Shown: piece by piece, positions 1 to 64,000 of the stretch
How the letters are laid out: each line of letters opens with the position of its first letter
How positions within the stretch are numbered: position 1 is the first letter of the stretch
Source: Pleurocapsales cyanobacterium LEGE 10410
Lineage (GTDB): Bacteria > Cyanobacteriota > Cyanobacteriia > Cyanobacteriales > Xenococcaceae
Length of the DNA: 64,000 nucleotides
Direction of reading: 5' to 3'
Assembly: GCA_015207195.1 (NCBI GenBank)
Contig: JADEXJ010000009.1
Span: forward strand, 1 to 64,000
Position numbers and translations under genes: made by a program
Notes under the pieces: model-generated
The model's input: the letters and a program-made list of their open reading frames with translations, nothing else
Database searches by the model: none
What the model was told of the DNA's origin: nothing

Positions 1-322
1 CATCTATCTGCTGCTCGAACTTGGCTTCAAAATCAGCAATTAATAGATTGAGTATTTGTTCCTGTTTATTGACTGAATTTTCGATGGTTTTGAACTGTAG
101 AAGAAACGCCCAAAGAGGATCGTTTTTATCCAACTGTTGTTCCTCTTTAAATTCAAGCAGAGACATTACCTCGGACTTGTCTGCCAAATTAGCTAGCTGC
201 TCGATAATAGACGCGGGCGGAGTTTTTGCTAAAACTGGATCGGTATCTGTTGTGGGTTCTAGAGGCAGACTGGGAGGGGGCGGTAAAGGACTATTATCCT
301 GGCTATTCTTATCGTTCATCAT
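1..322 (-). CDS. Hypothetical protein downstream of ParA-like gene (partial)
   Basis: I read an open frame on the minus strand from ATG at 322 that runs off the left edge, so the C-terminus is missing. It starts in the base after the stop of the ParA-like gene (323), which implies translational coupling. The visible product begins with a Pro-rich acidic leader (residues about 10-40) followed by a helical, Glu/Lys/Gln-rich stretch that could be coiled coil. I recognise no family. Position next to a ParA-like ATPase suggests an accessory partition or adaptor role, which is inference only. The plus-strand open frame over the same bases (21-326) is probably a shadow. Confidence 0.6.
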   Translation of the reverse strand, partial: MMNDKNSQDNSPLPPPPSLPLEPTTDTDPVLAKTPPASIIEQLANLADKSEVMSLLEFKEEQQLDKNDPLWAFLLQFKTIENSVNKQEQILNLLIADFEAKFEQQID

Positions 323-1036
323 TTAAGCTGGTTTAGCCAGGGAAAATATTTGGATAAATTTAGCGCATTGATTGTCTAGGTAGGTTTTAAGACGATTGAC
401 TGAAAGCTTACTGCTGGTAGTGCTGCTGATATATTTGGCATAAGCTTTGCCCGAAGTAAAAGTAGCCTCTCTTTCGCCTTTGGGCATAGTAGATAAATCT
501 AACTGCGAGATTTTTTTAGCTATCTTTTTCATGTCTGCATTAAGTTCCTGATTCCACTGGTTGTCGATTCCCTTGTTCTGAACCAAAGTGATTTTGAACG
601 CTGGATAACTATCGACCAAGGTTTTAAGTAGGTTAAGACTAGTGGCATCTCCATTAGACAAGTACCAAAGATAGATCTGAATATTTTCTGCTGCCAAAAA
701 CTCAGCTTGGTTCAGACCATTTTGGGTAAGCCAAAACAGTAATTCCTTGTGAGAATTACTGGGCATATTGACAATGACATCTTGCTTTAATGCCGACTCG
801 TAAATGCGATCGACTTTAATAGCATCGGTACTATGATTGACCATAATTTCATTACAGGCATCAAAAGTAACGTCCGTAATACCTCCATAAAGAGGGGAGA
901 CATCTTGCTTGTCGGGGTCAGCGTCAAAAAGAGTAAATGGTCTGCTGTTCGATGAGTAAAAATGGCATATTAAAGAGCTAAAAAAGCTTTTGCCGATATT
1001 GCCTCGGTTGCCAATAACAAAGTGAATTGTATTCAT
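323..1036 (-). CDS. ParA/MinD-like ATPase
   Basis: The 237-residue product has a P-loop of the deviant ParA type near its N-terminus (GNRGNIGKS, about residues 8-16) and a second motif DADPDKQD about 30 residues later, matching the Walker A-prime region of ParA/MinD ATPases. These proteins position plasmids, chromosomes or protein cargo. ATG at 1036 is preferred because the sequence turns ParA-like exactly there; a TTG at 1087 would add 17 unlike residues. It lies between a LuxR-like regulator gene upstream and a partial gene starting one base past its stop, so all three look like one operon. I see no ParB, so plasmid partition versus another cargo is undecided. Confidence 0.75.
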   Translation of the reverse strand: MNTIHFVIGNRGNIGKSFFSSLICHFYSSNSRPFTLFDADPDKQDVSPLYGGITDVTFDACNEIMVNHSTDAIKVDRIYESALKQDVIVNMPSNSHKELLFWLTQNGLNQAEFLAAENIQIYLWYLSNGDATSLNLLKTLVDSYPAFKITLVQNKGIDNQWNQELNADMKKIAKKISQLDLSTMPKGEREATFTSGKAYAKYISSTTSSKLSVNRLKTYLDNQCAKFIQIFSLAKPA

Positions 1037-1083
1037 AATTTTTCGATTGTTATATAGTTCAGATTTCTTATGGACAAATGAAT

Positions 1084-1749
1084 TCAAGCAATTTGGAATG
1101 CTGACTCGCTCAGGCTTCTATTCAAACCGATACTGTTAGCTAAGGCGATCGCTTCTTGTTTAGTTTGCAGATTCAGGGTTTGGACAATTACTTTCAGGCG
1201 ATAACCAACGTTTAACGCGCTGTAGTTGACTATTTTGCCGATAGTGTTGTGAGTATGACCTTGAGCTACCAAAGCCAAAATACGGCGATCGACTTCTGCC
1301 AACTCTGCTACTGCCTGACGCTGTTTGAGTTTGGATTGAAAAACGTATTGACTGAGCTGCTTTTTGACTTGAGGACAAATAAATACACTACCAACAAAGG
1401 CACACTCCACTGCTAGGGCGAGATTGTGAGGTTCGTTATACTCCAAACTGATGTAGGAACTGTTACAGTTAAGAGCTAGAAGTAAGGAATTGTGGTTAGC
1501 TTTGCGGTCGCAAAGAATCAATTTAGCTCGGTCGAATTCTGCAAGCTGTCTACACTTATCCGAATCTAATATCTTGCCTTCAGCTATCAGCACAAAAGTC
1601 TCTCCTAATTCTTGAAGAAAACTAGCTGATTTTATGCCGTTGAGGTAGTTATTCGCCGTATAAATTTGGTATTTACCAGAGCTAGATAAAAAAGCTTCTA
1701 AGCCCCGAACGATGATGCTATCCGTGTGACAAATTAAGATATGAGCCAT
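1084..1749 (-). CDS. LuxR/NarL-type regulator with degenerate receiver
   Basis: The 221-residue protein has a two-domain response-regulator layout. The C-terminal part (about residues 150-205) resembles a GerE/LuxR helix-turn-helix (VDRRILALVAQGHTHNTIGK). The N-terminal half is the length of a receiver domain and starts with a typical beta strand (HILICHTDSIIVRGLEAFL), but the usual acidic pocket and phospho-acceptor Asp are not clear, so it may be phosphorylation independent. It is the first gene of the ParA-like operon and may autoregulate it. A candidate operator lies in the divergent upstream region. Confidence 0.65.
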   Translation of the reverse strand: MAHILICHTDSIIVRGLEAFLSSSGKYQIYTANNYLNGIKSASFLQELGETFVLIAEGKILDSDKCRQLAEFDRAKLILCDRKANHNSLLLALNCNSSYISLEYNEPHNLALAVECAFVGSVFICPQVKKQLSQYVFQSKLKQRQAVAELAEVDRRILALVAQGHTHNTIGKIVNYSALNVGYRLKVIVQTLNLQTKQEAIALANSIGLNRSLSESAFQIA

Positions 1750-2105
1750 GATTGTAAGCCTGAATAAATTTTAAATATATGTAGATAAAAGATTTTGTTA
1801 AAGCATTGAAACTACAAGCCATTAAAAGTTTTTTAGTCAATCTAGGTTTTGCTGTAACTTCTTATAATGACCTAAGTAGTCTTTCCAATATTATGAATTT
1901 GGGTTCTGGCGATCGCCAGTATGAAGCACGCTTTAAAAGGGTATAGTTTACTATTACTTCGTATAATCCAAAAAGTTTTATCGCAACTTCATATTGCAGA
2001 GTGTTTTAGCCACTATTGTCTTTACCTATAAAGCAATTTATATAAATCAAATACGTCTGACGACGTTATAAATCTGCAATGTAAGAAAGCAAATTTATAT
2101 AAGAG
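1750..2105. other. Divergent intergenic region, 356 bp
   Basis: AT-rich spacer between two divergently transcribed genes. It contains an inverted repeat ACGTC-TGAC-GACGT (2053-2066) flanked on both sides by the direct repeat TATAAATC (2041-2048 and 2067-2074). The arrangement is that of an operator-promoter region, possibly for the LuxR-like protein. I see no ORF or structured RNA here. Confidence 0.4.
2041..2074. promoter_or_regulatory. Candidate operator (inverted repeat within direct repeats)
   Basis: TATAAATC occurs at both edges and ACGTC/GACGT form an inverted repeat with a 4-base spacer in the middle. It lies 32 bases upstream of the gene at 2106. The binding protein is unknown; the adjacent LuxR-like product is a natural candidate. 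Confidence 0.3.
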
Positions 2106-2687
2106 ATGCTATTTGAACGTCCTGAGTTAGAGTCTGGTGAAGAGTTAGAACAGTTGAGCAAAATATTAGAAGCTGAAGAAGGCAATGATGAAGAACGCCC
2201 TAAAGGACTAGCTTCGCGTCGCGATCGCGCAATAGATGAACATTTGACTCAAATAATTCTGAGAAGAGAAGGGGAGTCTAGAAAAGACTATGGAGAGAGG
2301 GTAGATAGATTTATCAGTTATCTTAGGTTTCAAGAGGATACTAGTTATATTACTGCTGAGATTAGCCGACTCAACGCTCTTAAAAAATCGAGAAAAAATC
2401 TGGCAAAAAGGCTGATGAATATGATTTTATATCGGCTTGAGATTAGCAAGGTTAACAAAATAGAAACTAATAAATACAAAATAAGTGTAGTGGGTAAGGG
2501 TGGTAAACAGCCTGTAGAAATTGACTATGATGAAACTCACGATCTAGATCTATTTCCTGAAGAGTTCGTCAAAACCAAAACAGTCAAAACTATCGATAGA
2601 GATGCTATAGCTGCTCATCTAAAGGCTGGTAAGCCATTAACTTGGGCGAGACTAGTAGAACGAGGTAATCGACTGAGTATCAAGTAA
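2106..2687 (+). CDS. Hypothetical charged protein
   Basis: The 193-residue product is highly charged, with an acidic N-terminus (ESGEELEQLSKILEAEEG) and a basic central helix rich in Arg and Lys (residues about 75-110). No transmembrane segment or known motif is visible and I do not recognise the family. Residues around 38-45 (LASRRDRA) are encoded by a GC-rich tract around a HIP1 octamer, possibly a short palindromic insertion like others in this window. It is transcribed away from the ParA-like operon. Confidence 0.55.
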   Translation: MLFERPELESGEELEQLSKILEAEEGNDEERPKGLASRRDRAIDEHLTQIILRREGESRKDYGERVDRFISYLRFQEDTSYITAEISRLNALKKSRKNLAKRLMNMILYRLEISKVNKIETNKYKISVVGKGGKQPVEIDYDETHDLDLFPEEFVKTKTVKTIDRDAIAAHLKAGKPLTWARLVERGNRLSIK

Positions 2688-2761
2688 AAATCTTATTTGT
2701 AACTACATATAAGCGAGCAGTTTTGCCAATTATGATATTAGTCATTAATTAAATTGTTTTA

Positions 2762-3001
2762 ATGATGAATAAAATTAGTAATAATCCAGTTTTTTTGTTG
2801 GATTGGATTCTGTGCTACTTGTTCGGCTTTCTGGCTTTATGCGGGTTTATAGCTGTGTTTTTTGTAGCCGATAAACAATTTCTAGTCGGCTGCACTTTTG
2901 GTTTATCCTTACTTTCTTTAATTTGGTCGCCATTGACCCGTAAAACAGGTTTAGTCAGAGTACTTCTAATTTTGCTGACTATATTTGTTGGTATTTTCTA
3001 A
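2762..3001 (+). CDS. Small two-helix membrane protein
   Basis: The 79-residue product has hydrophobic segments at about residues 12-35 and 40-60, with a third short one at the C-terminus (VRVLLILLTIFVGIF). This fits a small integral membrane protein with two or three helices. ATG at 2762 begins the ORF. It precedes the BrnT/BrnA pair by about 100 bases on the same strand. Function unknown. Confidence 0.45.
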   Translation: MMNKISNNPVFLLDWILCYLFGFLALCGFIAVFFVADKQFLVGCTFGLSLLSLIWSPLTRKTGLVRVLLILLTIFVGIF

Positions 3002-3101
3002 ATAGTGAAGATATCTGCCTCAAGCACCGCTTTTTAAAATTACCAAAATCTAGTTTTAAAAAAGTCTTGATTTCGTATATACAAATAAGTATATTTAAAT
3101 T

Positions 3102-3377
3102 ATGGAATTTGAATGGGACGAGGATAAAAATCAATCTAATAAGATAAAACATAATGTTAGCTTTGAAGAGGCTACAGAAATTTTTCGGTATCCAATGTAC
3201 GAAATTGCTGATACTCGTCGAGACTATGGTGAGGTTAGATATATTGGGATTGGAAGAAATAATCAAATGGTAGTGCTGACAGTAGTGTTTACTGACAGGG
3301 AATCGAGGATTAGAATCATCTCAGCACGCCCAGCTAGCAAAAATGAGAGGAAACTATATTATGAGTATTGTACGTAA
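3102..3377 (+). CDS. brnT: BrnT-family ribonuclease toxin
   Basis: The 91-residue product matches the BrnT pattern: N-terminal FEWDEDKNQSNKIKHNVSFEEA, a central R-G(D/E)-R-Y-IG segment and a C-terminal RIISARPASKNERKLY. BrnT toxins are RelE-fold ribonucleases that cleave mRNA until neutralised by BrnA. Length is normal for the family. The downstream ORF overlaps its 3' end, the usual toxin-first order of brnTA. It probably serves plasmid maintenance. Confidence 0.88.
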   Translation: MEFEWDEDKNQSNKIKHNVSFEEATEIFRYPMYEIADTRRDYGEVRYIGIGRNNQMVVLTVVFTDRESRIRIISARPASKNERKLYYEYCT

Positions 3378-3693
3378 GCATGACAATGAAATACCTCCTA
3401 TGAGCGAGGAGCGAGCTAAAGAAATCCAGTCTATGTCTGATGAGGATATAGATTTTTCCGATATTCCAGAATTAGACGAAGCATTCTTCAAGAACGCTAA
3501 ACTGGTAAAGAGACAACCAAATACGGAAGCAATTTCCATTCGCGTTGATACTGAAACTCTTGAATGGTTTCGCGCCACAGCTAAAAAACATCCAGAAATC
3601 AGAGGCTATCAAACCTTGATTAATGATGTGTTGAGAACATACGTAACTCACCAAACAAATAAAAACAACGACTCTCAACAGTTTCTAACTTAG
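3361..3693 (+). CDS. brnA: BrnA-like antitoxin
   Basis: The product has an acidic N-terminus (SMSDEDIDFSDIPELDEAFF) and a C-terminal ribbon-helix-helix-like region (AISIRVDTETLEWFRATAKK ... YQTLINDVLRTYV), as in BrnA antitoxins, which bind BrnT and repress the operon. I prefer ATG at 3361; one at 3343 would add six residues. Both overlap the end of brnT by 17 or more bases, implying coupled translation. Confidence 0.85.
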   Translation: MSIVRKHDNEIPPMSEERAKEIQSMSDEDIDFSDIPELDEAFFKNAKLVKRQPNTEAISIRVDTETLEWFRATAKKHPEIRGYQTLINDVLRTYVTHQTNKNNDSQQFLT

Positions 3694-3781
3694 AGAAACT
3701 CAGAAAATCTATATTTCTTCGGGTTTCGCGAACGTTATAATCACACTGAAAATAAATAGCTTTTTCCCGAATATAAAGACG

Positions 3782-4384
3782 ATGGTTCATTCAATTAGTT
3801 GTAGCTGTGGCAAGCTTCAAGGTCAGATTAAGAGTGTCAACAATATCAATAGATGTGTTTGTTACTGTGCAGATTGTCAGGCATTTGCTCGCTATCTAAA
3901 CAAGCAAGAGAAAGTTCTCGACGAACATGGCGGAACTAGTATCGTGCAGACCATTCCCGAAAATATTGTCTTTTCTCAGGGCATTGAAAATCTTGCCTGT
4001 ATTCGTTTAAGCAATCGGGGTTTATTGCGGTGGTATGCAGCTTGTTGTCATACTCCGATTGGTAATACTCTAGCGGACGCTAAATTGTCTTTTGTGGGTT
4101 TAGTTCACAGTTGCCTGGGTTCAGATCGGCACTTATTGGACGAGACTTTTGGCTCGATAAGAATGTATCAACATACCGCAGATGCCTTTAGATCAAACAA
4201 ACCTAGAACAAGAGGTGCTTTTCTAGGAACTTTGCGAATATTGGGAATGATTCTTAAAGCCCGCTTGACTGGTGCTTATAAAAACACGCCATTTTTTGTT
4301 TCAGAATCTACTAGCACTCCCATAGCTACTCCCAAAGTTCTTAGTGAGAATGAGCTTGCAGAAGCGATGAAAGTAAAGGATTGA
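3782..4384 (+). CDS. DUF6151/GFA-like zinc-binding protein
   Basis: The 200-residue protein begins SCSCGKLQGQI and continues with CVCYCADCQAF and, near residues 85-92, CCHTPIGNTL. This spacing of Cys pairs is that of the glutathione-dependent formaldehyde-activating (GFA) fold, Mss4-like, and its DUF6151 relatives. Zinc binding is expected; the substrate is not evident. It stands alone, with no operon partner. The family is spread through chromosomes and plasmids and gives little information about context. Confidence 0.65.
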   Translation: MVHSISCSCGKLQGQIKSVNNINRCVCYCADCQAFARYLNKQEKVLDEHGGTSIVQTIPENIVFSQGIENLACIRLSNRGLLRWYAACCHTPIGNTLADAKLSFVGLVHSCLGSDRHLLDETFGSIRMYQHTADAFRSNKPRTRGAFLGTLRILGMILKARLTGAYKNTPFFVSESTSTPIATPKVLSENELAEAMKVKD

Positions 4385-4511
4385 AAATAAATTAAAATGG
4401 CGAGAAAAATATTAACGATCTATTACTGCTTTTACTGCTAGAATATTATTTTTCAGCAACGCCTTTTAATCTTAGTGACTGTGTTTGTTGCTTGCTACTA
4501 TCCAATGATAG

Positions 4512-5708
4512 CTAAAGTTGAATTTTAAAATTAGCGAGTTTAACAAATTCGCCCCAAGCATCAGCCAAACGAATTGGTAAATACTGCTCGATAAATTTGC
4601 TTTGAGCTATGGGAGAAAGATTCAGTTGTTCTAACATTTGAATGCTCATGGCATCGGTATTTAGCAATTCTCCATTCCAATTTTGGAAAAACTGCTGAAT
4701 TGGAGCTTCAATAAACGAAGTACTGCCTCCACAGTAAATTACGCGATCGAGTTGACCCAATGGTGGCAGCATCTCTCGTAACCAGCGCGATAGCAATTGC
4801 CAATATTCGCCGTCAGCCCGCTCGATAGCAGCCGATATTGCAGCTCGTTCCCGCTCCTGATATTTGGGATTGGTGCTACGAATTAGATCTTCAACACGAA
4901 TCTGACTGGTAAAGCCTCGAACAACCTGCTGGCAGTTCTCTCCTACCCCGTAAATAGCTTCCGAGACAATTGCTTTTTGAATATCATGGCGATAAAGACC
5001 GCTACTGTACTCGGCTACAAGATCTAGGTAGTTATAAAAGCCGAGATCGGTAGAATGGGAACTTCGATGATTTAATTTTCCATTTTCAATTAAAAGCAAG
5101 CTGGTATTACGATAACCAAACATTAAGTAGGCACAGGTTTGATTTTTAATCGTATCGGCACTCATAGCACGAGACAGGTAAGAATACACTCCACTACCTT
5201 CTGGTTTAAATCCGAGGCTGCTTTCATTAATCTGATAACTTACCCCACTATAGTTAAAATCCTGTAGAGCCTTTAATAGTTCCGTTTGAATAAACTCTCG
5301 ATCGTTTGTCTCAGACATGGGCAAGAGCATAGTTAACTTGAGCTTAAATTGATTTGGCAAAGACTCCTCGCGAGCGATTTGCCCAATGATTCCTAATGTT
5401 TTGGGAACTAAAGATTCGGATTTTAACTGGCGTATGCTCGACTGTACCTTTGCTTGAATCGCCGAATCACCAACTAAGTAATACTGCTCGTCATCTGGCA
5501 ATTTGACATAGGTTTCTTCTGCGACGGGGGCGATTGCCGTAGGACAGATGACTGAACTGGTAATTGAATATTTGGGTTGACCTCTTCTACCTTTTAAGTG
5601 AATACTTTTAGTACAACTCGTACCAGGATCGATTACTAGAGTTAAGGTTGTGACCTTGGTTTTGGCAGTAGGAGCAATAGTAGTTGAAATGACTTGATTT
5701 GTATTCAT
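4512..5708 (-). CDS. parM: ParM-like actin-family plasmid segregation protein
   Basis: The 398-residue product carries actin/Hsp70 ATPase signatures: phosphate-1 LVIDPGTSCTKSIHL near residues 23-37, a phosphate-2-like CAYLMFGYRNTSLLL near 190, and an adenosine-type VIYCGGSTSFIEA near 322-334. ParM-type proteins polymerise into filaments that push plasmids apart. The gene follows a smaller gene by only 5 bases, matching a parR-parM operon, although here the probable adaptor comes first. It resembles the divergent ParM/Alp-like proteins of cyanobacterial plasmids. Type II segregation is a confident role; the exact subfamily is not. Confidence 0.82.
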   Translation of the reverse strand: MNTNQVISTTIAPTAKTKVTTLTLVIDPGTSCTKSIHLKGRRGQPKYSITSSVICPTAIAPVAEETYVKLPDDEQYYLVGDSAIQAKVQSSIRQLKSESLVPKTLGIIGQIAREESLPNQFKLKLTMLLPMSETNDREFIQTELLKALQDFNYSGVSYQINESSLGFKPEGSGVYSYLSRAMSADTIKNQTCAYLMFGYRNTSLLLIENGKLNHRSSHSTDLGFYNYLDLVAEYSSGLYRHDIQKAIVSEAIYGVGENCQQVVRGFTSQIRVEDLIRSTNPKYQERERAAISAAIERADGEYWQLLSRWLREMLPPLGQLDRVIYCGGSTSFIEAPIQQFFQNWNGELLNTDAMSIQMLEQLNLSPIAQSKFIEQYLPIRLADAWGEFVKLANFKIQL

Positions 5709-5713
5709 GATAA

Positions 5714-6298
5714 TTAAGCACCAGTCTCAGGACTAAAAGTTGCTTGGTATTCTAATTGGCTTACTTCTTCATAAAAGCTGTCGTATATTTGCCATATTTC
5801 TTCTGTCCAGGATTCTTCGTGATCTGGTTGAATTTGTGTCAGAGCTTTGCTTATGACCAAAGGGTCTACACCTTCGGTTAACTGTTGTTTAAAACCATTA
5901 ATAGCGGCTTCTAACTCCTGTAAAATTGTTAGCTCTGGTTCGGCATCTACATGAACGGGGGGCAAAAAACTTGACACTATAGGGTGAGGTAAGTTTAAAG
6001 CTGAAGTAGACGGAGGCTGGTAACTATTGACCAAGCTGATCCCCGTCATAGACTGAATTATTTCTATCTGACTTTTTAGCCTACTTAGAGATTCAATGAC
6101 TATTGCTTTAAAGTCAGGGTCTTCTGGAGATAAGACTAGTGGTAAAAAAAATGTTTCTACTATTTGTTCCACTTTTTGGCGACCATCAAGACAAGAATTC
6201 CCTTTTTGTAAATATTCGATCAGATCCTGAGAATATCGTGAAGACCTAAAGCCCAATCGATAACGGATTGTACTAGATTTTTCCGAAGTGTCAGTCAT
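5714..6298 (-). CDS. Probable ParR-like adaptor
   Basis: The 194-residue product starts with a basic segment IRYRLGFRSSRYSQDLIEYL and a following helix, which could form a ribbon-helix-helix DNA-binding domain as in ParR. The rest is acidic and helical and may contact the ParM-like filament. It is immediately upstream of the ParM-like gene with a 5-base gap. The identification rests mainly on context. The short spacer upstream (6299-6436) would be the place to look for the centromere, but I do not see clear iterons there. Confidence 0.5.
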   Translation of the reverse strand: MTDTSEKSSTIRYRLGFRSSRYSQDLIEYLQKGNSCLDGRQKVEQIVETFFLPLVLSPEDPDFKAIVIESLSRLKSQIEIIQSMTGISLVNSYQPPSTSALNLPHPIVSSFLPPVHVDAEPELTILQELEAAINGFKQQLTEGVDPLVISKALTQIQPDHEESWTEEIWQIYDSFYEEVSQLEYQATFSPETGA

Positions 6299-6436
6299 AA
6301 GAATACGATAAAAGTTGCCCTAACTTAAGCTTTAGTATTGCTCATAAACTCCGTGTCTGATGTGATCCGATAACAGCCTTCAATATAACTATTGCTGACG
6401 CTGAGAATAAATAAAATACTATTTTTAGCTTGTTTT

Positions 6437-7039
6437 ATGCAGCCAATTGTCAAACGTCTGAGATTCAGTGAGAAAACCAGATATCAAATAATTAATATTA
6501 AAACTAAAACCCAAATTCCTACCTATGCTGCTATTTGTCGTTGGGGAATCTGCTACAGTTTGGCTCAAAACAGTGTTCCTTCCCCAGTACCACAAGTGTT
6601 TGATTCCAATTTGGAGATTACTTGGTCAACTTTTGTCGGAGATACTGGTGCAGCTATTCCTGCTGCGGTAATCCAGTTTTGCCATCAACATAATTTGCCT
6701 TTGGATTCAGAATCGATTGAGAGGCAATTTGAACTACATTTGGCTAGAGGAATAGCTTATTTAGTAGGGTTAAAACTGTCTGGAATTGAAGAATTAATCG
6801 GATTAGCTTTGGTAGATCGTTCCACCGAACCAGAAATCAAGACAAAATTATCTTTACCGACCGTAGAAAATGAGGCGATTATTGAAGTAACTGAACCATC
6901 GATGTCTCGACTTAAACCACGAGTAGAGACGAAGTTAAAATCAAATTCGATAAAATTAGTTTGGCACGCACCAGAGAAAGTTACAACAGAGAAAGGCAAA
7001 AAGCGACCTAGCAAGAAGTCTAAAAGTTTCCTTACATAA
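6437..7039 (+). CDS. Orphan DndE-like protein
   Basis: From ATG at 6437 the product begins [20 protein letters not shown], then [20 protein letters not shown], and later [20 protein letters not shown]. This is the pattern of the DndE/DUF1832 family (KRLRFS..., 'R.ALC.SL', 'H..RGV..L'). DndE belongs to phosphorothioate DNA modification with DndB, C and D, none of which is present here. It has an extra C-terminal tail of about 75 residues, basic at the end. A start at 6392 would add 15 hydrophobic residues unlike the family. It may bind nicked or plasmid DNA rather than take part in sulfur modification. Confidence 0.6.
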
Positions 7040-7084
7040 AGCTTGCGCTTGAGATAACCAAACAATTAACCAACCCTAGATTTG

Positions 7085-7981
7085 ATGTTTAGTTATTCTC
7101 AAGACAAACAAACTCTCCTTGTAAATTCCAATTTTAAAAGCTTAGAACATCAAGGCAACTGCAATCGCTCGCAAGAGCGTCTAATCCAGAGTCTTTTTCT
7201 TTTACCCAAATATTGGAAACTCGTACCTTGTATTGATAAACGACCCTTGGGTAGAAAGTGGCAAGATAATTATTATTCGCCCCAGGCTTTGTTTCGCTCT
7301 TTGTCTCAATTCGGCAAAGTGTGGGTCAGAGGCAAACAAGGTCTGTATTCTACTGTTCCTAATGGTTATAGTCTGTTATGCGGTCATCAATCAGGCAATC
7401 GCCATCTAGTAGCTGTTGATTGTGACTCTCACGAAGCATTAAATTGCTTTGAGCAAATGAGGTTTCCGACCACAGTAAGCTATAGTTCGGGTCGTTCTGG
7501 ACATAGGCAATATTTATATTATGTAGATCGCCCAATCAAGAGCTTTAAGCTGGCAAATGGTTTAGAGATCAGGGGTCGGAATTTACTTTCTACTTTGCCT
7601 CCCTCTGTTCATCCAATGACGGGTAAATATCGCTGGCTAACTGCTCCAGACCGACACAAAATTCCGATCGTATCTAGTCTATGGCTCGATCGGCTCAGAC
7701 CTCTGCCTCAAACAAAAGCGATCGGATCGAGAGCATTTTCTAATAAGACTGTAGAAGAGTTAGTTCATGCCATCAATCCTGTTTATGCAGATATCTATGA
7801 TGACTGGATTCGAGTCGGGATGGCTTTAAAAGATTGGGACGATGGATTATCTGGACTGTGGGATGAGTGGAGTCGTAGTTCGGGTAAGTACAAACCAGGA
7901 GAATGTGATTATCGCTGGTTAACTTTCAATGGCTCTGGTATTACCTTTCGCACTCTTTACTACTACGCCAGGATTGGCTGA
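7085..7981 (+). CDS. Bifunctional primase-polymerase with PriCT-like domain
   Basis: The N-terminal half matches the Prim-Pol fold of plasmid and phage primases: PCIDKRPLGRKWQDN, YSLLCGHQSGNRHLVAVDCD with the catalytic V-D-x-D, then TVSYSSGRSGHRQYLYYV and the LEIRGRNLL segment. The C-terminal part (INPVYADIYDDWIRVGMALK ... WDEWSRSSGKY) matches the PriCT_2 domain usually found behind it. It probably primes plasmid replication. There is no fused helicase domain; the RecD-like helicase at 15.6 kb is separate. TTG at 7082 directly precedes the chosen ATG. Confidence 0.75.
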   Translation: MFSYSQDKQTLLVNSNFKSLEHQGNCNRSQERLIQSLFLLPKYWKLVPCIDKRPLGRKWQDNYYSPQALFRSLSQFGKVWVRGKQGLYSTVPNGYSLLCGHQSGNRHLVAVDCDSHEALNCFEQMRFPTTVSYSSGRSGHRQYLYYVDRPIKSFKLANGLEIRGRNLLSTLPPSVHPMTGKYRWLTAPDRHKIPIVSSLWLDRLRPLPQTKAIGSRAFSNKTVEELVHAINPVYADIYDDWIRVGMALKDWDDGLSGLWDEWSRSSGKYKPGECDYRWLTFNGSGITFRTLYYYARIG

Positions 7982-8098
7982 AGTTCTCTAAAGGGCATGA
8001 CAATCTACTTTTTCATGCAGTTTTTCGTTTTTTCTTCTCCAGAGGATACAGAGGCTTTTGGCTTACGCCTCATAATTGTAAATTACGATAAAACAATT

Positions 8099-8998
8099 AT
8101 GGCTGCTTTGAAAAAGTCTAGAACCAAAACAAGTAAAAATTTTACTACCGTCACCAATAAACTACTAGAACTGATTGAGCGAGGAACAATACCCTGGCAT
8201 CAATCCTGGCATGATATTGGCTATCAAAATTTGATAAGCAAGAAACCCTATTCAGGAATCAATCCTATTTTGTGTCAGATAGACTGTTTGTATTACGGAT
8301 ATTCTAGTCCTTTCTATATTGGTAAGGCTCAATGTAGTGAGAAGGGATGGAGAATCAAGCAAGGATCGAAAGCAAACTGGCTTAGATGGGGAGGCAGTAA
8401 AACAATCACCGAAAAAGTTACTGACGATCGAGGAGAAATTATAGAAAAAGAAAAGTTTATTTGTTCTTTCAAATGGCTGATGGTTTTCAATATCGAGGCG
8501 ATTGATGATAGTCAATCTAAGACTAAAATAGCCGATTTGCTGCCCCATCAAGCTCAAGAGTCCCGCAATGTAAAGGATTTAGCAATTGAAAGTTTTATTG
8601 CTAATCTCAACACAGACATAAAATACGGGGGCAATAAAGCTAGTCACAACTTTACTACTAGTCAAATACAAATGCCTTATCGCGGACAGTTTGTTTCGAG
8701 AGATGGATTTTGGGCAACTTTGTTTCACGAATTAGTTCACAGTACGGCTAAGGAACTCAAACGTTCTTATAGTGGAGATAAAAATGACCCTATTTATCAT
8801 CGAGAAGAATTAGTGGCAGATCTTGGTGCTTCTTTTCTTGGCAATCATTTCGGTCTTGGTAGTACTGAACTAGAACATCATGCCACCTATCTCGAACATT
8901 ATTGGTCGTTATTAAATGCAGATATTAAGGTGTTTTTCCATGCAGTATATGAAGCTCAAAAAGCTGTTCAATATTTATTAGAGATAAGTGGAGTTTAA
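8099..8998 (+). CDS. ArdC-like anti-restriction protein (ssDNA-binding plus metallopeptidase)
   Basis: From ATG at 8099 the 299-residue protein has the ArdC layout. The N-terminal DUF1738 domain (LLELIERGTIPWHQSW ... YSGINPILC ... GWRIKQGSKANW) binds single-stranded DNA. The C-terminal zincin domain has HELVHS at residues 210-215 and EELVADLGA further on as the third zinc ligand. ArdC proteins protect incoming plasmid DNA from restriction during conjugation. A longer ORF start at 7997 adds 34 residues that do not look like the family. It fits with the nearby mobilisation genes. Confidence 0.82.
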   Translation: MAALKKSRTKTSKNFTTVTNKLLELIERGTIPWHQSWHDIGYQNLISKKPYSGINPILCQIDCLYYGYSSPFYIGKAQCSEKGWRIKQGSKANWLRWGGSKTITEKVTDDRGEIIEKEKFICSFKWLMVFNIEAIDDSQSKTKIADLLPHQAQESRNVKDLAIESFIANLNTDIKYGGNKASHNFTTSQIQMPYRGQFVSRDGFWATLFHELVHSTAKELKRSYSGDKNDPIYHREELVADLGASFLGNHFGLGSTELEHHATYLEHYWSLLNADIKVFFHAVYEAQKAVQYLLEISGV

Positions 8999-9053
8999 TT
9001 GAATCCTGGCGGATTGGAATAGTTAAAGTTAATTATTTATCCGCATTTTCAAA

Positions 9054-9581
9054 ATGGATATCAATCAACATGGCGATTGGGCAAGCGGACGGAACGTCCG
9101 CGCCCCTCGCCATCAAAATTCAGCTAGTCAACTTGAATTGGAATTAAAGCTGGTTAGGATAACCAAGCTACATAGCGTTAGTAAGACCAATATTGCTACT
9201 GCGGGGATGGTGTACTGCGGTCGCCATCGGAGTCGAAGTTCTTCTCATTTTAATCCGCTAGATTTGGGTTTGGGTAATCCTTATTCTCACAAGAGGAGCA
9301 AAAATTGTGTATGGCAAGTGAACAATTTAGAGAAATGTTTAAGTTGCTATCGTCAATGGCTTTGGAAGTTAATTCAGAACGAACACAGTCAAGAAAATAT
9401 AGCTGATTGGGAAAGGATGTATCTCTATCGATTTTTGCATTTGTGCAGTGTTTTAGATAGCGTTCATACTTTAGTGTGTTTCTGCATAAATACCAATCAT
9501 AATACTAGAAACACTCAAATATCTTGTCATACACAAATATTGTGGAATGCTGCCGTGTGGTATGTTTCCCAAAGAATATGA
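9054..9581 (+). CDS. DUF4326-like hypothetical protein
   Basis: The 175-residue product contains MVYCGRHRSRSSSHFNPLDL followed by GLGNPYSHK, recalling the GNP motif of DUF4326 proteins found on plasmids and phages. Residues about 9-18 (ASGRNVRAPR) are encoded by a GC-rich palindrome (GCGGAC...GTCCGC) that looks like one of the short in-frame insertions in this window, so the true start may be later. The tail is Cys- and His-rich. The family assignment is tentative. Confidence 0.4.
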   Translation: MDINQHGDWASGRNVRAPRHQNSASQLELELKLVRITKLHSVSKTNIATAGMVYCGRHRSRSSSHFNPLDLGLGNPYSHKRSKNCVWQVNNLEKCLSCYRQWLWKLIQNEHSQENIADWERMYLYRFLHLCSVLDSVHTLVCFCINTNHNTRNTQISCHTQILWNAAVWYVSQRI

Positions 9582-9696
9582 ACTGATAAAGGCGATCGCT
9601 AAAAAATAGAATTACCCAACAGAATTGAGAAATAAACTCGATCCAATCGTAACCTTTTCAGGTGATGGTAATTGAAACATTACAAAATTTGAGTTT

Positions 9697-10197
9697 ATGA
9701 TTTTAGGTTTTACGGGGCATCGACCTGCTTCTTTGCCTGGTAATTATTCCGATCGCACCAATCGAGCCTTGCTAAATACAGCCGACTTTATTTTGGCTCA
9801 ATGTAAACCCACAAAGGTTGTATCTGGTATGGCTTTGGGCTGGGACATGGCTGTGGCTGAGTGTGCTGTAAATCGTGGCATTGGTTTAATTGCAGCAGTT
9901 CCATTTAAGTCTCAGCCTTCTAGATGGTCTAGGTCTGGTCAGGAAAGATATCAAAGGCTTTTGAACCAAGCCGACCAAATCGAAATTATTTCTTCTGGCA
10001 GCTATAGCATAGAGGCAATGCAGTTAAGAAATCAGTGGATTGTTGATCGCAGCGATTGGCTAATGGCATTGTGGCATCAAGGAAAAAGCGGAACTAAGAA
10101 TTGTGTAGATTATGCTCTAGCAATAAACAGACCAACGTTCAACTGTTGGGCGACATTCGGATATTTTTATTATCAGCATCAGCTAACTGAAATTTGA
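9697..10197 (+). CDS. SLOG/DUF1273-like nucleotide-sensing protein
   Basis: The 166-residue product starts with ILGFTGHRPASLPGNYSD and contains VVSGMALGWDMAVAECAVNR. It ends with a D-W-L-x-A-L-W-H-Q-G-K-SGTKNCVDYA segment. This is the pattern of the Rossmann-like SLOG family (DUF1273, YpsA/DprA-related), whose members bind nucleotides or DNA. Related SLOG domains act in stress signalling and defence. It sits in the same accessory block as a macro-domain protein. No effector partner is directly adjacent. Confidence 0.75.
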   Translation: MILGFTGHRPASLPGNYSDRTNRALLNTADFILAQCKPTKVVSGMALGWDMAVAECAVNRGIGLIAAVPFKSQPSRWSRSGQERYQRLLNQADQIEIISSGSYSIEAMQLRNQWIVDRSDWLMALWHQGKSGTKNCVDYALAINRPTFNCWATFGYFYYQHQLTEI

Positions 10198-10379
10198 TTT
10201 TTGACCAAGGTTTGTTCTATCCGAACCAGTTTAGGAAAGCATCCACTGTTTAATCAGCAGTGGATACATTTTTTAGAGGCATAACTCTAGACGAGTTAGC
10301 CGAAACACAACTCCAGTCGCGTTGGTTGTGGTTCTGTCGAACCTAGTTAGGTGAAATTTTAAAATTAGGTTTACTAATT

Positions 10380-10811
10380 ATGACTTATACAAGTTATGCT
10401 CCCGCAGCTACTCAAGTTCGAGGCTATGCTCCAACAATGCAAAGCTATTCGCCTGTGCCTGTTCAAAAGTATACGCCCGTGCCTAGTCAAGTCTCTAACC
10501 AGACTCAGGCTGTAGCATTGCCCAAGGCTTTGACAGAAGCTCAAATTGTATTCACAATTATAAATTCTGAAATAGCTAAGTTCAAACGTCAAGGTCAAAA
10601 CGTTGATGCTAGAGCAGTTAAGCTAGCTTATCAACAGTACTACGCGGGTTGGACTAGACAGCAAATTTTACAAGCTGCTTTTGCACTCATTGAGATTTAC
10701 GACCAACAAACTGTACAGTGGCGTTTGATTGCTAACGAACAGGAGTTACGTAGTAAACAAGTGCAATTCTCCAAGAGATACCACTACTTTAAGAACAGAC
10801 GTGCTGCTTAG
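10380..10811 (+). CDS. Hypothetical protein with Pro/Tyr-rich N-terminus
   Basis: The first 45 residues are a low-complexity Tyr/Pro/Ser/Gln tract with repeats of the form (Y)-(A/S/T)-P-V-P. The remaining part is helical, with ALTEAQIVFTIINSEIAKFK and a basic C-terminus ending FKNRRAA. I do not recognise a family. It is a single-gene unit, followed by a clear hairpin terminator at 10852-10885. Confidence 0.6.
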   Translation: MTYTSYAPAATQVRGYAPTMQSYSPVPVQKYTPVPSQVSNQTQAVALPKALTEAQIVFTIINSEIAKFKRQGQNVDARAVKLAYQQYYAGWTRQQILQAAFALIEIYDQQTVQWRLIANEQELRSKQVQFSKRYHYFKNRRAA

Positions 10812-10819
10812 TTACGTTA

Positions 10820-10844
10820 AATGGATATTCAGGCGAATATCCAT
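10820..10844. repeat. Inverted repeat after 10811 gene
   Basis: ATGGATATTC and GAATATCCAT form a perfect inverted repeat with a 4-base loop just past the stop codon, without a following T run. It may be a processing or accessory termination hairpin ahead of the terminator at 10852. Confidence 0.5.
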
Positions 10845-10851
10845 TCCAATC

Positions 10852-10885
10852 AAAGCTATACCAATAATGAGGTATAGCTTTTTTT
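10852..10885 (+). terminator. Rho-independent terminator
   Basis: AAAGCTATACC pairs with GGTATAGCTTT across an 8-base loop and is followed by a T run. It ends the transcript of the gene at 10380-10811. Confidence 0.8.
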
Positions 10886-10995
10886 CTGAATAAATAAAGA
10901 TTGATTCAATAGGCTTACTTGTCCGAGACACGCAGCCCTATCAGGTTTGAGGAGATGAAATTGAATTAATTATTGCGATAACTCTTTATTTGTCT

Positions 10996-11463
10996 ATGTT
11001 AGAAATAACTGGAAATATTTTCGATTTTAATTCTTGGTTGCACAAACCTATGACTCCTGAAATTGCTTTGTGCGTCACGACTAATGGAGTGGTCAAAGCC
11101 AATGGTCAGGCAGTAATGGGAGCAGGAATCGCTAAAGCTTTCACACTTGTTTATCCTCAACTACCTACAATTTTAGGTCGAAAGTTGGCTCATTCGGGCA
11201 ACCGAGTCCATTATCTTCTGACTGATGGTGATGTACATATTATGTCTTTTCCCAGCAAACATCATTGGCGAGACTCTTCAGATTTAGCTTTAATTGAAAA
11301 CTCAGCTAAAACTTTGGCAGAGTTAGCTGTGATTAGACCTGACTGTACATTCGTTCTGACTGAACCTGGTTGCGGTTTGGGAGGTTTGTCTTGGTCTGTT
11401 GTCAGAAGCTCCATAGCGACCATATTACCCGACAATTGTTGGGTCGTAAGTATTCCTAATTAA
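10996..11463 (+). CDS. Macro-domain-like (ADP-ribose binding) protein
   Basis: The product resembles small macro-domain proteins. It has CVTTNGVVKANGQAVMGAGI with the N-x-G/V-MGAGIA ligand loop, then MSFPSKHHWRDSSDLALIEN, then LTEPGCGLGGLSWSVV for the second phosphate-binding loop. Macro domains bind or hydrolyse ADP-ribose derivatives and can reverse DNA or protein ADP-ribosylation. I prefer ATG at 10996 over TTG at 10990. In the DarTG system a macro protein is the antitoxin, but no DarT-like toxin is visible next to it. Confidence 0.75.
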   Translation: MLEITGNIFDFNSWLHKPMTPEIALCVTTNGVVKANGQAVMGAGIAKAFTLVYPQLPTILGRKLAHSGNRVHYLLTDGDVHIMSFPSKHHWRDSSDLALIENSAKTLAELAVIRPDCTFVLTEPGCGLGGLSWSVVRSSIATILPDNCWVVSIPN

Positions 11464-11524
11464 GTTGGGGTCCGCTCTGTCAAGCTTTGATAGGTGATTT
11501 ATTTTAGTTTGCGAGTGAAAACCC

Positions 11525-12076
11525 ATGCAACTATGCACCAATATTCGCGATCGAGGTCTTGCCTACGAACAATTTGTTCTGTACTGCCAGACAAAGCTAG
11601 TACCGATGATGCAGTTAGATGTGTCCAAGTATGCTCCGAATCGCCATCGACTATGGTTAATTAACGAGCCATATCTTGGTAAACAGTCAAGGTTAAAAAC
11701 AGCATACAATGACTCCTATCTTAATCAAGTAATTCAATGGCTGTACCCAGGCTGTAATACGGCTTTAATTAGTTACCACGGACAAATTGGAAACATAAAT
11801 AGCAACGCCCAGATCGATCACCATCGAGATACCAGCTTCGCCTCTAATATGGCTAGGATGCTCAATCTTGGCAACGTGTCTCATTTTAGCTACAGCTTGT
11901 GCCGCCGTAACAACGAACGAAACGCCTGTACCAGCTTTCTACTTCATCCAGGCGATTTGATTGAGTTTAATTGTAAACATCTTCACGCCTGTACCTATGC
12001 TGCTTCAGAGCGAATGAGCCTAGTTATGTGGAAGCTGAAACCTAACTATGAGGCTTTGCTTTCTCAAACATACTAG
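11525..12076 (+). CDS. AlkB-like 2-oxoglutarate/Fe(II) oxygenase
   Basis: The 183-residue product has an AQIDHHRDTSF segment giving an iron-binding HxD pair (His of HRD), a second His in KHLHACTY, and a downstream SERMSLVMWKL with the Arg expected to bind 2-oxoglutarate. HPGDLIEFN matches the double-stranded beta-helix strand before the distal His. AlkB relatives demethylate nucleic acids. The match is by motif order only. It follows the macro gene by about 60 bases on the same strand, so the two may be cotranscribed. Confidence 0.55.
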   Translation: MQLCTNIRDRGLAYEQFVLYCQTKLVPMMQLDVSKYAPNRHRLWLINEPYLGKQSRLKTAYNDSYLNQVIQWLYPGCNTALISYHGQIGNINSNAQIDHHRDTSFASNMARMLNLGNVSHFSYSLCRRNNERNACTSFLLHPGDLIEFNCKHLHACTYAASERMSLVMWKLKPNYEALLSQTY

Positions 12077-12184
12077 TTTTAAAACGCGAACTTAAAGAGT
12101 TAATTCTACTTCATAATTGTCTTATTTGGATTTAACCTGCTCTCAGATCAATTTGAACGATATCAGACAAGAGATCGATCTGGG

Positions 12185-12219
12185 TCGATATTGACCCAGA
12201 GTAGCCTAAATCGATCGCC
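12185..12219 (+). repeat. 35-bp direct repeat, copy 1
   Basis: Matches 12304-12338 at all but three or so positions. Core: TCGATATTGACCCAGAGT then AAATCGATCGCC. GGGTC just upstream (12182-12186) makes a palindrome with GACCC at 12192-12196. It could be an iteron or a binding site for a plasmid replication or partition protein. Confidence 0.65.
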
Positions 12220-12303
12220 CTTAGTAGAGAAATACGTCCGAATAAAGTATGTCAACTGCTTAAATAGAGTTATTAAGCGGGAATTGATTTGGTACAAAAA
12301 CGA

Positions 12304-12338
12304 TCGATATTGACCCAGAGTGACCCAAATCGATCGCC
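12304..12338 (+). repeat. 35-bp direct repeat, copy 2
   Basis: Second copy, 119 bases after the first and in the same orientation. It lacks the upstream GGGTC arm that makes copy 1 palindromic. Confidence 0.65.
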
Positions 12339-12407
12339 AACTTTTTCAAAAATATTTCAATATAGGTTTTCATCTGAGTTTAAATCTAATTCCCTCAGAC
12401 TGAAATT

Positions 12408-12487
12408 AGTTTGATAGCAAGCAGTGCAAGTATCCGTACATTTAATACGAGTGTACCTAACGACTCAAACTTGCTGCTTGTCAAACT
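12408..12487. other. Candidate oriT (inverted repeat upstream of mobC)
   Basis: AGTTTGATAGCAAGCAG and TGCAAG at 12408-12430 pair imperfectly with CTTGCTGCTTGTCAAACT at 12470-12487, with a second small repeat (GTACA/TGTAC) in the loop. A long imperfect inverted repeat about 150 bases upstream of mobC and the relaxase gene is the expected arrangement of an oriT. The nick site cannot be placed from sequence alone. Confidence 0.5.
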
Positions 12488-12629
12488 ATCTGAACTCAAA
12501 ATAGGCTGTTTGTAAATTATTGACTAGAACAGTTGGGAATCAGGAAATGTTCGATGTGTGATTTCAGTTATACCCAAACAAATTCTATCAAAGCCAAAAT
12601 GTAATTTTATCTAATGAGTGCGAGCGCAA

Positions 12630-13040
12630 ATGGCTCACTACCCTAACAATAACGGCGAATTTAAAACTAAGCGAGTAGAGACAAAGTGGTATCCATCAGA
12701 TTTAGTAATAATCGATCGCCAAGCTAAACTTTTGAATTTAACTAGAACTGACTATATAACTAAATGTGTTTTAGATAAGCCCATAGAAAAAGCACACGTT
12801 TTCAAAGTTAACTGGCGTACCTATCGAGCAATGGGTGAAATAGCCAGGGAATTAAAACGGATTGGCAATAATATCAATCAAATTGCCAAAGTCTTTAATG
12901 CAGAAAGATTAGAGGGTGGAAAAGTACCAGAAAATTATCCTCTGCCAGAAGAATTGAGTGCAATTAGAAGTTACGCCGATCGCATTAGCCAGGAATTGAA
13001 CCAAGTTAGGCTGTTAATAATTGGCAGAAAAGAGAAGTGA
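12630..13040 (+). CDS. mobC: MobC-like relaxosome protein
   Basis: The product matches the MobC/MbeC family. It has a short basic N-terminus and a ribbon-helix-helix-like segment (KWYPSDLVIIDRQAKLLNLT ... YITKCVLDK), followed by the family hallmark L-K-R-I-G-N-N-I-N-Q-I-A (about residues 72-85). MobC binds oriT and helps the relaxase open the strands. The ORF can begin at GTG 12618 or ATG 12630; I chose ATG. Its stop overlaps the relaxase start as GTGA. Confidence 0.85.
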   Translation: MAHYPNNNGEFKTKRVETKWYPSDLVIIDRQAKLLNLTRTDYITKCVLDKPIEKAHVFKVNWRTYRAMGEIARELKRIGNNINQIAKVFNAERLEGGKVPENYPLPEELSAIRSYADRISQELNQVRLLIIGRKEK

Positions 13041-14068
13041 TCGGCAAGATTACTACGGGCAGTTGTTTCCGAGGACTGGTTGATTATTTATTGGATTCCA
13101 ATAAAATGCCACAGATAATCTATACAAACCTAGCTGGATGCGATCGCAATACAATGACATGGGAATTAAATACCTGTGCCAGTCAAAGATCGAGTACCAA
13201 AAAACCAGTCAAGCATATTTCTGTTGGATTTGCCCCTGATGATGGAAAGTTAGAGCGTGAAACTATAGAAGAAATTGCGATCGCCATAGTTAGTGAATTG
13301 GGTTACGACAATAACCAATACATAGTAGTACGCCACGGTCGAGTTGATCCAAAACACGATCGCAATCACGAACACGATCATTTTCACATTTTGATCAACA
13401 TGATTAATCTTGAAGGGAAAAGGATAGAAGATGGTTATGACAAAAAAAGATTGGAACGCATTTTGAGACAGCAAGAAATTAAACATAATTTGACTATTGT
13501 TGCTTCATCCGAGCAACGAAAATACAAAGCCTCTACAACTGGTCAAGTACAACGAATGATGCGAGAGGTTGAAGAGTATCAAACAGAAGCAAGAGCCGAA
13601 AGACCAGTTGTACCTCATGCTCTGAAAATTCAGTCAGGGATAGATTTAGCCAGTTGCGATCGCCCAAGTCTTAGAGTGTTTCTGGCTAGGCTTCAGCAAC
13701 TTCAAATAGACCCTAAACTAAAAGTCGAAGAAGGAAAAATTACAGGCATTAGTTACAGGCTACAGGATTTTAAAGTAAGAGGATGTAAGCTACATCAGGC
13801 TAGCTCTTCCCAACTGTTAGAGCATAGAGTAACCTTTGATTCTCAGGAGGATATGCTCGCTGTGTGCAAGGCAAATAAAAATGAAAGAATTGAATTAGAG
13901 CCTGAATTAGAAGTGAGTTGGAATCAGGTTGATATCAAGAATTATGTTCCAAACAAAATAAAACAATTATTAGAAGCAACTTCTGAGTCGCAAGAAACAT
14001 ATACTGTTAGAAAATCTATTGTTCGAGAACAAAGTAGAAGAAACAAAGAATTTGAAATTGAGTTTTGA
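13037..14068 (+). CDS. Relaxase (MobA/VirD2-like)
   Basis: The 343-residue protein starts at GTG 13037, overlapping the mobC stop by four bases. It contains the three-His metal motif HEHDHFH (residues 111-117), preceded by HISVGFAPDD and YIVVRHGRVD, typical of the relaxase/mobilisation nuclease domain. The catalytic Tyr is probably in the first 30 residues (Y17 or Y29). It nicks oriT and pilots the strand during mobilisation. It is short and has no helicase or primase fusion, so the plasmid is probably mobilisable rather than self-transmissible; no type IV secretion genes are in the window. Confidence 0.87.
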   Translation: MIGKITTGSCFRGLVDYLLDSNKMPQIIYTNLAGCDRNTMTWELNTCASQRSSTKKPVKHISVGFAPDDGKLERETIEEIAIAIVSELGYDNNQYIVVRHGRVDPKHDRNHEHDHFHILINMINLEGKRIEDGYDKKRLERILRQQEIKHNLTIVASSEQRKYKASTTGQVQRMMREVEEYQTEARAERPVVPHALKIQSGIDLASCDRPSLRVFLARLQQLQIDPKLKVEEGKITGISYRLQDFKVRGCKLHQASSSQLLEHRVTFDSQEDMLAVCKANKNERIELEPELEVSWNQVDIKNYVPNKIKQLLEATSESQETYTVRKSIVREQSRRNKEFEIEF

Positions 14069-14166
14069 GCTGTAAAAATAGATTTTATCGCTACTTTACA
14101 TACTAAGTTTAATTTGTTGTAATAGTAGTAGTAACAGGTATTTAGGTAATTTTTTAGAGAAAGTAA

Positions 14167-14676
14167 ATGGCAGATGGGATCTATTTAAGAGGAGTAATGA
14201 ATATTCTGAACCTATCTGAGTCTGCGGTAAACAAACTAGTAGAAGAGGGATATCTTACGTATACCAAAAGAGGAGCTAAAGGCAAGCGAGTATTTGACAA
14301 AGCTTTAGTCCAAGAGTTCAAACGCGCTCCTGCGTATCAATCTTTTAAAAAGCAAACCGTTCTGGTATATCTGCGCTGCGAAACAGAAGAACAAGAACGC
14401 ATGATGAAACGCAAAGTAGAGCGATACTGCAAGAAAAATAATTTCAAAGCGAATATTATTGCTCAATTAAATCAAGGCATTAAAGAGATATCTCAACAAA
14501 GCTATAAATTGACCATAAATTACATATTTGAACATACGGGGATTGCTGGATTAATATTTTATGGACGTACTGATGACACCAGAGAAATAAAAAAGATTTT
14601 TCAAGCTAGAGAAGAAGTTTTTAGCTACTGTATCCAAGATTTAGATGCTAATCTTCATAAAACTAGTATTTGTTAA
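14167..14676 (+). CDS. Serine-recombinase-like protein lacking the catalytic serine
   Basis: Residues 1-50 look like the MerR-type DNA-binding domain at the N-terminus of IS607-type recombinases (YLRGVMNILNLSESAVNKLV ... KRVFDKALV). Residues 66-77 read VLVYLRCETEEQ, aligning with the serine recombinase signature Y-A-R-V-S-T-x-x-Q, so the nucleophilic Ser is replaced by Glu (position 72). The conserved Arg and Gln remain. Later, GLIFYGRTDDTREI resembles the end of the catalytic core. It is probably a catalytically inactive DNA-binding derivative. No IS607 tnpB is adjacent; it follows the relaxase by about 100 bases. Confidence 0.5.
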   Translation: MADGIYLRGVMNILNLSESAVNKLVEEGYLTYTKRGAKGKRVFDKALVQEFKRAPAYQSFKKQTVLVYLRCETEEQERMMKRKVERYCKKNNFKANIIAQLNQGIKEISQQSYKLTINYIFEHTGIAGLIFYGRTDDTREIKKIFQAREEVFSYCIQDLDANLHKTSIC

Positions 14677-14690
14677 TACTACACAAGCAT

Positions 14691-15302
14691 TTACAAAAAT
14701 AATTTAAGTCCTTCGACCTCATAAAAATCTCCAAGCTGCTCTATTTTGAAATGTCCAAATAACGCTGCAACAAATGCTTGGGCTAAAGTCAAGCCATTTA
14801 ATTTAGCTATTTTTGGTAGAGTATTCACTTTTGGATATAGCTTCAAATGTCGCTCTACTGATTCGATCCAAACTTCGATATTCTCATCATGAGCTAGAGC
14901 AAATACTTCCGACTCGATTAAATCTTCTGCTAATTCGTTTAAAGCCTCTGTTGCGGACAAAGATTTAATTGATTTAGTTGTCTCTCTTTGGTAATTTGCT
15001 CTTATCTGAGGCTGAAGGTATTTGGCTAGAAAAAGTGTGCTAATGCTCTGCTGGGTAAGTGATGATAGAAAATCAGTAAAACTGCGATCGATTAGAGTAT
15101 CTGTTTCATTAACTTGCGATTGCGAAGCTAGCCGAAGGCATCGCTGTGACTTTTCTAATAGAGCGTTTACTCTGTCAAGAATCTGCTCGCTCCCAAAATA
15201 AATAAGTTCTCCAGAACGTCTGAGCTTCACCTCATCACGAATACAGGCAGATCCGATTGTATCCACCTTTTGAATTAATTGAGTAAAGGAGACATCTGAC
15301 AT
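14691..15302 (-). CDS. Hypothetical protein of the three-gene operator group
   Basis: The protein is about 203 residues, mostly helical and acidic, with no recognised domain. ATG at 15302 is preferred to the in-frame TTG at 15308. The coding sequence contains a 21-bp in-frame insertion that splits a HIP1 octamer (about 15122-15150 on the plus strand, encoding part of RCLRLASQS). It is preceded by the inverted-repeat operator at 15356-15397, also found before the genes at 17355 and 18279. It is convergent with the recombinase-like gene. Confidence 0.55.
   Translation of the reverse strand: MSDVSFTQLIQKVDTIGSACIRDEVKLRRSGELIYFGSEQILDRVNALLEKSQRCLRLASQSQVNETDTLIDRSFTDFLSSLTQQSISTLFLAKYLQPQIRANYQRETTKSIKSLSATEALNELAEDLIESEVFALAHDENIEVWIESVERHLKLYPKVNTLPKIAKLNGLTLAQAFVAALFGHFKIEQLGDFYEVEGLKLFL
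15122..15150. repeat. 21-bp mini-insertion in a HIP1 octamer (copy 1)
   Basis: On the minus strand GCGAT-GCCTTCGGCTAGC-TTCGCA-ATCGC. Removing 21 bases restores GCGATCGC and the reading frame. The same element, differing at two bases, is in the SDR pseudogene at 35888-35916. Confidence 0.65.
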
Positions 15303-15636
15303 ACACAATTTATCATTCGTTTGCGTTTGGCGTAGGTAAAGCTTGCTATTCCACCTTAGTTCTAGCTATTATTATAACATTTTATAGCTAGAACCAAAGT
15401 TAAACCTTGAAAGAAAACGAGCAACTCAATTTTCCTACAGCCTATTTATAGCAGTCGAAGCAAAGGTTGAGACACTTGATTCTATCTCACGCAGAGACGC
15501 TAAGACGCAAAGGGTTTTTCAAAATATCCTAATCTATAGTTCGGTTGCTATATCTCTAATTTGTGGTGAATAAGTTACAAGATCAAAAATCAATAGTAAA
15601 TTAAGCAAAAGCAACACACTGCACTATTTATTGAAA
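15303..15636. other. Intergenic region, 334 bp
   Basis: Contains the operator at 15356-15397 and, around 15487-15511, a CGCAGAGACGCTAAGACGCA motif of the kind that recurs in cyanobacterial intergenic regions. I see no gene. Confidence 0.5.
15356..15397 (-). promoter_or_regulatory. Shared operator, copy 1
   Basis: TTAGTTCTAGCT, 18 bases, AGCTAGAACCAA. The 18-base spacer read on the minus strand contains TATAAT, a good -10 box, so the operator arms flank or overlap the promoter of the gene starting at 15302. Confidence 0.75.
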
Positions 15637-17355
15637 CTATTGCGGAATAAACGCTTTAACTTTTGCTCTAGTCAGTGCGGTGTAGAGAATCTTTTGTAAG
15701 TCAGGACAGGGAAGCATATCAGCTATATCTGGAAATATATAGTTAATACTAGATCCTTGGGCTTTATGAGTAGTAATAGCGTATGAATAAGGAACGTTAT
15801 CAAAAGACTTGAGGGTGTCATAGTATTGTTTCCATCGCTTTCTTTCCCTAAGTTCTTGCATCATCAACTGTCTGGATTCCTCACTATCAGGGGTAAGAAT
15901 TCTCAAATCTAGCTTTAGCCCGTCGTCCGTTTTAGCTGGTACTGACCAGTATTCCCACTTGGTGGGTTTCTTACGACAATCGCTCATGGGGGAAACCCCC
16001 AAGACCGCGTTGTCGCGCTTGCTAGTCTCAAGTTTGGCATCTCCAACTATTTCGCATTCTTCTGAATTATTCATGACTATCTGCCACTTATTCTTACCCT
16101 TAGCTCCAGGAATACGTCTGAATACAGGAATCTTGGCAATCAGTCTGTCTCCAGGCACATAATCGGGAGCATCTTCTCCCCATAGCTGTGTTCTTACATA
16201 GTCATTGAGAGACGCTGCGGTTTTATTTCGCCACACTAAAAACCTTACATAGTCTGGATTTTCTTTATATTCTTGGGACTTGAAAAAAGCGATCGCGCAC
16301 TCTAACCAGTCTTCTCTACTCAAGCAGGTAATAGTTTCATCTCTTGTAGTTTTGAAAGAGTAGAGAAATTTATTGTAAATGCGACCGCTGCGGATTTCTT
16401 CAGCTACTTTCCCTATATCTCCCTCATATCTTACAACCGAGCTTAGAGTAGCTTCATGGTTGATGTACTCATGGGTAGCAACAATTGGTTCTGATTCTCC
16501 CACAGGGGGTAATTGGGCTGCATCCCCTACAAAGATAACCTTAGTTGGAGTATGCCATACAGCTTGATTAATATCTTTAAAGTTGGACTTGGAAATCATC
16601 GAAAACTCATCGATTAGAGCAACCTGGTAGCCACCGATGCTGTCAGTACCCTTGGTAATAAACTCTTCTTTTCCTGTTTCTTCATTAAGTTCTGGCTGTT
16701 GTCCCAGTAGCCTCGCTACGGTGTGAGCCTCAATGCTTATCTTTGCCTCTGCTGCCAGTTTATTGAGATTTTTAACTGCTTTATTAGTCGGAGAGCCGCC
16801 AACAAAGCTAATTTTTTGATTTAGTAACCATTTCATTAGCTGGATAATCAGGAATGATTTACCAGTGCCAGCATAGCCAGTTAGTCTGAAATATGTCTGT
16901 CTGGGAGTTTGAACAAATTGTTTCATCTTCTCCAAGGCTATTAATTGGTCTGGTGTTAGAGAAAAGTCAGTCTTGGAATTAATCTCGTCAATTCTCTGAG
17001 GGAAATCCAACAAGCCTGGATGGGGTTTAATCGTATCTATAGCAGGGTTTTCTGGGGCAATCGCCTCCTCAGCTATACTTTGTGGTTCTTCGTTTGCATG
17101 TAGGGTTAGTAGTTTTTGAGCAACACGCTCTAGGATCTTACGATCATCTAATTCGTCAAACAGTATATCGACTAGGCGATCTTTACCCTCTACTTTTTCT
17201 TGCCCATATGATCCATCAACTAAAGTAGAGTCGATTGTTCTAGCAAATTCTACTATTTCTGGAATTAGTGATTCGGGCAGCTTTACCGCCTTGGTTTTTC
17301 CAGTATTCCAGGCAGATTTTCGACCAGCACCTCTGCGTTTTCCACCTCTGGGCAT
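15637..17355 (-). CDS. RecD-like/UvrD-family helicase
   Basis: From ATG at 17355 the product is about 572 residues. It begins with a basic PRGGKRRGAGRKS segment and a helical region. It then has the SF1B helicase set: LTGYAGTGKSFLIIQLMKWL (Walker A), VALIDEFSMIS (Walker B), KVIFVGDAAQLPPVGES (motif III), and near the C-terminus YAITTHKAQGSSINYIF and LYTALTRAK, as in UvrD_C_2. It is related to RecD2/TraA helicases. Residues encoded by about 15970-16030 (SKRDNAVLGVSPMSDCRK) look like an in-frame palindromic insertion (GGGGGTTTCCCCCA). It probably serves plasmid DNA processing and carries the shared operator. Confidence 0.8.
   Translation of the reverse strand: MPRGGKRRGAGRKSAWNTGKTKAVKLPESLIPEIVEFARTIDSTLVDGSYGQEKVEGKDRLVDILFDELDDRKILERVAQKLLTLHANEEPQSIAEEAIAPENPAIDTIKPHPGLLDFPQRIDEINSKTDFSLTPDQLIALEKMKQFVQTPRQTYFRLTGYAGTGKSFLIIQLMKWLLNQKISFVGGSPTNKAVKNLNKLAAEAKISIEAHTVARLLGQQPELNEETGKEEFITKGTDSIGGYQVALIDEFSMISKSNFKDINQAVWHTPTKVIFVGDAAQLPPVGESEPIVATHEYINHEATLSSVVRYEGDIGKVAEEIRSGRIYNKFLYSFKTTRDETITCLSREDWLECAIAFFKSQEYKENPDYVRFLVWRNKTAASLNDYVRTQLWGEDAPDYVPGDRLIAKIPVFRRIPGAKGKNKWQIVMNNSEECEIVGDAKLETSKRDNAVLGVSPMSDCRKKPTKWEYWSVPAKTDDGLKLDLRILTPDSEESRQLMMQELRERKRWKQYYDTLKSFDNVPYSYAITTHKAQGSSINYIFPDIADMLPCPDLQKILYTALTRAKVKAFIPQ
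15970..16030. repeat. Palindromic insertion inside helicase gene
   Basis: Contains a TGGGGGAAACCCCCA palindrome within GC-rich flanks; the same palindrome is in the repeat cluster near 55955. It interrupts the helicase between conserved motifs without breaking the frame. Edges are approximate. Confidence 0.5.
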
Positions 17356-17455
17356 AACTCTCACCAACTACTTGTTATAGATTGATTATAGATTAAGTTA
17401 CAAAATCAAAGCTTATTGTCAGGTGACTTTAACGCCACTTAATCACTTATTATTT

Positions 17456-17497
17456 TTAGTTCTAGCTTTACACAGTTATTATTTTAGCTAGAACTAA
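17456..17497 (-). promoter_or_regulatory. Shared operator, copy 2
   Basis: TTAGTTCTAGCT, 18 bases, AGCTAGAACTAA; a perfect inverted repeat. It lies about 100 bases upstream of the helicase start. Confidence 0.78.
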
Positions 17498-17634
17498 TTT
17501 TAAAGATGGAGCGCCAACACACTTTTTAGCTTTAAAGTAGCCTGAAACTCCGACATCCGTGTAACAAAATAGATTAAGTTACGAGCATCATTCATAAAAT
17601 TGCTTGAAACAATGGTTCGGTAATGCAATCGCCT

Positions 17635-18279
17635 TTACCCCAGGAGCTTGCTGGCGACAACTTCTTCAATAGAACTAGCTTCAATAGTTTCCATCGCTGT
17701 AGATAGTAGTTCTGTTGCTTTCTCTATTTGAGTTTTTAGCAACAGAATTCTGTTTCGACGTTCGATTCCCGATCTACCCAAAATATTTCTGGGGTCTGTA
17801 TCGCGAGAAAGGTGAAGTACTTTTACGGGATTTTCCTCTTGTTGAGGTGGAAAAATCGCCTTTTTACTAGTTAGTTTATTGTACTGGTAGGTAGCGTATG
17901 GGCGTTTTACCAAATACCTATGTGCTTCAACCGATGGTGGAGCAACATAAGATGATGTTAAGTCGGCAATCATTTCTTGGCAAGTAGCGATCGCGTCAAT
18001 GAGGGCGACAGTAGATTCTTCTATACCTATAGTTTCTGGGGTTTGAGGGCAACCGCGATCGCCTAGAAGTCTTTGCGCTGCCCTTTGTGGAGACATTAAT
18101 ACTGTCTGGACTACACGACGATTGCTTTCTATTCTGGCTTCATACAATTGAGCTTGTTCTTCTTCTGTAAGCTGAATTATAGTTCCGCAAACTGACTGGT
18201 TGGGACAATCTTCGGCTGTAAGACCTGGCTGGAGCAGCATTGAAGCGCAGGAAAATCCATAGGAACAAATTTTCGGCAT
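17635..18279 (-). CDS. Hypothetical protein with N-terminal Cys residues
   Basis: The 214-residue product begins MPKICSYGFSCASMLLQPGL and has further Cys in the first 35 residues (TAEDCPNQSVCGTI), suggesting metal or redox binding. The rest is helical, with a predicted coiled coil near the C-terminus (LLLKTQIEKATELLSTAMET). I recognise no family. It carries the same operator as the helicase and the 15302 gene, so the three probably form one regulon. Confidence 0.55.
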   Translation of the reverse strand: MPKICSYGFSCASMLLQPGLTAEDCPNQSVCGTIIQLTEEEQAQLYEARIESNRRVVQTVLMSPQRAAQRLLGDRGCPQTPETIGIEESTVALIDAIATCQEMIADLTSSYVAPPSVEAHRYLVKRPYATYQYNKLTSKKAIFPPQQEENPVKVLHLSRDTDPRNILGRSGIERRNRILLLKTQIEKATELLSTAMETIEASSIEEVVASKLLG

Positions 18280-18282
18280 TTT

Positions 18283-18324
18283 TTGATTCTAGCTATATTA
18301 TTTATATATTTTAGCTAGAACTAA
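18283..18324 (-). promoter_or_regulatory. Shared operator, copy 3
   Basis: TTGATTCTAGCT, 18 AT-rich bases, AGCTAGAACTAA. It sits only 4 bases upstream of the ATG at 18279, so a repressor here would block initiation directly. Confidence 0.75.
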
Positions 18325-18456
18325 CTGCTTAGGGCGACAAAACCTAACAAAGCAATGAATCTGTCACTTAAGCTGCTTCTTGTTTTTATTTTCAGACAAC
18401 ATCTACTTTTATGACACAATCTGAATGCCGACGGGTACGACTAAGACAATTGATCG

Positions 18457-18948
18457 TCATTCATGTTTACTCTTTTGAGTAAAGACTTTGCCTTTACATT
18501 CAGGACAATCGGCAGGATTTAACCAATAAATTAATCCGTAACAATCGATCCCATACTCTGTCTCTAGATGAGATAAAAGCTTTTCAACATATTCTTCTAG
18601 CTCTGGTTGTCTCAGTCCCTGAGTATGCTGAGGTAACATTTGATGAGCTAGCTTATTACCCTGATAGATCTTGAGAGCGATCGCATGAACAAACTGATTT
18701 TCCTTACCGTAAATTTCTAGTTCTGCTCGATATGCTTCGGGTAGTATTAGTTCTATTGTAGCGATGCCCTTTTTCTTGGCAGCATTCTGACGGCGTTTAG
18801 CATTTACCTTACCAGGATTTCTTAGACGATTACGTTTGACACGACAATTATGCCCGACATAACATTCTGGATGCTTTTCTTTTGCCTCATCTTCTGTGCG
18901 GTAGTTCTTGGCACAATAGAGACATACTGGACTAGCTTTCCTGCCCAT
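18457..18948 (-). CDS. Zinc-ribbon-like third component of PrlF/YhaV module, copy A
   Basis: The 163-residue protein has an N-terminal Cys cluster (CLYCAKNY ... C-Y-V-G-H-N-C), a basic region (RVKRNRLRNPGKVNAKRR), a middle helical part and a C-terminal CPEC. Zinc binding is likely; function is not recognised. Its ATG overlaps the YhaV-A stop as TAATG, indicating tight coupling. The same gene follows YhaV in copy B, so it is a stable third member of the module. It might regulate, stabilise or be targeted by the toxin. Confidence 0.65.
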   Translation of the reverse strand: MGRKASPVCLYCAKNYRTEDEAKEKHPECYVGHNCRVKRNRLRNPGKVNAKRRQNAAKKKGIATIELILPEAYRAELEIYGKENQFVHAIALKIYQGNKLAHQMLPQHTQGLRQPELEEYVEKLLSHLETEYGIDCYGLIYWLNPADCPECKGKVFTQKSKHE

Positions 18949-19379
18949 TATTCATTATCCGAATCAATAAGATCTTTTAGTGAGAGAGGGAATTGACCTT
19001 TTTTAACCATCTTGGCAAATACGCGATAGCAGTCCTTTTTATCCCCCTCTTTCCTAGGAAAACCCAGCCACAGAATAATAATTACCTTTTGTTGTGGAAA
19101 TACCTTAAAGAAGAGTCGGTAGCGATTTGGTAATCCCATTTTCTTAAGACGACTATATTTGTCCAATGGCTTCCTGAGAGCAAAATATGAAGCTAGAGGA
19201 TCGTTTGGGATTTTTTCTTCAATACCAACAGTAAGAGCCTTAAACAACTTGACCTGGGGATGCTGTATAAAATCCTTTTGGGATAGACGCGATCGCAGGG
19301 ATTTAACCAAATTAAGTAATTGCTGCCATTGGTCGTTGAACAATGGATGAAACAAGATCGTCCATCCATTAATCTTCAT
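18948..19379 (-). CDS. yhaV: YhaV-family toxin, copy A
   Basis: The 143-residue protein begins with INGWTILFHPLFNDQWQQLL and contains PLDKYSRLKKMGLPNRYRLF and IIILWLGFPRKEGDKKDCYR, the hallmarks of YhaV, a RelE-like ribonuclease. It overlaps the upstream prlF-like gene by 11 bases. This copy lacks the 38-residue insertion of copy B and so represents the ancestral form. It lies just outside the Tn7-like transposon. Confidence 0.88.
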   Translation of the reverse strand: MKINGWTILFHPLFNDQWQQLLNLVKSLRSRLSQKDFIQHPQVKLFKALTVGIEEKIPNDPLASYFALRKPLDKYSRLKKMGLPNRYRLFFKVFPQQKVIIILWLGFPRKEGDKKDCYRVFAKMVKKGQFPLSLKDLIDSDNE

Positions 19380-19701
19380 CGATTTCTACTCCCGCCAACA
19401 ACTCATTTGCTTCCTGACTCATATTTTCTGTATATGCCTTCATAGAGTTAGGCTCTTCAATAGCAGACTTCATCAAAAAATCTAGAAACAAGCTCATCAT
19501 CACATCATCTTTATCTTCTTCTGTTTTCTCAACAGGATTTAGGCGAACTAATAGTGTGTTCTCATCCAAAACTTCAACATGGCCGCTAGCACCAACCAAC
19601 TCAGGATGATCTTTAGAAAAAGCGCGAGGTAAGCGATATCCATCTTGATTACCAATCTTAGCTGGAGAGACTGGGTAATTGTTGTTTGAGTTGTTAGACA
19701 T
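19369..19701 (-). CDS. prlF: PrlF-like antitoxin, copy A
   Basis: The 110-residue product has a short swapped-hairpin-like segment (RLPRAFSKDHPELVGASGHV then EVLDENTLLVRL), as in PrlF/AbrB-type antitoxins, and an acidic C-terminus. It precedes YhaV and overlaps it. Its upstream region was cut by the Tn7-like insertion 31 bases before its ATG, so the original -10/-35 region now lies beyond the far end of the transposon. The transposon end now supplies TATACT/TATAAC-like sequences. Confidence 0.85.
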   Translation of the reverse strand: MSNNSNNNYPVSPAKIGNQDGYRLPRAFSKDHPELVGASGHVEVLDENTLLVRLNPVEKTEEDKDDVMMSLFLDFLMKSAIEEPNSMKAYTENMSQEANELLAGVEIDED

Positions 19702-19743
19702 TGGATTAAAGCGACACAGACTATGTTATTACTGTTAGTTATA

Positions 19744-19867
19744 GTATAAGTTGAAAATATCTCTACGAGTTTTCAATACTTTGAGCATAGTCATCAACAC
19801 ATAAGTTGAAAATAATTAACTCATAAAATGAAAATATCCGAACTAATTCGCGCATAAAATGAAAAAA
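19744..19867 (-). repeat. Left-end TnsB-site repeats (four)
   Basis: Sites at about 19744-19757, 19795-19812, 19816-19834 and 19847-19867, all of one orientation, with core CATAAGTTGAAAA or CATAAAATGAAAA. They match the right-end sites in inverted orientation. The first, next to the terminus, is the most diverged. Confidence 0.78.
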
Positions 19868-19915
19868 TCTGACAATTGGAAGTAAACCCTAATTGTCTAT
19901 TCCAAATTTATCAAA

Positions 19916-20398
19916 TTAATATCGTGGTCTTTCTGAGTGAATCTTGCATTCAGGACAATCATCGGCATTAAGCCAGTAAATTAAGCCAAAACAATCGATT
20001 CCGTATTCAGTCTTTAGATGGGCTAGCAGTTTATTGATATAGTCTTCAAGCTCAGACTGTCTAAGTCCTTGCGTATGCTGGGGTAACATTTGATGTGAAA
20101 GCTTGTTACCTTGATAAATCTTAAGAGAGATCGCATGAACAAACTGATTTTCTTTACCGTAGATTTCCAACTCAGCGCGATATGCTTCAGGAAGAGTCGG
20201 TGTTAAGGTCTTAATTCCTTTTTCTCTGGCACTATTGGCGCGACGTTTAGCATTAACTTTATTAGCCTTTCTAAGACGATAGCGTTTAACACGGCAGTTA
20301 TGTTCAACATAACATTCGGCATTCTTTTCTCTTGCCTCATCTTCTGTGCGGTAATTCTTGGCACAGTATACACATTTAGGATTAGCTTTCCTGCCCAT
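19916..20398 (-). CDS. Zinc-ribbon-like third component, copy B
   Basis: Paralogue of the gene at 18457-18948, with the same N-terminal C-x-x-C, basic region and C-terminal CPEC; the C-terminus is shorter and different (KIHSERPRY). I start it at ATG 20398, which matches copy A; an upstream extension to 20410 is not conserved. A 7-bp deletion in the overlap with YhaV-B has changed the junction, so the two genes now overlap by 17 bases. It is the first cargo gene at the left end of the transposon. Confidence 0.65.
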   Translation of the reverse strand: MGRKANPKCVYCAKNYRTEDEAREKNAECYVEHNCRVKRYRLRKANKVNAKRRANSAREKGIKTLTPTLPEAYRAELEIYGKENQFVHAISLKIYQGNKLSHQMLPQHTQGLRQSELEDYINKLLAHLKTEYGIDCFGLIYWLNADDCPECKIHSERPRY

Positions 20399-20936
20399 TA
20401 TCCGAATCAATAATATCTTTCAGTGAGAGAGGAAATTGCCCTTTTTTAACCATCTTGGCAAAAACACGATAACAGTCTTTTTTATCCCCCTCTTCCTCGC
20501 GCGTACATGCGGCTGAAGCCTTTGTCTTGCGTCTTACGCCGAACGGGGCTAACGCCTCAGCGTCGCGAAGCGACTTTGCCCCGATAGGGGCTGTGGGTCG
20601 CTCGTCTTTTCTAGGAAAACCCAACCACAGAATAACGATCGCCTTTTGTTGTGGAAATACCTTGAAGAAAAGACGGTAGCGATTCGGCAGCCCCATCTTC
20701 TTGAGACGACTATATTTATCCAATGGCTTCTGGGGAGCAAAGTATGAAGCTAAGGGTTCGTTTGGGATCTTTTCTTCAATACCAACAGTAAGAGCCTTAA
20801 ACAATTTGACTTGTGGATGTTGAACAAAGTCTTCTTGAGACAAACGCGATCGCAAAGATTTAACTAAATTAAGTAATTGCTGCCACTGGTCGTCGAACAA
20901 TGGATGAAACAAGATAGTCCACCCATTAATCTTCAT
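20382..20936 (-). CDS. yhaV: YhaV-family toxin, copy B, with in-frame insertion
   Basis: Paralogue of copy A, identical in layout but with 38 extra residues between GFPRK and EGDKKD. The extra segment starts DERPTAPIGAKSLRDAEALA and corresponds to a 114-bp GC-rich palindromic insertion (about 20497-20610). A 7-bp deletion removes the original stop and adds three C-terminal residues. The insertion is close to the conserved C-terminal core (WLGFPRK...CYRVFAKMVKKG), so toxin activity may be altered or lost. The gene overlaps its antitoxin by 11 bases. Confidence 0.85.
   Translation of the reverse strand: MKINGWTILFHPLFDDQWQQLLNLVKSLRSRLSQEDFVQHPQVKLFKALTVGIEEKIPNEPLASYFAPQKPLDKYSRLKKMGLPNRYRLFFKVFPQQKAIVILWLGFPRKDERPTAPIGAKSLRDAEALAPFGVRRKTKASAACTREEEGDKKDCYRVFAKMVKKGQFPLSLKDIIDSDNGQES
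20497..20610. repeat. 114-bp palindromic insertion in yhaV-B
   Basis: Absent from copy A (19050 region). It contains ACATGCGGCTGAAGCCTTTG (also at 52622-52641 with one difference), GGGGCTAACGCCTCAGCG, and TTTGCCCCGATAGGGGCTGT (also near 55940). GC-rich, with several internal inverted repeats, and a length divisible by three. Edges are within a few bases. Confidence 0.8.
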
Positions 20937-21258
20937 CGATTTCTACTCCCGCCAATAATTCATTTGCTTCCCGACTCATGTTTTCTGTATATGCCTTCAT
21001 AGAGCTAGGTTCTTCAATGGCAGACTTCATCAGAAAGTCCAAAAACAAACTCATCATTACGTCATCTTTATCTTCTTCTGTTTTCTCAACAGGATTTAGA
21101 CGAACCAATAGCGTATTCTCATTCAAAACTTCGACATGACCGCTAGCGCCAACTAGTTCGGGATGATCTTTGGAAAAAGCACGAGGTAAGCGATATCCAT
21201 CTTGGTTACCAATCTTAGCTGGAGAAACTGGGTAATTGTTGCTTGAGTTATCGGACAT
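20926..21258 (-). CDS. prlF: PrlF-like antitoxin, copy B
   Basis: 110 residues, very close to copy A (few substitutions near the N-terminus and at residues about 45 and 83). Its promoter region is intact: TATAAT on the minus strand near 21294-21299, inside the 18-bp sequence ATTACAATTTATTATAAC. That 18-bp sequence is also the right flank of the transposon at 26672. Copy B is therefore likely the normally expressed antitoxin. Confidence 0.85.
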   Translation of the reverse strand: MSDNSSNNYPVSPAKIGNQDGYRLPRAFSKDHPELVGASGHVEVLNENTLLVRLNPVEKTEEDKDDVMMSLFLDFLMKSAIEEPSSMKAYTENMSREANELLAGVEIDED

Positions 21259-21280
21259 TAGCGCAAAGTAAAAAAGAGCA

Positions 21281-21303
21281 ATGTTATTACAATTTATTAT
21301 AAC
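21281..21303. other. Intact copy of the transposon target site, inside the element
   Basis: ATGTTATTAC at 21281-21290 matches the left flank of the transposon (19723-19732). ATTACAATTTATTATAAC at 21286-21303 matches its right flank (26672-26689). Together this is exactly the sequence expected of the uninterrupted target. The last two codons of tniQ (TTA TAA) lie in it. Confidence 0.85.
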
Positions 21304-22487
21304 GCCACCAATTTAAATTTAAACTCAATTAGTTTCCGAAGCGGTCGATTCAAAACTATTTGCCAAGCCGAACGATCTTTCAGCCAATGAAGGGACTTAA
21401 TATGCTGGCAAACCCAGATTAGTCTGGTTAAAGTTAGTTTGGGACAATCTAGCATTCCACCCACTCTTGGCAGCCAATCTTCTATTCGGTCTAAATCTAA
21501 TTTTTCTCCATAACAATCATTAGAGTAGCGATAAACTATTTCAATTTGTATAACGTTGTAATCATAAAGATATTTCTTCAGAGCAATTTCTAACTGTCTT
21601 GATAGGAAGCAATTGATAGGCAGCAAGCTAGACAACTCAACGAAGCGGAAAACCATAGTTAAAATAGTATGCCTAGTGGAGTTGTTGCCAATCGAGTTAT
21701 CTTCGTGCCATTGAAAGAGATAATTGATATTGTGTTGCCAGTCCTGAAAAAAATCGAACACTAACTCTTGAGAAGAAAGTAAATTGGATTTTGTATGAAA
21801 TTTATTCAACACATCCTGAGACATTCTTAAATCTCCTTGATGTCTCAGACACACTCCAATATCAAATTTCAGAAAGCTCGACAACTGCTCAAACTGCTTG
21901 AAAGACAAACAAAATAATGGATTATCTTCTCCATAAGCTGCTTTAGCTAGTTTCATACATTCAGAGTTGCCCCAACATCCAGCTCTATAAAGTGCAAAGT
22001 TTACTTGGCTATCTGTAGCATCAGTGACTGCCGAGTCGCGAAAGTCAAAGCCACACTTACACTCAGCTACACCAGGTCTTAACCATTTAATTGTTTGACG
22101 ACATTGAGGACATTTATTGATTAGATTACATCTGTGTATGTGACAAACTCGATTGATTTCAACATCCCACAAAAGTCGAGCATAGTTCGATTCTTTCAAG
22201 CATTTTGGGCATAAGTGAGTTGCTTTTTGATTTACTTCATAACTGACAATATAACGTCCCCTTATGGCTCTAAAAGCTTTTGACTGGAGCAATTTATCAT
22301 CTATGCCAGTTAATTGACTGAGTTTTGTTGCTTTACTATTGTGAAGAGCGAACTTTAAAACTTGATTAGCCGAACAACTCACTAGTCGAAGAATCCAGTG
22401 GGGGGATTCATAGTAATTGGCTTCAGCTAAACGTAAAATATAGCTTGCCAAACTCTCATCATCATAGGGTTGAGGTGTACATAGCAA
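21297..22487 (-). CDS. tniQ: TniQ-family target-selection protein
   Basis: 396 residues, starting LCTPQPYDDESLASYILRLA as in TniQ proteins. It has Cys/His pairs CPKC (93-96), C115-H-x-H118-x-C120, CPQC (126-129) and C-K-C (143-145), forming the family's zinc-binding core. It is the short TniQ form, without the long C-terminal part of TnsD. TniQ links TnsC to a target site or a guide complex. The start is TTG at 22487; the frame is open a little upstream, so the true start may be earlier and overlap tnsC. Its stop codon falls in the target-site repeat. Confidence 0.85.
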   Translation of the reverse strand: MLCTPQPYDDESLASYILRLAEANYYESPHWILRLVSCSANQVLKFALHNSKATKLSQLTGIDDKLLQSKAFRAIRGRYIVSYEVNQKATHLCPKCLKESNYARLLWDVEINRVCHIHRCNLINKCPQCRQTIKWLRPGVAECKCGFDFRDSAVTDATDSQVNFALYRAGCWGNSECMKLAKAAYGEDNPLFCLSFKQFEQLSSFLKFDIGVCLRHQGDLRMSQDVLNKFHTKSNLLSSQELVFDFFQDWQHNINYLFQWHEDNSIGNNSTRHTILTMVFRFVELSSLLPINCFLSRQLEIALKKYLYDYNVIQIEIVYRYSNDCYGEKLDLDRIEDWLPRVGGMLDCPKLTLTRLIWVCQHIKSLHWLKDRSAWQIVLNRPLRKLIEFKFKLVAL

Positions 22488-22516
22488 TTTGTACGGTCGT
22501 GGTACAAAATTAAAGT

Positions 22517-23548
22517 TTATCTCGTCGTCAAAACTGAAGATGCTTTGAGTTTTGCACGAGTCTTCTTTGAAGCAGTTCCTAAGCGATTGTTGGTTGCTTC
22601 AACAATTCCTGAAGATGAAGATTTTGGCTGGTATATTTCAAATTCATCGCTCAAGAATGGATTGACTTTATCTGGTTTATCGGCATGAACGTATTTTTCA
22701 AAAGCTACAGCCAGTATGGATAGATCCAATTGTTCTTTTCCCTGCTGGAGAGCTAGATAAGTTCCATAGCGAATTAGCTTCATGATGTAAGCGACAACGC
22801 CATCTGAAGCATAATAGAATCTTCTAGCTAGATTCAACCCAGATAGATTTGAATCAGATTCTAATGGTAGCTGAGACTCTAACAAATGCAGAAAAGTCCG
22901 AAACTCTTCTCCGCTATCGGCATACCAACCAAATGGACTCAGACGACATCTGTTAGCGAATCTGCGGCTTAGTTGAGAATGGTCTTTCAATTTAAGGATC
23001 TGTTCGGCTTCAGGCAAACCTATTAGCACAATTGGTAAATTAGTATCGAGAATTAAAGTCTTGAGCCAGTCTGATACTGTTTTAAGTACCTTGGCAGAAT
23101 CGCGGTCGATAAAATGTTGAAATTCGTCCAAAATTATTAGCTGAACTCCACAATCTCTTATCAGACCTATCAGGCGGATGGTTTGCTTACCGATAGAACC
23201 TTTTTCGTAGGCAGGATCTCCAAGCTGCCATAGAAGTTTAGAGACTACGGCTTTGACTGTAGCAGGAGAAGGGATAGTCACAGCTAGAATCGGAATTACT
23301 GTACGGTCGCTTGTAATATATCGAGGATATTTGCTGGCATAGGTGTGATAGATGGTAGTCTTGCCTACTCCTGTATGTCCAGATAGAAACAGACATTCTG
23401 GTTCGTCTTTGCAGCTAGAAAAATAATGACAGTATTCAATCGCATTAAGAATCTCATCAAATCGAGGATAAGAAATATATGTACTGTTGACTAACTTTAG
23501 TCGTTGAGCCAAAGTCATAGACCTAAACTTCGATTTGGTTGATGACAT
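22517..23548 (-). CDS. tnsC: TnsC AAA+ ATPase
   Basis: 343 residues with Walker A GHTGVGKT (57-64) and Walker B LIILDEF (D141, E142), in the TniB/TnsC arrangement, plus an R-finger region (SQLSRRFANRCRL). TnsC polymerises on DNA and connects the target selector to the transposase, enforcing target immunity. It lies between tnsB and tniQ in the standard order and is only 16 bases after tnsB. Confidence 0.88.
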   Translation of the reverse strand: MSSTKSKFRSMTLAQRLKLVNSTYISYPRFDEILNAIEYCHYFSSCKDEPECLFLSGHTGVGKTTIYHTYASKYPRYITSDRTVIPILAVTIPSPATVKAVVSKLLWQLGDPAYEKGSIGKQTIRLIGLIRDCGVQLIILDEFQHFIDRDSAKVLKTVSDWLKTLILDTNLPIVLIGLPEAEQILKLKDHSQLSRRFANRCRLSPFGWYADSGEEFRTFLHLLESQLPLESDSNLSGLNLARRFYYASDGVVAYIMKLIRYGTYLALQQGKEQLDLSILAVAFEKYVHADKPDKVNPFLSDEFEIYQPKSSSSGIVEATNNRLGTASKKTRAKLKASSVLTTR

Positions 23549-23564
23549 AGTATTTCTCCCAATT

Positions 23565-25868
23565 TTACTTAGATAAACCTTTAAAAACGCTCCATCCCAA
23601 CAAATCTGGCTGCCAATTGTCTTCTGCTTCTACCTTTGTCTGTTCTGCCCGATCTGCCAACTCTAATTCTGCTACCTGGATTACTTCTACCTCATCTACC
23701 GACTCTAATTCGCTGTCTTCTGACTGTAGTTCTAGGTTTAAGTCTGCTCTGCTTTTGATAACTTTCACAGAATGAGTCTCCAATTTTGGTGAAATAGAAG
23801 GCGTAGCGATCGCTTGTGCTGGGCTTCCCAGTGCACCTTCGCAATTTGAGATTCCGTTGAGAGAAGTTGGTTCGTTAACAATCGCTTCTCTGTCAATTGT
23901 TTTAGTAATATTGTTCTGCTTTGAATCTAAGTCAGACGAAGTTTTTTTGTCGGTTTTACTTATGGATACCTGACTTTCTATACTTAGCCATCTCGCGCAG
24001 CGCATTCGCGCAGATCGTCGTCTTCGACGACTGGAAAAGCTTTGCTTTTCGCATTGACGAGTTTTGCCTCTCTTAGTTTTCTTCCACTCTCCTTCTACAA
24101 TATTTTGAATCTTTTCCTTAGCTAAAGCCAGAGCTACAATATCAATCTTGTCTGCTTCAATACGCGCCAACTGTTTAATTACTTTGTGTTGCCAGAGAGT
24201 CAATCCCTGAGTATACTCCTGGTGCAATGCGGGTACTTCGATAAACTGATAGTTAACTGAGTCCAAGACGTATACTCTCGACAAATCAGTCGGATCGTAT
24301 TTGACCTTAGTTTTAGTAGTTTTTCTCAGTTCTGAACGTAAACGGGCTAATTCGCTACAGTTATAAATTAAACCTTCAAATTCTATTCCTCTTCTAGTTA
24401 CGGTACGCTCGACTATCGCCCCAATCAAAGCTTTGAGTTCGTTCTTCGACGATGGCAAAGCTGGAGGGAAAGAAGCGATTGCTTTCGACCAAACTTTCTG
24501 TCGAGGTGATTTTAGCTGTGGATGGGAACTTTGATTGTAGATATCGACTATGAATATATGCAAAATTTCTTGTAGCGCATCAAAGGAAATGACTGCATTC
24601 TTCTTCGAGTCGTAATCGTTTTGCTGCATAAACTTGGCAAAAGTTTTTCCTGGCTGATGAGAAAGCAGTTGAGTATTTAAAGCACCGAAGTATCTTTCAA
24701 TCGCACTCTTGTACCAGGGCATTTTAGGCGGACAATATTGAATGACAATGCCTAAACTCAGACAAGCATCTTCAAAAGAGGTGCTATAAAATTCTTTGCC
24801 GTTATCGACCACGATCGTTTCTGGTAATCCATAGGTATCCCAATCATTTTCTACGCTTGGATATGAAGCTTTCAGATAATCCTTAGTCCCGATAGCGTGC
24901 GACATACACTGCATTACCGATAGGTAACTTGGAGGGTTGAAGCTAGCGTAGTAGCCTAAAACAACTCCTGAATACTTGTCTACCGCGCTGGTGAACCAGG
25001 GTGTTCCAATCGGCAATCTAGTCTCTGTATCGACTACAAACAAAGGTAGCTTAGTATGGTCAATCTCTACTCTTTCCAATGGGCGACTCGGACGAGGACC
25101 AAGTTTTATAGGGTCATTCATCGAACCAGCAATCCGACGACCATAGCGGGCAACAGCAGTTTTTTGAGGATCTAATTTGGCGATTGCTCGATAAATAGTC
25201 ATGTGACTGGGAATAGCCAATTCTTCTTGACCCAACTTCGCTCTAATACGGTTCGATTGATTAATGCCAATAATTACTCTTTCATAAACATCCATCCCTT
25301 CAGCTTGAGTAGGATTCAGGTACACTTGTTCGATAGCATCTTTGATAATTTGCTTGACTTCTGGATTTAAGCGAGATTTGTGGTTTCCTTTAGCCAAATG
25401 AAGAGGAACTAAAGAACGAATATCTTTGTCTGACGCTATGTAATTTTTATACCAGCGATAGAGAGTTGACCACGAAGGAGGTTTGCTGTCTTCAATCTCT
25501 TGAGAGACTTCAGCGATAACTAGTTTGAGAGTCTTGGCAGTTTGCTTGTCTGGAGTAGATTTGAGAACTCGACTCACGTAACTATATTTTCTTCTGGCTT
25601 CTTCTCTCAAAGCTTCTGGCAACTGAGTAAAATCGATATGGCTGAAGCTATTGTTTCTTTGTTCTCTATCCTCGAAACGATCGCTATTTAGAAACTGAAG
25701 CTCTCCTTTGAACAGCAACTGAGTTAGAACAGTTTCTTTTAGCTTGGAACTGGTGTTGGTTAATAGGTTCTTAAGTCGAACCTCTCTATTAGGTAGGCGT
25801 TCTTCAAGGCTGTACTCCTGACCCTGTAGAAGTAAATGTAATCCTTTCTTCAGTTGGATTCTATTCAT
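23565..25868 (-). CDS. tnsB: TnsB DDE transposase
   Basis: 767 residues. N-terminal HTH-rich region to about 240, RNase H-like core with catalytic D270 (VEIDHT), D355 (VVDNGKEF) and E391 (AIERYFG), then a C-terminal beta-barrel and tail. It cuts and joins the 3' ends and binds the end repeats. Residues about 603-627 ([20 protein letters not shown]) come from a GC-rich palindromic insertion (23991-24057) in the flexible linker before the C-terminal TnsC-contact tail, still in frame. It follows tnsA by 4 bases. Confidence 0.9.
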   Translation of the reverse strand: MNRIQLKKGLHLLLQGQEYSLEERLPNREVRLKNLLTNTSSKLKETVLTQLLFKGELQFLNSDRFEDREQRNNSFSHIDFTQLPEALREEARRKYSYVSRVLKSTPDKQTAKTLKLVIAEVSQEIEDSKPPSWSTLYRWYKNYIASDKDIRSLVPLHLAKGNHKSRLNPEVKQIIKDAIEQVYLNPTQAEGMDVYERVIIGINQSNRIRAKLGQEELAIPSHMTIYRAIAKLDPQKTAVARYGRRIAGSMNDPIKLGPRPSRPLERVEIDHTKLPLFVVDTETRLPIGTPWFTSAVDKYSGVVLGYYASFNPPSYLSVMQCMSHAIGTKDYLKASYPSVENDWDTYGLPETIVVDNGKEFYSTSFEDACLSLGIVIQYCPPKMPWYKSAIERYFGALNTQLLSHQPGKTFAKFMQQNDYDSKKNAVISFDALQEILHIFIVDIYNQSSHPQLKSPRQKVWSKAIASFPPALPSSKNELKALIGAIVERTVTRRGIEFEGLIYNCSELARLRSELRKTTKTKVKYDPTDLSRVYVLDSVNYQFIEVPALHQEYTQGLTLWQHKVIKQLARIEADKIDIVALALAKEKIQNIVEGEWKKTKRGKTRQCEKQSFSSRRRRRSARMRCARWLSIESQVSISKTDKKTSSDLDSKQNNITKTIDREAIVNEPTSLNGISNCEGALGSPAQAIATPSISPKLETHSVKVIKSRADLNLELQSEDSELESVDEVEVIQVAELELADRAEQTKVEAEDNWQPDLLGWSVFKGLSK
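23991..24057. repeat. Palindromic insertion in tnsB
   Basis: Contains CAGCGCATTCGCGCAGATCG and then TCGTCTTCGACGACTGG. The same core is in the RES toxin gene (27652), the ISAs1 transposase (63148) and, inverted, in the cluster near 56004-56040. Reading frame is kept. Confidence 0.75.
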
Positions 25869-25872
25869 GTTG

Positions 25873-26526
25873 TCACGCTTCCTCCTGGCAATTTAATGCG
25901 TAGAGCGATAATTGAATCGAGCTTTGAGGCGATATCGGTTGCATTAAGTCTGTAAGCAGAAACCCATTCCAAAGTAGTTTTAGCAAAGAAGATTTTGTAA
26001 CTCCTCTCTCCTCTAGGTTTCTAACTGTTTCTGAAATAGTTGATATTTTGTCTTTCTGGAAATAATCTAAGCAGTCCGTATAGATATTCCAGGGCAAATC
26101 TGCTCTGGCGTATCTGTATAAAAGTTTGATGTTGTCTAGTCTTGGCTGAACTAGAATTGTTTTTTCTGTCACAATTACAAACTCTATACTATTGGAAGAG
26201 CAAAAGTTTCTTATTCCCGAAAAGCGATCGCTCTTTACAAACGACTCAACTTTACTCTTCGGCTTTACTTCTACGACTTGCTTAGAGCATTTTCTTTCTA
26301 CGAGAAAATCTGGAGTATATTTCTTTCGTCTGTTGTGGCGGTCGTAAGCGATAGTAAAAGGCTGTTCACAATAAGCAACAATATCTGTGTCGATCTCCAG
26401 AAGATAAATATAATCTCTTTCGAGTTGAGATTCCCATATAACAGTGGTGTTCATCTTCAAGCTCGGAAATTTGCCGATTACCTTGAGGCTTCTGGTATTG
26501 GTGATTTTTCTCGTTTTGATTTCCAA
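25873..26526 (-). CDS. tnsA: TnsA endonuclease
   Basis: 217 residues. The region SQLERDYIYLLEID ... CEQPFTIAYD ... KYTPDFLV ... QVVEVKPK carries the restriction-endonuclease-like catalytic set (probably E36, D73, K88). TnsA cuts the 5' ends so that the element moves by cut-and-paste instead of forming cointegrates. The start is TTG at 26526, preceded by GAGAGG at proper distance; no in-frame ATG is upstream. A C-terminal domain follows for TnsC contact. Confidence 0.85.
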   Translation of the reverse strand: MEIKTRKITNTRSLKVIGKFPSLKMNTTVIWESQLERDYIYLLEIDTDIVAYCEQPFTIAYDRHNRRKKYTPDFLVERKCSKQVVEVKPKSKVESFVKSDRFSGIRNFCSSNSIEFVIVTEKTILVQPRLDNIKLLYRYARADLPWNIYTDCLDYFQKDKISTISETVRNLEERGVTKSSLLKLLWNGFLLTDLMQPISPQSSIQLSLYALNCQEEA

Positions 26527-26587
26527 GGCATCACCCTCTCATTGTAGAGATGGACTACCTTCAATCCTATGCTCGAAGTTATGGAGT

Positions 26588-26671
26588 GCAGCTTATGCGT
26601 TAATAATTTGCAACTTATGTGTTAATCGTTCACTTTATGAGTTAACGTTTGCAGCTTATGCGTTAACCAAC
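26588..26671 (+). repeat. Right-end TnsB-site repeats (four)
   Basis: GCAGCTTATGCGTTAA (26588), GCAACTTATGTGTTAA (26610), TTCACTTTATGAGTTAA (26629) and GCAGCTTATGCGTTAA (26651), spaced about 20-22 bases, in one orientation. They end at CCAAC at 26671. Confidence 0.85.
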
Positions 26672-26935
26672 ATTACAATTTATTATAACTTTTTTAGTAG
26701 TGTTGGAAAATCAAATTTAAATAATAGCGTATCAATTGCATGTCATTTGGTACTTGTTTGATTTTAGTTGCGCTCAAAGTATTAATGTACATAGTTTTCA
26801 GCCAAAAAAACATCAATTTTTACCTCTGATTAGGGTAATAATCAGATGTAGAGCAACATTTCATGTTTAGTTTTAATTTTTACTTACATTTCATACATAA
26901 GCTACAATCAAAATAAGAAAATTGGGTAATAAACC

Positions 26936-27541
26936 ATGAAAAATACCTTTGTAGCTGAGATAGAAGTGCCTAAGTCCAAACGTAGGTCGGCAACAGCAAT
27001 TCTTAAGCGGATAGAAGCTCTAATTGCGATCGCCGAACCAAAACATTTGGAGATGCTGCAACGCTCGTTAGAGCCAAAGGTGGTTTCTGATGCCGAGAAG
27101 GAATTGGCTAAAAAGATTGCGGGGAAAGATTATGTCGAAGGACAGTCTTGGGAATTAGAGCTTGCTAATCTCGAACGTTACTATCAGCGTCGTCGGGAAT
27201 TACTCGAAGGAAGTATTACCTCAAGCAAAGTAGCCGAGCTTTTAGGATGTCAAAATAGAGCTACAGTTCGCGACCGCCGTTTGGCTAATACCCTACTTGG
27301 TGTAAAAGATGGAGGAGTCTATAAATATCCTTTATGGCAATTCGACCCTGAAGGAGATGATGGTGTCATAGATGGTTTGCCAGAGGTGCTAAAAAATTTA
27401 GATGTTTCTGACTTTATAAAGCTCAATTGGCTAATGAAACCCCATTTGGCATTTGATCGAAAGACACCAATCGAGATGCTCAAGCAAGGCAAGGTTAAAG
27501 CCGTAGTAACCGAAGCAAGAGCAGTAGGTATTGGTTGGTAA
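26936..27541 (+). CDS. Xre/MbcA/ParS-type antitoxin of RES toxin
   Basis: The 201-residue product precedes a RES toxin and overlaps it as TAATG, the usual arrangement of Xre-RES modules. Residues about 95-125 (SSKVAELLGCQNRATVRDRR) form a helix-turn-helix. The C-terminal part (VSDFIKLNWLMKPHLAFDRK-TPIEMLKQG) matches the MbcA/ParS/Xre C-terminal toxin-binding domain (DUF2384). It neutralises the toxin and probably represses the operon. Confidence 0.83.
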   Translation: MKNTFVAEIEVPKSKRRSATAILKRIEALIAIAEPKHLEMLQRSLEPKVVSDAEKELAKKIAGKDYVEGQSWELELANLERYYQRRRELLEGSITSSKVAELLGCQNRATVRDRRLANTLLGVKDGGVYKYPLWQFDPEGDDGVIDGLPEVLKNLDVSDFIKLNWLMKPHLAFDRKTPIEMLKQGKVKAVVTEARAVGIGW

Positions 27542-28218
27542 TGGTAGTAGTTCATTTGCCCCCACCATCAAGAGGTATTGCCCCAAAATTTGTAACTTTG
27601 AGTCGTGATGATGTGTTGATAAGGATATTCAATCCAACAAAGTATGACGCGCAGCGCATTCGCGCAGATCGTCGTCTTGCGACGACTGGCGACGCTACCG
27701 CATCGCGCGCTATAGGATTTCGTAATTATGGTCCAGTAAGCAGATTCGATCATCATCGACAGTATCAGAATAGAACAGATTCCGAACGGAGTGTTATCTA
27801 TGCAGCACCAACCCTATCGTGCTGTCTGGTAGAAATTTTTGGCGATGGTGGAATAATTAGGATCGAACAGCAGCAGCTAGCTTTTATAACTCTAAGAAAT
27901 GCTTTGAAGCTACTCGATTTGAGAGGCTCTGCTGCGATGGCAGCGGGAACACTATCTGCCATATCATCAATTACTGAAAGAGCTATTTCTCAAGCATGGG
28001 GAAGCTACTTCTATGAAAATTCGGAACTATATGGTGAGATTGACGGTTTAGTTTTTGCAGGAGCGCACAATAATGAGGATGCAGTTTGTCTTTATGAAAG
28101 AGCAGAGGCAAAAATGGCATCTGCAAATGTTGAAACCTTAAATTTAAACCATCCAGACCTTAGAGATACAATTCTTTCGATCGCCAAAAATCACAGCTTA
28201 ATAGTCAATCCATATTAA
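27541..28218 (+). CDS. RES-domain toxin with in-frame insertion
   Basis: The protein contains [43 protein letters not shown] and later [20 protein letters not shown], the RES fold in which the Arg, Tyr/Ser and Glu residues consume NAD+. ATG at 27541 overlaps the antitoxin stop. Between KYDA and GFRNYG there are about 21 residues ([20 protein letters not shown]) encoded by a palindromic element (27648-27711) that is not typical of the family. Whether the toxin remains active is unknown. Confidence 0.83.
27648..27711. repeat. Palindromic insertion in RES toxin gene
   Basis: Shares CAGCGCATTCGCGCAGATCG plus TCGTCTT-GCGACGACTGG with the tnsB insertion, followed by GCGACGCTACCGCATCGC. In frame. 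Edges approximate. Confidence 0.75.
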
Positions 28219-28226
28219 AGAAGAAC

Positions 28227-29273
28227 ATGGAAATTAAGATTGTTCCTGTAGAAGAAAATAGGATACTTGAATCTATAAAGCCAGTAATAGTTATTCCCCA
28301 ATCTACGAGCGTTACATTAGAGAAAATTTTTACTGAGTTTCTCCAACTTGAGGTAGGAGATGGTGCAGCCTCGACCGACACTGTTCGTTCCTATCTTTCT
28401 CAAACCAAGCAGTACCTGGATTGGTGTAAAGAAAATTTACTTGAGCCATTAGAGGCAGATGCTGAAGATATCAAACTTTACCGACAGTATCTAGTCCAAT
28501 CTGGCTATCAAAATAGTACGATCGCAACTAAGCTCAATATTGTCAGAATCTTTTATAAAGCAGCATTGACTCATGAGTTGATTAAAAGTAATCCAGCAGA
28601 AAAAATCAAAGCACCCAAAGACAGAAAAGATCCTGCTGCTCGGATTACCTTTATGGAGGCAGAGGAACTAAAATATCTACTCGACCATCTACAGTCCCAA
28701 TTAGACGAAGCTAAAACCAATAAACAAAAACTGTCTCTTCTACGAGATCGCCTTTTAGTTGGCATCATGAGCTTGGAAGGATGTAGAACGGTTGAGATGC
28801 ACCAAATAAAGGTAGAAGATATAGTCAGACAGGGGATAAAAACTGGACTACAGGTATCGGCAAAACGGGCTAGCAGAATTGTGCCATTGACTGAGAACCT
28901 AGCTAGTTGGCTAGATGAATATCTTAAGGTAAAGAGAAAAGTTTTGAGACGAAAAATTAAGCCCGAAGATTACGTATTTGTTTCTTTGAGCAATAACAGT
29001 AAGAACCGACAGCTATCGAGACGTAGTATTAGATCGATAATCGATCGCTATTTAGTTGAATGTAACTTAAAATATACAGATGGACGAACCCTCTCGGCAC
29101 ACAGTTTGAGGCACACTGCTGGTACGTTGGCATTAAGAACTGGTTCTGATTTAAGACAGGTTCAGGACTTGCTCGGTCATGCCGATCCTCGGACTACTTC
29201 AATCTATGCTCACGTAGGCGATCGCTGGGAAAATAATCCAGGAACTGATATCGAAGACAAGCTCAATCTTTAA
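28227..29273 (+). CDS. Tyrosine recombinase/integrase
   Basis: 348 residues. An N-terminal SAM-like domain ([20 protein letters not shown] ... [13 protein letters not shown]) is followed by the catalytic domain. That domain has Arg in [12 protein letters not shown], the [12 protein letters not shown] box, [14 protein letters not shown] with the second His, and the nucleophilic Tyr. It could resolve plasmid multimers or integrate an element. It starts 8 bases after the RES toxin, so it may be cotranscribed with that module. Confidence 0.85.
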
Positions 29274-29471
29274 AATGTGAGTTGATAATACAACTCAGCA
29301 ACAAATTTTCTATTATAAAAAAACTATCTTAAGAATGATAAAAATATTAGTTATATTTCGTAGGATATAATACCTAAGATATAAAGTAGTATTTTCAAAA
29401 GCCTCAAAATCAATCCAAATTTAACAACACTGAGGACAACATTTAAATTTAAGTAGAATTAAAGCCCTCAA

Positions 29472-31755
29472 ATGAAGACGAATCCCAATCGCACTTCCAA
29501 CTCAACAGCAGCAGTTGGAGTAATATTTCACCTAGTCGATGGAACTATTCAAAGTTGTAATGTTGAGGCAGAAAATATTCTAGGCTATACTGCCGAGCAA
29601 TTGGTTGGGGCTTCTCCTTTCGATCCACCCTGGCAAACGATTCACGAAGACGGTTCTCCTTTTCCGACTGAATCCTATCCAGCGATAGTTTCAATTAGAA
29701 CGAGTCAACCTTGTTCTGATGTAATTATGGGGTTTTATAAGCCCAACGGAGATTTGGTTTGGATCTCAATCGACACTTTGCCTCTAATCAAAGTCAATAG
29801 TAACGAGCTATATGGAGTAGAGGTAAGTTTTATCGATGTTACTAAAGATGTTGGAACGGAAATTATATCTAAAACTTTAGATCGAATAGTTGAAAAGCAA
29901 ACGTTCCGAGTTGCAACCAAAGAGCAACTGGTAGATGTTCTTCCAGGGGTAATATATGTTTATGATGCGATTGCTCATCGCAATGTCTATGTTAATTCCC
30001 AGGCTTACGATTTATTAGGCTATTATACTCCTCAAGAAATCTCGGAGTTAGAGCATAATTTTGTAGCTCAGGTAATGCACCCTGATGACTTCACTAGATT
30101 CCCGGCTCATATATCCAGTCTTTACAACTCCGAGGATGAAATATGTAAGTTTGAATATCGAATGCGCCATAAAAACGGTGAATGGCGGTGGTTTTGCAGT
30201 CAAGATCGTGTATACAACCGTACCGCAGATGGTTCTGTAGAGCAAATAGTAGGTATCGCCAGAGATATTACCAATCGCCAACAAACAGAAATAGCCTTAC
30301 GAGAAAGTGAAGCACGGTTAAAGCTAGCAACAAATGCCTCTGACATTGGTATGTGGTTTTGGGATTTAATTGAAGACGATTTAGAGTTTACGCCTCAGTG
30401 TAAAATTTTGTTTGGACTTCCTCCCGAAGGAGAAATTACCTACGATATTTTTCTGGGCGTTCTCCATCCTGAAGATCGCGAACGCACCAATAATGCAGTA
30501 GAAGAGGCTTTGGCTAATAGAACTGAGTACAGTATTAAATATCGTGCTGTGTGGTCAGATGGTAGCGTTTATTGGATCTTAGCCAAAGGTAGGGGTTTTT
30601 ATAACCAGAGTGGTGAAGCCGTTCGCATGATGGGTACGGTACAGGATATTACTGCCCAAAAAAAATTAGAACAAAAACTACTCCAGCAAACAGAAGATTT
30701 GACCAATGCCAACCGACTTAAAGATGAGTTTTTAGCAATTGTTTCTCACGAATTGCGTACTCCTCTCAATCCCATTTTAGGTTGGTCGCAAATGCTTGCT
30801 AATGGAAGACTAGACGCAGAAAAAACGGCGATGGGAATCACGATTATTGAACGCAATGCCAAATTACAGGCAGGACTGATTGAAGATTTATTAGATGTTT
30901 CACGGATCTTGCGAGGTAAGCTAAACCTTCATAAAAATCCCCTTGACTTAGAATCAATAATTAGATCGGCACTAACAACAACGAACTTAGCAGCAGAAGA
31001 TAAATCAATTCAGATAAAAACAAATTACGAATCTAGTACACTTCAGGTTTTAGGAGATGCAGGTCGTTTACAACAAATAGTCTGGAATTTGGTTTCTAAT
31101 GCGATTAAGTTTACTCCTGAAGATGGACAAATTCTTATTGAACTAGAGCGTATTGATTCTTACGCTCAGATTAAAGTTAGGGATACGGGAAAAGGGATTG
31201 AGCCAGAATTTTTACCTTATGTCTTCGAGCGTTTTCGCCAGGCAGAAAATAGTAGCACAAGGGAGTATGGCGGATTAGGATTGGGTCTAGCAATAGTGCG
31301 TCACTTAACCGAACTGCACGGAGGAACAGTAGCAGTATCAAGCCCAGGAGAAGGTCAAGGGGCTACCTTTAGCGTCAAATTACCCCTGATAAATATACCA
31401 ACAACAGAACAGACAGAAATAGACAGTAATTTCATGGATCGATCCGTGCAACCAAATCGCTTTAGTGAGATCAAAGTTCTAGTAGTAGATGACGAACCAG
31501 ACTCGCTAGATATTCTGATATTTCTCCTACAACAAGAAGGAGCAGAAGTAATCTCAGTAGTATCGGCTGATGAAGCGATAGAAGCTTTAAATTATCTAAC
31601 TCCCGACTTAATTGTTAGCGATATTGGAATGCCTAAAACCAATGGCTTTGACCTGATGAAGCAAATTCGCCAATTGCCCAAAGGAAAAAATATACCCGCA
31701 ATTGCACTTACGGCTTATGCAAGAGAAGTAGATAAACAACTTTCAATTGATGCAG
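29472..31755 (+). pseudogene. Hybrid sensor histidine kinase truncated by IS1634-like insertion
   Basis: Domains in order: PAS (about 10-130), PAS/PAC (150-270), PAS/PAC (275-395), HisKA with the phospho-acceptor in IVSHELRTPLNPILGW (H426), HATPase (N box NLVSNAIKFTPED, G boxes DTGKGI and GGLGLGLAI), then a receiver starting VLVVDDEPDS with phospho-acceptor in LIVSDIGMPKTNG. The receiver is cut after AREVDKQLSIDA, where the IS begins at 31756; the frame then runs into IS sequence and stops at 31790. Kinase activity could persist; the receiver lacks its last helix. The natural C-terminus is not found right of the IS. Confidence 0.85.
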
Positions 31756-33453
31756 CCTGCATTTCGCAGGTAGATCAGCAAATTAAATAATATTTTTGAC
31801 AAGGGTTTCCAAGAATACGCAAAATCTTCAAACGAGTATTTGTGAGATTAGAAACTTGAAGTTGGTGATTAAGATGGACAAGATGAACAGCCTGAAAACA
31901 TTGGAATACCCATCTTAGTGTGGGAGTAGAAGTGGGTTTCTTGAGTTGATTAGGAATAGTCTCCTCGGAATGAGCTAAGGCTTGTCTTAATTGACGTTGA
32001 CCGAGAGTGTAAACAAGCAGACACAGGCCCATAACCATTGCCAAGGCTGCAACTCGCCGAGGAGTATTTAAAAAGACACTCGAAGTAAAAAACAAGGGGT
32101 CTTTCAAGAAGCGAAACCCCCTCTCAGAACTTTGTTGACCTTTGTATTCAGTTAAAACCTCATCATTAGGTAGAGTCTTCTCATCGAGAACATTAGTCGC
32201 GAGAATAAATCTTCCTGCCTGCTTTCGGGCAATCTCAATTGCTTCCTCAACAGGAATAACTTGAGCCGTGACACGATAGGTAAAGTGTTCAGGGGATTGA
32301 TTTTTAGTTGGTCGTCCTGCTTTTGAGTAGTGAACATCAGTTTCAATGTCAATTGATTCTAAGGAATGATATTTCCAACTACGTTTCAGTTTGTCCGCAG
32401 CCTGTTTGGCATCGGCAGTACAAGCAAAATCCTGCTGCATTAGTGATTTCAGTTCACTTTTGGCTACTTTTAGTTGTTTTGTTAGTCGCTTGTCTAGCTG
32501 CTTAAGATCGCTTTGAAGACGCTTTTCACTTTCAATGATTAGCCAGCGTTGATGGACTCCACCATAATCACAACAACAGGACGCAATACGATAGCCAGGA
32601 ATTTCACTCTCCACAAAAACCTCATCTGCCATCGATTCAGCTAAGATTTTAGCGGTTTTGATGCTTCGAGGGACAAGGGTAATCCAGTTTAAATCTCCCA
32701 GTTGTTGAATATTGTCTGCGCTGTAAAGTGCGCTGTCGGCAACATAAATACTATCTAAATTCCATTCCTGTTGAAACTGTTTCATCAACTGGGCGAAAAT
32801 AGCACGGTCGGATTCGTTCCCATCCCCTATCCTCAAAAACAAGGGGACATCTCCATCTCCTGTGCAGATGACATCCATCATGAATTGTTTTAAGTCTGGT
32901 CGATGGTCTTTGGAGTAGCCATAGGTAATCTTAACGGATTCGATTGATTCGGTTGATTCATCTGAGCTTTCTACCTCATAACCTCCCTCCAAACTAAAGC
33001 TGCTCGAATCTAAATGCAGACTCTTAGTCGAAAGGTTCAATCTTTGATGAGCTAACATGGCAATGCTGGTAAACAAGGTCGTTAATCCTTGAGTACATAA
33101 GCTATCTAAAGCTCTGGCGATTCGGTCATCATTCAGATGTTCTGGTTTGATTCCTTCCCCCAGAAGATGTTCTGTTGCTTTGCCGATGAAGAATTCGCTG
33201 AATAGGTATAGAGGCGCGCTAACAAAGCCCAATCCATTGAGAATCATTGCTTTAACTACCTGACCTGTACTAATAATTTGAAGGGGATGTTGTTCTATTT
33301 GCCTATCTATTTCTTCAACTAATCCTATCTGGTCAACGATTCCTGCTACTATACCTAGGTGGTCTAAGTTTTTGACTTGGATATCCATTCAAAGGTTATT
33401 TAAACTCTTCATATTAATACCCTACCTTTATTCCTCAACCTGCGAAATGCAGG
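31756..33453. mobile_element. IS1634-like insertion sequence
   Basis: Bounded by terminal inverted repeats CCTGCATTTCGCAGGT (31756-31771 and, inverted, 33438-33453). CCTGCATTTCGCAGG is itself palindromic. Length is about 1.7 kb with one transposase. No matching direct duplication is visible at the flanks (GATGCAG on the left, ATTAAA on the right), which suggests an adjacent deletion or recombination after insertion. Confidence 0.8.
31775..33388 (-). CDS. IS1634/IS4-type transposase
   Basis: 537 residues, starting IQVKNLDHLGIVAGIVDQIG (DUF4277-like N-terminus of IS1634 transposases). DDE features are LHLDSSSFSLEGGYE, the IYVADSALYSADNI segment and, near the C-terminus, the E-containing QSSERGFRFLKDPLFFTSS, in the Y-(2)-R-(3)-E-(6)-K style typical of IS4 relatives. 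Full length and apparently intact. Confidence 0.85.
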   Translation of the reverse strand: MDIQVKNLDHLGIVAGIVDQIGLVEEIDRQIEQHPLQIISTGQVVKAMILNGLGFVSAPLYLFSEFFIGKATEHLLGEGIKPEHLNDDRIARALDSLCTQGLTTLFTSIAMLAHQRLNLSTKSLHLDSSSFSLEGGYEVESSDESTESIESVKITYGYSKDHRPDLKQFMMDVICTGDGDVPLFLRIGDGNESDRAIFAQLMKQFQQEWNLDSIYVADSALYSADNIQQLGDLNWITLVPRSIKTAKILAESMADEVFVESEIPGYRIASCCCDYGGVHQRWLIIESEKRLQSDLKQLDKRLTKQLKVAKSELKSLMQQDFACTADAKQAADKLKRSWKYHSLESIDIETDVHYSKAGRPTKNQSPEHFTYRVTAQVIPVEEAIEIARKQAGRFILATNVLDEKTLPNDEVLTEYKGQQSSERGFRFLKDPLFFTSSVFLNTPRRVAALAMVMGLCLLVYTLGQRQLRQALAHSEETIPNQLKKPTSTPTLRWVFQCFQAVHLVHLNHQLQVSNLTNTRLKILRILGNPCQKYYLIC

Positions 33454-33630
33454 ATTAAATTTAACTTTGTAGCCAATTCCATTGTTTTAAAATTTGTATC
33501 GAGCAAGCTCCCAAAAATTGAACGGACAAATTTAAGTATTCATCCATATTCGGTGGCAAGTCGGTATGATACCGAACACAAACGTCGGTCTATAATGTGG
33601 AAAAATAGCAATAATAATTTCATTTTATGG

Positions 33631-34332
33631 TTAAAAACTTAATAAAAAGTAAAATACAATCGCACAACATAATACGCCAAAGACAAAACCAGTAATAAAA
33701 AAAGAATCGTTTCCCAAATGAGATAAATCGATTAAATATTTTCGATTGTATCTATATCCACAAGGTTGTTTTTTCTGCCGATAGCTATATTTATTACTCT
33801 TGTTTTGTTGGATTATATTAGTCATCATTTCTTGATTTGAGACAATATTTTGTCTTAAATCGTTGATGTCATACAAAATTCGATTAAGATTATTATTTTC
33901 ATTGCTTAATAATCTTGGTATAGCCTTAGATTGGTTATATTCACTTGATAGCGATCCTATTTGATAGAAACCTTTATTAACTAAACGTATGATTTTTTCA
34001 AGATCTTGAAAACTTGTAGTTCTAAAAATTACGCCTTTAGCCCCTACATTTAGAGCAAGATTTAATATTGGGCAATCCTCTTGCTCGATCTGTAAAATAA
34101 TTTTGATATCGGGAAAACGATGAGCAATGATATTTGTAGCTTCAATACCATTGATTACTGGCATTTCAAGATCTATTATAATTACGCTTGGCTGATATTT
34201 ATCTACTATTTCTATTGCTTTTACTCCATCTTCGGCGTAATAAATTAAAGATATATCCGATATGCGATCGAAGTGTACTGCCAAATTTTCAATTGTATAC
34301 TGCCGAGTACTTGCTGCTACCAAAGTAATCAT
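33631..34332 (-). CDS. Receiver domain protein with C-terminal transmembrane helix
   Basis: 233 residues. Residues 1-120 form a receiver (AEDGVKAIEI, phospho-acceptor in VIIIDLEMPVINGIEATNI, Lys-equivalent region GAKGVIFRTTS). The middle is helical, and the C-terminus (residues about 208-232, FFITGFVFGVLCCAIVFYFL) is a single hydrophobic helix. A receiver anchored at the membrane by its C-terminus, with no DNA-binding domain, is unusual. It does not adjoin the truncated kinase directly; the IS lies between. Confidence 0.65.
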   Translation of the reverse strand: MITLVAASTRQYTIENLAVHFDRISDISLIYYAEDGVKAIEIVDKYQPSVIIIDLEMPVINGIEATNIIAHRFPDIKIILQIEQEDCPILNLALNVGAKGVIFRTTSFQDLEKIIRLVNKGFYQIGSLSSEYNQSKAIPRLLSNENNNLNRILYDINDLRQNIVSNQEMMTNIIQQNKSNKYSYRQKKQPCGYRYNRKYLIDLSHLGNDSFFITGFVFGVLCCAIVFYFLLSF

Positions 34333-34573
34333 GTTAGCTAAAATTTTATCAAAGCCTATTTAGTTATGCCGAAAATATCTGGAAAATAATCTATTTTGAC
34401 CAATTTTTTCTAGCTACTCAGTATGCTGTCGCACATAAGTTAGAAACATAGGTTAGAAATTTAGAAATCACCTCGATTGGCAAAGCAAGGTATCGCTACG
34501 CTTAAGTAGAAAGTATGAAGTGAGATATTGCACCTATAATGCACCTGTAATTTAAAAAATCGAGCGCAATAAA

Positions 34574-35017
34574 TTAGGTTTTGCTTGCTTCATAGCTGTT
34601 TGGGGTTGATGATTTTATTTGTTCGAGAAAGTCAAAGGTTATTGCTGCTAATTTTTCTGGCTGCATCATGCACCACTCATGATATCCATGGGAAATAATC
34701 TGTAATTTGGAATCAGCAATCACTTCGACTAAGCCATAGCCGACCACAGGAGTAAAGTAGTCCCGTTCTCCCCATAAAACGAGACAAGGAGATTTGATAT
34801 CTTTTAGCCAAGGTCTAAGATCTTCTTTTAGGGCGATTTTTGCCCCCTCAATTAAATGTTGTCTGCGAAAAAGCGAATTATGTATAGTCGATCGCAAGAT
34901 TCTCAAGAAAGTTAGAGAGCGTAACTGGGCTATCTGCTGGGGTAGTTCGGCAAACCTTCGTTTCACAATGTCGGCAAGAGAAATTAAAGGAACACCCGTT
35001 CTATTTCTGTTCTCGTT
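34574..35017 (-). pseudogene. Alpha/beta hydrolase C-terminal remnant
   Basis: The remaining frame reads GVPLISLADIVKRRFAELPQ ... EDLRPWLKDIKSPCLVLWGERDYFTPVVGY ... ISHGYHEWCMMQPEKLAAIT, the C-terminal half of an alpha/beta hydrolase with the acid residue (D of ERDYF) and catalytic His (GYHEW). The N-terminal half with the nucleophile elbow is missing, and upstream there is only STRR-type repeat sequence. It is inactive as it stands. Confidence 0.7.
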
Positions 35018-35034
35018 TATTGTGGATCGTTCGC

Positions 35035-35090
35035 CGACAATTGTTCGTTGCCCATTATCAATTATCCATTATCAATTGAATAAGACTATA
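35035..35090. repeat. STRR-like short tandem repeat
   Basis: Repeats around ATTATCAATT/ATCCATTATCAATT form a short tandem block like those scattered in cyanobacterial genomes; a similar block is at 57637-57745. Confidence 0.6.
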
Positions 35091-35091
35091 T

Positions 35092-35970
35092 AATTGTCTG
35101 CGTTTGCTTGTTATCTAATCCTTTTTTTGAATGATTTAAACGCAGCTTTCCTTGTGGTAGTTCGCGTAATTCTGCTGGGGTTTGCTTTCCTACCGCACCT
35201 TTAGCAACCGTCACCCCACCATCAGCCAGCCATAAAGCACCCGTAACGTAGCTTGCCTCCTTCACTGGCTAAGAAAGCGCAAACGTTTGCCATTTCTTCT
35301 GGCGTACCCCTGCGTGCCATTGGCGTAGCGTTTATCAACATTTCTTCCATTTGGTCGGTCATTGGTCCCGTTTCCTTGTGCGTCCAAGCCGTATCGATCG
35401 CCCCAGGACAAAAACAGTTTATTCTTACGCCATACTTTGCCTGTTCTACCGCCACACCCTTAACAAATGAGTGTATCCAGCCCTTAGTTCCGCCGTAGGG
35501 AGGTATTTTGTGCCAAACCATTAAAACCCGCTTCCGAACCCGCGCAGACGATGTTACCCCTGGTTTTTTGCAGATGGGGTAAAGCAAACTTGGTCATCAA
35601 AAATGCCGATCACAGGTTCATTCTCAAAGTGCGATCGAAGCCTTCGAGGGATAGTCTTGAGTCTCGGCTACCGCGAGAAATACCCCTGCATTATTTCCAA
35701 CCTACCGTATTTATCAATAGCAGTTTTAACGCATTCCAAAGCCTCTGATTCTTGGGAGACATCCCCACAGCAGGCTGTAGCTTCTCCACCATAGTCTTTA
35801 ATTGAAGCCACCACATCATCTAAAGGGTCGTAAGGCAAACTATTGGCGACAACCTTTGCTCCCTCCTTGGCTAACTTATGGGCGATTGCGGAGCTAGCCG
35901 TAGGCATCGCTTCACCAATACCCGTACCTGCACCCGTAACAATCGCCACTTTATTCTCAAAACGTCTCAT
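35092..35970 (-). pseudogene. Short-chain dehydrogenase (glucose-dehydrogenase-like) pseudogene
   Basis: The N-terminus MRRFENKVAIVTGAGTGIGE is the NAD(P)-binding TGxxxGIG motif. The rest is recoverable by switching frames. NNAGVFLAVAETQDYP follows a frameshift near 35690. EGFDRTLRMNL then stop (TGA) and SAFLMTKFALPHLQ follow near 35600. YGGTKGWIHSFVKG (normally Y-x-x-x-K) follows a frameshift near 35510. EASYVTGALWLADGG follows another near 35255. At least three frameshifts and one nonsense codon. A 21-bp in-frame element also splits a HIP1 octamer (35888-35916). Inactive. Confidence 0.8.
35888..35916. repeat. 21-bp mini-insertion in a HIP1 octamer (copy 2)
   Basis: On the minus strand GCGAT-GCCTACGGCTAGC-TCCGCA-ATCGC, encoding MPTASSA inside GTGIGEA|IAHKLAKEG. 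Removing 21 bases restores GCGATCGC and the normal SDR sequence. Confidence 0.75.
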
Positions 35971-36347
35971 GATTTAACTTTGTTTAAACTACAAAAAATT
36001 TCCAACTATGCCTGAGTATATTCTCGTTAAACTCAATGTTTTTTTTCTCTGCTATTAGCTATAGATGAGTTGACAGTTAATATTAAAGTCCGACTGAAAA
36101 TAGATCGACAGTTATAGGAGTTGTCTTTTACTCTGTAGCGTTTTTATGCCGTACCAGCATAGGCTAAAAGCTTTTTTAAAATTCAAATTCGCCGATTAAT
36201 TGTTGCTTATGTTTGAGACCGTACAGAGAGAGGCTAAAGCTACAATAAAAATGGTAAAGCTTACAAAAATTATTAGCGTCATGGGAATTTAAACCAAGTT
36301 TTCCTTTTTGTGCCGTTAGCTTTTTATAGCAACAGCACAATATAGAG
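35971..36347. other. Intergenic region, 377 bp
   Basis: No gene seen. Holds a palindromic repeat at 36128-36175 (TTTTTATGCCGT ... GGCTAAAAGC) that recurs at about 38451-38493. Presumably includes the promoter of the Crp-like gene. Confidence 0.4.
36128..36175. repeat. Palindromic repeat, copy 1 of 2
   Basis: TTTTTATGCCGTACCAGC followed by ATAGGCTAAAAGCTTTTTT; pairs within itself (TTTTA-GCC / GGC-TAAAA) and resembles 38451-38493. Confidence 0.55.
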
Positions 36348-37055
36348 ATGACTATCATGATTCAAGATTCTTCGCGCTCGGCTAATCGTCTGATTCGCGC
36401 TTTACCAGAGAAGGAATATGCACGTTTAGAGCCTTATCTAACCTCTGTCGATCTCGATCTCGGAAAAGTTTTTTATGAAGCTTCTGAGAAGATTGAAACC
36501 ATTTACTTTCCCAACACCTCTTTAATTTCTTTGGTCAATACTTTAGAAACTGGTGCAACTACGGAAATTAGCCTAATTGGCGGTACGGGACTAGTTGGTC
36601 TTCCCGCTATTTTGGGCAGTGGCTACAGCAGTCAGCGTGCTGTAGTTCAGATACCCGACCATGCTGTAAAAATTTCTGCCAAAATTCTAAAACACGAATT
36701 CGATCGCGGAAACGAACTGACAAGGATAGTGCATCGCTATATTGAAACCCGACTGAATGAGGTGGCTCAAATAGCAGTCTGCAATCGCCATCACACCATC
36801 GAAGAGAGGCTGGCTCGCTGGTTACTGACGGTTCAAGATTTGATTCAAACCGAGCAACTGCCTCTAACGCAAGAATTTATGGGTAATATGCTAGGATGTC
36901 GTCGTTCGGGGGTGACTCTAGCAGCGGGTTCTCTACAACAGTCTGGATTGATTCGTTACAAACGTGGCAAAATTACAATTTTAGATCGACAGAACTTAGA
37001 AGACGTTGCTTGCGAATGCTACCAGCTTTTTTACAATAACTATTATCGAGAATAA
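36348..37055 (+). CDS. Crp/Fnr-family regulator 1
   Basis: 235 residues. The N-terminal cupin-like domain (YLTSVDLDLGKVFYEASEKI ... YFPNTSLISLV ... GLPAILG) lacks a clear cyclic-nucleotide Arg-Ser pair. The C-terminal winged helix has HHTIEERLARWLL and FMGNMLGCRRSGVTLAAGSL. It is close to the second regulator at 52791. The pair brackets the GH13/stress cluster, and the upstream gene is in decay. Confidence 0.82.
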   Translation: MTIMIQDSSRSANRLIRALPEKEYARLEPYLTSVDLDLGKVFYEASEKIETIYFPNTSLISLVNTLETGATTEISLIGGTGLVGLPAILGSGYSSQRAVVQIPDHAVKISAKILKHEFDRGNELTRIVHRYIETRLNEVAQIAVCNRHHTIEERLARWLLTVQDLIQTEQLPLTQEFMGNMLGCRRSGVTLAAGSLQQSGLIRYKRGKITILDRQNLEDVACECYQLFYNNYYRE

Positions 37056-37757
37056 ATTTACCGAGGGGTCTCTCTGACATCTGAGAAGGTTGAAAAACAT
37101 TGTCTCAACTGAAGTTGCTCATCTCATCTACCATTATTAATAATTTATTCCTGTAAATTTAAAACCTCTTTGAGCATTATTTTCGAGCATTATTTATAAT
37201 TAGTGATATGACTTTAGTTAGAAGCAATTGAAGGACAAAATAGATAATTTACAAATGTTGAAAAGCTAAGATAATTATTCAAGCTTCCAAGGTTTTTATT
37301 CGCTAAAATAATCATAAATTCTTGACCTTTGCCTAAAAACATTAGCTATTAGCAATTGACTATTTTTAATAAAATAAATATAGCAATTCTATTTAATTTA
37401 TGAACATAAGTTATTTTCAAAAGGTAGCAGGCAGAAGGCAGGAGCTAAACTATTTGCTCTATCACAAATGATTTAGGATTGCTATAAAAGATATTTTACA
37501 AGTTCGCAAAATAGCAGTCGAACAGAAGATTTATCATCTACATTCTTTAGAGATATTAGTTCACCCTATCTATCATATTGATGCTATTTGGTACTTCGTT
37601 CACTGTTACAATTCATCCCCACATTTTTTTGACCACCCCCTTTCTTTCTTTAGGTAGATGATCAAAAAATTACCTCATTGTACTTTGAAAATGTTACGAA
37701 CCTTGTTCTCGACCGCTGACAAAATTGTCCTGAATTACACTATACAGAAATTAATAG
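37056..37757. other. Intergenic region, 702 bp
   Basis: Very AT-rich with no supported gene. It has scattered repeats and a short GGTAGCAGGCAGAAGGCAGG purine-rich tract near 37425. Ends at the start of the Nramp pseudogene. Confidence 0.4.
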
Positions 37758-38392
37758 ATGAGTCAAAAGAGCGATCGCTTCGGAACGTCAAACGCTAACT
37801 TAGAAGGGAATAACGCCGAACCAATAATCTCCAAACCCCCTAGAGGTAAACAACGGCTTTAATGGGTCGGACCTGGTTTTATTTTTATTGCAGCCAGTGC
37901 GGGTGGAGCTGGAGAAATTCTATTTCCTCCCAGGGTCGGTTCTCTCTACGGCTATACATTTGTCTGGGCAATGATTGCAGCAGTCTTGCTCAAGTGGTTT
38001 GTTAACAGAGAAATTGGACGCTTTGCCGTCTGTACTGGAGCGACGATACTAGATGGTTTTAAAAAGTTGCCTGGACCGAAAAACTGGGCGGTCTGGTTAA
38101 TTCTGATTCCCCAATTATTTGTGTCGGTAGGTTCGGTTGCTGGACTAGCTGGAGCAGCAGCTACAGCTACTGTATTGGTACTGCCAGGCGATCCTCGATA
38201 TTGGATGGTTGTAGTTGTAATTACTACTATGACGATCTTGCTTTGGGGTCGTTATGCCTGGCTGGAGAAAATTGCTACGGTAATGGCTTCTTTACTTTCG
38301 GGTTTGTCATGTTGGCAGGACTCTTTTTTGCTGCTTTCGCCATCATTTATTTACTACAGCTTACAGGTGTAATTTGGTCTTCTAATGGATAA
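37758..38392 (+). pseudogene. Nramp-family metal transporter fragment
   Basis: From ATG 37758 the frame gives a 34-residue leader, then an in-frame TAA (37860-37862), then WVGPGFIFIAASAGGAGEIL ... FVNREIGRFAVCTGATILDG ... PKNWAVWLILIPQLFVSVGS, the first helices of a divalent-metal Nramp-type transporter. After about 200 residues a frameshift near 38290 and truncation end the homology (family length about 430). Not functional. Confidence 0.75.
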
Positions 38393-38450
38393 AATAAAGG
38401 GCTTCGCCATAGTTGTTAGTTATTAGTTTCGATCGAACAGAGTCTTATAC

Positions 38451-38493
38451 TCAGTAACGCTTTTATGCCGTCCAAGCCAAGGCTTAAAAGCTA
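38451..38493. repeat. Palindromic repeat, copy 2 of 2
   Basis: CTTTTATGCCGTCCAAGC, then CAAGGCTTAAAAGC; counterpart of 36128-36175. Confidence 0.55.
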
Positions 38494-38517
38494 TATGTTC
38501 TAAAGGACTTCCAAAGG

Positions 38518-38580
38518 ATAAGCTTCGCGACCGAAGGAAGTTCTTTAGGGCAAATAACTTCGTGTCGCGTAGCGGTATCC
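38518..38580. repeat. GC-rich palindromic element
   Basis: Includes CGCGACCGAAGGAAGTTC then TTTAGGGCA, matching CGTGACCGAAGGGAATCC then TTTAGGGCA near 56052-56080. Intergenic, upstream of the GH13 gene. Confidence 0.5.
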
Positions 38581-38685
38581 GTGATTGAAAAGCTAACGGC
38601 TAAAAACTTTGAGATCGAAATTAAACGGTCGTGATGTCGAAGTAGTATTAAGTGTAAACATAATTGTTGAATTGTACCTTTAACT

Positions 38686-40347
38686 ATGCCTCAGATCGAA
38701 TGGTGGCAAAACGCCCTAATTTATCAAATTTGTCCTTTGAGTTTTCTGGATACTAACGGTGATGGTTCGGGGGATCTAGATGGAATTGTCGATAAACTCG
38801 ATTATCTTGCTGCTTTGGGTATCGATGCGATTTGGTTTTCGCCGATCTATGAGTCCCCAATGAAAGACTTGGGATATGACATCACCGATCTGAGGGCGAT
38901 CGATCCTCTGTTTGGCAAGATGGAAGATTTCGATCGCCTGTTAGCCCTTTGTCATGCTAGAGGACTAAAAGTGATGCTCGACCAAGTTTGGAATCATACC
39001 TCCGACGAACATCCCTGGTTTATCGAAAGCCGAAGCAGTCGCGATAATTCCAAAGCAGACTGGTATGTCTGGGAAGATGCTCGAGCAGATGGTTCACCAC
39101 CAAATAACTGGTTATCTTCTTTCGTAGGGGAAAGTGCTTGGGAGTGGGATGAAACTAGGCAACAATTTTATTTTTATAACTTTATTAAAAGCCAGCCCGA
39201 TCTTAATTGGCATAATACCGATATGGTCGATGCTATCTTTGACGTAGCTCAATTTTGGTTAGATAAAGGTGTAGATGGCTTTCGCATCGATGCCCCAAAC
39301 TACTTTTATCACGATCTATAGCTAAGAGATAATCCCCCACGTCCCAATGATGCATCTCTACCCGATGGCATTCCCCCAGATAATCCGATGGTGCAGCAAC
39401 TGTTTAAATACAACTTTTGTCGCCCCGAAGTGGTTGATGTAATTAAGAAAATCCGCGCCTTTGTCGATCGCTATCCAGGAGTATTTACTTTGGGAGAGAC
39501 TACCCTAGCCGAAGACTCGATCGCCCTTTCAGGAAAATATGCTTCGGGGGAAGATAAGCTGCACTTGGGCTATAGTAGTGCCTTGCTGGTGGATAAACCA
39601 ATTAGTGCCGAGTTGATGCGGGGCATTATGAAGAAAATTCAGCATCACTTTCCCCATGGGGGTAACTGCTGGATGGTGGGCAATCACGATTATGGCAGAA
39701 TGCGATCGCGCTTCACGGGCAAAGATGCTGATGGTAAACCCTATCCCGAAGATTTTTATCATCTTTTTGTAGCTTTGTTAGTTTCCCTACCAGGTGCTTT
39801 TTGTCTCTATCAAGGAGACGAACTAGGACTACCAGAAGCCCGAATTCCCGAAGATATTCCCGTCGCTCGAATTCAAGACCCCTTTGGCAAAGCCCTATAT
39901 CCCGATGTTAAAGGAAGAGATGGTTCGCGAACCCCGATACCCTGGCAAAAATCGGCTCAGAATGCGGGTTTTAGCACTGCCGATGAAACCTGGTTGCCCA
40001 TTCCCCAAGCTCATCTAAATCGTGCGGTAGATGCCCAAAGTAAAGACCCGCAGTCTCTGTTAAATACCTGGCGACGTTTGCTGCATTGGCAAAAACAGCA
40101 GCCTGCTTTAACAACCAGAGAAGGCTATGAAATTTTAGATACAGACGAGCCAATTTTAGGCTTTATTCGCAAGTCGGAAGAACAACGACTGCTTTGTCTG
40201 TTCAATCTTAGTGAAGAGGTTGCAGATTATCAGTTGCCATCCAACTGCGAAAACACCACAGGTTCTGGCTTTACCGCCAAAAGGCAGGGGAATAAAGTTC
40301 AAATTCCTGGTTACGGGGCATTTTTTGGCGTGTTAGAAAAAAATTAA
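38686..40347 (+). pseudogene. GH13 alpha-glucosidase interrupted by one in-frame stop (copy 1)
   Basis: The full frame reads as a GH13 oligo-1,6-glucosidase/alpha-glucosidase: NALIYQICPLSFLDTNGDGS, VWNHTSDEHPWFIE, nucleophile in GVDGFRIDAPNYF, acid/base in FTLGETTLAE and WMVGNHDYGRMRS. A single TAG at 39319-39321 falls after YFYHDL, where the paralogue at 41384 has DKHLRDN; the frame continues unchanged after it. So only one base separates it from an intact gene. Frame and conservation after the stop are good, indicating recent inactivation. Confidence 0.85.
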
Positions 40348-40406
40348 GCGGGTGTTTGAGATGTTGATGAGTTGATTTCCGCAATTGCGCCACTGCTACC
40401 ATCAGA

Positions 40407-40792
40407 TTAAACAGCAAACGATTTAACTTTTGTCAGAAATTGCGTTAAATCTAAAGGTTTATAAACCAGATTGTTTGCACCCGCGCTTTTAGCATCCTCA
40501 TAACTAACTTCTTGATTGGCAGTCATTAAGAGAATGGGAATGTTAGGTACATTTTGATGGTGACGTAAATAATCTATTACTTCATAGCCATTCATTTCTG
40601 GCATCATCAGATCTAAAATGATTATGTCTGGCTTTACTATTTCTGTTGCTACATAAGAGCAGCTTTTCCGCTTTCGACTACACTTACTTCATACCCTTCG
40701 GTTTCGAGAAAAAACTGCGCCAAAAATAAATTATCTGCTACATCATCTACCACCAAAACCCGCTTGGTTTGTTGCTCTATTGTTAAAGACAT
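40407..40792 (-). pseudogene. Response regulator with frameshift
   Basis: Minus-strand start at 40792 gives RVLVVDDVADNLFLAQFFLE and VVESGKAAL. A frameshift near 40648 then changes to VATEIVKPDIIILDLMMPEM, NGYEVIDYLRHHQNVPNIPI and ANNLVYKPLDLTQFL. Together this is one complete CheY-like receiver of about 125 residues with phospho-acceptor Asp in ILDLMMP. It lies between two GH13 genes and is probably inactive. Confidence 0.8.
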
Positions 40793-41383
40793 TTTAAAAA
40801 AGATATCTTAAAAAAGATATTTTAAAATTGAGTTGACTATATATACGATCCTATTATTCTTATTTTTGGTTAGCCTCAGCTAAAAGACATATAAATGAAG
40901 CTATTTACTCTGGCTCTTTATTGCTTTATTAAAAAAGAACCATTACGTTAATTTTTGCCCTTAAACCCTATCAATTTAGAAAATCATAGTTTTTCAATTA
41001 AATATTAAGTAAGTTAAAGCCCAAAAGATAATTTTTATTTGCTATTGCGCCCCAAGGAAGTGCGATCGAAGAAAATCTTTTAGAAATAAAACTCAAGGCA
41101 TAAAGCTAAGAAGCGATATTATTTGTAGCAAACATTTGAGTATTTTATCCAATTCATATAACTTAACAATAATAGTTATTTATAACCAGAGAAAGATGAG
41201 CGGGGATCGCTAATTTTGCCACAATTATTAAACAAATATAAACATAAGCACGAGCTGAATCGCGATCGATAAGCAGATTCGCTTCATAAATTTAAACATG
41301 TTTATTATTACTTGCTAATACGCAGCTAATAAATATTGTCTTTAAATATTGTTTTTCAATTACAAAAACTATAAATAAATGCA
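40793..41383. other. Intergenic region, 591 bp
   Basis: AT-rich, no supported gene; one HIP1-like site near 41268. Presumably includes the promoter of the GH13 gene at 41384. Confidence 0.4.
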
Positions 41384-43129
41384 ATGATAACTAGTGTTAA
41401 ATGGTGGAAAAATCCCGTAATCAACCGTCGGGCATGGACTTGGGAAGATGCTAACAATCAGCAACATAACGGTCATTGGTGGCAGCACGCCGTAATCTAT
41501 CAAATTTATCCCCGCAGCTTTCAAGATACGACGGGGAATGGCATTGGCGATCTCAATGGGATTATTGCCCGCATGGACTATATTGCTTCTTTGGGGGTAG
41601 ATGCGATCTGGCTGTGTCCGATTTTTGAATCGCCTATGGAAGATATGGGTTACGACATTACGGATATGCGGGCGATCGATCCTCTGTTTGGCGATCTTAA
41701 AGACTTCGATCGCCTGTTAGAGCTAGCTCATGCCTTCGGGATTAAGGTTCTGATTGATGGAGTTTGGAATCATACTTCCGACCAGCATCCCTGGTTTATA
41801 GAAAGCCGTAAAAGCCGAGATAATGCTAAGGCAGACTGGTACGTTTGGGCAGATGGTAAAGAGGATGGTTCGCCTCCCAACAACTGGCTTTCGGCATTTA
41901 TGGGTAAAAGTGCCTGGGAGTGGGATGAAGTCCGAGGACAATATTACTTTTATAACTTTCTTGCCAGTCAACCAGAATTAAACTGGCATAACCCCGATGT
42001 CGTGGCTGAGATACTCCGTCAGGCTGAATTCTGGCTCGATCGCGGTATCGATGGCTTTCGTCTGGATGCGGTTAACTTTTATGTCCACGATAAACATCTG
42101 CGGGATAATCCAGTTCGTCCCGACAACGGCATCTTTCCCGATGGAGTAGATCCCGATAACCCGATGGTCGAACATATGTTTCAATACAATTTCTGTCGTC
42201 CCGAAAACTTAGAGGCAATTAATCCCATTCGCGAACTGTGCGAACGACATGGAGATGCGGTGACGCTGGGAGAAGTAACCCTGTGTGAAGATTCGATCGA
42301 ACTATCGAGCCAATATGTAACGGGAGCCAATCGCCTGCATTTGGCTTATAACAGTGCCTTACTGGTAGACGAGCCGATTAGTGCTAGGTTAATGCGTCAG
42401 ACGATGGAAAAAGTCCAAGCTAATTTTCCCGAAGGTGGTCAGTGTTGGATGGTAGGCAATCACGATTACGGTCGTCTCAAGTCTCGCTGGACGGGAGTAG
42501 ACGTTAACGGACAACCCTATCCCGATGAATTTTACTATGCGATCGCAGCTTTATTATTATCCTTACCAGGGGCTTTATGTCTCTATCAGGGAGATGAGCT
42601 AGGTTTAGATGAGGCAAAGATTCCTAAAGATATACCAGAGGATAAAATACAAGACCTGTTTGGCAAAGAGCTTTATCCTATCGTACCAGGCAGAGATGGC
42701 TCGCGAACTCCAATGCCCTGGGAATCAGATAAACCTAATGCTGGCTTCACAGATAAAGATGAACCCTGGCTACCAGTACCTAAAAAGCATTTTAATCAAG
42801 CAGTTGACGTACAAAATGCCGACCCTCATTCCTTACTCAATACCTGGCGCAGACTGCTCCACTGGCGCAAACAACAACCCGCTCTGATTGCAGGAAATTT
42901 TAAATTATTAGATACACAAGAACCCCTGCTTGGCTTTATTCGAGAATATGCCGAACAGCGTTTGCTCTGTCTGTTTAACCTCAGCGACGAGTCGGTCAAG
43001 TACGATTTATCAGTTCACGGTAAATATCTACCAAAAAATAATTTGGGTTTTGATTGGCAGATATGGAAAAGTACCTTGGAGATACCTAGTTATGGAGTCT
43101 TCTTTGCCAATTTAGATTCAGAAAAATAA
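41384..43129 (+). CDS. GH13 alpha-glucosidase (copy 2)
   Basis: 581 residues. It hydrolyses alpha-glucosidic bonds in oligosaccharides, probably in the cytosol as no signal peptide is visible. Motifs: VIYQIYPRSFQDTTGNGIGD, VWNHTSDQHPWF, nucleophile D in GIDGFRLDAVNFYV, acid/base E in VTLGEVTLCE and WMVGNHDYGRLKS. The N-terminal WTWEDANNQQHNG is an extension over the other two copies. Very similar to the broken gene at 38686 and to the one at 49757, so three paralogues lie within 13 kb. Confidence 0.88.
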   Translation: MITSVKWWKNPVINRRAWTWEDANNQQHNGHWWQHAVIYQIYPRSFQDTTGNGIGDLNGIIARMDYIASLGVDAIWLCPIFESPMEDMGYDITDMRAIDPLFGDLKDFDRLLELAHAFGIKVLIDGVWNHTSDQHPWFIESRKSRDNAKADWYVWADGKEDGSPPNNWLSAFMGKSAWEWDEVRGQYYFYNFLASQPELNWHNPDVVAEILRQAEFWLDRGIDGFRLDAVNFYVHDKHLRDNPVRPDNGIFPDGVDPDNPMVEHMFQYNFCRPENLEAINPIRELCERHGDAVTLGEVTLCEDSIELSSQYVTGANRLHLAYNSALLVDEPISARLMRQTMEKVQANFPEGGQCWMVGNHDYGRLKSRWTGVDVNGQPYPDEFYYAIAALLLSLPGALCLYQGDELGLDEAKIPKDIPEDKIQDLFGKELYPIVPGRDGSRTPMPWESDKPNAGFTDKDEPWLPVPKKHFNQAVDVQNADPHSLLNTWRRLLHWRKQQPALIAGNFKLLDTQEPLLGFIREYAEQRLLCLFNLSDESVKYDLSVHGKYLPKNNLGFDWQIWKSTLEIPSYGVFFANLDSEK

Positions 43130-43237
43130 TCTACTTATTAAGTTGAATTAGAAACAAACAAATTATTTCTAATTAAAAAGCAACTGAAGTTTCGATTTTC
43201 CTGAGAAGTTTTTATGATAGTTAGGAGAAAAAAAATT

Positions 43238-43582
43238 ATGACGGCTACTACTCAAACATCTAATCTAGATTCTTGCATTCAAGCTTGTTTGGAGTGTTTA
43301 AAAGATTGCGAAAACTGCGCTACTGCCTGTCTTAACAGTGATATGGCGCAGATGATGTCTGAATGTATCAAAAGATGTCGTGACTGCGTTGATACCTGCA
43401 CCCTGTGTGCGCGTTTGATGATGCGATCTTCTTCTGTTCAGGCTCAAATGTGCGGTGTATGTGCCGATGCTTGTGAACTTTGTGCAGAAGAATGTAGCAA
43501 GCACGATAGCGACCACTGCCAACGCTGTGCGGAATCTTGTCGCCGTTGTGCAGAGTCTTGCCGTCAGATGGCAGCAGCATAA
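43238..43582 (+). CDS. Cys-rich four-helix-bundle (Csp-like, DUF326) protein
   Basis: From ATG 43238, preceded by AGGAGA, the product is 114 residues with many Cys in C-x2-C/C-x3-C pairs (CLECLKDCENCATACLN, CIKRCRDCVDTCTLCARL, CGVCADACELCAEECSK, CQRCAESCRRCAESC). This is the Csp/DUF326 fold, which stores copper(I) in a helical bundle. No signal peptide is visible, so the cytosolic form is likely. The Tn3-like transposon starts 72 bases after its stop, separating it from the glutaredoxin-MauE gene. Confidence 0.85.
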   Translation: MTATTQTSNLDSCIQACLECLKDCENCATACLNSDMAQMMSECIKRCRDCVDTCTLCARLMMRSSSVQAQMCGVCADACELCAEECSKHDSDHCQRCAESCRRCAESCRQMAAA

Positions 43583-43649
43583 ACAGTAAACAGTGGTAAT
43601 TGCTCATTAATAAATGCTTGACTCTACAGTCAACTAGAGACTTTAGACT

Positions 43650-43654
43650 AATTA
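43650..43654 (+). repeat. Tn3-family target duplication, left
   Basis: AATTA, identical to 48893-48897. Confidence 0.85.
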
Positions 43655-43715
43655 GGCGTACAGCCGACATACGTGCAAAATAGGACACAATGTTAAGTAA
43701 TGTAACAAATACCCC

Positions 43716-46664
43716 TCAAACACCCAGAGTCATCATTTCATCCAAAGCCTTGGGGAAAATATCCATATCAAGCCAATAATCACCAAATCGTTTGATATGT
43801 TCGGTCAAATAAGGGCTTATAGCTTTAATGTCTTCTGGATCGATTAAATATCCTTCTCTCTTCAATTGTTGCAGAATTTCAGTTAAATCCACTGTATTCT
43901 GAAAAATAACTGCATTAGCCACCAGGGTATTGTACTTGATGATTTTCTCTTGCTCTTCTGGATCATTGTTGGCAATAATTCCCTCACCGCCAAAACAAAA
44001 CCATTTGGAAAAGCCGTTATAGGATTCAACTTTATTGGTGGCTGCCTGGATTTGCCTTCTGAGTTTGGCATCAGAAATATACTCCAAGAGAAAAACCGTT
44101 CTTACCACCCGACCCAATTCTCGAAAAGCCTTATACAAGCGATTCTTTCGACTGTAGTTTCCTAATTTTCTCAACAAAACCGAAGAAGAAATTTTACCAG
44201 TCGAAATGGATAAAACCACCCGAAATAAGTCCTGCCAGTGGGTTTTAATTAATTTCCAGTTAATCGAATCAGAGAAGAGAGAATCAATATGTTGATAAGT
44301 TGTGTTTTTGTCAGGACGATAGAAAGTTAAGTCTTTCCAGTTACGAATGCGTGGCATTAATTTAATACCCAACAGATGAGAGAGAGCAAATACGGGAGTT
44401 GATTGCCCCTGAGTATCGGCATGAAGAGTCTTTGGCTGAATCAAAGATGAATTTTTCAGCAAACCGTCAATGATATAAACCGCTTCCCAAGTACCACAGG
44501 GAATAAAATGAGAAAAGAGTGCTATATAGCTATCAGCCACGTGATGATAGGCAATTCCACCATAACCACCATAGCGAATATGGTATTCCGACAGTAAATT
44601 TTGCTCGTAGAGATCGTATTTTGTGCCATCGGCTGCAGCCGATGTCCCCTTACCCCAAAACGTGGGTAATTCCAGAACATGATAGCGATTGAGAATATCA
44701 ACCAAAGCAGAATTTAGCTTACTCAAGTTGATATGTCGGCGATTGACAAAAGACAATTCATGAGCCGTCGCTAAACCTCTCATGTGACGGGCTGCTTGGT
44801 ACGGGCCAAGATTACAGCCATAGGTAAACAGGGTTAATAAATAGCGTTCGGTTGCTCTATGTAATTTAGGATCTGAACCCGATAGTGGCCCGAAGTGCCG
44901 TGTGAAATTTGTCCAGTAATCAACGTTCTTGAGAATATCAATCAGATTTCGCTCTGGCATTTTCTCTTCAATCAAGGACTCCAAAGCTTTGAGACTGGCA
45001 TTGTCTGCCTTTTTCTTGAGGCGTTTTAAGACTGGTTCTCCTTCTTCACTGATGACTATCTGACTATTGTTAGGATAGCCGTCATCAACCTGTTTGGCAG
45101 TCTCATCTAGCCAAGATTTTAAATACTCGACAAAATCATTAGGGTTATTGGGCCAGCCTAAATTATCGCAGTATTCATCTAGAAGAGGTAAACAATCCGA
45201 CCAAGGCAATAACTGCTCTCGGTAGTCGGCATAGTCTTGACTGCCTGCTACACAAATGTCTCCTGACTTTAATTCAGAAGCTAGGTAGGAAAAGACACAA
45301 ACCTCAAAATGACGGCGGGATATTTTATCTTTTTGACCCGACACCACAAACTTTTGCCATTCAACCGAAGCGAAAGAAAGATCGACCTCTCTACTAAGCC
45401 AATTACCCCGACGATGGGAGTTATCTTTTAGGAATTGAATCGCTTTGATTAAAGTCAAATCCGTACTGGTAGATTCAAGCTCAAGAGCATTAATCAAACG
45501 AAAAAAAGCACTGCGATGACTTTTATAGAATTGCCATAGCAAAGGCGAGTGGTTATTCCCCTGATAGGCATTGATGGCATCACATTCTGATAGCAAATGG
45601 TCTACTCCACCCCCTGCTTGCAAAATCTGTTTGACCTGTGACCACTGAGCTTCGGGAGATTCGTCGGCAAAAAACGGTAGGACATTAGCAAATACCCCGA
45701 CCACAGTTTCCACTCTCTCTTGGAGTTGCTGGCGAATTAATTCTAGTTTTTCTTTAGCCTTGTTATGAATCTTCTTCATCTGCTTGAGAAACATCGTCAC
45801 CAGATAGTCTCTGGTGTTGACTCCATTGGTATAGATTAAGCAGAGTAATAAAGTTGCTCGTTTGGGTTGGGTGATTTTCTTGATTTCCGAAGCATCTAGA
45901 GATTTGGTTTCTGCTGCCCAATGCTGAATTTTCGAGGGATTAATTTTTTCTAGATAAGGAGATATTTCCCCCAAAGTTTCCAGCCAGGTTAGGTGTACTA
46001 GTAAATCGTTGAGATGATTGCGGGTTGATTTCTTAGGGGGTTTTTTCAGGTCATTGTAAGGACTCCTTTGGTGAACGGGATGGTTCTCTAGAAGACTATC
46101 GAGACGACTAAGATATTGGTCATCAAGTTGTTGAGTGACTTGAGAAAAAAGTTGGTTATTGACTCTGGTTCTCAGACGGCATACTAGGCGATTCAAACTA
46201 TTAAACCCAGGCAATTCGTAGCGGTCTTTGACTAATATTTCGATGGCCACATTAATCAAGTCAGCAGGATTATCCATTATCTCCGCAGAGCTAGAAACTG
46301 CTTCACTGATGAGATGTCGCGCCTGTTTATCAAAAGCAGTTACCTGAAAATAAGCTCTAATTTCCTTTTTATGACGATACAGTGTTCGAGATTGGTCATA
46401 GCCTATATTTATATTCTCGGACAGTTTAAGATAATCTCGCAGATAGTTGGCAATATCTTGGGATATTTGCTTTAAATTTGGGAAATAACCCAATCTCTGA
46501 AAGGATTTGAGCAAAATTATCAAGTTGAAGAAATTCTTGTCTCCCTGAGTATTAGAGCGGGCAAAAGCTATTTCTGTTGAACTGGGAGTATAGGTTTTTT
46601 GGAGTTGGGCGAGAGTATAGTAACGCTTAAAACGAGGATAAGCCGTTCTTTCAATGGAGGCCAC
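43716..46664 (-). CDS. tnpA: Tn3-family transposase TnpA
   Basis: 982 residues, the normal length for Tn3 TnpA. C-terminal catalytic motifs: D in GTSAAADGTKYDLYEQ, D in KTLHADTQGQSTPVFAL and E in AATNKVESYNGFSKWFCFGG. N-terminal DUF4158-like region begins RTAYPRFKRYYTLAQLQKTY. It recognises the 38-bp-type ends and makes cointegrates, resolved by the tyrosine recombinase. Confidence 0.92.
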   Translation of the reverse strand: MASIERTAYPRFKRYYTLAQLQKTYTPSSTEIAFARSNTQGDKNFFNLIILLKSFQRLGYFPNLKQISQDIANYLRDYLKLSENINIGYDQSRTLYRHKKEIRAYFQVTAFDKQARHLISEAVSSSAEIMDNPADLINVAIEILVKDRYELPGFNSLNRLVCRLRTRVNNQLFSQVTQQLDDQYLSRLDSLLENHPVHQRSPYNDLKKPPKKSTRNHLNDLLVHLTWLETLGEISPYLEKINPSKIQHWAAETKSLDASEIKKITQPKRATLLLCLIYTNGVNTRDYLVTMFLKQMKKIHNKAKEKLELIRQQLQERVETVVGVFANVLPFFADESPEAQWSQVKQILQAGGGVDHLLSECDAINAYQGNNHSPLLWQFYKSHRSAFFRLINALELESTSTDLTLIKAIQFLKDNSHRRGNWLSREVDLSFASVEWQKFVVSGQKDKISRRHFEVCVFSYLASELKSGDICVAGSQDYADYREQLLPWSDCLPLLDEYCDNLGWPNNPNDFVEYLKSWLDETAKQVDDGYPNNSQIVISEEGEPVLKRLKKKADNASLKALESLIEEKMPERNLIDILKNVDYWTNFTRHFGPLSGSDPKLHRATERYLLTLFTYGCNLGPYQAARHMRGLATAHELSFVNRRHINLSKLNSALVDILNRYHVLELPTFWGKGTSAAADGTKYDLYEQNLLSEYHIRYGGYGGIAYHHVADSYIALFSHFIPCGTWEAVYIIDGLLKNSSLIQPKTLHADTQGQSTPVFALSHLLGIKLMPRIRNWKDLTFYRPDKNTTYQHIDSLFSDSINWKLIKTHWQDLFRVVLSISTGKISSSVLLRKLGNYSRKNRLYKAFRELGRVVRTVFLLEYISDAKLRRQIQAATNKVESYNGFSKWFCFGGEGIIANNDPEEQEKIIKYNTLVANAVIFQNTVDLTEILQQLKREGYLIDPEDIKAISPYLTEHIKRFGDYWLDMDIFPKALDEMMTLGV

Positions 46665-46749
46665 AAGGATGAAAAATCAGGATAAGTTTACAGAAACAGA
46701 TTAAATTATCTCTTTAAAATGATGCCCATAAAGCGGACATTAGGAGTCA

Positions 46750-48067
46750 TGTAAAAATAACTTGAACAATTATCTCAAAGGTTAGATGATGAGAATGTAA
46801 GCCAGAAAAGCCTGAGAATGTCTGATAATCAGATAATTGAAAAGATTAAAAACAAGTATGAAAAGTTGTCGCCTTACTTAAACGAGAAAACACGTCGTAT
46901 TTGGGCAGCAGTTGAAGCTCGTAGCTTGGGATGGGGAGGAATTAGCCAGGTATCTTCGGCAACAGGGCTATCCCGTACAACGATTCATGCGGGAATAAGT
47001 TTATTAGAGGAATCACTTTTAGTCAAAGCAAAACAAAGCGATCAAAGAATTCGTGTCTTAGGGGGAGGAAGAAAACTACTCGAAGAACAGGATGCAATGT
47101 TGCTGTTTGACCTAGAATGCCTGATTGAACCAATGACATTGGGAGATCCTGAGTCGGTTTTGAGATGGACTTCAAAAAGCGTGGTCAAACTGGCTGATGC
47201 ACTTAACAAAGGGGGACACAGAATTAGTCCGAAAAGTGTCTATAATTTACTCTCAACTCTCGGCTACAGCTTGCAATCGAATCGAAAAACTCGTGACGGT
47301 TCATCTCACATCGATCGCGACGAACAGTTTTTGCATATTTCTGGGATGGTCAAGAGTTTCCAATCCCAGTTTGAACCAGTAATTTCCGTCGATACGAAGA
47401 AAAAAGAGTTAATCGGCAACTTCAAAAATGCTGGGAGTGAGTGGTGCCAAAAAGAACAACCAGTCGAAGTACGAATGCATGATTTCGTTGACCCGAACTT
47501 AGGAAAAGCAATACCCTATGGAATTTATGATTTAACTTGGAATAAAGGATGGGTCAATGTTGGCATCGATCATGACACAGCAGAGTTTGCTGTCGAGTCT
47601 ATTCGTCATTGGTGGTACTCAATGGGACAACCTCTTTATCCAAATAGTCAACATCTTCTAATTACGGCAGATTGTGGAGGTAGCAATGGCTATCGCACTC
47701 GATTGTGGAGATTAAAATTGCAAGAATTAGCTACTGAGATCGGTAAATCTATTCATGTGTGCCATTTTCCTCCTGGCACAAGTAAATGGAATAAAATTGA
47801 GCATCGCCTTTTTTCTTACATCACTCAAAACTGGCGAGGTAAACCTTTAACTAGTCTACAGGTCGTGATTAATCTTATTCGTAATACCAAAACCAAAGCA
47901 GGACTAGAAGTCCAAGCTAGATTAGACCAAAATCTTTACCCAACTGGAATTAAAGTTACAGACACTGAACTTGATGCTATTGCTATCGAGCGAGACACTT
48001 TTCATGGCGAGTGGAATTATATTATCAAACCCTTAATTGCCATCTAATTGTTCAAGTTGTTTTTACA
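46750..48067. mobile_element. ISAzo13-like insertion sequence inside Tn3
   Basis: Terminal inverted repeats TGTAAAAATAACTTGAACAA (46750-46769) and their complement at 48048-48067, with one mismatch. 1.32 kb, one transposase. No clear target duplication is visible. It lies in the intergenic part of the Tn3, harming no Tn3 gene. Confidence 0.8.
46818..48047 (+). CDS. ISAzo13-family transposase
   Basis: 409 residues. Starts IIEKIKNKYEKLSPYLNEKT and RRIWAAVEARSLGWGGISQV with an HTH, then DDE-type core: VISVDTKKKELIGNFKNAG, LLITADCGGSNGYRTRLWRL and HFPPGTSKWNKIEHRLFSYI. These are the hallmarks of the ISAzo13 group. Full length. Confidence 0.88.
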   Translation: MSDNQIIEKIKNKYEKLSPYLNEKTRRIWAAVEARSLGWGGISQVSSATGLSRTTIHAGISLLEESLLVKAKQSDQRIRVLGGGRKLLEEQDAMLLFDLECLIEPMTLGDPESVLRWTSKSVVKLADALNKGGHRISPKSVYNLLSTLGYSLQSNRKTRDGSSHIDRDEQFLHISGMVKSFQSQFEPVISVDTKKKELIGNFKNAGSEWCQKEQPVEVRMHDFVDPNLGKAIPYGIYDLTWNKGWVNVGIDHDTAEFAVESIRHWWYSMGQPLYPNSQHLLITADCGGSNGYRTRLWRLKLQELATEIGKSIHVCHFPPGTSKWNKIEHRLFSYITQNWRGKPLTSLQVVINLIRNTKTKAGLEVQARLDQNLYPTGIKVTDTELDAIAIERDTFHGEWNYIIKPLIAI

Positions 48068-48102
48068 CGATGCCTTAGAAAATTTTCATTTCTTAAGTAA
48101 CT

Positions 48103-48213
48103 AGAACATTGCAAAACATCTCCAAAAACAACCATTTATGGGGATGTTCTCTATTATTACAGGTGTGAGGAGTTAATTTTTCGTACCCTACTTAGTTATG
48201 CCCAACTATCATT
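48103..48213. other. Candidate Tn3 resolution site (res/IRS)
   Basis: Inverted and direct motifs GAACAT, CAACCATTTATGGGGATGTT, GCCCAACT and CATTTATGGGCAAGTTGGG immediately upstream of the tyrosine recombinase gene. The repeated ATTTATGGG element fits arm and core sites for the recombinase. The boundary of the core is not resolved. Confidence 0.5.
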
Positions 48214-48214
48214 T

Positions 48215-48817
48215 ATGGGCAAGTTGGGAAAAATGCCACGTACTGCTCCTCCTCCGAAAATTTCTAACAAAGACAAACGTTCTCGCGAACATCTGTTTCC
48301 GACTGAAGTGACGGCAATGATTTCTGCTGCCAAAAAAGTGGGCAGACATCCCTCAAGAGATTCAACCCTGATTTTAATGGCTTACCGTCATGGATTGAGA
48401 GTATCGGAGTTGGTAGCTTTGAGGTGGGAACAGATTGATTTTACTGCTGGCACAATTTACATCAATCGGCTCAAGAATGGTGTCAGTTCGACTCATCCAC
48501 TACGGGGTGTGGAACTTCGAGCTTTACGACAATTACAGAGAAAGTATCCTGATACAAATTATCTTTTTGTAACAGAGAGAGGTGCAGTGATGGCTGCTGC
48601 GACTGCCAGAGGGATTATCCAACGCGCAGGAGTTAAAGCAGGATTATCTTTGACTGTTCATCCTCATATGTTGAGACACGCCTGTGGTTTTTATTTGGCG
48701 AGTCGAGGTCATGATACCAGGGCGATTCAAGGGTATCTTGGTCATCGCAATATTCAACATACTGTTCGCTATACAGAGCTTTCTCCAAAGCGATTTCAGG
48801 AGTTTTGGCTCGATTGA
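48215..48817 (+). CDS. Tyrosine recombinase (TnpI-type resolvase of Tn3)
   Basis: 200 residues, FimB-like short form. Catalytic residues: Arg in RHGLRVSELVALRWEQID, HMLRHACGFYLAS, GHRNIQHTVRYTE with the nucleophilic Tyr. It resolves Tn3 cointegrates at the upstream site. The use of a tyrosine recombinase instead of a serine resolvase places this Tn3 with the TnpI-type branch. It ends 75 bases before the right inverted repeat. Confidence 0.8.
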   Translation: MGKLGKMPRTAPPPKISNKDKRSREHLFPTEVTAMISAAKKVGRHPSRDSTLILMAYRHGLRVSELVALRWEQIDFTAGTIYINRLKNGVSSTHPLRGVELRALRQLQRKYPDTNYLFVTERGAVMAAATARGIIQRAGVKAGLSLTVHPHMLRHACGFYLASRGHDTRAIQGYLGHRNIQHTVRYTELSPKRFQEFWLD

Positions 48818-48892
48818 ACGGAAGGCATCGTTTACTTTACTTTACATCTTGTCCTATTTTGCACGTATGTCGGCTGTACGCCAATTATATCT

Positions 48893-48897
48893 ACCTA
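48893..48897 (+). repeat. Tn3-family target duplication, right
   Basis: AATTA, identical to 43650-43654. Confidence 0.85.
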
Positions 48898-48917
48898 AGA
48901 TATTTTGAATTATAACT

Positions 48918-49715
48918 ATGGCTAATACAGCAACTAAAGAAAAAGTCCGACTATACCGAATGCTAACCCCCGAACACGAATGTCCTTGGGGATTAAAGGC
49001 AGTCAACTTGCTCGATGAAAAAAATATTGAATTTGAAGACCATAAATTGCGATCTCGCCAAGAAATAGAGGCGTTTAAAGCCAAACATAATGTTAAAACT
49101 ACACCCCAGATTTTCTTTGGTGAGGAGAGAATTGGCGGCTATAGCGATTTGGCTGACAAACTAGATGTGGAAGTGGAAAGCGAAGGGGATGAAACTTCTT
49201 ATGTTCCCGTAATTGCGGTATTTTCTACCGCAGGCTTAATGGCTTTGGCTACTACTGCTGGAATAACTGGCTTTATGGGTTTTTCTCTCTCCTTGCTGGC
49301 ATCTTTAAAGTTGATGGACATTGAATCTTTTGCCGAGGGTTTTGAGAAATACGACTTGATAACCAAAAGAATTAGACCTTATGCCAAGATATATCCTTTT
49401 GCCGAACTGGCGATCGGCTTGGGCTTTTTATCAGGGATTGCACCATTGGCTACGGGAATAACTTCTCTGGTAATTGGTGTCAGCGGAGGAATTTCGGTAT
49501 TTAAAGCAGTTTATATCGATAAGTTAGACCTTAACTGTGCCTGTGTTGGAGGGGGTTCGAGAACACCGTTGGGTGTTGTGAGCTTTGCCGAAAATGCGAT
49601 TATGGCGGTTATGGGTGCAGTGCTTATTTTTTCTACCGTTACAGTCGAAACGGAATCTGCCAAGATAATAGAAGCTGAATCTACTGCGGTGGTTCAATTG
49701 CAAATAATTAAATAG
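48918..49715 (+). CDS. Glutaredoxin-like domain fused to MauE/DoxX-like membrane domain
   Basis: 265 residues. Residues 1-80 are glutaredoxin-like (RLYRMLTPEHECPWGLKAVN, then TTPQIFFGEERIGGYSDLA), with a single-Cys or C-PWG-type active site (C23). Residues about 95-260 contain at least four hydrophobic helices in the MauE/DoxX style and a CAC motif near 215-218 (DLNCACVGGGSRTPLG). Likely a membrane redox protein. The Tn3 insertion lies 25 bases before its ATG, cutting it from upstream genes. Confidence 0.75.
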   Translation: MANTATKEKVRLYRMLTPEHECPWGLKAVNLLDEKNIEFEDHKLRSRQEIEAFKAKHNVKTTPQIFFGEERIGGYSDLADKLDVEVESEGDETSYVPVIAVFSTAGLMALATTAGITGFMGFSLSLLASLKLMDIESFAEGFEKYDLITKRIRPYAKIYPFAELAIGLGFLSGIAPLATGITSLVIGVSGGISVFKAVYIDKLDLNCACVGGGSRTPLGVVSFAENAIMAVMGAVLIFSTVTVETESAKIIEAESTAVVQLQIIK

Positions 49716-49756
49716 AGTTTAGTATTTCTGTTAATCCCAAATACCCTACCCTATTC

Positions 49757-51442
49757 ATGATACCCATTCAAACACAATCTCAAGCAAATGATTGGTGGCG
49801 TAGTGCTGCTATTTATCAAGTTTATCCTCGTAGCTTTTTTGATAGTAACGGCGATGGTATAGGAGATTTACCAGGGATTATTCAGAAATTAGATTACATT
49901 GCCAGTCTTAACGTAGATGCGGTGTGGATTTCGCCTTTTTTCCAGTCGCCAATGAAAGATTTCGGCTATGATATTTCCGATTATCGGGCGATCGAGCCGA
50001 TGTTTGGCACGATGGATGATTTTAAGACTTTACTTGCAGCAGCACACGATCGCCATTTAAAAATTCTCATCGATCAGGTGTGGAATCATACTTCAGAAGA
50101 ACACGAGTGGTTTATCGCCAGTCGCAGCAGCAAAGATAATCCCAAAGCAGACTGGTATGTGTGGGAAGATGCTAAACCAGATGGTTCGCCACCTAATAAC
50201 TGGCGGGCAACCTTTTGCGGTAGTGCTTGGGAATGGGATGAAACGCGATCGCAGTATTATTTACACAGCTTTTTAACCTCGCAACCCGATCTTAATTGGT
50301 ACAACCCAGAGGTACAGGCGGCTATTTTAGATACCGCTAAGTTTTGGTTAGATATGGGCGTGGATGGTTTCCGTCTCGATGTAGTCAATTTCTTTTTGCA
50401 CGATCGCAGTTTAAAAGATAACCCAGTCCGTCCTCCAGAGATGCCACGTCCTGTAGGTGCGGGTAAAAACGATCCTTTTTTCGACTTACACAATATCCAT
50501 AATTTCAATCAGCCAGAAATCATCAAACTGCTTGAACCGATACGGAAACTGATGTCAGAGTATCCAGGGACAGCTACTCTAGCCGAAATTAGTAGTGCCG
50601 AAGATGCCATGCTTACTTCTAGCGAATATGTGCGGGGTGAGGAGAGATTACACATGGCGTATAACTCAGAGTTGATGGAAGATGCGCCCTTTAGTTATAC
50701 CAGACTACGATCGATGATTCAAAAGACTGAAGCCTACTTTAAAGATGGCGTAATCTGCTGGACGGCGGGGACACACGATTTTCCCCGTCTCAAAACCCGC
50801 TGGCAAAAATATCAAACAGGCGATCGCTTCACCCAAGAAGCCTTCGAGCATTTACTTGCTGCTTTAATTCTGGCTCTCAAAGGTAGCTGCTGTATCTACC
50901 AGGGAGATGAATTGGGTTTAACCGAAGCAAATATTCCTTACGAACAGATGCAAGATCCTTTTGGCTTGGCTGGTTATCCCAGTATCTTAGGTAGAGATGG
51001 ATGTCGTACCCCAATGCCTTGGCAAAAAGAAGCACATCAAGCTGGTTTCACTACCGCTAAAGAGTCATGGTTGCCCATTCCCGAAGAACATTTTGCTTTT
51101 GCTGTAGATTTACAAGAACAGCGATCGATGTCATTGCTCAATAAGTATCGTCGCTTATTGCGCTGGCGCAAACAACAGCCAGCATTACTTCAAGGCGATC
51201 TAACCTTACTCAATACGCCCGAACCATTGTTGGGCTTTAGCCGTAAATGCGACGAGCAACATTTGATCTGCTTATTTAATCTTAGTCCCGAACCAATACA
51301 TCACGATCTGTCAGATTATCCCGAATGCGTTGAGGCTAATGAATCGGATTTCACCAATCGCAGATATGATAACACGGTAGAAATACCCGCTTATGGCGTG
51401 TTTTTTGGTAAAAATAAACAAAACAAAATTAAGAGACGCTGA
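49757..51442 (+). CDS. GH13 alpha-glucosidase (copy 3)
   Basis: 561 residues. Motifs: AAIYQVYPRSFFDSNGDGIG, VWNHTSEEHEWF, nucleophile in GVDGFRLDVVNFFL, acid/base in ATLAEISSAE (E in place), WTAGTHDFPRLK (G-x-H-D: Asn of NHD replaced by Thr) and CIYQGDELGLTEAN. It is the most diverged of the three paralogues and intact. It starts 41 bases after the glutaredoxin-MauE gene, so the two probably share a transcript. Confidence 0.87.
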   Translation: MIPIQTQSQANDWWRSAAIYQVYPRSFFDSNGDGIGDLPGIIQKLDYIASLNVDAVWISPFFQSPMKDFGYDISDYRAIEPMFGTMDDFKTLLAAAHDRHLKILIDQVWNHTSEEHEWFIASRSSKDNPKADWYVWEDAKPDGSPPNNWRATFCGSAWEWDETRSQYYLHSFLTSQPDLNWYNPEVQAAILDTAKFWLDMGVDGFRLDVVNFFLHDRSLKDNPVRPPEMPRPVGAGKNDPFFDLHNIHNFNQPEIIKLLEPIRKLMSEYPGTATLAEISSAEDAMLTSSEYVRGEERLHMAYNSELMEDAPFSYTRLRSMIQKTEAYFKDGVICWTAGTHDFPRLKTRWQKYQTGDRFTQEAFEHLLAALILALKGSCCIYQGDELGLTEANIPYEQMQDPFGLAGYPSILGRDGCRTPMPWQKEAHQAGFTTAKESWLPIPEEHFAFAVDLQEQRSMSLLNKYRRLLRWRKQQPALLQGDLTLLNTPEPLLGFSRKCDEQHLICLFNLSPEPIHHDLSDYPECVEANESDFTNRRYDNTVEIPAYGVFFGKNKQNKIKRR

Positions 51443-51470
51443 GTTAAACGCCTCTCTAAAAAATTGAATC

Positions 51471-52046
51471 CTATACAATACCCATGCCAGTAGAAGGATA
51501 AGTAGTGTTTGCACCCATCGCGCCATAAACGCTCCAGTCTTGAATGCGTCTGTTTTTAAGAATAGCTTCTGCACCGCTTATTTCGGCTTGTGTTCCTTCC
51601 ATGAGAACCACATATCTACCTTGAGATAGCATTTCGTCGTAATATTTTGCTCTATCTTCGGGAATTCCCCAGCCGATTAATGCTCCGACTAAACCACCAC
51701 CTGCTGCACCGATGCCACTTCCTAGCAAAGTATTTGCTAACACCACACCTAACTCGGCTACTGCACCGACACCAGGAAGAGCGACTACACCCAAACCGCC
51801 GATTAAACCCATCAACCCTCCCGTAGCTGCACCTGCGGTAGCTCCTGCTCCTGCGCCACCTTCAGCCTGCTCGCTGGCGGATTTAACTTCTGCACCGCCC
51901 ATTTGAGTATTTGGTTCGGGGTTTTTCGCAATTACAGACACTCGATCCATATTAAATCCTGCCTCTTGTAGTTCTCTCAGCGCAAAATTAGCATCTTCAC
52001 GAGTTGCAAAAGTGCCGACAGCATGTTTTAGTTCGTTGGTAGCCAT
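51471..52046 (-). CDS. General stress protein with YflT-like and glycine-zipper segments
   Basis: 191 residues. The N-terminal part (AVGTFATREDANFALRELQE ... RVSVIAKNPE) resembles the YflT/17M stress-protein domain. It is followed by a Gly-rich stretch (GAGAGATAGAATGGLMGLIG) and ILKNRRIQDWSVY. The Gly-zipper may insert in or coat membranes. Convergent with GH13 copy 3. Similar proteins are induced by heat, salt or oxidative stress in other bacteria. Confidence 0.7.
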   Translation of the reverse strand: MATNELKHAVGTFATREDANFALRELQEAGFNMDRVSVIAKNPEPNTQMGGAEVKSASEQAEGGAGAGATAGAATGGLMGLIGGLGVVALPGVGAVAELGVVLANTLLGSGIGAAGGGLVGALIGWGIPEDRAKYYDEMLSQGRYVVLMEGTQAEISGAEAILKNRRIQDWSVYGAMGANTTYPSTGMGIV

Positions 52047-52532
52047 GATAAATACCTTGTTAATCTACAATTTTCATTCTGAAAAACTTTGGCTATTAAT
52101 CAATCTTTCTTTCGCTGTATTTTGTTTGCGTAAATAATCTATATCGATATTAAGAGGAATCAGATTAGAAACTTAACTATGAGCGGGCAAAACGTTAAAA
52201 ATTATTACTTTTAAATAGGTCGAGTAAATTCCTAACAGACTGACTACCGTACGATCGCTTTTATCAGTAATAGATTTACGAGCGATCGCCAGAAAATAGT
52301 CACGAGCTAATTCGCGATCGACTCGACAAAAATAGCTTATTTCATCCATCAATAGTAATAATTTATTTCCGTTATTTTGATACTAATTCAAACTTTGGAT
52401 AGATAAAATAATTGCTTTTAAACTATTTTTGGTAAACTATCACTTTCTCGAACCACCAGATAATTGTAAATTAATTAAATTATTTTTACTTGCGTTTGAG
52501 ATCGAACAGAAAAAAGATTTAAAATCATAAAA

Positions 52533-52566
52533 AATAAAAAGGCTTGTAGGACAAGCCTTTTTATTT
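52533..52566. terminator. Bidirectional rho-independent terminator
   Basis: AAAAAGGCTTGT-AGG-ACAAGCCTTTTT with A run before and T run after. It is not at the end of either flanking gene. Confidence 0.75.
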
Positions 52567-52590
52567 AACTTTGTTGTTTATCTGGTTTTA

Positions 52591-52651
52591 GTCACAGATT
52601 ACTCCGCCGTACAACGACGGACACATGCGGCTCAAGCCTTTGTGCTGTGAC
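52591..52651. repeat. Palindromic element
   Basis: GTCACAG ... CTGTGAC arms, inner ACATGCGGCTCAAGCCTTTG as in the yhaV-B insertion (there GCTGAAGCC). Intergenic copy of that element family. Confidence 0.7.
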
Positions 52652-52790
52652 CGTTGGTCAATTTAAACGCAATTTGCCAAAAAACTTAATAGCCAATTTT
52701 AGTTAAATAAAAGTTGAATATAATTCATGCTTAGATATTAAGACTGTTCTTGCTGTTTTATATTCTTTGCTGACTACAAAAAAAAAATTA

Positions 52791-53486
52791 ATGCCACAAA
52801 ATTATTCGCGATCGCCTAATCAACTTCTCAGAGCTTTGCCAAAAGACGAATATCGACGTTTAGAGCCTCATTTAACGCCTACCTCTCTTGCTACAGGAAC
52901 AATACTCTATCAAGCTACAGAAAAAATTGAAACTGTTTATTTTCCTAATTCTGCACTAATTTCTTCAACCTATAGTTTGAGTCATGGCTCGACTGTTGAG
53001 ATTGGTTTAATCGGCTTTACGGGAATGGTTGGTCTTCCAGTTATTTTTGGCAATAATTATAGCTACCATCGCATTTTAGTTCTGGTTGAAGATAGTGCTA
53101 TGAAAATTTCGGCTGAGGTTTTAAAACGAGAGTTCGAGCGGGGAAATGAACTGCAAAGGCTGTTGCTAATGTATGCCGACACCAGACTAAAACAACTTCT
53201 TCAATTAGCAGCTTGCAATCGTCATCATACAATTGAAGAACGTCTTGCTCGTTGGCTGCTGACAATTCAGGATTTAACTCAATCGAAGCAAGTGCCTCTG
53301 ACTCATGAGTTTATCAGTAATATGCTAGGAGTTCGTCGTTCGGGCGTAACCTTAGCAGCAGGCTCTTTACAGCAGGCAAGATGCATTAATTATGCTCGTG
53401 GTAAAATTACGATTTTAAATCGGGAATCTTTGAAAGACAAAGCTTGCGAATGCTATCAGCTTTTGCGTAAAAATTCTTTTTTGTGA
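52791..53486 (+). CDS. Crp/Fnr-family regulator 2
   Basis: From ATG 52791 the product is about 231 residues, clearly paralogous to the one at 36348. It has the same N-terminal SPNQLLRALPKDEYRRLEPH, YFPNSALIS, GLPVIFG and C-terminal HHTIEERLARWLLTIQDLTQ and MLGVRRSGVTLAAGSL. It may respond to a signal other than cAMP, as the cyclic-nucleotide Arg is not evident. It follows a terminator and palindromic element. Confidence 0.82.
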   Translation: MPQNYSRSPNQLLRALPKDEYRRLEPHLTPTSLATGTILYQATEKIETVYFPNSALISSTYSLSHGSTVEIGLIGFTGMVGLPVIFGNNYSYHRILVLVEDSAMKISAEVLKREFERGNELQRLLLMYADTRLKQLLQLAACNRHHTIEERLARWLLTIQDLTQSKQVPLTHEFISNMLGVRRSGVTLAAGSLQQARCINYARGKITILNRESLKDKACECYQLLRKNSFL

Positions 53487-53648
53487 CAAGGCTGTTCTGC
53501 TACTTATCCAACCTCTGATAAATTTCTTACTGCGCGATCGCTTTTTGACGGGCAATTCCATCGTAAATTTCTATCTTTTTACCGATTGTATGCTTAGTTT
53601 AAATCTGAAAGCATACTTATTAACTCTTGGTTAACCTTAAACTCAAAA

Positions 53649-54086
53649 ATGCCAGAAACTTATTCTTTTAATCCAATTGGTTGGCAAGGTATTTTATTGC
53701 GCTTGAGTGTAGCATTAATAGCTGGTGCAATCATTGGCTTGGAAAGAGAAACCCAGCATAAACCAGCAGGATTAAGAACAAATATGTTGGTTAGTTTCGG
53801 TTCGGCACTAATTGTACTCGTTCCCATCGAAATAGGTGCAGCACAGCAAAACTTAGATGTTTTAGGACGGGCAATTTCTGGCGTAATTAGTGGTATTGGC
53901 TTTATTGGTGGTGGCACAATTTTACGAGAGTCCAGAGTTAAGGGGTTAACTTCAGCAGCAGCAATCTGGGTTGCTGCTGCACTCGGTATTACAGTCGGCT
54001 GTGGTTTATGGCTTTTAGGATTAGTAGGAGCATTAGTTACCTGGATAATTCTAAGACTATTCGATCGATGGGAAGAATATCTTTAG
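53649..54086 (+). CDS. mgtC: MgtC/SapB-family membrane protein
   Basis: 145 residues with the MgtC signature: AGAIIGLERETQHKPAGLRT, VSGVIS-type SGVISGIGFIGGGTIL and GLTSAAAIWVAAALGITVGC. About four transmembrane helices. It lacks the long C-terminal domain of virulence MgtC and resembles the short SapB form. Role probably Mg2+ limitation or acid/osmotic stress. Confidence 0.85.
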   Translation: MPETYSFNPIGWQGILLRLSVALIAGAIIGLERETQHKPAGLRTNMLVSFGSALIVLVPIEIGAAQQNLDVLGRAISGVISGIGFIGGGTILRESRVKGLTSAAAIWVAAALGITVGCGLWLLGLVGALVTWIILRLFDRWEEYL

Positions 54087-54303
54087 TGTCATTTATCATC
54101 GAATATTTATCATCGCTCATTGCAAGTATCTATCAAAAGAGCGATGAATATTTTACTAATTGATTTTCATCATCTGGGCGAGGCGACCAGAAATTATTGT
54201 CGTACTTAATTATCTTCGCCTCATTATTTCCCTTTTTGCGTCCTAAAATTCGCCGTAGATAAAACCTGAAGCGGTACTTATTCTTTTAACCTCTCAATCT
54301 TTT

Positions 54304-55446
54304 ATGTTTAATGTTCGCTCTTATATCAAGTCTGTTTTAGCTGAAATAGACATCAAAATAAACGACGATCGGTCGGCTACGCGACAGCGTAATCGTCCTT
54401 GGGACATACAGGTTCACAACGAAAATCTCTATCAAAGAATTATCGCCCAAGGATCTTTAGGTTTGGGAGAAGCTTATGTAGAGGGATGGTGGGATTGTCC
54501 CCAATTAGACGAACTGTTTGCGAAGATTTTACGGGCTAGACTTCAAGATAACGTCGGCAATAGTAATTTTACTTCTTGGTTAGCAGTTCTCAAAACCAAA
54601 CTACAAAATTTACAAACTCTCTCTCGCAGCGATCGCGTAGCTCAACAGCATTACGATCTGGGCAACGACCTCTATCAAGCGATGTTAGATTCTCGACTTA
54701 CCTATAGCTGTGGCTACTGGCGAGATGCAGATAATTTAGAAGCAGCCCAAGAAGCCAAACTAGATTTAATCTGTCAGAAACTACAGTTGTGATCGGGCAT
54801 GACCTTATTGGATATTGGTTGTGGCTGGGGTAGCCTAATGAAATATGCAGCCGAAAACTATGGAGTATCCTGTGTCGGTATTACCATTTCTCAAAAGCAG
54901 ATCGAACTCGGTCAACAACTGTGCGCTGGTTTACCGATTGAGTTTTTGCTGCAAGATTACCGTCGGTTAGAGGGACAGTTCGACCGCATCGTCTCAGTAG
55001 GTATGGTCGAACACGTCGGCTATAAAAACTATCGACAGTTTATGCAGATAGTCGATCGCTGCCTCAAAGAAGACGGATTATTTCTATTACATACTATTGG
55101 CAACCGCTACAGCGTTACCTATGGCGAACAGTGGAGCAACAAATATATTTTTCCCAACGGAATGCTACCGTCGTTAGTCCAGATATTTAGAGCTAGTGAA
55201 AAGCTGTTTGTGACTGAAGATTTGCATAATTTTGGTTCGGATTACGATCGCACCTTGATGGCTTGGCTAGACAACTTCGAGCATCATTGGCAGCAGCTTG
55301 AGCCTAAATACGGAAAGCAATTCTATCGCTTTTGGAAATATTATCTCTGCACGATGGCAGGTTCTTTTAGAGCTAGAAATATTCAGCTTTGGCAAATAGT
55401 CTTTTCTAAAAAAGGTATTGTAGGAGGTTATCGTTCTGTTAGGTAA
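54304..55446 (+). pseudogene. cfa: Cyclopropane-fatty-acyl-phospholipid synthase with in-frame TGA
   Basis: The first part (GLGEAYVEGWWDCPQLDELF ... DRVAQQHYDLGNDLYQAMLD, SRLTYSCGYWRDADNLEAAQ) and the second (MTLLDIGCGWGSLMKYAAEN ... FDRIVSVGMVEHVGYKNYRQ) make a full CFA synthase, which methylates membrane lipid double bonds. They are separated by one TGA (54790-54792), just before the SAM-binding LDIGCGWG, in a frame that continues unbroken. Both halves are well conserved. A palindromic tract at 54366-54396 encodes DDRSATRQRNR near residue 25. Confidence 0.85.
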
Positions 55447-55559
55447 GAAGGAGTTCCCGATTTATAAACCATGTTCACTTTTAGTCAGTCTAGATATAGA
55501 TGTTTTGTAGGGATTAAGTTTATAGAATCAAATATGTAAACGTCATCAAAGACAGAATT

Positions 55560-55784
55560 ATGAGTGATTATGCTCCCGTAGATAGCAAACTGTTCGATCG
55601 CCTCAGAGCAACGGCAACGATGGATAAAGAATGCTCGATAACCTATAAAGATGAAAACAACGAGCCAACTGAAATAAGAGGTCGAATAGTAGATGTCTAT
55701 TCTAGTGATAACGGAGAATGGTGCAAAACGATCGACGATACTGTAATTCGTCTCGATCGAATTGAAAAGTTTGAGCCTGATTAA
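55560..55784 (+). CDS. Rof/YaeO-like (Rho-binding) small protein
   Basis: 74 residues. YAPVDSKLFDRLRATATMDK then ECSITYKDENNE, RGRIVDVYSSDNGEWCKTID and VIRLDRIEKFEP match the pattern of Rof/YaeO, which bind Rho and antagonise termination. Cyanobacteria usually lack Rho, so the function may differ, for instance in RNA binding. It is close to the CFA pseudogene, 114 bases downstream. Confidence 0.6.
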   Translation: MSDYAPVDSKLFDRLRATATMDKECSITYKDENNEPTEIRGRIVDVYSSDNGEWCKTIDDTVIRLDRIEKFEPD

Positions 55785-56103
55785 TGAGCCCGATCGAATT
55801 GTCAACGAAGCGATTGGCTTTATTGATGCCCAGTGCCAAGGAATATTCATGATAAACTCCTTTAGGACGAAGCGCGATCGCTTCTTAATGCAGTCGCACG
55901 GCGCATATGCGCCATCGTCATGCAAAGCATAACTTTGCCCCGATAGGGGCTGTATGGGGGTTTCCCCCATATGCTTGCGGTATCCCACGGGCGCGAATGC
56001 GCCCCAGTCGTCTCGACGACGATCTGCACGTATGTGCTGTGGGACAACGCGCGTGACCGAAGGGAATCCTTTAGGGCATCGCTTTTTTAATTGATGACGT
56101 GCT
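55785..56103. other. Intergenic region of palindromic repeats, 319 bp
   Basis: No gene. Nearly all of 55870-56090 is a mosaic of the GC-rich palindromic elements found elsewhere in coding genes of this window. Confidence 0.6.
55870..56090. repeat. Cluster of nested palindromic elements
   Basis: Contains GGCGCATATGCGCC, TTTGCCCCGATAGGGGCTGT (as in the yhaV-B insertion), TATGGGGGTTTCCCCCATA (as in the helicase insertion), GGGCGCGAATGCGCCC, CCAGTCGTC ... GACGACGATCTGC (as in tnsB, RES and ISAs1, inverted) and CGTGACCGAAGGGAATCC (as at 38525). Confidence 0.8.
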
Positions 56104-57630
56104 TTAAAGATCGGCAAGCAACTGCATAGCATCAATTTCGAGAGAAGTATCTATCGTTGTAACGTATTGTTGTTCTGCTGCGATAAAAGCTTCGGCCTTT
56201 GCTTGTTGACTGGCAAGCAAATTAACTCCCGCATCAGAAATATCTCCCTGACGACGATTTAGGCGATCGCGTAATACGGACAGGGGTGCAGTGCAGTGAA
56301 GTATTTTTATGGGGATGTTATTATCTTCAGCCTGAGAAATGACCTTCTGGCGATGAGCTAGACGATCGTATTTAGCATCGAGAACGACCGTGTGACCCGC
56401 TTTTGCTAACGTTATGCCTAATTTTGCCAGGCGATCGTAGGTTTTTTGTGACATACTCTGGGAGTAAATATCATCGTTTCCCGACTCGTCTAAAGATATC
56501 CCAGCCAGATGTTTGCGAACGGCATCAGAACGAATTTGAACTGCACCTTTTTGTCTGGCAATCTTTCTAGCTACAGTGCTTTTACCCGAACCAGATAAAC
56601 CAGACATCAAAATCAAACTACCCGATCTATTTTGAGTATATTTATAAGCTTGTCGATAATAATGTTTAGCTGTTTCCCTAGCCTGTTGTTTTTCCGCTTC
56701 GCTGACTTTGGTATCGTCGAGTAAAAACGAGTTTACCTTAGCTCGAACATAAGCCTGTCTGCTCAAATATAGGGGTAATACCAGTAACCCCGTCCAGTCT
56801 CCCGTATATTCGAGATAACTATTAAGAAATGCATTAGCTAAATCTGGTTTTTGCCGTGCTTCTAAGTCCATAACCAGAAAAGCAACATCGTACATCGTAT
56901 CGACAAAGCGAAAAGATTCATTAAATTCAATGCGATCGAATAGTTGAATTTTATCTTGCCAAAGACAAATGTTTTTTAGGTGTAAATCGCCGTGGCATTC
57001 TCTGATTTTTTGTCGATCTACTCGCTCTTGAAATAAGTTTGCTTTGTTATTAAAGAAAGAATCTGTATAGGATTTAGTGGCTTCAAACTGCTCTTTAGTT
57101 TGAATACCAATATACTTTTGAGATTGCTGATAGTTTTCAGAGAAAGCAGCTTTTATTTGCGCCACTGTTCCAAAGCTACTGATATAATCATTGGTTTCGG
57201 CAGATAAATGAAATTGAGCTACGATTTTACCTAATTCTATCAGGCAATCGCTATCTAATTTTCCCGCATCTAAAAGATTAATAAACAAATTGGATTGCGG
57301 AAACTGACGCATTTTGAGGGCATACTCTACTATTTTTCCCTCTCCCAACCTCAAGCGATCGCCGTCATTGCCAATCGGAATAACTTCTAAATAAAGCTGC
57401 GGAGCAATTTTTTGATTTAAACGCAGTTCTTCTGCTAGAAAATGCTTTCTTTTAGCCAAGGTTGAATAATCTAAAAACCCAAAATCGACTTCTTTTTTGA
57501 GCTTATAAACATAATCCCCAGTCAAAAATATCCAGGAAGCATGGGTTTGCGTAGATTCGATCTTGTCCGCTACAGCATGAGGATAAAAACTCGGCTGCTG
57601 CATCTGCGAAACTAAACGGGAATCAGTCAT
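56104..57630 (-). CDS. Bifunctional APH-like kinase/AAA ATP-binding protein
   Basis: From ATG 57630 the product is 508 residues. The N-terminal part has an aminoglycoside-phosphotransferase-like fold with ECHGDLHLKNICLWQDKIQL (catalytic loop H-G-D-L-H-x-x-N) and a DRIEF metal motif. The C-terminal part (residues about 335-500) is a P-loop kinase: LMSGLSGSGKSTVARKI, then ADGHTVVLDAKYDR-like VVLDAKYDRLAHR. Such fusions are known in bacteria but their substrate is not. The 5' extension to 57663 is encoded by STRR sequence and is probably not translated. Confidence 0.75.
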   Translation of the reverse strand: MTDSRLVSQMQQPSFYPHAVADKIESTQTHASWIFLTGDYVYKLKKEVDFGFLDYSTLAKRKHFLAEELRLNQKIAPQLYLEVIPIGNDGDRLRLGEGKIVEYALKMRQFPQSNLFINLLDAGKLDSDCLIELGKIVAQFHLSAETNDYISSFGTVAQIKAAFSENYQQSQKYIGIQTKEQFEATKSYTDSFFNNKANLFQERVDRQKIRECHGDLHLKNICLWQDKIQLFDRIEFNESFRFVDTMYDVAFLVMDLEARQKPDLANAFLNSYLEYTGDWTGLLVLPLYLSRQAYVRAKVNSFLLDDTKVSEAEKQQARETAKHYYRQAYKYTQNRSGSLILMSGLSGSGKSTVARKIARQKGAVQIRSDAVRKHLAGISLDESGNDDIYSQSMSQKTYDRLAKLGITLAKAGHTVVLDAKYDRLAHRQKVISQAEDNNIPIKILHCTAPLSVLRDRLNRRQGDISDAGVNLLASQQAKAEAFIAAEQQYVTTIDTSLEIDAMQLLADL

Positions 57631-57636
57631 ATCATT

Positions 57637-57745
57637 TATCAATGAGCAATGAGCAATTATCAATCAGCAGTTATCATTTGGCATTTAACATTTGACAGTT
57701 AGCATTTATCGTTCTTACTCTTCACCGTTCATTGTTCATTGTTCG
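57637..57745. repeat. STRR-like degenerate tandem repeats
   Basis: Repeated ATTTATCAATGAGCAATT / CATTTGGCATTTAACATTTG / TTCATTGTTCATTGTTCG units of about 7-11 bases. It abuts the 5' end of the kinase gene and encodes the last residues (NIEQ) of the pterin dehydratase. Confidence 0.65.
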
Positions 57746-58092
57746 ATGTTCATTGCAATGCGATCGCTCTTTGCTGCCATAATAAAGTCGTTCTCGTGTA
57801 AGCCATTGATGGCATGAGTCCACCAAGTCACGGTTACTTTACCCCATTCAGTCAGTAAAGTAGGATGATGTCCCTCTTCTTCAGCTTTCTCTCCTACCTG
57901 GTTCGTAAAGTCTAAAGCGTGCTTGAAATCAGAAAATTTAAACACCCTTTGTAAGCGCAATTCGCCATTCTCGTCCTTAATATCCCAGTCTGGAATTTGA
58001 GGCTTAAGCTGTTCGATTTTTGCTTTACTAGCAGGGGGTGCATCGCCACTACAAGCCGTACATTTTTTCTGCGTTAATTCTTCTTCTGCCAT
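57736..58092 (-). CDS. phhB: 4a-hydroxytetrahydrobiopterin dehydratase (PCD/DCoH)
   Basis: 118 residues. It has LRLQRVFKFSDFKHALDFTN, EEEGHHPTLLTEWGKVTVTW and WTHAINGLHENDFIMAAKSD, the H-H-P...W...H pattern of pterin-4a-carbinolamine dehydratase. Recycles pterin cofactors. Length is normal; a CTACSGDAPP Cys pair near residue 12-15 is characteristic of the bacterial group. The last residues overlap the STRR block. Confidence 0.88.
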   Translation of the reverse strand: MAEEELTQKKCTACSGDAPPASKAKIEQLKPQIPDWDIKDENGELRLQRVFKFSDFKHALDFTNQVGEKAEEEGHHPTLLTEWGKVTVTWWTHAINGLHENDFIMAAKSDRIAMNIEQ

Positions 58093-58325
58093 AATTTTTT
58101 ATACCTCGATCGCGAATTAAATAGCTTAAGTTGAAGTTTAATTATTTTAAAGCTAATGGGTCGCGGTATCCGCGATCGACTTTCTTCGATCGCCTACTAC
58201 ACTAATACAACATCTTTAAAAATGTGGTTTAAAAAGCCCTCTAACCCCCAAGCATGGGGGAACTACTGAAAAAATTTTACTCATAACTTTAGTCGTGTCA
58301 TGTAACGCCCGATTAATTCCACATA

Positions 58326-59507
58326 CTAAACAGGCAAAGATTGGGGTTTGACTGTTACATCAATACTTTCGCTATTTCGATCGACTTCTAGCTGCATTCG
58401 ACGATTGATTCCATTCTCGTCAAGTAACTTTTGCAGGGTTTCGGCTGTAGTAACAGATTGGTTATTAACCGCTTGAATTACATCACCTACCTGTAGTCCT
58501 GCGTTGGCAGCAGGGGAATTACGGTCGATGGCCATTATTAAGATACCCCGATCGCTTTTAATACCTTGTTTACGATTGGGTATCTGATTGAACTTTTGTT
58601 TGACTTGTGGAGTTAGAGAAACCATCTCGACCCCGATGTAAGGATGTTCTACTTTACCAGTAGCAATCAATTGCAATGCCACTTTTTGCGCGGTGTTGAT
58701 AGGGATCGCAAAACCCAAACCCTGTGCGCCACCGATAATAGCACTGTTGACCGCAATAACTTCTCCTCTAGCGTTTAATAAAGGTCCGCCAGAATTACCA
58801 GGGTTAATAGCAGCATCCGTTTGAATAAAGCCAATTCTTTTATCGGGAATCCCAATATCGCGACTAAAGCGATGGGTAGCACTAATTACCCCAACGGTGA
58901 CGGTTTCCTGTAAGCCCAAAGGATTACCAATAGCGATCGCCCACTGTCCCTGTTCGACGCGATCGCTATCGCCTATAGTTACGGCAGGCAAATTGTCTGA
59001 ATTTACTTTAATCACCGCCACATCGGTAACGGGATCTTTACCCAATACTTTGCCATCGAGAATGCGACCATCTTGAAAAGTTACGGTAACATTATCGGCG
59101 CGTTCGACCACATGAGCATTAGTTAAAACCAAGCCATCAGCATCAATCACAAAACCAGAACCGACACCCCGCAGCATGGGACGAGCAGAATTAGCTGGGG
59201 GTCTGCCGAAAAAAGGACGCAAAAATACCCCGTCTAATGAACGAGAAACGTTGATTTGAACCACCGCAGGTTCGACGGTTTTGGTAACTGAAGTAACAAA
59301 GTTCGCCTGTTCTACGGGAGTAGGAATTGCAGGACTATCGTTAATTATTTCGGGGGTAACATCTTTAATTGATTCTATCTCAGCAGCTATTGATGGCTCA
59401 GTTGTTAGCAATCCTATACTGCTAGCTATGATGAGCGAATATACGATCGCCTGTAGAATCCGTCTTTTTAAGAGAGTGAGCGTGTTTTTAATAATTTGTT
59501 GGTTCAT
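58326..59507 (-). CDS. HtrA/Deg-family serine protease
   Basis: From ATG 59507 the product is 393 residues. A hydrophobic N-terminal helix (about residues 18-38, LQAIVYSLIIASSIGLL) suggests export to the thylakoid lumen or periplasm. Triad: His in LTNAHVVERAD, Asp in DPVTDVAVIKV, Ser in AAINPGNSGGPLLNARG. C-terminal PDZ (ANAGLQVGDVIQAVNNQSVT). HhoA/HhoB/HtrA type. A longer start at 59564 lacks support. Acts on misfolded proteins under light or heat stress. Confidence 0.88.
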   Translation of the reverse strand: MNQQIIKNTLTLLKRRILQAIVYSLIIASSIGLLTTEPSIAAEIESIKDVTPEIINDSPAIPTPVEQANFVTSVTKTVEPAVVQINVSRSLDGVFLRPFFGRPPANSARPMLRGVGSGFVIDADGLVLTNAHVVERADNVTVTFQDGRILDGKVLGKDPVTDVAVIKVNSDNLPAVTIGDSDRVEQGQWAIAIGNPLGLQETVTVGVISATHRFSRDIGIPDKRIGFIQTDAAINPGNSGGPLLNARGEVIAVNSAIIGGAQGLGFAIPINTAQKVALQLIATGKVEHPYIGVEMVSLTPQVKQKFNQIPNRKQGIKSDRGILIMAIDRNSPAANAGLQVGDVIQAVNNQSVTTAETLQKLLDENGINRRMQLEVDRNSESIDVTVKPQSLPV

Positions 59508-59671
59508 TAATATATGGCTGTGCAAAAGTCTTTTCTCTAATATTCTGGCTAATTTCGTTGGCAAAATAGTCTTACTTTTGCATTATTAATTATCGGGAAT
59601 AGCGAAGTTGCAGCAAACACGGCGTAAAATAGTCTCGCGCTCGCTATTGCTACAAATAAAAACAAGTTGTC

Positions 59672-60010
59672 ATGATAAAAACCACACAAATATAAGAAGC
59701 TATCATTGGCTGGAGTTATGAAGGAAAACCAGATTTTACAGTTGGTACTGGAGCATCGAAGATAGAACGATATCTTGTATGGTTGATAAGTTTGTTTGCA
59801 GCAGCTATGTATCTTGCACTGTGGTATCTCGATTATTTATCCTGGTCTTCTTGGCAATACCTTCTGGCAGCTTTTGTTGCTTTTGATGTCTTTGGTGGAG
59901 TAGTTGCTAATGCCTTAAACTCATGCAAACGTTTCTATCATGCATCTTTAAAGCGATCGCCGTACAGTCTATGCTTTTTCTCCTTTTGCAGCTTCATTTT
60001 CAGATGCAGA
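59672..60010 (+). pseudogene. Small membrane protein with in-frame stop
   Basis: ATG 59672 gives MIKTTQI, then TAA (59693-59695), then the open frame EAIIGWSYEGKPDFTVGTGA, SKIERYLVWLISLFAAAMYL, ALWYLDYLSWSSWQYLLAAF and VAFDVFGGVVANALNSCKRF. Two hydrophobic helices are clear. The homology-like part ends around FYH and the rest is a shadow of a minus-strand small gene. The family is unknown to me. One nonsense codon near the start and no good downstream ATG suggest a decayed gene. Confidence 0.55.
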
Positions 60011-60148
60011 CTCTTCATTTGCTGCGGGTGGTTCTCCATAAATTGCTTTAGCATCAACTACTGGTTTGGAAGCTAAATCCATTTCTTCTGCATTAGTATT
60101 TGGTTTAGCAGTATCGCTTTTGCCAGTGGCATTTTTGTTGTCAGACAT
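59969..60148 (-). CDS. Small acidic disordered protein
   Basis: Minus-strand ATG at 60148 gives 59 residues: SDNKNATGKSDTAKPNTNAE, EMDLASKPVVDAKAIYGEPP and AANEESASENEAAKGEK. Rich in Ala, Glu, Asn and Lys with no hydrophobic core, so probably disordered. Codon use and a frame with no stop until a late TAG support a real gene. It overlaps the 3' end of the preceding pseudogene in convergent orientation. Confidence 0.5.
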   Translation of the reverse strand: MSDNKNATGKSDTAKPNTNAEEMDLASKPVVDAKAIYGEPPAANEESASENEAAKGEKA

Positions 60149-60327
60149 AATAAATTTAGTTTTGCTGTATTGTGAACTCTAATTTATTGTGATAAATAAT
60201 CTGGTTTAGACTATGGCACTAAAGATAGAATTGCGATCGCTTTTATGTTGATGCCATTAGTATCGGTTATGCGGAGTTACGTGGTTTGAGGAATAATATT
60301 AACTAACAGCGCATTTGGAGTTATCTC

Positions 60328-60483
60328 ATGGAGATTGCAGAAAATACGGTTTTAGCAATTGCTATAGTTTGGGTTATCTGGCAAGTTCTTTCTCCAAGAA
60401 ATATGACCCTAAATAGCGAAAATATTATTCCTCCTGCAATATCGAGTCATCAGACTTCGATCTGTTCTAGTCGCTCATCATAA
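60328..60483 (+). CDS. Small one-helix protein
   Basis: ATG 60328 gives 51 residues beginning MEIAENTVLAIAIVWVIWQV, a probable transmembrane helix, followed by a polar tail. It overlaps the 3' end of the SSADH gene in convergent orientation by 17 bases. No family is recognised and a chance frame cannot be excluded. Confidence 0.3.
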   Translation: MEIAENTVLAIAIVWVIWQVLSPRNMTLNSENIIPPAISSHQTSICSSRSS

Positions 60484-61873
60484 TTGACTTAATATTGACA
60501 AACTCTTTTATGCCAAAGCCTCCGTGTTCGCGACCATAGCCACTTTCCTTTACACCACCAAATGGCATACTAGGCTGCGATAAGTTGTAGCTATTCACAT
60601 TTACCATCCCCGTATCAATTTTGTGAGCGAGTTTTAAGGCGCGATCTTTGTTGCCCGAAAAGACCCCACCCCCCAGACCATATCGATGGTCATTGGCAAC
60701 ACGAATTGCCTCATCTTCGTTGCTTACTTTAATTAACGTGGCAACTGGTCCAAACAGTTCGTCGTCATAGGCTGGCATACCAGGCTTCACATTTTCCAAT
60801 ACGGTTGCTGGATAAAAATAGCCCGCGCCGTCAGCAATTTCGCCACCGCACAAAACCGTCGCACCTTTTTTTACTGACTCCTGCACCTGGTCGTGCAACT
60901 TATTCCGCAAATCCTCACGGGCGAGGGGTCCCATATCTGGCTCATCATCAACGGGATTACCGTAGCTAATCGATTTCATCGCTGTTACGAATTCTTCTTT
61001 AAACTCGTCGTAGATATCTTCTAAAACAATAAAGCGTTTTGCAGCAATGCAGGTTTGCCCCCCATTGTTGATACGTCCCCGAACGCATGTCTCCATTATT
61101 TCATCAAGCTTAACATCTTCCAAGACAATGTAAGGGTCGCTTCCCCCTAATTCTAAAACCGTTTTCTTAAGATACTTGCCAGATTCCTGAGCCACAATTT
61201 TTCCAGCTTTGGCACTACCTGTCATGGTCACGCCACGTACCTTCTCGTGGGAAATTAGCTCATCGACTGTTTCGTCATCGACATATAGGACGCTAAAAAC
61301 GTTTGTGGGCAAGCCAGCATCTTCATAAATTTGCTTTAACTTCTGTGCCGTTGACCAACAAATTTCGGCGTGCTTGAGAGCGGTCGTATTGCCTGCCATA
61401 ATATTGGCGATACTGTAGCGAACGACCTGATAGCAGGGAAAATTCCAGGGCTGCATTCCTAAAATAACGCCAATTGGCTCGTAAGAAACAATCCCCTTAC
61501 CGTTAGCAATTTTTCTTTCTTCTTGCTTGAGTTCTTTAGGACCGTTATCGGCAGTATAGGTGCAAATATTTACGCATAGATCCACCTCGCTTTTGCCCTG
61601 AGAAATAGGCTTCCCCATCTGATTTGCCATCATTCTGGCTAGCTCATCTTTATTATCTGCAAGACACTGTGCTATTTGGCGAATAATATTGGCGCGTTCT
61701 TCTAGAGAGGTTTCTCTCCACTTTAGAAAGGCTTCGTGGGTTTTGTCGATAATGCCTTCGGCTGACTCTTTTGTATGCTTGTCGTAAACTTTGTAAGTTT
61801 GACCAGTTGTCGGATTTTTTGTCTCTATCTGTTCGTGCTGTGAACTGTCTATTTTGCTTTGCGTTTGTACCAT
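60467..61873 (-). CDS. gabD: NAD(P)-dependent succinate-semialdehyde dehydrogenase-like
   Basis: From ATG 61873 (GGAG at good distance) the product is 468 residues, the normal size. Motifs: PWNFPCYQVVRYSIANIMAG, VTMTGSAKAGKIVAQES, catalytic Glu in KTVLELGGSDPYIV and catalytic Cys in INNGGQTCIAAKRFIV, and NSYNLSQPSMPFGGVKESGY. This is the SSADH group of aldehyde dehydrogenases, which would convert succinic semialdehyde to succinate. The upstream ATG at 61927 has no ribosome site. Confidence 0.85.
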   Translation of the reverse strand: MVQTQSKIDSSQHEQIETKNPTTGQTYKVYDKHTKESAEGIIDKTHEAFLKWRETSLEERANIIRQIAQCLADNKDELARMMANQMGKPISQGKSEVDLCVNICTYTADNGPKELKQEERKIANGKGIVSYEPIGVILGMQPWNFPCYQVVRYSIANIMAGNTTALKHAEICWSTAQKLKQIYEDAGLPTNVFSVLYVDDETVDELISHEKVRGVTMTGSAKAGKIVAQESGKYLKKTVLELGGSDPYIVLEDVKLDEIMETCVRGRINNGGQTCIAAKRFIVLEDIYDEFKEEFVTAMKSISYGNPVDDEPDMGPLAREDLRNKLHDQVQESVKKGATVLCGGEIADGAGYFYPATVLENVKPGMPAYDDELFGPVATLIKVSNEDEAIRVANDHRYGLGGGVFSGNKDRALKLAHKIDTGMVNVNSYNLSQPSMPFGGVKESGYGREHGGFGIKEFVNIKSIMMSD

Positions 61874-62141
61874 TATGTCGAACTCCACTGAAAAAGAATT
61901 AAAGACTGTTACGGTTTTTCCAGCCATCTATCTCTAGCAGGAAAAATGCAGTCATAGTTTTTGTAAATTATATTTGTGTAGGAATTAATTTTATTTACTA
62001 GCTCAAATGATAAAATATCATTCCTTAATTAAGGTTCTCAAAAATCGCTTATATGACCATCCGTCAATAGGGATAAATATATGGGCAAATAATCTCAATT
62101 AATGTCCTACAGATATTTTCAGGTTCAATTTTTGTATGTCC

Positions 62142-62151
62142 TCTCGCCTGT
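62142..62151 (+). repeat. ISAs1 target duplication, left
   Basis: TCTCGCCTGT, identical to 63433-63442. Confidence 0.9.
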
Positions 62152-62209
62152 CAGGGTAATCGCATCAAACGAATAGAGGAAAAAATGGGAGAATAAGATA
62201 TTTAGTCCC

Positions 62210-63406
62210 ATGACCAAGGAATCCCTGAAAGAATCGATAGAAGAGCATTTCGGCAAGATTCCAGACCAGAGAGTAGTGACCAGAAGCTCTCACAAACTGG
62301 TAGACATAATCGCGATCGCTATTTTGGCAATTCTATGTGGAGCGGACGGATGGGTGGCGATCGAAACCTACGGTAGAGCAAAAGAGGAATGGCTCTCCAC
62401 GTTTCTCGAACTGCCGAATGGAATACCCTCACATGATACCTTCGGCAGAATATTCAGCCAGATAGATCCAGAAATTTTAGAAAGAAACTTTCAATCATGG
62501 ATAAAGATAATTGTCGGCAGATTAGGACTGGAGGTTGTGGCAATCGACGGTAAAAGTCTTAATGGCTCTTACGATCGAGAAAGTTCTTTGAAGTCTTTAG
62601 TTATGGTCAGTGCTTGGTCAAGCAGCCATCAACTAGTGTTAGGACAGGTCGCAGTAGAGCAAAAATCAAATGAAATAAAAGCAATTCCTATCTTGCTCGA
62701 ACAATTAGATTTGGAGAACGCAATTGTTACTACAGATGCGATGGGAACTCAAACAGCTATTGCTCAACAAATTCGAGATGCAGGTGCAGACTATATCTTA
62801 ACTCTCAAAGCTAACCATCCGACTCTCGCTCAAGATGCTCATCATTGGTTTGAAAGGCATCAACATGAATTAGAGAAGAAAGCGGTTCACACAGCGAAAT
62901 TTATTTGTGAAGCAGGACATCACCGTATTGAAAAGCGATATTTTGTTTCAGTTCCAGTCGACCAGGTGTTCCATCCAAAGCGGATTAAACAGTGGGCTGG
63001 ACTTAAAACTTTAATTGTGGAGCAAAGTAGTCGCCAACTTTGGAACAAGACTACTCACAGCACAAGATTTTTTCTTAGTTCTCTCAAACCTAATTTTGCT
63101 GATTTTCCTGCTTCAATCCGCAGCCATTGGGGAGTAGAAAACCAATGCAGCGCATACGCGCAGATCGTCGTAAGACGACTAGTGAGGCTAACGCCTCACG
63201 CTTGGTGCTTGGACGTGGTTTTTTCTGAAGATGATTCTCGGATTCGCAAGGCTCATGCCCCGCGAAACATGACTATTCTTAAAAGGCTAGCTCTCAATTT
63301 GCTTCGTCAAGATAATTCTCAGGGCAGCTTAAAAATGAAACGTTATCAAGCTGGTTTGAATAATAATTTTCTAGTTCAGATTTTGTCTAATTCTGGCATA
63401 TTTTGA
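62210..63406 (+). CDS. ISAs1-family transposase with in-frame insertion
   Basis: 398 residues. DDE motifs: DGKSLNGSYDRES, VTTDAMGTQTAIAQQI, and the E region EDDSRIRKAHAPRN. Starts with the ISAs1 N-terminus (LKESIEEHFGKIPDQRVVTR). After HWGVENQ, where relatives read L-H-W-V-L-D-V, there are about 19 extra residues (CSAYAQIVVRRLVRLTPHA) before WCLDVVF, encoded by a palindromic element (63148-63200) with the same core as in tnsB and RES. The insertion is between conserved blocks near the catalytic Glu. Confidence 0.85.
   Translation: MTKESLKESIEEHFGKIPDQRVVTRSSHKLVDIIAIAILAILCGADGWVAIETYGRAKEEWLSTFLELPNGIPSHDTFGRIFSQIDPEILERNFQSWIKIIVGRLGLEVVAIDGKSLNGSYDRESSLKSLVMVSAWSSSHQLVLGQVAVEQKSNEIKAIPILLEQLDLENAIVTTDAMGTQTAIAQQIRDAGADYILTLKANHPTLAQDAHHWFERHQHELEKKAVHTAKFICEAGHHRIEKRYFVSVPVDQVFHPKRIKQWAGLKTLIVEQSSRQLWNKTTHSTRFFLSSLKPNFADFPASIRSHWGVENQCSAYAQIVVRRLVRLTPHAWCLDVVFSEDDSRIRKAHAPRNMTILKRLALNLLRQDNSQGSLKMKRYQAGLNNNFLVQILSNSGIF
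63148..63200. repeat. Palindromic insertion in ISAs1 transposase gene
   Basis: CAGCGCATACGCGCAGATCG followed by TCGTAAGACGACTAG and the small palindrome GTGAGGCTAACGCCTCAC. In frame. Confidence 0.75.
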
Positions 63407-63432
63407 CTTGATATTTTGATGCGATTACCCTG

Positions 63433-63442
63433 TCTCGCCTGT
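63433..63442 (+). repeat. ISAs1 target duplication, right
   Basis: TCTCGCCTGT, identical to 62142-62151. Confidence 0.9.
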
Positions 63443-63492
63443 ATATTTATAAATAGTAAATATTAGTTCAACTAACAGCACCGAATAAGTTT

Positions 63493-64000
63493 ATGCAGAT
63501 TAAAAAGCGCAATATTGGGTTAACCGTAGATGATAGCCTGATGCGCGTCTATGTTGCTGCGCCAGAACCAGCAGGGCAATACCCAGGCATTTTGTTTTAT
63601 GGTGATATTTTCCAGTTGGGTAGACCGATTACGCTGTTGGCAGACCGTTTAGCGGGATATGGCTATATAGTTGCCGCCCCAGAAATTTTTCATCGCACTG
63701 AACCTATCGGTACGGCAATTGAACCTGGGGATTTAGGTCTGATGCGTGGCAGTGACAATGCCCGAAGGACTGCGATCGCCGAATACGATGCAGATGGGCT
63801 GGCGGTGTTGGAATGGCTGAAGGATGAAGATAGTGTGCTATCTAAGAAACTAGGTACTATAGGTTTCTGTATTGGGGGACACTTAGCTTTTCGAGCTGCT
63901 TTTCAATCCCAGGTAAAAGCTACTGTGTGCTGCTATCCGACTGGAATTCATAACGGTGAATTAGGGCGAGGAAAAGCCGATACCATCGAGCGCGCTGATG
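63493..64000 (+). CDS. Dienelactone-hydrolase-family protein (partial)
   Basis: ATG 63493 opens a frame that runs to the window edge. It has ILFYGDIFQLGRPITLLADR, GYIVAAPEIFHRTEP, and LGTIGFCIGGHLAFRAAFQS with the G-x-C-x-G-G nucleophile elbow of dienelactone hydrolases (Cys in place). KATVCCYPTGIHN follows. The C-terminal Asp and His of the triad are beyond the edge. Cytosolic alpha/beta hydrolase; substrate unknown. Confidence 0.85.
   Translation, partial: MQIKKRNIGLTVDDSLMRVYVAAPEPAGQYPGILFYGDIFQLGRPITLLADRLAGYGYIVAAPEIFHRTEPIGTAIEPGDLGLMRGSDNARRTAIAEYDADGLAVLEWLKDEDSVLSKKLGTIGFCIGGHLAFRAAFQSQVKATVCCYPTGIHNGELGRGKADTIERAD

What the first reader, a model, noticed from the sequence alone, without database searches (positions are those of the whole stretch)
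20497..20610. In-frame 114-bp palindromic insertion in yhaV-B shown by its paralogue
Copies A and B of YhaV are close paralogues 1.5 kb apart. Copy B has 38 extra residues where copy A has none, and the extra DNA is a GC-rich palindromic mosaic with fragments found elsewhere in the window. This is a direct before/after pair for an element that inserts in genes without breaking the frame, similar in spirit to Rickettsia palindromic elements.
Basis: seen in the sequence. Interest (0 to 1): 0.75.

Follow-up and report, generated by a model that had tools for sequence, protein, structure and literature searches.

The report
Growing hairpin repeat inside toxin gene
A toxin gene in a cyanobacterium carries 114 extra bases that add 38 amino acids without breaking the gene; they belong to a family of tiny hairpin-rich repeats built from interchangeable modules, and sister genes show the empty site and a smaller form of the insert.

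Summary
Confirmed: yhaV-B (20382-20936, minus) has 114 extra bp (38 codons) that yhaV-A lacks. A third yhaV in the same genome has a 48-bp in-frame insert at the same site. B equals that 48-bp shell plus two cassettes, so the 114 bp are composite and probably grew in place; in a five-gene tree insert carriers and non-carriers separate.

The insert belongs to a modular multi-hairpin repeat family. Stems vary but stay complementary while unpaired linkers are conserved (39 double-change cells against 13.6 in shuffles). A 44-nt shell model hits 27 of 27 genomes of the family (651 matches); the long core hits 14 of 27 (99). Before/after sites: P450 (51 nt, three sites), D-Ala ligase (45), agrE (105), HAD phosphatase (66).

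In-gene shells are mostly in frame (18 against 5 apparently broken, of 72), but most copies show no spanning gene, and one in-frame copy splits a HAD motif, so survival under selection explains the pattern. Closest known: cyanobacterial SDR elements, REPs and Rickettsia palindromic elements. Mobilising enzyme unknown; single-strand (HUH-type) transposition is my leading guess, untested.

The parts
18948..19379 (-). yhaV-A, paralogue without insert
   Evidence: ORF, Toxin_YhaV 1.7e-46
20382..20936 (-). yhaV-B, paralogue with insert
   Evidence: ORF 184 aa; Toxin_YhaV 5.6e-40, 2 stretches
20497..20610 (-). 114-bp insert (shell plus two cassettes); limits uncertain by a few bases
   Evidence: alignments; coordinates
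20526..20603 (-). long core matched by covariance model R1 (hairpins P2, P3, P4, P5)
   Evidence: 91.5 bits; this copy was in the training set
20545..20594 (-). P2-P3-P4 cassette, absent from the third paralogue (limits approximate by about one base)
   Evidence: five-way yhaV alignment; coordinates
20529..20539 (-). P5 hairpin of the shell (GCGT-AAG-ACGC)
   Evidence: R2 match 20520-20542; coordinates
20504..20525 (-). 22-nt P6 cassette ACAAAGG..CCGCATGTA, also found alone elsewhere
19369..19701 (-). ORF upstream of yhaV-A, probably its antitoxin (by position only, not tested)
20926..21258 (-). ORF upstream of yhaV-B, probably its antitoxin (by position only, not tested)
55884..55962 (-). second long-core relative in the window
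   Evidence: R1 50.8 bits
52623..52643 (-). P6-type module without a core match nearby
   Evidence: pattern hit
23992..24061 (-). 70-nt run of hairpins inside a transposase (rve/Mu-transpos_C) ORF, related in style
   Evidence: no empty relative was sought

Best explanation
The insert is a copy of a non-autonomous, modular, multi-hairpin repeat family of cyanobacteria. SHOWN: a shell of about 44-51 nt consists of a closing stem P1, the conserved strand GACCCCGCG, hairpin P5 and the strand CAAGGGAACGCG. A cassette of three hairpins (P2-P4) and a 22-nt hairpin cassette (P6) occur inside longer copies. Stems vary but remain largely complementary. In yhaV the empty (A), shell (C) and shell-plus-cassettes (B) states coexist in one genome, and the carriers form one side of a five-gene tree. 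INFERRED: the shell entered yhaV once in an ancestor and B later gained the cassettes in place. The hairpins and unpaired linkers are what the mobility machinery recognises, most likely an HUH/Y1 (IS200/IS605- or RAYT-type) single-strand transposition. In-frame copies are survivors of selection, helped by unit sizes such as 48 or 51 nt.
For: Insert and its derived state; tree split {A, G010}|{B, C, G006 yhaV} with 100% bootstrap on 1212 gap-free columns. Covariation: long core, 13 copies, 39 double-change cells against 13.6 shuffled, 92.8% paired against at most 49% when slid; shell 49 against 14.9 in 53 distinct rows; the 5-nt P1 arm has its complement downstream in 30 of 45 copies (those of 85 with a recognisable 5' linker, deduplicated) against a mean of 8.7 and a maximum of 21 in 2000 permutations. 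Insertion: relatives with the empty site for agrE, HAD, two P450 sites in G006, one in G003, and Ddl; sizes 105, 66, 51, 51, 51 and 45 nt. Direct repeats of 6 nt or more flank 20 of 50 copies against a mean of 3.9 and a maximum of 10 in 1000 permutations. Frame: 18 in frame against 5 broken of 72 shells, p 1.3e-5 against 1/3; 13 of 15 in-frame ORFs submitted have a Pfam domain.
Against: No transposase was tied to the element and no search for one was run. With fixed ends, exact flank duplications are not above permutations; for the ACGAGC...CGCGAG end type, 4-nt duplications with up to one mismatch are 12 of 30 against a mean of 6.5 and a maximum of 13 in 2000, borderline. About 8 of the 20 repeats lie in heptamer-type flanks. 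B could have received a ready-made long copy, or the site could be hit repeatedly: P450 and Uma2 genes also carry shells at the same place in different species (read). B and C are sisters with only 62% bootstrap. The in-frame/broken split is ORF-based with different thresholds (50 and 60 codons), and L290-L292 share flanks. With another criterion on 48 AGCG-type copies, only 10 of 15 with long open flanks connect in frame. Alignment A5 was fitted to its model.
Confidence: 0.74

Rival explanations
1. Spread through an RNA copy: the folded transcript is reverse-transcribed and inserted, as I recall being proposed for SDR elements in Nostoc.
For: RNA-style covariation of stems with conserved unpaired linkers; direct repeats of varied length at some sites, for example TTGCTCATTGA and TTTGAC.
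Against: Two of the three P450 inserts show no flanking repeat by eye, and the third only 4 nt; the one reverse transcriptase met is a group II intron protein that is itself hit by an insert (L015).
Confidence: 0.25
2. No mobility machinery is needed: quasi-palindrome template switching during replication creates and homogenises the hairpins, and recombination copies them around.
For: Arms stay complementary although their sequence changes, which intrastrand templating would also give; mosaics with further hairpins inside are seen.
Against: Same linkers and ends at many unrelated sites in 27 of 27 genomes and clean 51-nt before/after sites look like insertion of a defined unit.
Confidence: 0.15
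3. The insert is a selected feature of the toxin (a regulatory loop) rather than a tolerated parasite.
For: Kept in frame in both B and C.
Against: The same element sits in unrelated proteins, in both orientations and in several reading frames; the G006 yhaV with an insert here is frame-broken.
Confidence: 0.05
4. The element is intrinsically frame-safe: its unit length is held at a multiple of three because it spends time in genes.
For: 41 of 48 units of one end type have lengths divisible by 3, including 15 of 15 between long open flanks.
Against: 30 of the 48 are the same 51-nt shell; of the 13 non-51 units elsewhere only 6 are divisible by 3; and only 10 of the 15 connect in frame.
Confidence: 0.12

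Closest known systems
Small dispersed repeats (SDR) of Nostoc and relatives (Elhai et al. 2008, Genome Res.; paper not held, features recalled; cited in PMC3116915)
   Same: Cyanobacterial, tiny (a 22-24-nt module stands alone), hairpin with compensatory changes, nested insertions, some among heptamer repeats (recalled features).
   Different: Here 44-51-nt shells and 100+-nt composites with up to five hairpins, often in frame in proteins; sequence identity to the SDR families could not be checked.
Rickettsia palindromic elements (RPE)
   Same: About 100-150-bp palindromic elements in frame in unrelated conserved genes (PMC10969869 and PMC2229807, passages seen).
   Different: Different host; modular mosaic of several small hairpins; most copies here show no spanning gene; translated in several frames and both strands rather than one conserved peptide.
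REP/REPIN with RAYT (PMC3116915, PMC3733652, passages seen)
   Same: Short palindromic repeats, some copies inside ORFs, known from cyanobacteria.
   Different: No GTAG in the shell consensus; multi-branched with freely varying stems; RAYT link not tested.
Double-hairpin elements of mitochondria (search listing only)
   Same: Small hairpin elements that spread (recalled).
   Different: Organellar; no homology claimed.

Membership tests
SDR (Elhai) | 21-27-nt unit found alone (recalled) | tested here: met
   P6-type 24-mers alone, by reading, at L020, L027, L034, L036; only this module fits, the shell is longer
SDR (Elhai) | Common secondary structure backed by compensatory changes (recalled) | tested here: met
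   for core and shell; P6 itself was not counted
SDR (Elhai) | Sequence match to a named SDR family | not testable with these tools
   paper not held
RPE | In-frame insertion in unrelated conserved genes | tested here: met
RPE | Conserved peptide in the element's ORF | tested here: not met
   both orientations and several frames are used
RPE | Sequence homology to RPE families | not tested
   no RPE sequence was fetched
REP (GTAG/CGTC) | GTAG or CGTC tag at one end | tested here: inconclusive
   no systematic tag search; one end type reads GACGAGCG, whose complement CGCTCGTC contains CGTC
REP/REPIN | Linked RAYT transposase | not tested
   no RAYT or Y1 search was run
MITE | Terminal inverted repeats of about 15-30 bp (PMC3733652) | tested here: not met
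   closing stem of 5-9 nt in 41 of 53 copies, which were selected for recognisable ends; none called in 12
MITE | Fixed target duplication | tested here: inconclusive
   exact duplications at permutation level; one-mismatch 4-mers borderline for one end type
Rfam RNA families | Match above gathering score | tested here: not met
   window 20300-20800: 2 hits, both far below gathering score

The most novel reading that the evidence does not exclude
A genomic parasite whose heritable identity is a hairpin architecture with fixed single-stranded linkers rather than a sequence: every stem can be rewritten, cassettes can be added after insertion, and the basic unit (51 nt, apparently inserted without target duplication) leaves reading frames intact, so that it can colonise even essential genes and enlarge proteins stepwise.
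Probability: 0.28. Interest if true: 0.82.

Novelty: new variant of a known kind. Interest (0 to 1): 0.62.

Why it matters
It gives an empty, a small and a large state of one gene in one genome, which makes the growth of palindromic mosaics directly testable, and it extends in-frame palindromic insertion from Rickettsia and REP-bearing bacteria to genes of this cyanobacterial family such as D-Ala-D-Ala ligase and P450. The covarying stems point to recognition of structure, which bears on the open question of how the smallest mobile repeats move.

Tried and rejected
Rfam gave nothing usable. PDB sequence search with YhaV-A found no relative at E 0.01. AlphaFold of YhaV-B with only A as alignment: pLDDT 43.7, unusable; the short form was not folded. 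A genome-contig scan with one P2 pattern gave 5 hits in non-cyanobacterial records, about what I expected by chance (records near the window's genome may be left out there); viral contigs 2 hits, not followed; plasmids none by DNA; viral YhaV relatives none. R1 in the class: only the own genome of 291, with 16 candidates scored in each and stricter filters; that search also missed G011, which has one weak match. Stop-poor frames as a special design: not supported; open frames are 71 sense and 64 antisense in 47 copies, against 63 per strand for shuffles of 53 rows. Orientation bias in genes: seemed present in long copies, not seen with shells. An RNA that splices out was considered; no test. 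A first flank script used a wrong pattern and found 12 rows; replaced. Papers PMC6513891 and PMC2884548: passages seen, not needed.

Rows dropped: the 5 lowest of 90 R1 matches; 1 of 73 R2 matches. Of 19 long copies with spanning ORFs, 10 were sent to Pfam and 9 were not; several of the 19 (for example L128, L135) have repeat-derived N-termini and may be spurious. Two in-frame shells (L291, L292) were not classified by Pfam.

Full report
1. Observation. The two yhaV copies differ by one long gap of 114 nt, present in B only; B stays open as 184 aa and both are Toxin_YhaV. Six homologues that my extraction could read across the site (L215, L218, L219, L223, L224, and L232 of G010) read GFPRKEGDKKDCY or close variants without an insert there (other loci gave no readable ORF in that script), so the insert is derived.

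2. A third state. The own genome holds a further yhaV (G000:C220, L237) with 48 extra nt at this place, reading DERPRVAVRRKGTREE. Side by side, C is GACGAGCGACCC-CGCGTCGCCGTCAGGCGCAAGGGAACGCGCGAG; B has the same ends and a P5 hairpin but a three-hairpin cassette after GACCC and a 22-nt cassette in place of GGAA. The yhaV of G006 also carries an insert here, with shell-like ends and other contents, and its frame is broken; R2 did not match it. The tree of 1212 gap-free columns separates A and G010 (no insert here) from B, C and G006 with 100% bootstrap; B with C has 62%. One entry followed by change in place is the simplest reading; repeated use of one site is not excluded. G010 has a different in-frame insert elsewhere in its yhaV.

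3. Anatomy. Thirteen long copies were aligned. The unpaired strands (GACCCACAG, CAAAG, GACG.TG, GTTCG, GCAAG) are mostly conserved, while stems P2, P3 and P4 change on both sides together: 39 double-change cells against 13.6 in shuffles; 92.8% of cells paired against 49% or less when slid. P5 is weaker (80.8% paired, one pair with a double change). The closing stem P1 covaries as well: 30 of 45 copies have the exact complement downstream against 8.7 on average and 21 at most in 2000 permutations. A shell model found 73 shells in 69 loci, with 49 double-change cells against 14.9 over 53 distinct rows, nearly all in P1; these loci were chosen with the model and the alignment was fitted to it. 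Several single copies fold with P1 closing a multi-branched loop; the yhaV-C shell and the yhaV-B insert fold otherwise.

4. Distribution. BLASTn: 10 of 40 genomes, the own one included. R1 long core: 14 of 27 genomes of the family, 99 matches, 25 in G016 and 21 each in G000 and G009. R2 shell: 27 of 27 genomes, 651 matches, 124 in G006. At most 150 candidates were scored per genome, so these are lower bounds. Wider: R2 in 18 of 388 class genomes with 13 candidates scored in each, R1 in 1 of 291 with 16. The host is taken to be a cyanobacterium from the five best named plasmid relatives of YhaV-A and a GCGATCGC (HIP1) site seen; no name was available.

5. Before and after (sizes checked). agrE/ArgZ of G006: 105 nt, empty in four aligned relatives. 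HAD phosphatase of G007: 66 nt, splitting CDFDGTIT into CDFG...YGTIT; five relatives have the intact motif. That this motif is catalytic is recalled knowledge. P450 of G006: two 51-nt inserts in one gene, six relatives empty; a P450 of G003 that is 48% identical has 51 nt, by reading at the same place as one of them, with three other P450 genes empty there. D-Ala ligase of G006: 45 nt, empty in the eight relatives shown; G006 has a single match to this protein. The three 51-nt inserts run from AGCG to CAAGAC (one search lists the unit lengths); two show no flanking repeat by eye, one has a 4-nt repeat (AGCG) that could be a duplication, and agrE has AGCGATG. For the other end type (ACGAGC...CGCGAG), 4-nt duplications with up to one mismatch are 12 of 30 against a permutation mean of 6.5 and maximum of 13, exact ones 3 against 1.3.

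6. Genes and frames. Long cores: 19 of 85 copies lie in a spanning ORF of 100 aa or more; of the 10 sent to Pfam, 8 have a domain. Shells: of 72, 18 are stop-free inside an ORF with at least 50 open codons on both sides, 5 have long open flanks that do not connect, and 49 have neither, the in-frame yhaV-C copy among them. Of the 18, 15 ORFs covering 16 insertions were sent to Pfam and 13 have a domain: Uma2 twice, TnpB twice, anthranilate-synthase type, CobN/Mg-chelatase, ISL3 transposase, D-Ala ligase, P450 twice, DUF1400, HSP20 (insert upstream of the domain), PIN. Two TnpB-type genes outside the family also carry in-frame shells. Of the 5 broken cases, L268 is an IS630 transposase with matching domains on either side, L264 follows an antitoxin domain and may be a gene boundary, L257 fragments gave no Pfam hit, and L263 and L312 were not sent. 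18 of 23 in frame exceeds one third (p 1.3e-5), with the caveats of different thresholds and shared flanks. A second count on 48 AGCG-type copies of any length gives 10 of 15 in frame. Both orientations and several frames are used.

7. Mechanism. Structure is kept where sequence is not, so the machinery that copies the element should read hairpins and linkers. Insertion with little or no duplication fits IS200/IS605-type single-strand transposition (family knowledge), but I ran no transposase search. An RNA route and quasi-palindrome templating are kept as rivals. In-frame bias is explained by loss of harmful insertions; the HAD case shows that in-frame need not mean harmless.

8. What is known. 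Passages of PMC10969869 and PMC2229807 describe RPEs in frame in conserved genes; passages of PMC3733652 describe REPs inside ORFs and cyanobacterial REPs; passages of PMC3116915 mention SDR elements, whose paper is not held and whose features I give from recall. My literature searches listed no paper that I could identify as describing this element; most subscription journals are missing from the library.

Noticed in passing
window 23992-24061 (-): A 70-nt run of hairpins inside the C-terminal part of an rve/Mu-transpos_C transposase ORF (23565-25868), perhaps another in-frame insert of this style.
   Followed up: partly
L026 about 1488-1547 (G007): A 22-codon in-frame insert splits the HAD motif CDFDGTIT; relatives have it intact. 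Either a dead enzyme or something removes the insert.
   Followed up: partly
L258 and L267; L266 and L294: Uma2 genes of two genera carry a shell at what reads as the same codon, and P450 genes of G003 and G006 likewise: recurrent insertion sites.
   Followed up: partly
L277, L286, L371, L374: Shells sit in frame in IS605 OrfB (TnpB) type genes four times.
   Followed up: partly
L130 (G006:C1:5226900-5234800): Seven P6-type modules within 8 kb, with differing stems.
   Followed up: no
L238 (G010 yhaV): A different palindromic in-frame insert (IGFADSTASLADASRH region) between GLP and RYRLFF.
   Followed up: no
L111, L115, L117, L118, L151: Elements embedded in AAAAGTC- or AAGTAGC-like heptamer repeats (by reading).
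   Followed up: no
L147 and L150 (G009): Near-identical elements with flanks that look like the same site in opposite orientation, perhaps an inversion.
   Followed up: no
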